From the IMG/VR virus record IMGVR_UViG_3300020222_000165, positions 1-25,520 of that record: 25,520 nt of DNA; one strand, 5' to 3'. Both the position numbers and the translations under genes were made by a program. The notes under the pieces are model-generated. The model had not been told where the DNA came from, searched no databases, and saw nothing but the letters and a program-made list of their open reading frames with translations. Positions 1 through 25,520 of this stretch are shown one piece after another; within the stretch, counting starts at the first letter, position 1; each line of letters begins with the position of its first letter. The DNA comes from a virus.

Positions 1-2215
1 GGAAGTGCAGGTTTAAATCGGTGGCAGCCTCTATTGCCGCTACTGCCTTGGCAGCTGTATATATAGCGTCCCACAAAGAGCCATTATGAAAGTCGAGTAC
101 GCTGGTCGTAGTGTTGTATATTACCATGCCTGCTGTCGGACTTGGTATTGCATTTCTTTGGGTTGTCGTCATCCTTGGTGGCATAAAAGCCTTTGTAGTG
201 CTTGAAACATCTAAAAGGGCATTGGCGTTTGGCGTTGCCGTACCAATACCGACGTTGCCCTCTACCAAAAATCCATTAGATGGAGCAACCGCATTTTTGT
301 AATTAGCACCGATAGCTACATTGCCATTTACCCAAAGTTTACTGCCAGAAGTCAAATCTACCCCCACAGCGCCACCAATCGCAACTGTCCCACCTAAATT
401 CGTACATAAATTAAGTGCGCCATAAGCAATTCCATCTCCTCTTACTACATCGTACCAAGTATAACCACCATATACCCCATAACGGTTAAAAAACCCACTA
501 CTCGAACTAAGATAATCCACGTCCCCAATCCAAAATTGCTTATTGTCATCATTATTAACATTTGCGGATAAAATAATGCCTGTGCCAGCTCCTGAAGTAT
601 TAATCATCAAAATGCCGTTACTACCTCCACTTACGATAGTTAATTTCTTGGTAGGACTCGTCGTTCCGATGCCAACTCTTCCGTTTAAAACGTCGAAAGT
701 TAAGAACTCCGTCGTGAGGTCAGTCTTGAACCACCCTATTCGATAAGGAATGGCTCCCGTTGCTCCAGAGCCTGGAATTAGCTTCCATAAAACGTGTAAG
801 TCTTGAGCAGCTAATAGAGTAGTATCCCAACCCGAGCCTGTCATTTGGGCTGCGTAACTGGGATATTGAGTTAAAGCAACAGCAGTACCCGTCTTATTCC
901 AATAAGTAGCTGCATAGAAGTTAATTGCAGTAGCAGAGATGGTAAGCCTCGACGTGTCTCCAATTTTAAAATCGTACGTATCGCTGGCGTATTGGATATA
1001 ATCGTTAGCATCGAAAGTAATACGACGGTTCGTACCAAATAGAGAAATACCATCCGATGTTGCAACTTTTAGGGTACCAGTATCGAGATATAACTTAGCA
1101 AAGCCACCGATGTACCACGTATAAGTATCGCTGACGTACTGTAAATAGTCATCGGTATCAAACGTAATACGACGGTTAGCACCGACGAGAGTAACGTCGT
1201 CGAGTTTATCTACGTAGCCCCAGGCGAAAGTCGTGGCACCAGTAGCTTTAATGACGTGTCCCGTGGTTAATCCAGAAGCGGTGTGGTCGGAACTAACCAT
1301 AACGTGAGCTTGAGCGTGGTGTTGGTCGGCGGTTACGCCTCCTAAGTCAGCATGTTGGAGTTGCTGCCAGGCAAAAGTGGTAGCACCAGTAGCGCGAATG
1401 GTATGTCCTATCGTAAGACCACTAGCAATGTGTTTGTCCCCCACCATAGCATGAGCCGTAGGCTCGGTAGCAGGTATCGCTTGCCAGGTTCCGACTCCAC
1501 TTGCATCAGAGGTCAGGACTCTGCCTGCTCCGGCATTTAATGCCATCATTACTCCGCTGTTTATTTGGAGTTGTACCTCTGTCCTGATGTAGTCTGCGAG
1601 GATACGGAGTCTTACTGCGTCGTTTACCCAAAACTTCATGAAGTGGTCGGCTGCGAGTGCGCCAGCTTGTATTTCGAGCCAGGTTGATGGGCCAGCGTAA
1701 CTATAAGCTCTGAAGACTCCCACAGCCATTGGCGAAGCAGACGTTCCTCGGGCAAGGACGCAGCCTGTGACTACGTTACCTAAATCGTAAGCGTAAAATT
1801 CGGCAATACGGTTAGCCCCAGACATAAATTTAAGTCTGTTGGGAATACCATCTCCTTGCGTAATGCTTATGCCCTCGCCGTCGAGAGTTACAGCCAGCCC
1901 TCCCGTTCCGTAGAGTTTAAGCCCTCCTACGTCGAAAGTAACTCGTGCACCAGTGTCGGCAGAACGAAAGTCGAAGGCGTCTCCGCGAGCTTCAATCCTT
2001 CCTGCTTGCAATCGTGCCCACTTGCCCTGACTCCAAGAAAGAGGCTTCTGAGTACCAGCAGTCCAAACAGCTAATTGATTGTTGGAAACCTCCCACAACT
2101 CTCCGTGAAAAGCACCATGACCGGAGCAGTCGCGTATCTCAACGGCAGCAAGTCTGGCGTCTACACTATTGATACGGTGTTCAAACTTTCTTAGTATATC
2201 ACAAACTGTTGGCAT
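1..2215 (-). CDS. Tail fibre / receptor-binding protein, C-terminus cut off by the window edge
   Basis: An open frame of about 738 codons runs from ATG at 2215 to the left edge without a stop, so the gene is partial. The N-terminus (about residues 1-30) looks helical and may attach the fibre to the particle. The rest is beta-rich and repetitive. Two VGIGT motifs (about residues 512 and 655) and a late MPPRMTTTQRNAI segment (about residue 680) are typical of phage tail fibres, where VGIGT repeats form a shaft ahead of the receptor-binding tip or an intramolecular chaperone. Two different internal duplications, each 49 residues apart, lie in the middle. The start codon shares its A with the TAA of the upstream 178-residue gene (TAATG), so translation is probably coupled. 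The fibre role is well supported by motif and position; the receptor is unknown. Confidence 0.85.
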   Translation of the reverse strand, partial: MPTVCDILRKFEHRINSVDARLAAVEIRDCSGHGAFHGELWEVSNNQLAVWTAGTQKPLSWSQGKWARLQAGRIEARGDAFDFRSADTGARVTFDVGGLKLYGTGGLAVTLDGEGISITQGDGIPNRLKFMSGANRIAEFYAYDLGNVVTGCVLARGTSASPMAVGVFRAYSYAGPSTWLEIQAGALAADHFMKFWVNDAVRLRILADYIRTEVQLQINSGVMMALNAGAGRVLTSDASGVGTWQAIPATEPTAHAMVGDKHIASGLTIGHTIRATGATTFAWQQLQHADLGGVTADQHHAQAHVMVSSDHTASGLTTGHVIKATGATTFAWGYVDKLDDVTLVGANRRITFDTDDYLQYVSDTYTWYIGGFAKLYLDTGTLKVATSDGISLFGTNRRITFDANDYIQYASDTYDFKIGDTSRLTISATAINFYAATYWNKTGTAVALTQYPSYAAQMTGSGWDTTLLAAQDLHVLWKLIPGSGATGAIPYRIGWFKTDLTTEFLTFDVLNGRVGIGTTSPTKKLTIVSGGSNGILMINTSGAGTGIILSANVNNDDNKQFWIGDVDYLSSSSGFFNRYGVYGGYTWYDVVRGDGIAYGALNLCTNLGGTVAIGGAVGVDLTSGSKLWVNGNVAIGANYKNAVAPSNGFLVEGNVGIGTATPNANALLDVSSTTKAFMPPRMTTTQRNAIPSPTAGMVIYNTTTSVLDFHNGSLWDAIYTAAKAVAAIEAATDLNLHF
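971..1183 (-). repeat. Duplicated segment in the tail fibre gene (NRRITFD unit)
   Basis: Two 66-base copies, at 971-1036 and 1118-1183, are offset by 147 bases. They encode two versions of an NRRITFD..DY.QY.SDTY segment. The copies differ mostly at third positions, which points to an older in-frame duplication kept under protein selection. Confidence 0.7.
1220..1456 (-). repeat. Duplicated segment in the tail fibre gene (ASGLT..GATTFAW unit)
   Basis: Two 90-base copies, at 1220-1309 and 1367-1456, are also offset by 147 bases (49 codons). Each encodes AH.MV...H.ASGLT.GH.I followed by ATGATTFAW. Related ASGLT-type units occur in many phage fibres. This pair is distinct from the neighbouring NRRITFD pair, although the period is the same. 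Confidence 0.7.
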
Positions 2216-2751
2216 TAGCAATCAATTCCAAAACAAACGTCATCAAACTCATAAGGACAATCCGGCTGTGGGGGTATGTAATCGGGCTTGGCAAAAGGCT
2301 TGGCAAACACAGGCTGGTAGCCGAACAATAATTCCTCTAAAATTCGGCTCATTCTAGTCCAGTCCATCGTATCCCACTCCCAAATGTCAACGACTCGAAA
2401 ACCCTCTTGTTCGAGGACTATCCTCTGCATCTCGTCTATTTCAACAGCAGAAGGGTCGGTGTGCCAGTAACTCATCACCCTCAGTGCAATAGGAGGGTCG
2501 AAAGGTATCACAAAGTCAATGACTGCCCCACCCGGAACAGCCCTACCACCCAAGACGGGCTGTCGGAACACGAACGGAATGTCGAAGCGGACGAGCCAAC
2601 CATAAACAGCCCGTTCTGCTGGTGAAGCATCCATCGGCCCGGCACTCATCGCCGTCCGAAGGTCTTCGCCAACTAACAACAAACGAGTGCCAATCGGAAT
2701 CCGCCTCGCTGCAACGCGAGTCTTGAATTTTGGAAACTTCGGCAAACTCAT
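2215..2751 (-). CDS. Small protein with a degenerate PD-(D/E)XK (Vsr/DUF559-like) nuclease fold
   Basis: 178 residues. The start at 2751 is chosen because its ATG overlaps the upstream TAA (TAATG); an in-frame start at 2922 would overlap the upstream gene by 171 bases. Residues about 44-125 follow the order of Vsr/DUF559-like nucleases: an acidic helix (ERAVYGWL), FRQPVLGG, a core strand with an Asp (VIDFVI), a second strand ending SYWH, then an IDEMQR helix and the strand RVVDIWEWD. The second strand, where active members carry an acidic residue and a Gly (E.dG.yWH), reads LRVMSYWH, so a key catalytic acid looks lost. Lying between the nozzle-like gene and the tail fibre, it may be a repurposed structural or assembly protein, or an inactive remnant of a mobile nuclease. 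The fold is inferred from motif order only. Confidence 0.6.
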   Translation of the reverse strand: MSLPKFPKFKTRVAARRIPIGTRLLLVGEDLRTAMSAGPMDASPAERAVYGWLVRFDIPFVFRQPVLGGRAVPGGAVIDFVIPFDPPIALRVMSYWHTDPSAVEIDEMQRIVLEQEGFRVVDIWEWDTMDWTRMSRILEELLFGYQPVFAKPFAKPDYIPPQPDCPYEFDDVCFGIDC

Positions 2752-5618
2752 TACGCTTCCACGATAGACATTACCGCTACTTGTTCCCAGGTAGGGACGC
2801 CCATCTCTTTGTATTGCTGTGTTCGAGATTGAAGAGCCGAAATGAATCCGTAGATAGTCCCCCAGGGTAGATTGATGATGATTGGCTCGGCTTTCGCCTG
2901 CGCCACTTTCAAGAAGTTCCACAACTCTTCGGCAGTGTACGGACTTTCCGTCTTATCCATCAACTTCACGTAGTCGGACACACTAAGGGCGAGACTGGTG
3001 ACGAAGGATGGGTCAGGTCTCACGATACAGTCCACGTTATAACTCTTGATGCGAGGGGTGTATTCCGAGTGTCGAGAACCCAACTTGAATATGAACCGAA
3101 TACTAAAAGCAACCAGGTCTTTACCAAACTTGAGAGTTTGGGGACTTCCTTCCACAATTCTACCTAAGTAGTAGAGCGGGCCTAACAGGTTTTCTGTACC
3201 GTCTATTTGATACCAGACATCTACCCAAGTCAGGTCTATACCGTCGTCGGCCTTCACTAACCCATCAACTTCAAGAGTGATGTCTTTGAAATACTTGACG
3301 GCGTTGAACAATCCCCCGTTCCACCAGGAAGTAATCAGCGTCCCATCAGCCTGGAATTCTCCATATTCCCATTCAAAGTGATTCTCCCGTGTCCAGGGTA
3401 AGGCCAGATAGTAACAAGACTTGTCTTCCATAATCCACAAACGCAATTCGTTGCCTACTCCCGACGTGAGGAATATCCGACGAATCGGGGAACCAAAGTG
3501 TTGGGCTCTTACGAATGGCAACCATCCAATACCATTATAACACAATACTTGAGACCAACCCGTACTCCCTGCATCCACAGCCACGAACATCCAGTTGGCA
3601 CAAGACACAATATCCCGAATCCTTCCCTCGAAGTGTTGGGGCATCCCTGCTCCTCTGTCGGGGCCGAGTGTATCAACGGTTGAACCAGTCCATCGCCACA
3701 ATCCCGATAATATAGGAATGTAGACGTTGTTACTCCAAACCTTGAGGTTGATACCGTTTTGTGGGTGCTTCTGGTCTTGGTAATCGAAGTAACTTCGGGC
3801 GAAGAAGTCCGAGTCAACGTACCACAATCCGTTTTCCTTCGACACTACAACTACGTCGTTGAACAGACAAAAGCCAGTAATCTTAGTGTCAGAAGTTCCT
3901 ACTTCGATAGCCGCCGACCAGGTTGTTCCATCGTTAGTGTAATGTATCTTATGAGGCGCAGACGGGTCACTCTTCCACAAATAGCCTCGTCCCAGGAAGA
4001 ACAAACCGGCATACTGGCCCGCAACGTCCGTCCAACTCGTCCACCCGTTTACCGACCGCATCACTACGTGCTTGCTGCCCCACGCAGCCCACAAGTAACC
4101 AGCGAATCCGACTAACCCCGTTACATCTCCACCGAAAGTCGAACCATCCACTACAACGTACCATTTCTTTGACACTTCATCCCATCCATAAATAGATGGG
4201 CCTGCCGCTACGAATACTGTATTGTTGTACTCTACGAAGAAAGCATCACCAGCCGGAAAAGCTCCAAAATTCAAAAAGAATTGTAAGTCGTAATTCGTGT
4301 CCTCAAACCACTCGTCGGCTCGCTTATACATGAAACGAGTCGTCTTTCCCGATTGAGTAAACGATGCTGTTGGGTCTACACTAACCGAATACATGGGGCC
4401 TTCGTTGGAGCCAGTATCGCTAACAGTCAAAGACAACCAAACGTACTCGTTTAACGGAAGCACGCCGTATTCAGTAAACTCAATTTTGACCAAACACAAG
4501 TCGTGCCACTTCATAGCGGCATACGCAGTTATGTCAACTGTTCGTACTACGTTGCCCGGTTGGTTAGTCCCCGCATTGTGGTCGTACAACTTAAACGTCA
4601 AATTACGTATTACGTAATTCTGAAGCCACTCCTTGCGTATCCATAACCAAACTCCCTTGAGAGTGTGATTTGCACTAGATACCCATACTTGCTGAGCAAT
4701 CTCACGTACCATCATACCAGCTTGTGGCAAGGAATGTTCGCGCCAGGGAAGTCCAATATCGTACCTGCTCTTCGTGATATGGTAGGCGAGGATTCCATCC
4801 AAAGCAGCCGGTAACGTCCGAGGACTGAGGATGACCTGCCCCTCAACACGAGCGTCAACGTTGTAGCCGAACAAGAACGTCTGAGGGTCTTCAAAGTAAG
4901 TCCATCCCATTCCGTGTCGGAACGTATCCTGTGAAAAGCTGGAGTATGGATACGCCAGTTGACTGTGGCGGCTTTGGCCGCCACGCAACGTTCCGCCAAA
5001 CTGAGTAGCCAGTTGAGTGTTGTAGCTGGCGAGTTTGTCCGGCGACATGAAACCACGTCCGTCTACGACGGCGTGGTACTTCACACCAGCCTGGTCGTCG
5101 GGTACCCAAATCCATAAGTCAATAGCCGGAGAAAAGGCCACCCAGCCTGTAAAAGGATGGTGCGTGTAACTACAATTCGTTGTAGTGGAATCTTCTCCAC
5201 ACCAAACAGGAAGAATGTCGGCGTTACCCGACTCATCCATCATCTTGACGACAAGGAAGTAAACCTTGTCCTTGTTCAATTCTACGGGAGCCGGAAATGT
5301 AGCTGTCTTGTATTGAGTAGAGTGGTACGGCCACAAGATGTTGTCAATAATCCTCCACTTTCCTTCAACCAGCTTGACAGAGTTAGTCAGTCCTGCAACA
5401 GTATCAGCAGTTCCTTCTCGAAGTTCCCACAAAATATCCTCAATCCAGCGGTCTACCTTACCTTCGCCTGGCGTCCCCTTGGCAGGTTTTTTAACCAACG
5501 CAATAGTTACGTGCTTGACGTGGCGAGTTTTGCTCGTCGTGAAAGCACGAGCCAAACGATACCCACACCAGTACGCGCCCGTAAACATGAAGTGAACAAT
5601 TCTTGGTTTTGTAAACAT
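2751..5618 (-). CDS. Large tail protein with beta-sandwich and beta-propeller regions (probable tail nozzle/hub)
   Basis: 955 residues from ATG at 5618, which overlaps the TAA of the upstream 67-residue gene (TAATG); an alternative start at 5639 adds seven residues. About residues 20-180 and 290-450 read like two jelly-roll sandwiches with similar ends (KVYFLVVKMMDESG and EYVWLSLTVSDTG). About residues 460-760 hold repeated blades with W/G-rich strands (IYGWDEVSKKWYVVVDG, GYLWAAWGSKHVVMRS, IHYTNDGTTWS, GLWRWTGS), as in a beta-propeller. In short-tailed phages the nozzle (T7 gp12-type) is a propeller protein encoded just after the adaptor, and this gene has that position. The propeller reading is fairly safe; the nozzle role is inferred. 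A baseplate-hub or fibre-anchor protein is the alternative. Confidence 0.65.
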   Translation of the reverse strand: MFTKPRIVHFMFTGAYWCGYRLARAFTTSKTRHVKHVTIALVKKPAKGTPGEGKVDRWIEDILWELREGTADTVAGLTNSVKLVEGKWRIIDNILWPYHSTQYKTATFPAPVELNKDKVYFLVVKMMDESGNADILPVWCGEDSTTTNCSYTHHPFTGWVAFSPAIDLWIWVPDDQAGVKYHAVVDGRGFMSPDKLASYNTQLATQFGGTLRGGQSRHSQLAYPYSSFSQDTFRHGMGWTYFEDPQTFLFGYNVDARVEGQVILSPRTLPAALDGILAYHITKSRYDIGLPWREHSLPQAGMMVREIAQQVWVSSANHTLKGVWLWIRKEWLQNYVIRNLTFKLYDHNAGTNQPGNVVRTVDITAYAAMKWHDLCLVKIEFTEYGVLPLNEYVWLSLTVSDTGSNEGPMYSVSVDPTASFTQSGKTTRFMYKRADEWFEDTNYDLQFFLNFGAFPAGDAFFVEYNNTVFVAAGPSIYGWDEVSKKWYVVVDGSTFGGDVTGLVGFAGYLWAAWGSKHVVMRSVNGWTSWTDVAGQYAGLFFLGRGYLWKSDPSAPHKIHYTNDGTTWSAAIEVGTSDTKITGFCLFNDVVVVSKENGLWYVDSDFFARSYFDYQDQKHPQNGINLKVWSNNVYIPILSGLWRWTGSTVDTLGPDRGAGMPQHFEGRIRDIVSCANWMFVAVDAGSTGWSQVLCYNGIGWLPFVRAQHFGSPIRRIFLTSGVGNELRLWIMEDKSCYYLALPWTRENHFEWEYGEFQADGTLITSWWNGGLFNAVKYFKDITLEVDGLVKADDGIDLTWVDVWYQIDGTENLLGPLYYLGRIVEGSPQTLKFGKDLVAFSIRFIFKLGSRHSEYTPRIKSYNVDCIVRPDPSFVTSLALSVSDYVKLMDKTESPYTAEELWNFLKVAQAKAEPIIINLPWGTIYGFISALQSRTQQYKEMGVPTWEQVAVMSIVEA

Positions 5619-5821
5619 TACACTTCTTCCTCTTTCCAAACCTTCCAGGGTTCGATGATGTTGATGAGTCCACGAGTTACACGTCGAGGAGCCTCCGGCA
5701 AATCCAACTTTAAGAGGCTGGCCGGTGCTTTTGAGCGTTGGAATAAGGTTGCCTGTTTAGGTATTCCTGGCCACCTTACGTCCGACAGTGGAAATTTGTG
5801 AACAAGTCTATCAGCAGGCAT
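5618..5821 (-). CDS. Small unknown protein between adaptor and propeller genes
   Basis: 67 residues, with both ends in TAATG overlaps: its ATG shares a base with the stop of the 272-residue adaptor-like gene, and its TAA shares one with the start of the 955-residue gene. That placement argues it is a real, co-translated gene rather than a chance frame. The sequence is rich in Pro, Arg and Lys (LPEAPRRVTRG) and ends in an acidic KEEEV tail. No signal peptide or membrane segment is seen. I do not recognise the family; a small tail-assembly or joining component is possible from position alone. Confidence 0.6.
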   Translation of the reverse strand: MPADRLVHKFPLSDVRWPGIPKQATLFQRSKAPASLLKLDLPEAPRRVTRGLINIIEPWKVWKEEEV

Positions 5822-6639
5822 TACGCAGTTCTCCGAGATGGGTAAGGCTTACCCTGCATGTCAATATAGTACTCAGCCATCTGAGCGTGAAACTCGGCCC
5901 ACTGCATGTCTTCAACGATGTCCTGCCCTGCGCCTTTGTGTCCGGAGAATTGGAACAATTCTGAAGCCGCTTTGTGAACGAGGTACATTTCCGCTACGAA
6001 AGTATAGTAATTTACGTTGTAGCTTACACCCGAAGCACTAGCACTGAACTTCCCACTCACGACGAGAACGTTTTTAGCGGCACCTTTGCCGACGGCTTTC
6101 ACCAACCAAAACTTCTTGTCGGCATCGGCACACCCACCAGTCAGCCACAAGCAATCTCCAGGTTGAACTCCATCCGCAACGAAATCCGCTCCTGAAACTG
6201 CCAACTCGTTACCATCAGCGACGACAACGCCAGCAGTACCGATAATACCTTTGGTGTTAAACTCCCAAGGTGCACGTACACCGACGAGTCGTATGTTTTG
6301 ACCTTGATAATCCTTGAAGGACTCCTGGATATAGAGGATGTCTCCGTCCACGTGCCACTTGCGCACCAACCACCAAGGGCGGTCAGAGATTTGAGGCTCA
6401 AAATAGACGGCAATCACGTCATCGAGACCTTCGGGAAGTGGGTAGGCGAATACGTCGTAATCGTAGGTAGTAAGTGGGTGGACATCTACGATTTCCCACC
6501 AACGCGGCCAGGCCGCTTGAATAGCAATGTTGACAGCCTCTTGCTTTTCAGGTGCAGTCCACCGGGTTCCAGCAACGTCGTCCAACTTCTGACTAAGCCG
6601 AGTTACTATTTCGGATAGGGTTCGTTTTCTACTCTGCAT
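5821..6639 (-). CDS. Probable head-to-tail adaptor (tail tubular A-like) protein
   Basis: 272 residues. The N-terminus (LSEIVTRLSQKLDD, then a Trp-Thr, then EAVNIAIQAAWPRWWE) has the helix-turn-helix pairing seen at the start of many adaptor and connector proteins that dock under the portal. A beta-rich middle follows (about residues 60-220), with the C-terminus helical again (MYLVHKAASELFQF, WAEFHAQMAEYYIDM). It lies directly before the propeller protein, as T7 gp11 precedes gp12. The ribosome site GAGG sits seven bases before ATG at 6639, and the upstream gene stops 12 bases earlier. The adaptor assignment rests on domain layout and order rather than a recognised signature. Confidence 0.55.
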   Translation of the reverse strand: MQSRKRTLSEIVTRLSQKLDDVAGTRWTAPEKQEAVNIAIQAAWPRWWEIVDVHPLTTYDYDVFAYPLPEGLDDVIAVYFEPQISDRPWWLVRKWHVDGDILYIQESFKDYQGQNIRLVGVRAPWEFNTKGIIGTAGVVVADGNELAVSGADFVADGVQPGDCLWLTGGCADADKKFWLVKAVGKGAAKNVLVVSGKFSASASGVSYNVNYYTFVAEMYLVHKAASELFQFSGHKGAGQDIVEDMQWAEFHAQMAEYYIDMQGKPYPSRRTA

Positions 6640-6651
6640 TTAACGCCTCGG

Positions 6652-6981
6652 TTAATCGTAATAGAAAACGATGACTTCTGCACCACCAGCGGACGTAATG
6701 TCCAGGTAAACATCAACACTGAACATGACACCGGGGAATGGGAAGGAACGAAACACGGGGTTAGCCGCACTAGCGGGAACGGTCTCCTTGATGAGAGTAG
6801 TTCCACCACTACCGTTCTTCAATTCCACAGTCAGCGCGTTTGTGCCGCCAGAGTAAGCATAGAAGCCCACCACAGCTCCTGGCTGTCCAGCGACAGTAAT
6901 CTGCCCGTCAGCAGTCTTGATACCAGAACTCTTGTAAGGAGTCCACATTTGGTGATTCTTTGGGTTAAAATTAATAGCCAT
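6652..6981 (-). CDS. Small beta-rich structural protein (possible decoration or neck protein)
   Basis: 109 residues, preceded by a GGAAGGTG ribosome site. The protein is almost entirely short strands and Gly/Ser/Ala turns (ITVAGQPGAVVGFYAY, TVELKNGSGGTTLIKE) and ends in GGAEVIVFYYD, an ending common in small beta-sandwich phage particle proteins. It resembles the next gene upstream in size and closing pattern, so the two may be diverged copies. No signal peptide or membrane segment is present. Position between capsid and adaptor genes suggests a virion component; its exact role is not visible. Confidence 0.55.
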   Translation of the reverse strand: MAINFNPKNHQMWTPYKSSGIKTADGQITVAGQPGAVVGFYAYSGGTNALTVELKNGSGGTTLIKETVPASAANPVFRSFPFPGVMFSVDVYLDITSAGGAEVIVFYYD

Positions 6982-6992
6982 GTTTCACCTTC

Positions 6993-7334
6993 CTACGCGG
7001 GTCTCGGCGACGCAACGAGCAAATCAATCATGCACACAGCAGCACCAGTACTTATGTCGGCTCCTAGACCGGTTGTACATCTCCAACCATTCCGCCAACG
7101 CAACTCAAACACCTCTCCAACCCTGTTAAAGGTAAGGGTGTATTGATTGACGCTGCCATCGTTGATGGCGTCGGATAGATTGAAGACGGCTGTCCCACCT
7201 ACATCTACCCTCAAACACCGGACTACGATACGGTAGACGACACAAGGGCCGTTCCGTAAACGAATACCAGTCGTATTGACCAGTCTATCAGCAGCCTTCG
7301 GAGGCCGCAACGAGTCTTTATTAATCCACGGCAT
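6993..7334 (-). CDS. Small beta-rich structural protein, possible paralogue of its downstream neighbour
   Basis: 113 residues from ATG at 7334, chosen because GGAGG lies eight bases upstream; a GTG at 7349 overlaps that ribosome site and is unlikely. After a basic N-terminus (MPWINKDSLRPPKAADR) it alternates strands and turns and ends GADISTGAAVCMIDLLV, which parallels the DITSAGGAEVIVFYYD end of the 109-residue neighbour. The two may form a pair of related head or neck proteins. The gene begins after a short spacer containing a six-base-pair hairpin. I recognise no named family. Confidence 0.55.
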   Translation of the reverse strand: MPWINKDSLRPPKAADRLVNTTGIRLRNGPCVVYRIVVRCLRVDVGGTAVFNLSDAINDGSVNQYTLTFNRVGEVFELRWRNGWRCTTGLGADISTGAAVCMIDLLVASPRPA

Positions 7335-7355
7335 ATGCTTTTCCTCCACTTATAT

Positions 7356-7371
7356 ACCGCAGGGTTGCGGT
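7356..7371 (-). other. Small hairpin between two structural genes
   Basis: ACCGCA and TGCGGT pair around a four-base loop in the spacer upstream of the GGAGG of the 113-residue gene. No U-run follows on either strand, so it is not a standard terminator. Confidence 0.4.
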
Positions 7372-7377
7372 TTAATG

Positions 7378-7773
7378 TTATAGTTGTCTGAGGGTTGCCC
7401 TATGCTCGTCGAGGTGCTTACGATAATCTTCTACCGTTTCGAGTCTGGCCCCGCAAACACCACAACCAAACTGGTAGTGCGGCGACTTCTCGAAGTACTC
7501 AATCAACTTATCGTAAGAGTTGAGCCACTCGTGGACGACTTTCCCTTCGACGTACTCTTCGTACCACTCTTTAGTCAGCAGTATGCAAGACAGGGGTTTT
7601 CCTGCCCCCGGCTCACCAATAGGAATTGCGTCCCAGGGAGTGAATTGAATGAACAAGCGTGAACCAGGTGTCGTCATACGCGGCCCAATCTCCAAACGTG
7701 AGGTTTGACCCTCCGTTACGACTAGAATGGGCACACTCAAGATAATAGTATCGTCCGTCATCTTTCTAGGCAT
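7378..7773 (-). CDS. Small protein with a C-terminal C2H2 zinc finger
   Basis: 131 residues. The C-terminal part (about residues 102-126) spells a classical finger: FGCGVC, twelve residues, then HLDEH, giving C-x2-C-x12-H-x3-H. The N-terminal two thirds look beta-rich with an acidic helical stretch (EWYEEYVEGKVVHEWL). A purine run AAGGAGAAGGAG precedes ATG at 7773; a second in-frame ATG four codons on has better spacing, so the true start may be at 7761. It lies in the capsid-to-adaptor block, co-directional with virion genes, so it could be a virion protein using zinc for stability or a late regulatory factor. The finger is seen directly; function is unknown. Confidence 0.6.
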   Translation of the reverse strand: MPRKMTDDTIILSVPILVVTEGQTSRLEIGPRMTTPGSRLFIQFTPWDAIPIGEPGAGKPLSCILLTKEWYEEYVEGKVVHEWLNSYDKLIEYFEKSPHYQFGCGVCGARLETVEDYRKHLDEHRATLRQL

Positions 7774-7795
7774 CTCCTTCTCCTTATTCGGTGTA

Positions 7796-7819
7796 GGAGG
7801 CTACCGACGGGTAGCCTCC
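7796..7819 (-). other. Perfect ten-base-pair hairpin in an intergenic spacer
   Basis: GGAGGCTACC and GGTAGCCTCC pair around a four-base loop between the 149- and 131-residue genes. On the minus-strand RNA it is followed by TACACC, with no U-run, so simple intrinsic termination is unlikely. It may protect upstream RNA ends or act as a processing site. Confidence 0.55.
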
Positions 7820-7842
7820 CGCCACCCTCATTATTAGTTGAA

Positions 7843-8292
7843 TTACACCGCTGGGAAAGGCGTCCACTCCACGATTAAAGTGGGGCCAACAGTAGCGGGT
7901 GCGGTGGAAGTAGAAAAGTCGGTCTCAGTCCGCTCAACACCGATGACGCAACTATCCTCGACGATGTAACCATCGGCTTTAAAGTCGTGAAGAATATCAT
8001 CAGCTAAAGCAGCAGTGTTCTCGATTTCCGAACCAACCTTAGTCGTGCCAGCACCGGCGGTTCCCCGGTCGTACAACTCGAACTTGACTTTGCTCACAGA
8101 ACCAGTAGCCTGCTGAGCAACGTCAGCACCGAGCACCAGGTAAGCCTTCAATACGATAACGCGAACCAAAGGAGCCCAAAAGCCTACGGCTTCGGAAACC
8201 TCGGTAGCACCACCAGCACCAGACTTGAGACCAGTAGCGTCAATACGAGCATCCCACTTGCGGCGGAATTCCATTATGCGCAAATCGGTCAT
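7843..8292 (-). CDS. Probable head-associated protein following the capsid gene
   Basis: 149 residues. A short basic N-terminus (MTDLRIMEFRRKWDAR) is followed by beta-strand sequence with many Gly, Ala, Ser and Thr residues (VRVIVLKAYLVLGADVAQQ, SKVKFELYDRGTAGAG, GPTLIVEWTPFPAV). No signal peptide or membrane span is visible. A GGGGAG ribosome site lies before ATG at 8292. The gene sits alone between two strong GC-rich hairpins right after the capsid gene, a usual place for decoration or head-completion proteins. No family was recognised, so the role is positional inference. Confidence 0.55.
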   Translation of the reverse strand: MTDLRIMEFRRKWDARIDATGLKSGAGGATEVSEAVGFWAPLVRVIVLKAYLVLGADVAQQATGSVSKVKFELYDRGTAGAGTTKVGSEIENTAALADDILHDFKADGYIVEDSCVIGVERTETDFSTSTAPATVGPTLIVEWTPFPAV

Positions 8293-8344
8293 TTTTGTCT
8301 CCCCGTTTGTTTGAGGGGTTGGTCTCCCCTATATTGATTTTTGA

Positions 8345-8365
8345 GGGGGCGGGTTTACCGCCCCC
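8345..8365 (-). other. GC-rich hairpin just after the capsid second exon
   Basis: GGGGGCGG pairs with CCGCCCCC around a five-base loop, 26 bases past the stop codon of capsid exon 2. On the minus-strand RNA the next bases are TCAAAAATC, so there is no U-run. It may stabilise the 3' end of the capsid message or weaken read-through. Confidence 0.55.
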
Positions 8366-8390
8366 AAGAGTTTACCCTATACAGAATCTA

Positions 8391-8459
8391 TTACGTAGTC
8401 GTCGAGAAGCCGTAAATCCAGGGCATCGTCTGTGCGTTCTTAACGCGCCAACCATACTC
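8391..8459 (-). CDS. Major capsid protein, exon 2 (C-terminal 22 residues)
   Basis: This 69-base segment reads EYGWRVKNAQTMPWIYGF then STTT and a TAA stop. It is not a free gene: no start or ribosome site precedes it. It matches the C-terminal pattern of SU10/DUF5309 capsid proteins (GEYTLE..N..AH..I.GL), which the main capsid frame lacks. Joined after Gly357 of exon 1 it restores ILG-EYGW and gives a 379-residue protein. It has the same genomic frame as exon 1, since the intron is 624 bases, a multiple of three. The junction is set by group I intron rules (last intron base G) and agrees with the protein pattern. No RNA evidence is available here. Confidence 0.8.
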   Translation of the reverse strand, partial: EYGWRVKNAQTMPWIYGFSTTT

Positions 8460-9083
8460 CGATTCGTCCTCAGCCTTTCTATTCGGTTGAGGTCAGACTA
8501 TCACTTCGTTCCGTCATCGGAACGTCATCTCGTTTAGTCGTTGCAAGTGCTTTGGCAGTTTCGTAGACGTGCTTTAATGCGGACAAACGCTGTCTATAAT
8601 CTTCGAGTTTGTCCAAGACCGAATTAGACAGGCCCTCACGTCTAGAGTTGTGTTGATGTCTGTATGCTTCGATGATTCTGCGGTGAAAAAGTCTATACTC
8701 GATAGCCAAGTCTGCCTGGTCTCTCTTGTAACGTAAGAATGGATGTATCCTCTTGAGACATTCCATTGCCTTGTCCGTATACAATCGCCAGACGTAACCT
8801 CGTTTGCTCTTATCGTAATGAACTTTTCCTCCCCAAAATCCCGTTAGAAAATCCACAACTCTTCCATCTTTCATGAACACCTCGATACGCAAACTGTAAG
8901 TGGGACTCCAACCCTCTCTACGACAGGGTTGTTTTTCGATAGCGATACTTCCATCACCATCAATCACACCAGCAGTATATGCATAGTAAGCGTAATCTCT
9001 GTATTTCATGCTGCCTCCGCTTCTTCAGGGTGGGCGATTTCAGCCTTTCCCTGTATTAGAGATGAAAGGGCAAGTTTTAGTTT
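8460..9083 (-). ncRNA. Group I self-splicing intron inside the major capsid gene
   Basis: The 624-base intron starts after GGGT (base 9084) and ends with G at 8460. Pairings seen: P1, GGGTAA (9082-9087) with TTGCCC (9068-9073), placing the expected U-G pair at the 5' splice site; P10, ACTT (9072-9075) with exon 2 GAGT; P3, TCATCTC (9059-9065) with GAGATGA (8525-8531); P4, CAGGG (9049-9053) with CCCTG (9026-9030); P5, GGC with GCC inside P4; P7, ACGACTA (8535-8541) with TAGTCT (8495-8500), leaving one bulged C as in the guanosine-binding site; P8, CGTTCC (8519-8524) with GGAACG (8507-8512); P9, CTCAACC (8485-8491) with GGCTGAG (8469-8475), one mismatch. Helix order is canonical. The homing endonuclease gene enters at P6 and its 3' end also encodes the P7-P3-P8-P9 core. 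Confidence 0.88.
8479..9009 (-). CDS. LAGLIDADG homing endonuclease, intron-encoded
   Basis: 176 residues. Residues 11-26 contain AYTAGVIDGDGSIAI, the LAGLIDADG helix with its catalytic Asp. One motif only, so the enzyme should act as a homodimer. FLTGFWGGKVHYD, a basic middle and KAMECLKRIHPFLRYKRDQ are typical of the fold. Its job would be to cut intronless capsid alleles at the exon junction so the intron is copied in. ATG at 9009 overlaps the TGA that ends the unspliced capsid frame (ATGA), with GGAGG five bases upstream inside that frame, so it is translated from unspliced RNA. The last codons overlap the catalytic intron core, and the stop (8479) falls in P9, 19 bases before the intron end. 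The Ser/Thr-rich C-terminus probably reflects RNA constraint. Confidence 0.9.
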   Translation of the reverse strand: MKYRDYAYYAYTAGVIDGDGSIAIEKQPCRREGWSPTYSLRIEVFMKDGRVVDFLTGFWGGKVHYDKSKRGYVWRLYTDKAMECLKRIHPFLRYKRDQADLAIEYRLFHRRIIEAYRHQHNSRREGLSNSVLDKLEDYRQRLSALKHVYETAKALATTKRDDVPMTERSDSLTSTE

Positions 9084-10154
9084 ACCCAATATACGACGAG
9101 CGATGTGGTCTTTCCCCGGCAGAGTAGCATCCATCTCGGACAAAACACGAGAACCGAGAACAACGCTATCAATGTACTGAGGATTGACAAAGTACAGTTC
9201 ACCGGGTTTAACCAGGTGGTCGAGCAAGAAGTCAACCGTACCAAAGTCGGTCTCGATAGTATCAATCCTGGCTCCACCCACGCGCTCCGCACGACCGGTC
9301 TGAATTAGCCCACGATACCAGCCCGTCATCTTCCGCTTTACCCAGGAGTTGCCAACCATGAGAGACGGCACTTCCTCCTGTCCGTAAGCATTGAAGATGG
9401 CTTCCAACTCGTCAATGATGTCAGATTCCTCCAGAGCGGCACCAGCTTTATTAGTACCACCACCGAGGAACTGAGACATACCACCAGACACACGAGGCAA
9501 GTTGTTAGTCGCAGTCTCACCGCGCTTCAGATACCACAGACCACGCTCCATCTTCATATACAGCTCACGAAGACGTTTATCCATCCGATAGTCTAGCTTA
9601 GCGAGACCAGTAATACCGTACTCGTTCATTTCAACTTCGGAGCCGAAGATTTCGACATCCTCGCTAAAAATCTGAGTAACGTTATACAGTTGGCTAGTAA
9701 CAACCTGACGAGCAACACCAGGGCTGGAACCTTCGACGTTAGCATTACCGAGGATATACAGAGTCTTGGCAGTCACTGAACCGTTGTGGCCAGCAGCAGT
9801 CGTACCGCACATAGCCCCTCTAACGGTCAAGTCATTACCAGCGATAGCGATGACCCAAAAGATTTCCGAGTCCACCAGGAACAAGTCACCAGGACGGAAG
9901 AACCCACCATTACTAACGGTGTACTTCGTCCCACCAGCCGCGTAGTTCATCGAACTGGTGTCGGTAACGGGAATCAAGAAATCTTGCTGCCACTCATACT
10001 TGAAATTATCCACGGCACCACCAGACCCAAGACCAATCATCTGGAGAAAAGGGTGCTCATCGTTTGCTAACAAGTCGAGACGGTCGTCCAGCAGACGAAC
10101 AACCTGTTGCGTACCAGTGTAAGTAGATTCTGGCCCAATTCTTACAGTAGCCAT
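9006..10154 (-). CDS. Major capsid protein, exon 1 plus intron read-through (SU10/DUF5309 type)
   Basis: This HK97-fold capsid subunit builds the icosahedral head. The unspliced frame has 382 codons; true exon 1 is 9084-10154 (357 residues), and the last 25 codons are intron. SU10/DUF5309 features: an N-terminal HPFLQMIGLG, then FKYEWQQDFL; a beta domain around residues 75-135; QLYNVTQIFSEDVEIFGSE (155-173); the long helix RELYMKMERGLWYLKRGE (196-213); and a C-terminal YFVNPQYIDSVVLGSRVL. The read-through tail does not look like the family's C-terminus, while exon 2 does. No strong ribosome site is visible before ATG at 10154, unusual for a highly expressed protein. The scaffold gene ends 17 bases upstream. 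Confidence 0.92.
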   Translation of the reverse strand: MATVRIGPESTYTGTQQVVRLLDDRLDLLANDEHPFLQMIGLGSGGAVDNFKYEWQQDFLIPVTDTSSMNYAAGGTKYTVSNGGFFRPGDLFLVDSEIFWVIAIAGNDLTVRGAMCGTTAAGHNGSVTAKTLYILGNANVEGSSPGVARQVVTSQLYNVTQIFSEDVEIFGSEVEMNEYGITGLAKLDYRMDKRLRELYMKMERGLWYLKRGETATNNLPRVSGGMSQFLGGGTNKAGAALEESDIIDELEAIFNAYGQEEVPSLMVGNSWVKRKMTGWYRGLIQTGRAERVGGARIDTIETDFGTVDFLLDHLVKPGELYFVNPQYIDSVVLGSRVLSEMDATLPGKDHIARRILGKLKLALSSLIQGKAEIAHPEEAEAA

Positions 10155-10171
10155 TTTATCTTACTTTAGTT

Positions 10172-10960
10172 TTAGATTTTGGTCACACGCTTCGGCCCAC
10201 TTACTGTTTCCCCACCAATCAAACGAATCGAACTCAAGGCGTTAGCTACTGTTGCCCAATCCCGTATTTGGGAAGCGGGATACCCGTACTTGGCTAGAAC
10301 CTCACGAGACTTTCGGAGGGCAGCAACCCCTTCCGGGGTTTCCTTCCAAATTCGTTCTATTCTTGCTCTCGACAGGTACTTGTCAACTTCTGCTAAATCA
10401 CCTTCGCTTGTCGGAGGAGGCGTAGTAGGCAAGCGTGCAGTGGTTAATCCAACCGTCGCATCCAAGGCCTTTCGCTCCCTTTCTTTCCGCGTTTCATCCC
10501 CACTTTCTTGTCTGCTCAGTTGAGGAAGGTCGGCGGTTGCAAACTCGTGTTCGAGTGCAGCTAGATGGTTTCTGTTTTCCGCAGTGAGGAACTTTTCCTC
10601 AGCAGCTTTCTGAACCTCGGGCCCCCACACTCCGTACTTAGCAACTGCTAATTGCCGAGCGAAGTTGCGGAGATTGACCTGTGCCTGAGATTCCGAAGCT
10701 GTACTCTCGGCTAGCTGCCTGCGGCTAACCTCTACCGTCAATTGCTGTTGGAGCTCCAGTAACTTCCCCTCCAACTCTAATCGTTGTTTGCGTTCGGCAG
10801 CGATTTCCTTGTCTTTTATAGACCGCAGAGCATCCAAATCCGTAGTTGGGACAAGTTGTGGAGCCAACACACTTACTGTATCGCTTCCCGGCGGCGTCTG
10901 TATACCCAAACCCTCGGGGGACTCGTCAGTTCCTACTGTTTGAACTTCTGGTTTTGTCAT
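10172..10960 (-). CDS. Capsid scaffolding protein
   Basis: 262 residues, located directly before the major capsid gene where scaffolds are normally encoded. The protein starts with a disordered acidic region, followed by a charged coiled coil at about residues 40-100 (DLDALRSIKDKEIAAERKQR, then LELEGKLLELQQQL), a second helical region, a Pro/Thr linker near residue 180 (RLPTTPPPTSEG), and a helical C-terminus ending in basic GPKRVTKI. Scaffolds guide procapsid assembly and leave before DNA enters; a basic C-terminus commonly contacts the capsid protein. No protease motif was seen. A strong AGGAGG site lies before ATG at 10960. The call is based on position, length and coiled coil. Confidence 0.8.
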   Translation of the reverse strand: MTKPEVQTVGTDESPEGLGIQTPPGSDTVSVLAPQLVPTTDLDALRSIKDKEIAAERKQRLELEGKLLELQQQLTVEVSRRQLAESTASESQAQVNLRNFARQLAVAKYGVWGPEVQKAAEEKFLTAENRNHLAALEHEFATADLPQLSRQESGDETRKERERKALDATVGLTTARLPTTPPPTSEGDLAEVDKYLSRARIERIWKETPEGVAALRKSREVLAKYGYPASQIRDWATVANALSSIRLIGGETVSGPKRVTKI

Positions 10961-10968
10961 TCTACCTC

Positions 10969-13900
10969 CTATCGTTTAAGCCGCCATCGTGCCTGCTGAG
11001 TAACACGAGGGCCAGCACCCGATACTCTCGGAATGTCTACTCGTGGTGGACGAGGAGTTTTAAACGTACTCGTCCCCATCTGTAGCCATAACATCTTGAT
11101 ATAACTCAACCACTCATCGAAACTCATCTCAGTCCCAGAGGCTTCCCAAATAGTCTTGAGATGAGTACGAGTCGCAGCTGAGAGTTGTTTACGACCCGAC
11201 CAATACTCGAACAATTCAGCCATTGCAAGAGGCCCAGCCGACGCCACAAATGCCTTCCAGGATATTCCAGAAGCAGGCGTCCCCCTTACCATTCGACTAC
11301 CAGCACCGCCGCCACCACCGGCGGCTGCGCCTTTAGCTTGAACACTGTCACGAGGCACCCAATCCGGGTCGTAGTATTTCCTGAAGATTGGATGCGTTGC
11401 TTTGAACTCGTTTTGAGCATTGAACAACCCCAGCAACTGTGGATACTGTTCCAAGAACGCCCTACGCTGACCCGTCGGAAGCGAGTAGTAAATCTCCCGG
11501 AGATGCTCTAACTCCGGTGTGACTAGAGCATAATACTGTTCCGCCTCTGCCCGAGCCTGGGCGTACTCCCGTGGGTCTCCGATGTCGTATTTTGGAAGTT
11601 CCTCTATCAACAACGCCAACGCATCTCGATAAGCATCTTCTGTCACGTAGCTTCGGGACACCTTGTCCAGTATCGCAGAAACCAAAGGATGGTCTTTCGC
11701 CCACGCTCCGAGTTGTCCAGGTGGAACGTTAGCATACCAGAATTGCCAGAACCGGCGCGAAGGGGAGTTAGGCGGGAACCACTTCTCCACGAGCGGGTGA
11801 TTCCAAAGGTCAGTCTCTCCCTCAAATGCACGTTGAACCATCGCGTAAGCCGTCTGATACTCCAGTTCCTCCCCAGGGGTGGGAAGTTCTATCCTATCAA
11901 TCGGCTCCCCTGCACGCAACTTCTCCCGAGCATCTTTGAGAGCCTCTTGCGCTGAAGCTCGAACATCTGCCTCAGTCATCTCCCTAACTTCTCGTGCTGT
12001 GGGCGCAAACTCGTATCGCTCCTTCTCTTCTGGCTCAGGTGGTATCCACTCCATCCCGCCCATCCTCTCGTCCCACTCTTCTTGAGTGAACCGTCTGGCT
12101 GCCCACAACATCTCCGATTCGGACATCGGTGTTGGGCCTGTACCGAAGGGTTCGCGTCGCCCCTCGGGAACAAGACTGTGCCAATCCTCTGGCAACAGGT
12201 TGAACCACAACGCCAGCTCGTAGTCAGAGATTTCGTGGTAATTACCAGCCAGAAATATCTCGGAAAAGCGAGGGCCAAGAATCTCCTTGGCTCGTATGCG
12301 AGCCAAACTTTTTTCAGGAAGGGTCGTCCAGAACCGCCAAAGTTCGCTCACTACCATCTCACGGTCAGTTCCCTTGATATACACGAATTCGGAAACTGCA
12401 AACTTTCCGATATTCTTAGCAATGTCCATTACCTCAAACATCTTTTCGTTGCCCCAATCCGGGTGAAGAACCCGGATGTTAGCGAGGAACAACTCCGACG
12501 TTGGGTCTAACTCGGTATTCAAGACACCATCCCGCCAGGCAATGTACTCATCAAGAGCCTTATCCAGCTCTGGATGAGCCTCCCTGTAATTTACGTTAGC
12601 GGGGAAATCCATCTCCAGGTAAGCAGCGTACAAATCCTGTACTTCGTAAGGAGTGTTTTCCTCCCACCAATTTGTGTAGTACAAATCCCAGGCTTGCGCA
12701 GCCTGGTTGTTGAGTTCCCGATAAACCGCATCAACGGGCAAGTCGTTGCGAACCAACATTTGCCGAGCCTCTAATTGAGTGAACAGACGTGGTTCCATCT
12801 CCTGACGAACTTCCATCGCTACCTCTAATACAGTCTCAGGAAGGTCTTCCAGCATCCTCTGCTTTCCATCAGGGTCGGCCTCGTACCATTTCTCCATCCA
12901 CTTACGCATGGCCTGGGCCTTCGGCCCATCGCGCCAATGAATGTATTGACGACGATTGTCAGCCAGAAACTCAAAGTAGTTGGTCAACTCATCGCCATAC
13001 TCCTGGTTTAACTCCGTTCGCCGATTCCGAAAGTCCATGATAGTTCGATAATGCTCAGGAGTTCCAGGTATAAACTGGCCTAAGTAATACTGACGTTCAT
13101 GCTCAAGCTGACCTCGCTTCTCGTAGTATTCATTGACACGATTGCTCAGCGCAATCCAACTATCCCAATCCTCCTCCGTCATCTTCCCCGATGCAACGTC
13201 CCAATAACGATAAGCTAACTGTCTAAACCTGTAATCGGGATACACAGCATAGAACTCTTGCAGCGCGTGACGGTCGCCAGCCTCGTATCTTTTGTAAGCC
13301 TCGTCGTATATCAAACCCATCCCCCGCAGCACCCGCTCCTCGGACGGATAAATCTTGATGGGAGCGTAGATTGCCCACCTAAGAAATGCAGGAACAGCGG
13401 ATTGCTCAGCCGCCAAACGGGTGGCAGTCTCCCAAGCAGGGCCACTCCGAGTCGCAAAAGCCTCAGTTGCCTCCTCACTGGTAATTTCGCCTGTTCCAGC
13501 AAGACCCGCCAACCGTTGGTAACGCCAATACTCCTCGTTAGGGCTTACTCTTCCGAGACCTAAGCCAAGTACGTCACTGACGAATCCCTCAGGGTTCCAC
13601 CCTTCGGGCGGAACTTCAACTCCCATTCGGTTAAGGAGAGGCTCAAGCATAATACTTCCGCCCCGAATACCCCGCGTACCAGACCAATACCCCGTATGCA
13701 CAACCATCGAAGCTTCGGGGATGTAACGTTGTATCTTTTCTGCGAGCCAGGGTTGGTTTTCCTCGGCCCAAGGCAATATGCGGTTAGCTAAGATTGCCAA
13801 CGAGTCAAATACAATAGGCGACGTAGACCACATGTTCTGGAAGAATATGTACTCACGTCCACGGGCAATGTCTTGGTAAGTATCCGGGAGCCAGATGTCT

Positions 13901-16900
13901 CCCCATACAGGCATAGTTTCCAGCGGCAATAGAATTCGTTGGGGCTGGATGTAATGTTCCGTCTCTGCCGTCCACTCCTTACCAGTAAAGAAGTTGGTCA
14001 TTGCCCCAATCCCAAGAGGCATCCACCCTCGCAACCTCTCTGGCATCAGAGGGTCTTTCTCGGCCTGGTCTTCCATCAACCGCCGATTGGTATTGAGCCA
14101 GGACAAGTAGTGCGGGTTGTCCACAAAGTACTTCATCCAGTTCCACGTACTGTGGACAGGCCAAAACTCGAAAGGTATAACTACGCTAATTAAAGCATCC
14201 AATATCGTCTTGTCACCATAGTCGAGAATTGCATAGTCTCTATCCCACAAAGCCTGTCTCATGGTAGCATACTGCGTCAATTCCATTTCCTTACGAACGG
14301 TCGTATTGAGCCAGTCCATCACTCTCTCCCACAAAGCAGGAGGGACAGTCATCGCAGGGTCTAAATCCCGAAACGAACGAGCATCAAGCTTGTCAATCGC
14401 AGACCTGAGTGGGTTGGCATAACGCCGGTAGATGTCGTAAATAGAAGGCAGTGTATCTGGCAACCGGTCAATCTCCCAAGAAGAGTTTATCCAATCCGTC
14501 CACTTCTGGGCGTCGAGTTTATACCAAACGTACTGTTTGGCTAAATTCACGGCGTGTTGGAGCTCGTCGTAATCGTCAGCTATGGCTCCCGGATGTGCGG
14601 TTATCCAGACCTTCATCTTTTTGATAACCTCCACTACTTCGACCGGATTGTAGCTGGGAGTATCCCGCACTGCTCCTACTTCAGAAATGGTATTTACGAG
14701 TTGTTGACGAGCACGAGGCAATAACGTTTTGTATATGTCCCAGAACGTATCCCGCGCAAGTGTTGGGACTATTTCGTCCAAATTACTGAGATACTCCGCC
14801 ATTTGAACTGTTGAGTCTTTCCCAGCCCCTTGTAGTAAGTCCCAATCACTAACCTGCGGGTAATACTTTGTCATGAATGGATATGTGGTAGTCAGATACT
14901 CCCACAATTCCGCAGGAGTGCCGCCCCGTTTTATTAAGTCGAATACCGCATCGTCCATTGGGTCGAGCATATCGTAAACGTCCGTCCCATAGGTATCTGC
15001 AATTCGACGCAACAGGTCGAAATCATGAGCCCTATCACCCGCACCCAACATCTCACTCACCAGGGGGTTATCCGCAAACCGATGAGTAACCGGCTCCATT
15101 GCCCTGAAAGTTTCCGCAGAACGATGAGCCCACCCTACAGCCTTCAAGTCGTTGATGTGTCTGGCCTTCGCAACAGATGTAATTCCCTCTTGAATCATAT
15201 CCCGCAACTCGCTGATAACGGCAGCCCGAGCTGCTTCACTCTTAACTTCACCCAACTTTGTAATCTGGGCCAGAATGTCGGGATGCTGCGTTATTGCCGC
15301 CCGCTCATCCTTAGTTAGCTGTTGCAAGTACCATCCAATAGACTTAACCTTACCGAACTCGACAGCACCTTCGACAATAGTACGATGAATTCGACTTGCT
15401 TCGGCCAGTACCTCGCCAAAATTCCACTTCCCAACGAGCATGGCCTGAACTGCCTCAGCGATAGCCGGGTCGTACTGTGACAACTGAATTTTTAACTCGT
15501 GTGGTAACCCCAGCGGCATATCGTTCCAGTTTTGCGACCACCGTGTTACGTAGGATTGGTAGATAGCCAAAGCCGACATGTTGGCCTCACTCTCACCAGC
15601 CGCTTTGAGGAACGGCCCTGGAGAAATGAGCTCCTTCAGTCTCGTCCAAATACTGGCGACTTTGGTCGCGGCCTCTGGAGTAGTGTCTATACCTAACTCA
15701 GCAGGAGTAGCCGAGAACCCAAATGCCATTCTTTGAGGCACTGCCCCTACCTGGTCAGCAAAGAAATTCTCGACCCCTTGACGACCAAATCCGATGTGCT
15801 CCCCAATACTCGATTCCGCTGGAAGCCGTTTCCACCCACATCGAGCAACGATATTCCGCAGGTTGTCCCAAATATTGCCAATCCAGTACATTGGGTTCCA
15901 GCCCAGGAACAGAGGCGATAAAATCTGCTTTTGTTTACCGGAAACGGTTAGAGCATACCGAGTAAGGTCGTCAGCAGCCTTGCCCCAATGAGTGTTTCGT
16001 ATCAGGGCCCTCTCTTTCAACCTGGCAATCTCGGTTATATTACTAACAACCGTATGTAACATGTCCTTGCCATCTGTCGCCTTGTCAACGCCCTTGAGAA
16101 TGTCTCCTGCATCCATTCCCTCGATAACACGCTTGACTAGCTGCCCATCCACACTATCGTAAGCCGGGTCGTCAACGAACTTCTTCAACAGCCCTGGAAT
16201 CTCACCAGGGTCAACTACCTTACCAGCAAGATACACCGTCAGACGGTCATGAACAACCTCTCCAACCTTCCTTACTCTCGCCGCAGGTGTCTTGTACCAA
16301 GGAGTAACATCACTCACAGCACGATGGAACTCTAACTTCTCTTTTAAAGGAACGGCTGCCCGCTCTGCAACCAACCTCGCAGAACGATTTTGGAGAGGGT
16401 TCCAACCCATCCACTTCGTTACGTTCAGAGGGTCGAGAACAACACCATAAGCCAACTCCTTTACGAGGTTTTGCTCTTGCTTGAGAATCGTCTCAACATC
16501 CTCCTTAGTCTGAGCCTCCTCCATTAACCGGGTGTGAGTCTTCTTGAAAAACTCGAAGTCCTCCGGCGATGTTTTCGTTCCTATACCCCACGAAAAGGAT
16601 ATTCTATCTACCTCACGAGCCATCAACTCTGCTTTAGCCCGTAACTCTGGGTCTTCCCCATACTTCGCGTCGAGCCAGGCATTGATGCTCTCAAACTCTG
16701 GCTGAACGAGCGTCGGAAGCTGTTCTCCCTTTGTTCCATAAATCCACATCAAGTCGAGTATGTCAGGAAGCTCTTCAGCAGTCTCGGTCGTTTCCAGATA
16801 CTCCATCAGGGCTCTCGTTATCTCTTCCTGAGTAGGCTCAACAGCCGCATTTCGCTTAATGTTACCAATCAGTCGAGCAAGCATATACTGTGGAGTATTC

Positions 16901-17409
16901 CAGGCAGGGCCAAGTACCTTCAACAATCCGAGGTTAGCTACTCCCATCAACGCATGTTTGATAGGCTCCGTAACTTTTCGCCAACCCATCTTTTCGGCCC
17001 ATTGCGTTGCCGCAGTCTCGTGAGAATCTATATATGCAGCCTCCCACTCGTCTGCCCACTTACCAAGTCCGTAAGTCATCTCCTCGAAAGCCCACAACTG
17101 CCAATCAGTAACTTTCTGAGCAGCAAACAAGTCGTATTCTTCTGGAGGTTGATAAGTAGGTAGCAGCCCAGGATACTGCTCAGGTAGAAGAATCGGCCCC
17201 GCTGGTGCTCTTCGTGCCTCAACGTCGCGTTGATATTCCCACCATTTGAGGGGTATCCCCCGTTGCTGGGCTTCAATCGCTGCCCTTTCGCGGCTAAGGT
17301 AATCTTCCCAACCCTTACGAATTAAAGGGAGATAAGGACGCGGTTCTTCTTTCGGCTCCCTCTGCTCCCGCTGACGAAGCCGGTAGAGATAAACGTTTTC
17401 AGAAACCAT
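10969..17409 (-). CDS. Giant 2146-residue virion protein (probable internal/ejection or polyvalent protein)
   Basis: By far the largest gene, encoded between the portal group and the scaffold. It is mostly charged amphipathic helix, with unusually many Trp, Tyr and Glu residues. Two regions recall large internal or polyvalent phage proteins: WNPMYWIGNIWDNLRNIVAR (about residue 505) and VIPFEFWPVHSTWNWMKYF followed by DNPHYLSWLNTNRR (about residues 1070-1110), a pattern seen near membrane-interacting parts of such proteins. A Gly-rich hinge (GAAAGGGGGAG, near 2027) precedes a basic C-terminal domain. No signal peptide and no clear polymerase, nuclease or lysozyme motif was found. The likely role is to sit inside the head and be ejected with DNA, replacing a tape measure in a short-tailed particle; this is inference. 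ATG at 17409 follows the upstream stop by two bases, with no clear ribosome site. Confidence 0.6.
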   Translation of the reverse strand: MVSENVYLYRLRQREQREPKEEPRPYLPLIRKGWEDYLSRERAAIEAQQRGIPLKWWEYQRDVEARRAPAGPILLPEQYPGLLPTYQPPEEYDLFAAQKVTDWQLWAFEEMTYGLGKWADEWEAAYIDSHETAATQWAEKMGWRKVTEPIKHALMGVANLGLLKVLGPAWNTPQYMLARLIGNIKRNAAVEPTQEEITRALMEYLETTETAEELPDILDLMWIYGTKGEQLPTLVQPEFESINAWLDAKYGEDPELRAKAELMAREVDRISFSWGIGTKTSPEDFEFFKKTHTRLMEEAQTKEDVETILKQEQNLVKELAYGVVLDPLNVTKWMGWNPLQNRSARLVAERAAVPLKEKLEFHRAVSDVTPWYKTPAARVRKVGEVVHDRLTVYLAGKVVDPGEIPGLLKKFVDDPAYDSVDGQLVKRVIEGMDAGDILKGVDKATDGKDMLHTVVSNITEIARLKERALIRNTHWGKAADDLTRYALTVSGKQKQILSPLFLGWNPMYWIGNIWDNLRNIVARCGWKRLPAESSIGEHIGFGRQGVENFFADQVGAVPQRMAFGFSATPAELGIDTTPEAATKVASIWTRLKELISPGPFLKAAGESEANMSALAIYQSYVTRWSQNWNDMPLGLPHELKIQLSQYDPAIAEAVQAMLVGKWNFGEVLAEASRIHRTIVEGAVEFGKVKSIGWYLQQLTKDERAAITQHPDILAQITKLGEVKSEAARAAVISELRDMIQEGITSVAKARHINDLKAVGWAHRSAETFRAMEPVTHRFADNPLVSEMLGAGDRAHDFDLLRRIADTYGTDVYDMLDPMDDAVFDLIKRGGTPAELWEYLTTTYPFMTKYYPQVSDWDLLQGAGKDSTVQMAEYLSNLDEIVPTLARDTFWDIYKTLLPRARQQLVNTISEVGAVRDTPSYNPVEVVEVIKKMKVWITAHPGAIADDYDELQHAVNLAKQYVWYKLDAQKWTDWINSSWEIDRLPDTLPSIYDIYRRYANPLRSAIDKLDARSFRDLDPAMTVPPALWERVMDWLNTTVRKEMELTQYATMRQALWDRDYAILDYGDKTILDALISVVIPFEFWPVHSTWNWMKYFVDNPHYLSWLNTNRRLMEDQAEKDPLMPERLRGWMPLGIGAMTNFFTGKEWTAETEHYIQPQRILLPLETMPVWGDIWLPDTYQDIARGREYIFFQNMWSTSPIVFDSLAILANRILPWAEENQPWLAEKIQRYIPEASMVVHTGYWSGTRGIRGGSIMLEPLLNRMGVEVPPEGWNPEGFVSDVLGLGLGRVSPNEEYWRYQRLAGLAGTGEITSEEATEAFATRSGPAWETATRLAAEQSAVPAFLRWAIYAPIKIYPSEERVLRGMGLIYDEAYKRYEAGDRHALQEFYAVYPDYRFRQLAYRYWDVASGKMTEEDWDSWIALSNRVNEYYEKRGQLEHERQYYLGQFIPGTPEHYRTIMDFRNRRTELNQEYGDELTNYFEFLADNRRQYIHWRDGPKAQAMRKWMEKWYEADPDGKQRMLEDLPETVLEVAMEVRQEMEPRLFTQLEARQMLVRNDLPVDAVYRELNNQAAQAWDLYYTNWWEENTPYEVQDLYAAYLEMDFPANVNYREAHPELDKALDEYIAWRDGVLNTELDPTSELFLANIRVLHPDWGNEKMFEVMDIAKNIGKFAVSEFVYIKGTDREMVVSELWRFWTTLPEKSLARIRAKEILGPRFSEIFLAGNYHEISDYELALWFNLLPEDWHSLVPEGRREPFGTGPTPMSESEMLWAARRFTQEEWDERMGGMEWIPPEPEEKERYEFAPTAREVREMTEADVRASAQEALKDAREKLRAGEPIDRIELPTPGEELEYQTAYAMVQRAFEGETDLWNHPLVEKWFPPNSPSRRFWQFWYANVPPGQLGAWAKDHPLVSAILDKVSRSYVTEDAYRDALALLIEELPKYDIGDPREYAQARAEAEQYYALVTPELEHLREIYYSLPTGQRRAFLEQYPQLLGLFNAQNEFKATHPIFRKYYDPDWVPRDSVQAKGAAAGGGGGAGSRMVRGTPASGISWKAFVASAGPLAMAELFEYWSGRKQLSAATRTHLKTIWEASGTEMSFDEWLSYIKMLWLQMGTSTFKTPRPPRVDIPRVSGAGPRVTQQARWRLKR

Positions 17410-17411
17410 AG

Positions 17412-18143
17412 TTAAACGTATTCAGGGTGAGGTAACATAGGAACGCCACCAGTTCGATACCAACCCGCCTCAGGCGTATACCGGAGACCAACGTAGGGTT
17501 GTCGCTGGAAGAAGGGAAGTCCCAACAACATTTCCAGGAAACTATTCCAAGCAGCCGCGTAGGATTGAGCCGTCTCCATGTACTCTAGTGTATCCAAATC
17601 TTCGGGCGAAGGAAGAGGAATCCCCGCCTCAGTTAATTCCGGTGTAGGAATCGCGTATTGGGGGTTTAGGGTTATCAACTCTTCCAGGTACCGTCCAAAA
17701 TCCTTCAAATAAGCCGGATATTGCCATTGCTGAGGAAATTGAAGGTATTCGAGAATGTCCCGTAACGTAAATCTAGGAGCTGGTAACTCTTCAACACCAG
17801 CACCAACACCAACACCAACACCAGCACCAGCACCGGGCACGAACGGCTGCAACTGCGGTAGTTCCGGCATCTGGAAGCCAAAATACTGAGCTACCCATTC
17901 AGGCCGGTTTTGACTTGCCCAGGTCAGATATTCAGTAATAGCCCGAGTGTAGAACGTTTCGTAAGGCTGAATCTGCGTTGCCCAAGGCAATACGTCTGTC
18001 AGTGGCTTCGTCGTAGCCGCCGGAGCCGCAGGAGCCGCAGCCCTCCGTTGCTGGGCTAACCATCTCCTGTACGCTTCATGGAATATGGGTTCGGTGGGTA
18101 CAGTAGGAGTTGACCTTACTCCACCATCAAGTACTATAGCCAT
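17412..18143 (-). CDS. Pro/Ala-rich protein of unknown function next to the portal genes
   Basis: 243 residues. A short basic region (EAYRRWLAQQRRAAAPAAP) is followed by Trp/Tyr-rich helical segments, then a Gly/Val linker near residues 102-117 encoded by a hexanucleotide repeat, and a second helical half with many aromatic residues ending in a Pro-rich stretch. The composition resembles the giant protein downstream (YEAYRR, WASQNRPEW), so it could be a partner of it. The start overlaps the end of the 87-residue gene by 17 bases; the stop is two bases before the giant gene. No known family is recognised. Confidence 0.55.
   Translation of the reverse strand: MAIVLDGGVRSTPTVPTEPIFHEAYRRWLAQQRRAAAPAAPAATTKPLTDVLPWATQIQPYETFYTRAITEYLTWASQNRPEWVAQYFGFQMPELPQLQPFVPGAGAGVGVGVGAGVEELPAPRFTLRDILEYLQFPQQWQYPAYLKDFGRYLEELITLNPQYAIPTPELTEAGIPLPSPEDLDTLEYMETAQSYAAAWNSFLEMLLGLPFFQRQPYVGLRYTPEAGWYRTGGVPMLPHPEYV
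17792..17834 (-). repeat. Hexanucleotide tandem repeat coding a Gly-Val/Ala linker
   Basis: About seven units of GGTGTT or GGTGCT run in tandem inside the 243-residue gene and encode alternating Gly-Val and Gly-Ala. Repeat-number changes would lengthen or shorten the linker without shifting the frame. Confidence 0.75.
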
Positions 18144-18390
18144 ATTGCTTTCTTAACCAACATTTAATCTGAGATTGAATGTATTCTTGAACTTCAGCGT
18201 CCCCCCATCTCTGTTGGAGTTCCATCAAATCCTCAGGCGTCATATTCAGAAACCGCTCTAATTGCTCCTCTGCACTCAACAAGTAAACAGAGTCCGCAGA
18301 CGGTTGAAACGCCGCCCGTACGTATTGACGTTGATGCGCTAGTTTATCCGCCGTCTTTTCGACGACACGAGGAACACTGAGTCTTCGCAT
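18127..18390 (-). CDS. Small helical protein following the portal gene
   Basis: 87 residues. The ATG shares a base with the portal stop (TAATG), so translation is probably coupled. The N-terminus is basic (MRRLSVPRVVEKTADKLAHQ), and the middle is amphipathic helix (SAEEQLERFLNMTPEDLMEL) leading into a Gln-rich helix and a basic KCWLRKQYGY end. No signal or membrane segment is seen. Small helical proteins next to portal genes are common and often serve in head assembly, but no family was recognised. Confidence 0.6.
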   Translation of the reverse strand: MRRLSVPRVVEKTADKLAHQRQYVRAAFQPSADSVYLLSAEEQLERFLNMTPEDLMELQQRWGDAEVQEYIQSQIKCWLRKQYGYST

Positions 18391-20240
18391 TAAAAACCTT
18401 GCATTGCTCCGAGCGCAGAAGGCAACCCCACTGCTTCCACGGGACGTTCAATCGGTCTGCCACCAGCACCCTCGGCACTAAGTTGAGCTAGTCTGCGAAT
18501 CATATCGGGGCCAGTCGGAGTACCTCTCCCTTGCATACTCCAGGGAGTCTGTTGAGGTGCCATCTCTCCACCACCAAATCCTGGAATTGCCCCTTGCATA
18601 GGAGCTTCGGCCCCGCCACCCATCATCTGCTCAGGAAGCCTCACTCCTGCTTCCCGCGCAACGTCTTGCGCTAAGGCAAGCTGAATCTCAGGCATACTCA
18701 ACAACGTCTCGATGAGGATTTGGTCTTCTTCGTTCTCCAACGACTGAGACACCAAGTCTCGAAGCGTCTGCTGAATCACGTCCCGGACAGTCCTGCTAGA
18801 AAGGACGTTGGTCTGTCTCAACGCAGTCAGCATAGCTGTCGTGGCCGCTTCATCTGTCGGAAGACTTGCCGATAACTTAACTTGATTACGATAATAACCA
18901 CCAATGATAGCCGGGTCTAGCGACACTTCGATTGGAGCTCCAATCGAAGACCGCCCCCACAAGTACACGGGCCTGGCTACATAATTCTCGACAGTACGAA
19001 GGATAATCTCGTTGAGACGTTCCAAACCCTCTTCGATACACTCCTGTTTGTAAGCAATCTTCATCAAAACAGGAGTCCGTAACAGGTTCATAGCGATACC
19101 AGACAACCTTCCCGTCGTAAGCTGTCCCATAACGTGGCGAGGTAGTCCAGCCTGTTCGATTTGAGCAATGACTTCGTTGAGTTGAATGTCTACGCTAGGA
19201 GATACGCCGGGCGGTAGTAAGAACCCGGCATCTTCACCTATCTCAAGAGGAAGCTGACCGCCGTAAGGTTGAGGAACGTCGAATCCCCGCCCTTCCGCAG
19301 TCTTAGTCACCAACGTCGGGTCGGCGTATCGAGCGATGATAGTAGCCTTCTGAGAAATCAGTTGACAAGCGTAACGTATAATCCCCTCTAGTGGGAATAA
19401 CACACTAATTCCAATTCGTTCCCCCCTATCGCGGAAAGGAAGTTCGGTTCCATGCCAAACCACGAACGGAATCTTCCCAAAATCGTGTTTCGTGGGTGGC
19501 AACAGCCACTCCCCTGTTCTAAGCTGGGGCTCCTCTGCCTCTTCTACGATAGGGATTATCATAAATGCGTGGACAGTGCTATCCCAATATTCTAATACCT
19601 TCACCCGGTCGGTGTCGTCGAAACCTGCCAACGCAGTTTCCGCTGATTTGACCGCTTTCGTGCGTCTATCCCTTCCCAAGATAAAAGCGTTTCGTAAATC
19701 GCCAACGAGCCGGTTCTCAATCAGAACAACGTATTCCCATTCACCTGCTCTTTTCGCGGGCATAGGATAAAAGCCGAGAGGGTCAACACTTGCAGCAAAT
19801 ATGGGACACTCCCCTTCTAAATCCCGCTCCGGGTCATAGCAGACCTGAATCACGCCCCATCCATCAACAAGAGCGTGCCAGAGAGCGTCCCGAATCACCT
19901 TGTTCATGCTCGACTTGTGCCAGATTGCGTAAAGCATCTTCTCAATCTTGTCTGCGTCTTGCTGATGAACCTCTTTAATCTCAGACGCAGGAACGCTCAC
20001 GACAGGCGGTCTCGTCAGCATCAAAGACAGGTAACTCTCGATGGTGTTGAACGCGATGGGAAGGATAATCCTCATTTCCCCATCCTCAGGCGGCTTGTAT
20101 TGGCCGTCGGGCATAACCCAATACGATTCCTTCGTCATCAAGGCAATCTCACGCCAGACGAGCATGTTGGTATTCCTCTGATTGTAGAACTCTTCCAGCT
20201 TGGTTGCTGCTTCAAAAATAAAGTCTTTTGTAACTTCCAT
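18390..20240 (-). CDS. Portal protein
   Basis: 616 residues, a normal portal length. The portal is the dodecameric ring at one capsid vertex through which DNA is packaged and released. Visible features: an N-terminal helix leading to WREIALMTKESYW; RIILPIAFNTIESYLSLMLT with a Pro-Pro-Val after it, a typical early portal segment; a beta-rich clip/wing region (YVVLIENRLVGDLRNAFI, RVKVLEYWDS); a stem with LPRHVMGQLTTGRLSGIAM, like the G-x-ASG/SGxA region before the long helices; and a Gly/Pro/Gln-rich, probably disordered C-terminus after residue 540. It follows the large terminase by four bases, the usual packaging order. Confidence 0.9.
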   Translation of the reverse strand: MEVTKDFIFEAATKLEEFYNQRNTNMLVWREIALMTKESYWVMPDGQYKPPEDGEMRIILPIAFNTIESYLSLMLTRPPVVSVPASEIKEVHQQDADKIEKMLYAIWHKSSMNKVIRDALWHALVDGWGVIQVCYDPERDLEGECPIFAASVDPLGFYPMPAKRAGEWEYVVLIENRLVGDLRNAFILGRDRRTKAVKSAETALAGFDDTDRVKVLEYWDSTVHAFMIIPIVEEAEEPQLRTGEWLLPPTKHDFGKIPFVVWHGTELPFRDRGERIGISVLFPLEGIIRYACQLISQKATIIARYADPTLVTKTAEGRGFDVPQPYGGQLPLEIGEDAGFLLPPGVSPSVDIQLNEVIAQIEQAGLPRHVMGQLTTGRLSGIAMNLLRTPVLMKIAYKQECIEEGLERLNEIILRTVENYVARPVYLWGRSSIGAPIEVSLDPAIIGGYYRNQVKLSASLPTDEAATTAMLTALRQTNVLSSRTVRDVIQQTLRDLVSQSLENEEDQILIETLLSMPEIQLALAQDVAREAGVRLPEQMMGGGAEAPMQGAIPGFGGGEMAPQQTPWSMQGRGTPTGPDMIRRLAQLSAEGAGGRPIERPVEAVGLPSALGAMQGF

Positions 20241-20243
20241 ATT

Positions 20244-21635
20244 TTATCCTATCGGCCATTTTATAGGCCCAGGGATGAATTCCTTTCGTGACCGCCTTCC
20301 ACCCCACCCATACTTCGTGACGATAAAATAAGTAATCCCCTTAATCAGGTGGTTGTACTCGTCCAAAGGTGGAGCGGCTGCGTAATCTTTTCCCACACTC
20401 CGCCGTGTCCGGGCATACTTCGTCACTTCGTTGTTCAGAAAGTTCTTACAACGAGGATGAACCTTGAACCTTCCAGTGTGGAGGAAGGAACAGAGCAAAT
20501 CGGCCCCAGCTTCAGGATTTACCCGAACCTGGCGTCGAAGTGGGCATCCTTCGTTAGCCCAAATATCCCCACTCTCTTTGTTGGCGATGTCAATCGCCCC
20601 TCGCATATCCCCCATTCCGACGTTGAACCACCACTCTCTGGTTCGGCACTCGCGGATTACTTCGGGGGTTGGGCCGCCCTGCGCATCATAAACCTCGTCG
20701 AAAAGACAAACTACATCCTGGCCCGTTTTCTCGTCGTACTTGATTTGCATTACGGCCACTGCATAAGTCCCACCAGGGTCTACGCCAAGGTAAACAGGTA
20801 GTCGGCGATTGAATTCCGTAAAGTCCTTATCCACATGTTCAGCGAAGCTGAAGTTTCTAATCATCATTCGCCGTCCCACGGAGGGTTTAGCCATGAATCG
20901 GGCCTCGAACAACACCGGGTCATAACTCTCGCGTTGCTGTTCCAACCACTCCGCAGAAACGTAAGGACTTCCGACCGTCGGATGGGTGAAACTTTCAATC
21001 CCTCTATCGTTCTCGCTTTGTCCCATCCGGTAGAAGTCAACGAACCATCGTCCAATATCGGTGTCCTCAAACGTACCGATAGCAGCTACCCAACCACCCG
21101 TAACAGTAAGACGAGGTAAAAGGTTGATTTGGTAGACCTCGAACGGAACCAGACCAGCCTCGTCTATGACGATGTAATCCAAAGGCTGAGCATGAAGAGA
21201 TGCAGGCTCATCCGCAGACTTAACCCAAAGCTGCGCCCCATTCCACAAGTACAACACGTGGTCTTTATCCCTGTAGGCGAAGTCTCCCTCACCCAGAGTC
21301 GTCCGCTTCGACGCCCGGTTGTGGTCGAGTCGAACCAACAGCTCCAAGACCTGATGTACGATGGGGTCAGCAAGAGCATATCGAGGAACGACAATCCAGC
21401 CTCGTCTCCCTCGCGCACCATTGGTAGTCTTATCCCAGATTGGAACGAGAAGTTGACATAGAATCTCACGGGCAGCCGCAAAAGTCTTACCACTCTGGTT
21501 GCCAGCAGCCAGAATCCGGTGAAGAGCCGTGCTACGGTGAAATTCCTCCTGCGCCCCCCAAGGACGGTAGTCTACAGCCTCAAAAATCTTGGCCTTCGTC
21601 TCGAAGGGTAAATGCGCCCTGCTTACGTAGTCCAT
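20244..21635 (-). CDS. terL: Terminase large subunit (packaging ATPase and nuclease)
   Basis: 463 residues. The N-terminal ATPase has Walker A AGNQSGKT (residues 44-51), Walker B YIVIDEA (154-160) and a coupling segment GGWVAAIGTFE (180-190). The C-terminal RNase H-like nuclease has its first Asp in GVDPGG (286), acidic residues in VVCLFDEVYD (313-314), Asp349 in AIDIANKESGD, and a late DEYNHLIKGITYF. These are the residues that pump DNA into the procapsid and cut the concatemer. The ATG abuts the stop of the upstream membrane gene (TAG then ATG). The probable small subunit lies 2.2 kb upstream rather than adjacent. Confidence 0.95.
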   Translation of the reverse strand: MDYVSRAHLPFETKAKIFEAVDYRPWGAQEEFHRSTALHRILAAGNQSGKTFAAAREILCQLLVPIWDKTTNGARGRRGWIVVPRYALADPIVHQVLELLVRLDHNRASKRTTLGEGDFAYRDKDHVLYLWNGAQLWVKSADEPASLHAQPLDYIVIDEAGLVPFEVYQINLLPRLTVTGGWVAAIGTFEDTDIGRWFVDFYRMGQSENDRGIESFTHPTVGSPYVSAEWLEQQRESYDPVLFEARFMAKPSVGRRMMIRNFSFAEHVDKDFTEFNRRLPVYLGVDPGGTYAVAVMQIKYDEKTGQDVVCLFDEVYDAQGGPTPEVIRECRTREWWFNVGMGDMRGAIDIANKESGDIWANEGCPLRRQVRVNPEAGADLLCSFLHTGRFKVHPRCKNFLNNEVTKYARTRRSVGKDYAAAPPLDEYNHLIKGITYFIVTKYGWGGRRSRKEFIPGPIKWPIG

Positions 21636-21851
21636 CTACCTCTTTTTCTTCTTCAACCGTCGGTAATAACGTAAGTACTTCTCCTTAGTCCAGGGAGAAT
21701 AGTCGTTGTGCACCAAGCCTACTCCCCACTCGAAGTGGTATCCAGGCGGGGCTTTCGTGGGATAATTCGATTTGTGAAAGATGGTAAATACGTATAAAAT
21801 CCCTACACACACGATAAATGGCGAAAGACATAACAATTCAGACCACGACAT
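21636..21851 (-). CDS. Small single-span membrane protein (holin or spanin candidate)
   Basis: 71 residues. One hydrophobic span near the N-terminus (LLCLSPFIVCVGILYVFTIF) is followed by a soluble part and a very basic tail (LRYYRRLKKKKR). Small size, one helix and a positive C-terminus fit a holin-like or other lysis-related protein, but many unrelated phage membrane proteins look similar. A strong AAGGAGG site lies before ATG at 21851. It is packed against the large terminase, a place where short-tailed phages often keep lysis genes. No endolysin is visible nearby, so lysis is only a candidate role. Confidence 0.6.
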   Translation of the reverse strand: MSWSELLCLSPFIVCVGILYVFTIFHKSNYPTKAPPGYHFEWGVGLVHNDYSPWTKEKYLRYYRRLKKKKR

Positions 21852-21861
21852 GACTACCTCC

Positions 21862-21981
21862 TTACGTTACGAATTCTAACCACCGGACGAAGAAAAAGAT
21901 AAAAGTAGCAAGCCCTAGAACACCTACAACTACACCAATCAGAAACCACTTAACCTTTTCTTTCACAGTAGCCACCACCAT
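21862..21981 (-). CDS. Very small single-span membrane protein
   Basis: 39 residues from ATG at 21981; a GTG at 21966 (34 residues) is the alternative and has GGTGG a few bases upstream. A basic start (KEKVKW) is followed by one helix, FLIGVVVGVLGLATFIFFF, and a short end RWLEFVT. The 5' part overlaps the end of the Cys-rich gene upstream, and the stop is 10 bases before the next membrane gene. Paired with that gene it could form a small lysis or membrane module. The family is unknown. Confidence 0.5.
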   Translation of the reverse strand: MVVATVKEKVKWFLIGVVVGVLGLATFIFFFVRWLEFVT

Positions 21982-22165
21982 CAACGTCTATAGTACCGTC
22001 ATCTCTCCAGAAGATACAAAATTCACCGACCTCTATCCCATCCACCCAATCCTTACAGTCTGAGCACCAGTCGTCCCACTCGACAGTTATCTGCTCACGA
22101 TGAGGACATCGTATCAAGAATATCGGCCCTTGGCACCGATTGTTGTCGTCGAATAGTCTGTCCAC
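21950..22165 (-). CDS. Small acidic Cys-rich protein, possible zinc binder
   Basis: 71 residues from GTG at 22165. This start is chosen because AAGGAGG ends five bases before it; the in-frame ATG at 22189 would place that site inside the coding region. Cys and His residues are spaced as two or three pairs (C..RCPHRE, DWCSDCKDW, EFCIFW, GYCERK), which could bind one zinc, with many Asp and Trp residues around them. No signal peptide or membrane span is seen. The end overlaps the small membrane gene downstream by 32 bases. No family is recognised. Confidence 0.55.
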   Translation of the reverse strand: MDRLFDDNNRCQGPIFLIRCPHREQITVEWDDWCSDCKDWVDGIEVGEFCIFWRDDGTIDVDGGGYCERKG

Positions 22166-22320
22166 GAAAACCTCCTTCTCTATGACCACAGGTGGGGAAT
22201 TGCGCCCGCTAGTCTTTCGTAGCTCGATAGCTCGTACTGTTTACGCCTTTTACGCCCTGTGGGATGTAATTCTAGTAACGACCAAATTTAGTAGTCTTTC
22301 GACCAACTCTCGTAGTCGAG

Positions 22321-22392
22321 TATCGGGAAGCGGAATCGAACCGCTGTCCTGGTGGTTATGAGCCACCCGAGCTGCCACTGCTCCACCCCGAA
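22321..22392 (-). tRNA. tRNA-Met (anticodon CAT), with some initiator-like features
   Basis: A full cloverleaf can be drawn by eye. Acceptor: TTCGGGG with TCCCGAT, with positions 1 and 72 both T and so unpaired; D arm GAGC/GCTC; anticodon stem GGTGG/CCACC with loop CTCATAA (anticodon bases at 22358-22360); T arm AGCGG/CCGCT with loop TTCGATT. A mismatch at 1:72 is a hallmark of initiator tRNA, but the third initiator mark, three G-C pairs next to the anticodon loop, is only partly met. CCA is not encoded. An elongator Met or a lysidine-modified Ile tRNA remains possible. Confidence 0.85.
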
Positions 22393-22394
22393 AG

Positions 22395-22467
22395 CAGGGA
22401 GCCCAGGGTTCAAACCTGGAACCTACGGTTTTGGAGACCGTTGCTCTTTCATTTGAGCTAGCCCCCT
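22395..22467 (-). tRNA. tRNA-Trp (anticodon CCA)
   Basis: Acceptor AGGGGGC/GCTCCCT (one G-T pair), discriminator G; D arm GCTC/GAGC; anticodon stem ACGGT/ACCGT with loop CTCCAAA (anticodon 22432-22434); T arm CCAGG/CCTGG with loop TTTGAAC. The D loop (AAATGAAA) lacks the usual GG pair. CCA is not encoded. The tRNA-Met begins two bases downstream, so the two are one transcript. The giant protein and other virion proteins are rich in Trp, which could make a phage Trp tRNA useful. Confidence 0.88.
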
Positions 22468-22538
22468 AATTTAGAGGTACCTCGTCAATCTTAGAACGCT
22501 GCGACCTTCCAATTCATTTAACGTCGCTCATTAGCTTA

Positions 22539-23381
22539 TTAATAAACGTAACAAACAACTCGCTTATGACCTTTCGTATGGTATGCTTCTATGTAAGTTA
22601 ATCCAGTACCTTCAACAAAATACCAGTCATCAAACAAATACCAGTAATCTCTCCAGTTGGGTGCTGGCGGAGCCGGCGGTTGTTCCGTAACATGCACTTT
22701 TAGGTATACCGTCGGATTCTCTCTGGCGTGGATGTGAATGAGTGTGGAATGGCGTACCTGTCGAGTCCAATCGTGAGTAGGACTTACTGCACAGAAATTG
22801 TCGAGCGTCGTCGGTGAGATTCTACGATACCAGTTATTGTCTCGATAAGCTGCACCAGGCGTTTCCAGCTTACCATAGGAATCCCGCCAACTATAGATGC
22901 AACCCTTATCTTGGGACATGACACGGTTGCATCTGGCATTAGGATTGGTAGGAAAAATACCCCCAGGAGTTTCATTCATCGGCCATTCACAATAGCCAAG
23001 CATGACAAATTGCTGGTAGTTACTGACTACATGCCAATCCGACAGATAGAGTCGGTAATCGTTAGCAACTCCAGGAGCTGGATAACACTTGGCATCTTTC
23101 TTGTCGAAGTCCATCACCCAATACTTCGCCCCACACAAATTGTAAGGGCCATGTATTGCAATAGACATATAGCCGGGGAAATCGTCTTTCGTAGGCCACC
23201 TACTGGCATCTTCACACTTAAAGTTGCGTGTCCCATATCCAGCCAGATTCCACCAATTAGAAATAGTGACAGTCTGGAATTCACCGGGGCCTGGAGTGTG
23301 GGCCACAGCACTAGGAACACCAAGCAAAACCCCTACGAAAACACCTAGCAAAAGTACTTTCTTTAGTATCTTCTTAAACAT
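22539..23381 (-). CDS. Secreted Cys-rich protein of unknown function
   Basis: 280 residues from ATG at 23381. This start gives a clean signal peptide: basic MFKKILKK, a hydrophobic core (VLLLGVFVGVLLG) and a small-residue site near AVA-HTPG. An in-frame ATG at 23459 would add 26 residues ahead of it. The mature part carries many Cys, Trp and Tyr residues (FKCED, LCGAKYW, GYCEW, RCNR, GCIYS, FCAVS), suggesting disulphides outside the cytoplasm, and contains RWPTKDDFPG. No enzyme motif is recognised. A similarly secreted gene at 24414 shares the WPT.DD motif. Exported phage proteins often modify the host surface or exclude rival phages; that role is speculative here. Confidence 0.65.
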   Translation of the reverse strand: MFKKILKKVLLLGVFVGVLLGVPSAVAHTPGPGEFQTVTISNWWNLAGYGTRNFKCEDASRWPTKDDFPGYMSIAIHGPYNLCGAKYWVMDFDKKDAKCYPAPGVANDYRLYLSDWHVVSNYQQFVMLGYCEWPMNETPGGIFPTNPNARCNRVMSQDKGCIYSWRDSYGKLETPGAAYRDNNWYRRISPTTLDNFCAVSPTHDWTRQVRHSTLIHIHARENPTVYLKVHVTEQPPAPPAPNWRDYWYLFDDWYFVEGTGLTYIEAYHTKGHKRVVCYVY

Positions 23382-23456
23382 TCTTTCTGGTTTACCAAAC
23401 TGCACTGACTCGGCACAGTTCGGAAGGTCGCCTTTCTTCGACCAATATGAAAGATT

Positions 23457-23587
23457 CATCTGATGTCACCAACTTCAACGACATCGTTAATCCTTCTACA
23501 CATAGTAGACGAACTTACTACTACGAAACTTAAATACAATCTCGAACCCCCCCTTTCGAGAAATATCGTTGCGCCCCATCTGATGTC
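23457..23587 (-). repeat. Direct repeat GACATCAGATG, two copies 120 bases apart
   Basis: Identical 11-base copies lie at 23457-23467 and 23577-23587, each ending in an ATG. The first ATG opens the extended frame of the secreted protein (23459). The second opens a 27-codon frame ending at 23496 (MGRNDISRKGGFEI...). Neither has a clear ribosome site. Between them are CTCGAA and TTCGAG arms (23541-23546, 23555-23560) around a run of seven G. The rest of the 23382-23605 spacer shows no supported gene. Confidence 0.5.
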
Positions 23588-23605
23588 CTGCGCAACTCCC
23601 GTCAC

Positions 23606-23752
23606 TTATTTCCTCTTTCGTCTTACTGTCTTACCCTTGTGCTTCTTTTCGGGCAAATTCTTGGGGACGCCGTACTTCTTCGCCCACCTTTTGGCTATCT
23701 TCGGATGACGAGCGTACATGAATCGAATCTGGGCCCTACTCTTGAAAGGCAT
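23606..23752 (-). CDS. Short basic phage protein of the MPFKS type
   Basis: 48 residues, starting MPFKSRAQIRFMYARHPK and continuing IAKRWAKKYGVP, then a highly basic tail ending KTVRRKRK. The opening MPFKS.AQ..Y.YA..P..AKRWA is a pattern I know from many very small phage proteins of unknown function. It is too short and basic to be an enzyme and may bind nucleic acid. It lies after the probable small terminase gene and overlaps the end of a possible 42-residue gene. The family match gives confidence that it is real despite its size. Confidence 0.75.
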   Translation of the reverse strand: MPFKSRAQIRFMYARHPKIAKRWAKKYGVPKNLPEKKHKGKTVRRKRK

Positions 23753-23864
23753 CTTCGTTGAAATCCTCACCCCAATCGGTGGAAGCGTACCAAACTAGCT
23801 GATAACCCAAACGCGCTAATATCCACCTCATCACGACCAGAGTCTTAAACAAGAGCTTACTCAA
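23736..23864 (-). CDS. Possible very small protein after the small terminase gene
   Basis: 42 residues from TTG at 23862-23864, which overlaps the terminase stop (TTGAGTAA). It reads MSKLLFKTLVVMRWILARLG, then YQLVWYASTDWGEDFNEDAF and QE: an amphipathic, partly hydrophobic N-terminus and an acidic C-terminus. It overlaps the next gene by 17 bases. An ATG at codon 12 is an alternative start. The tight packing supports it, but the rare start codon and lack of homology leave it doubtful. Confidence 0.35.
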   Translation of the reverse strand: MSKLLFKTLVVMRWILARLGYQLVWYASTDWGEDFNEDAFQE

Positions 23865-24411
23865 TATCATCTTCACTTTCGTCTTTACCATCTTCGCTCC
23901 CATCACCCAGCAAATGGTCTGGTCTCTCTTCTATAATCGTCCAGTCCTCAGCATCCACGATGTCTCCGCTTGCGAGGCCCTTAATCTCCGGCAAGAGCTG
24001 CGTAAGCAGCCGCCTCCAGTTCTCTCCGATGTCCCTGGTGACTTCCACTCTCGATGCGAACGTAGGGTCTCTCACGGCTCTCAAAGAAGCTTGCGCAGCA
24101 TCCAGGGCAACTCTCAAGTTGTCGTCCTGGTCTCTGAGTTCGATGATTCTGGCAAAACTTTTAGCCGCCTGGTCTGCCGCTGCTTTACGGATGACCTCGG
24201 TGACTTCTCCTCGAATCACCATATTCCAGGCTGTGACGAAGGTTGGCTGTCTCTTCCAAACCTTCTGCACCGTAAGGGGAGAACATCCAGCCTGTTCGCA
24301 AGCCCACTTAACGTCGGGACATTGCGCATAGTAAAACAGGAACAACCTTTGAGCAGGGGTGAGGACACCAAGTCCTTCATCCCAGTCAACAGGAACTATG
24401 GATTTAGTCAT
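23857..24411 (-). CDS. Probable terminase small subunit
   Basis: 184 residues from ATG at 24411. The N-terminal part (about residues 17-60) is a helix-turn-helix: TPAQRLFLFYYAQC, WACEQAGCSPLTVQKVWK, then PTFVTAWN. This is the layout of small terminase subunits that bind the packaging site (Q..FL..Y......ACE.AG.S..TV..W......F..AW). A long helical region follows (RKAAADQAAKSFARIIELRD), suited to forming the oligomeric ring, and the protein ends in a strongly acidic tail (GSEDGKDESEDDIE). An unrelated phage regulator with a similar helix-turn-helix is the alternative. It starts three bases after the upstream secreted gene stops and lies 2.2 kb from the large subunit. Confidence 0.75.
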   Translation of the reverse strand: MTKSIVPVDWDEGLGVLTPAQRLFLFYYAQCPDVKWACEQAGCSPLTVQKVWKRQPTFVTAWNMVIRGEVTEVIRKAAADQAAKSFARIIELRDQDDNLRVALDAAQASLRAVRDPTFASRVEVTRDIGENWRRLLTQLLPEIKGLASGDIVDAEDWTIIEERPDHLLGDGSEDGKDESEDDIE

Positions 24412-24413
24412 CG

Positions 24414-24935
24414 TTACTCTATTCTCTTCAAGGTAAAGTTGACGAACAGCAAATCGTTGTTTGCCCACCACAAATCGCGGTACAGAATCCCTACCTCACA
24501 CCCAGGCCAGACGAAAGCCTGTTGTTCCGCAAATACCCACTCGTATTGTCTCGCCATGACAGCGTTGCCCAGAGCGTGCCACTCCTTCGTGTCGTGCCAC
24601 ATGAGCGTCGTCTCCCTAGTCTCGCTGCTATGATTCATGGCAGCGAGCTCGATAATTTCCCAATTGCCCTCGGAGACAAAAAAGTGAATAATCCAGATAC
24701 CCGGAGCCGGGCCTTCAATCAAATCGTCTCTCGTCGGCCAGTAAGTAACCGCAACCAGGCCAATATCGTCGTTGACCACTACCTTTGCCCCCGCAGGCAC
24801 ACACAGCGGGCCTACACGCTGAAGATGTAAGTTTGCTGGACATGGTAAAGATGCTAAAGAGTCTGTCGGCCTCACGAACATCGAGAGGATGACACTCGCA
24901 AAGACAACCGACACACCAAATATCTTACCAAGCAT
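24414..24935 (-). CDS. Secreted or membrane-anchored protein of unknown function
   Basis: 173 residues from ATG at 24935; a GTG at 24953 is possible but would overlap its own purine-rich site. The N-terminus is a signal sequence or anchor: MLGKIFG, a hydrophobic stretch (VSVVFASVILSMFV), then PTDSLASLPCP. The mature part is beta-rich with WPTRDD, GIWIIHFF and LFVNFTLKRIE. Two early Cys (PCPAN..., GPLCVP) may form a disulphide. The WPT.DD motif and exported nature recall the 280-residue protein at 22539, although overall similarity is weak. No enzyme motif is found. Confidence 0.6.
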   Translation of the reverse strand: MLGKIFGVSVVFASVILSMFVRPTDSLASLPCPANLHLQRVGPLCVPAGAKVVVNDDIGLVAVTYWPTRDDLIEGPAPGIWIIHFFVSEGNWEIIELAAMNHSSETRETTLMWHDTKEWHALGNAVMARQYEWVFAEQQAFVWPGCEVGILYRDLWWANNDLLFVNFTLKRIE

Positions 24936-24967
24936 ACGAACGTCTATCGTCACCTTCTACCTTCTTA

Positions 24968-25099
24968 CTACAAACACTCTGAGTACCCACACCAGAGACA
25001 AACCCAACAACCCTCGACACACATTAGGGTTTGTCCGCAGTCAGGGCACTTCTCTTTATTGCGCCACCTGGTAGCCCAGGTGCCTGAAATCTTAGTCAC
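24968..25099 (-). CDS. Small zinc-ribbon protein
   Basis: 43 residues from GTG at 25099, which overlaps the end of the upstream gene and has AGGGAG seven bases before it. After a short basic stretch comes KCPDCGQTLMCVEGC followed by WVCLWCGYSEC. The two CxxC knuckles (CPDC and CLWC) with extra Cys residues form a zinc ribbon like the small C-terminal ribbons of ribonucleotide reductases and of many short phage proteins (CP.CG..L....GC..C..CGYS.C). It is probably free-standing; the partner, nucleic acid or protein, is unknown. Confidence 0.65.
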   Translation of the reverse strand: MTKISGTWATRWRNKEKCPDCGQTLMCVEGCWVCLWCGYSECL

Positions 25100-25274
25100 C
25101 GAATAACTCCCTAATCAACGATTTAGTCACAGGCCCTACTTCTCTGGCCTTGCCAATCCTCGCTTTCGCTCGGACGACTTTAAGAGTGCGGAGTTGTCTT
25201 ACCTTGCCTCGACACATCACTTTTCCAGCCTGAACATCTTCGCTAGATATAGGGAATAGTCCAAAACGTCTCAT
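25092..25274 (-). CDS. Small basic protein of unknown function
   Basis: 60 residues from ATG at 25274, chosen because AAGGAG ends eight bases upstream; the longer frame from 25364 reads through GC-rich hairpins and is not credible. The protein reads MRRFGLFPISSEDVQAGKVM, then a basic core (RQLRTLKVVRAKARIGKARE) and LIRELFGD. It may bind nucleic acid. It is the first minus-strand gene in the window and overlaps the zinc-ribbon start by eight bases. The family is unknown. Confidence 0.45.
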   Translation of the reverse strand: MRRFGLFPISSEDVQAGKVMCRGKVRQLRTLKVVRAKARIGKAREVGPVTKSLIRELFGD

Positions 25275-25294
25275 CACCATCACTCCTTTGGGGT

Positions 25295-25492
25295 AGCGCA
25301 GCGAGTAATGTTGAGCGCTGCGCTGTCCTGGCGGCCCGCCCACTAACCCCTGCGGGCCGCCCATCCCTGCTGCGCCGAACCGTAGCTTGTTAGTTGTTTG
25401 AGCGTTGTTGCTACAGCCCTGTTTGCAGACACCGATGTTCGTGGATGGCGCGGCAGGTCTGCCTGCCGCGCTGTATCGGCGCAGCAGGGATG
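25295..25492. other. GC-rich region of nested hairpins, possible structured RNA
   Basis: No supported gene lies here. Perfect inverted repeats: AGCGCAGCG/CGCTGCGCT (25295-25303, 25316-25324); GGCGGCCCGC/GCGGGCCGCC (25330-25339, 25352-25361); a 17-base pair CATCCCTGCTGCGCCGA (25362-25378) with its complement at 25476-25492; and inside it GCGCGGCAGG/CCTGCCGCGC (25448-25457, 25462-25471) and GTAGC/GCTAC (25382-25386, 25410-25414). The base composition is much richer in G and C than the neighbouring genes. A plus-strand terminator follows directly. It could be a plus-strand structured RNA, the leader of the minus-strand genes, or a mobile hairpin element. Confidence 0.6.
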
Positions 25493-25520
25493 ACGATTTG
25501 AAAAATCGTCATCTTTTTCT
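25489..25520 (+). terminator. Intrinsic terminator on the plus strand
   Basis: GATGACGATTT (25489-25499) pairs perfectly with AAATCGTCATC (25503-25513) around GAA, followed by TTTTTCT at the window end. The T-run follows the hairpin only in the plus direction. No plus-strand protein gene precedes it, so it would end a non-coding transcript or one starting in the hairpin region. Its 5' arm shares GATG with the 3' arm of the 17-base pair stem, so the two structures compete. Confidence 0.75.

Follow-up and report, generated by a model that had tools for sequence, protein, structure and literature searches.

A group I intron with an I-CreI-like endonuclease gene in the major capsid gene of an SU10-type phage, very probably a member of a capsid-biased intron lineage

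In an SU10-type tailed phage, represented by environmental virome sequence alone, the major capsid gene is interrupted by a 624-nt element that we identify with high confidence as a mobile group I intron carrying an I-CreI-like endonuclease and belonging to a capsid-biased intron lineage. The window analyzed here is the entire 25,520-base IMG/VR record IMGVR_UViG_3300020222_000165, and the intron boundaries, the empty sites in relatives, the covarying core, the spliced reading frame and the predicted endonuclease fold were all read from sequence. Capsid-gene introns with endonucleases are already known from the phages LittleE and Tuc2009; the new part is the lineage. The features of the locus, in the direction of transcription, are as follows.

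9084..10154, minus strand: exon 1 of the major capsid gene, 357 codons (SU10_MCP match at 9e-46; empty-site alignment)
9016..9087, minus strand: ribozyme 5' half, with P1 and its guide sequence, P3, P4, P5 and the P6 5' strand with the endonuclease ribosome-binding region
8460..9083, minus strand: group I intron, 624 nt (empty sites, splice-site rules, pair counts, covariance model R1)
9006..9083, minus strand: continuation of the exon 1 frame into the intron for 25 codons, the final TGA overlapping the endonuclease ATG (ATGA)
8479..9009, minus strand: LAGLIDADG homing endonuclease, I-CreI-like, 176 aa, starting at P6, with its 3' end running through P7, P3', P8 and P7' into L9
8462..8546, minus strand: ribozyme 3' half, with R/P7, P3', P8, S/P7' and P9 (covariance model R1, 42 bits, E 7e-9)
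8391..8459, minus strand: exon 2, encoding EYGWRVKNAQTMPWIYGFSTTT and the stop codon, contiguous with exon 1 in the relatives L001 and L002 and lengthening the Pfam match

The capsid gene lies on the minus strand and matches both the Pfam profile SU10_MCP (9e-46) and the PHROG major head protein family phrog_1328. Exon 1 ends with ...AUUGGGU at 9084 and exon 2 begins with GAGUAUGG at 8459. The splice joins GGU to GAG, giving the junction ATATTGGGT/GAGTATGG in the spliced sequence, the joined frame ...RRILG followed by EYGWRVKNAQTMPWIYGFSTTT, and the junction-spanning peptide RILGEYGWR. The original prediction had located the capsid C-terminus in exon 2, and a comparison of the two protein versions favors splicing: the spliced protein scores 172 bits against the SU10_MCP profile versus 157 for the unspliced one, and the end of the match moves from profile position 274 to 288 of 292, so that the spliced protein matches the profile over its full length (3-288). 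Intron-free relatives encode this same spliced sequence, RILGEYGWRVKNAQTMPWI.GFSTTT. The predicted structure of the capsid protein was poor (mean pLDDT 37).

The intron boundaries are fixed by two relatives, L001 and L002, phages about 90% identical to the window (L002 ~93%) that a scan of viral contigs with the protein of exon 1 had brought up. In both, the sequences flanking the window's intron are contiguous to the base and in frame, without target duplication, which establishes precise intron-less alleles and bears out the predicted joining of 9084 to 8459. L002 lacks the window's intron but carries a homologous 611-nt intron after codon 32 of the same gene (L002 5390-6000), with a LAGLIDADG ORF inside and the exon boundary ...AACGAU/GAAUAUCCG...; this second site is empty in the window and in L001. 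Both insertion sites share T/GARTAT at the junction. With related introns at two different positions in one gene, the L002 case offers a direct look at intron movement to new sites. The L002 sequence comes from sample 3300020109, which is named in a paper on Lake Tanganyika (PMC8245535). A search with the terminase returned four loci: two are the contigs of L001 and L002, and the other two end short of the capsid gene. When the endonuclease and the P4-P5 sequence were used to look for close relatives, L002 alone came up, and plasmids yielded none. Local misassembly as the source of the intron is unlikely because of the second case in L002 and the wider lineage. Two other kinds of insertion were ruled out: an intein, as the frame of the insert stops after 25 codons, and an IStron or transposon, as neither a transposase gene nor a target-site duplication was seen.

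The intron folds into a group I core with P3, P4-P6 and P7-P9 in canonical order, including the P3/P7 pseudoknot. P1 with its U-G pair, P10, the 7-bp P3, P4, P5, P7, P8 and P9, together with an endonuclease gene entering at P6, were each recovered on the minus strand exactly where they had been proposed. In the window, P1 is formed by GGGU(AA)/(UU)GCCC, whose U.G pair lies at the splice site, P3 by UCAUCUC/GAGAUGA, P4 by CAGGG/CCCUG, P5 by GGC/GCC, P7 by GACUA/UAGUC, P8 by CGUUCC/GGAACG and P9 by CCUCA.CC/GG.UGAGG, and P6 includes GGCAG/CUGCC. The window and L002 introns both have the U.G pair of P1 at the end of exon 1, a terminal G (8460 in the window) and a 4-bp P10, with different sequences in each: P1 is GGGU/GCCC in the window and CGAU/GUCG in L002, and P10 is GAGU/ACUU and GAAU/AUUC, respectively. 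After deletion of the ORF, unconstrained folding returned P1, P3, P4, P5, P6 and P8 for the window core and P1, P4, P5, P6, P7 and P9 for the L002 core. Across the two introns, 95.5% of the 34 proposed pairs are paired, versus 30-45% when the alignment is slid, and six compensatory changes fall in P3 (2), P4 (2), P7 (1) and P9 (1), with P8 and P9 partly mispaired in this two-sequence alignment. A bare descriptor of P3, P4, P5 and P7 was matched by 9/4000 shuffles of the window intron and 21/4000 of the L002 intron (0.2-0.5%), so that the core exceeds chance expectation.

We looked for further introns of this type with a pattern (R-P3'...S) derived from the window and L002 introns. It matched 16 viral contigs, L002 and 15 others, with group I-like 3' halves. 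The terminal partner base of P7, which the pattern leaves free, covaries in 16/16 distinct sequences, and a P8 stem occurs at the same register in 14/16. The pattern matched only once in 84,980 bacterial and archaeal genomes, and not at a real site; that match (L265) is due to chance, lying inside an unrelated chromosomal ORF without an R1 match. A 5'-core motif shared by several lineage members, TCTCTAATTGACTTGGA, was found in more than 120 stretches among the matches listed. The window intron itself has a different 5' core (TCTCTAATACAGGGAAA) and is therefore regarded as a side branch of the lineage.

A covariance model places the window intron in this lineage. This model, R1, was built on 47 introns that the 5' motif had retrieved, with no use of the window. 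R1 gave one match in the window, at 8462-8546 (42 bits, E 7e-9), above chance, and matched L002 (45.5 bits) and related loci, with no match in L001, T4, the chance bacterial site, LittleE, Tuc2009 or 42 control loci (0 in 377 kb). The Rfam model Intron_gpI (RF00028), which the original prediction had named as a check, did not match the window intron at the gathering threshold or in a permissive search. The T4 td intron was missed in the same kind of search as well, and the Rfam result is therefore uninformative as counter-evidence. One lineage member (L026) matches the whole RF00028 model at 21.8 bits, below the cut-off. R1 also indicated second lineage introns close to the first in three loci (L020:2634-2713, L031:3283-3359 and L024:3302-3395), so that single genes may hold at least two introns.

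Three known systems help to place the intron. In mycobacteriophage LittleE (JF937101), splicing of a capsid-gene intron was shown by RT-PCR and protein sequencing (PMC3706429). Like the window, LittleE has a major capsid gene interrupted by a group I-type intron, an I-CreI-related LAGLIDADG endonuclease and an empty site in relatives, but its endonuclease lies on the opposite strand, its capsid is HK97-type, and it gives a weak Rfam Intron_gpI match (30.7 bits) and none to R1. Lactococcus phage Tuc2009 (NC_002703) likewise has a group I intron with an endonuclease in its major capsid gene (mp4); there, however, the endonuclease is of the HNH type, R1 does not match, and the Rfam matches are sub-threshold. 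The T4 td intron with I-TevI (NC_000866) has identical R (AACGACTA) and S (ATAGTCTG) motifs, is also missed by Rfam, and its intron ORF similarly reaches into the core with its 3' end (PMC2988022). It differs by a longer R-S segment, a GIY-YIG enzyme, thymidylate synthase as host gene and the lack of an R1 match.

The host genes of the lineage point towards capsids. Based on PHROGs, the pattern matches fall in major head protein genes in 10/14 non-redundant loci, covering four PHROG families (L017, L018, L020, L023, L025-L027 and L029-L031; L030 is SU10-type, L023 crAss-like), and in a tape measure gene in one; L021, L024 and L028 were left unassigned. The host gene of L027 was assigned via exons near-identical to those of L025, and a suspected resemblance of L028 to P22 coat was not borne out. 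In L030, a far SU10-type relative whose splice sites were read by eye, exon 1 ends near RRAVGGE and the downstream end reads DTMEVRARDRAHGLIHNLAVA. By these readings, the introns of the window and L030 lie at nearly the same conserved place in two distant SU10-type capsid genes. As in LittleE and unlike the P6 ORF of the window, the L030 intron (118-700) seems to carry a LAGLIDADG-like frame on the opposite strand, located past P9 (also read by eye). Among the matches listed for the 5' motif, 24/48 non-redundant exon-2 ORFs belong to major head families, i.e. PHROGs 1357 (17), 9953 (4) and 267 (3).

For comparison, a td-type control pattern matched more than 120 contigs among the matches listed (L145-L264). 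DNA polymerases are commonest among their 112 non-redundant exon-2 ORFs (again among the matches listed), and major head families among the best 25 PHROG families sum to at most 20/112 (≤18%). Fisher tests gave about 8e-5 both for 24/48 versus 20/112 and for 10/14 versus 20/112, p-values that are only indicative, as PHROG counts may overlap, ORF picking took some endonucleases and the phages are related. The lineage, which is widespread among environmental phages, occupies major capsid genes at a higher rate than td-type introns do. Td-type introns themselves occur fairly often in capsid genes, in up to 20/112 cases, 9 of them SU10-type.

One possible explanation of the bias, which we consider rather doubtful but take seriously, is that a few successful insertions were inherited by related phages, or that the choice of motif favored capsids, without any capsid preference of the introns. 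PHROG 1357 capsids dominate the counts, the motif samples one sub-lineage, the counts come from among the matches listed and may overlap between PHROGs, and the control introns also reach capsid genes at the level given above. However, exon 1 ends at at least nine places in PHROG 1357 genes, several unrelated capsid families are involved, redundancy had been removed at 90% identity, and the contrast with the control holds at 8e-5 in both comparisons. We consider it probable that the introns form an undescribed, phage-confined group I lineage that prefers major capsid genes, entering them at numerous positions and across several unrelated families (SU10-type, PHROGs 1357, 9953 and 267, crAss-like and annotated P22 coat), and that is abundant in viromes and nearly absent from annotated phages. 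In a blastn search of 50,697 annotated phage records with lineage sequences, only MW202674 matched at E 0.1 or better with a 3' core; two Desulfovibrio phage records gave weaker 5'-core matches. In the literature searched, with partial coverage, no description of a capsid-biased intron lineage was found.

The major capsid protein is usually among the most highly expressed products of a phage and a common marker for metagenomic viruses. Capsid introns break up gene calls, conceal exons and can skew surveys that rely on this marker. The P22-coat gene of MW202674.1 (L268; 2123-3638, R1 match at 66.7 bits) is an example: its annotation lists two P22 coat genes separated by a hypothetical gene. Given the abundance of the lineage in viromes and its near absence from annotated phages, many metagenomic capsid genes are probably annotated as fragments. 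A capsid-biased ribozyme lineage also raises the testable question of whether late, high-copy structural transcripts serve as an intron refuge or offer a homing advantage, and the further question of how splicing stays efficient in capsid transcripts.

The intron-encoded protein of the window has a single LAGLIDADG motif (AGVIDGDG) with D17 and D19 conserved, and scores 23.0 bits against LAGLIDADG_1, 0.1 bit under the Pfam cut-off of 23.1. Its fold, predicted from two sequences (pLDDT 77), follows the alpha-beta-beta-alpha-beta-beta-alpha order of the I-CreI type and retrieved I-CreI with Foldseek (PDB 1bp7 and related entries; E 3.5e-7, TM about 0.60-0.68) at an identity of ~24%. I-CreI itself originates from a chloroplast rRNA intron. 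The endonucleases of the window and L002 introns are 38% identical. In contrast to I-CreI, the window enzyme has a low-confidence C-terminal tail encoded by the ribozyme core: the final residues, RSDSLTSTE, derive from P7' to P9, where low confidence is expected because the ribozyme sequence dictates the protein. Endonuclease genes overlapping the intron core are known (PMC11878797, PMC3984707). Relatives of the enzyme in isolate phages of Caulobacter, Gordonia, Mycobacterium and Streptomyces are apparently free-standing or located within other genes.

The state of the window's endonuclease ORF also bears on whether the element might be a degenerate group I intron, with a recognizable core that has lost splicing, in a defective genome or a misassembly. 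The window is a single contig and the bare helix descriptor has shuffle odds of just about 1 in 450, but no core helix is disrupted, the endonuclease frame is still open and its motif residues are conserved, and exon 2 is in frame and near-identical to that of L002, which makes degeneration very improbable. As an active group I intron, the element would work by analogy with known members, from which catalysis, DNA cleavage and homing are inferred. The capsid pre-mRNA would fold into the ribozyme, guanosine bound in P7 would attack after GGGU (9084), and P1 and P10 would then direct the freed exon to attack after the terminal G (8460), with ligation of GGU to GAG restoring the last 22 capsid residues. 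In co-infections, the endonuclease encoded at P6 could cut intron-less capsid alleles, and the intron-bearing copy would be used for repair.

The arrangement of the two reading frames might allow translational control. The endonuclease start lies inside or adjoining P6, and the exon 1 frame runs on into the intron until it terminates at this start, with an overlap of AUGA in the window and UAAGGAUG in L002. Because of this arrangement, ribosomes on unspliced RNA could start the endonuclease, and the fold required for splicing would conceal the start. In T4, efficient splicing needs the I-TevI start to be sequestered and the core to be kept free of ribosomes (PMC2988022). Coupled translation of the endonuclease with exon 1 is put forward as a hypothesis only; it draws on two introns that are homologous, and a stretch of ~25 open codons is not unusual by chance. 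That the endonuclease gene is instead a free-standing insertion next to a functional, never-spliced capsid protein of 382 aa (exon 1 plus the intron-encoded tail KLKLALSSLIQGK) is scarcely credible: this ORF is complete, near full length (382 versus 379 aa spliced) and ends exactly at the endonuclease start, but such an insertion does not account for a covarying group I core, an exact insertion following the U.G and terminal-G rules, P10 or a conserved exon 2 within the Pfam match, and the homologous intron after codon 32 in L002 would destroy an unspliced capsid. All this evidence upholds the original prediction of a capsid gene split by a group I intron with a LAGLIDADG endonuclease, through the empty sites in L001 and L002, the covariation and the spliced frame.

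Elsewhere in the window, a 2146-aa ORF without Pfam match (10969-17409, minus strand) lies between the portal and capsid genes, and two neighboring tRNA genes (22321-22467, minus strand; Rfam) follow past the terminase gene. Downstream of the capsid gene, a small protein (7378-7773, minus strand) shows a C-terminal C2H2 zinc-finger-like motif at a sub-cut-off Pfam E of 0.006.
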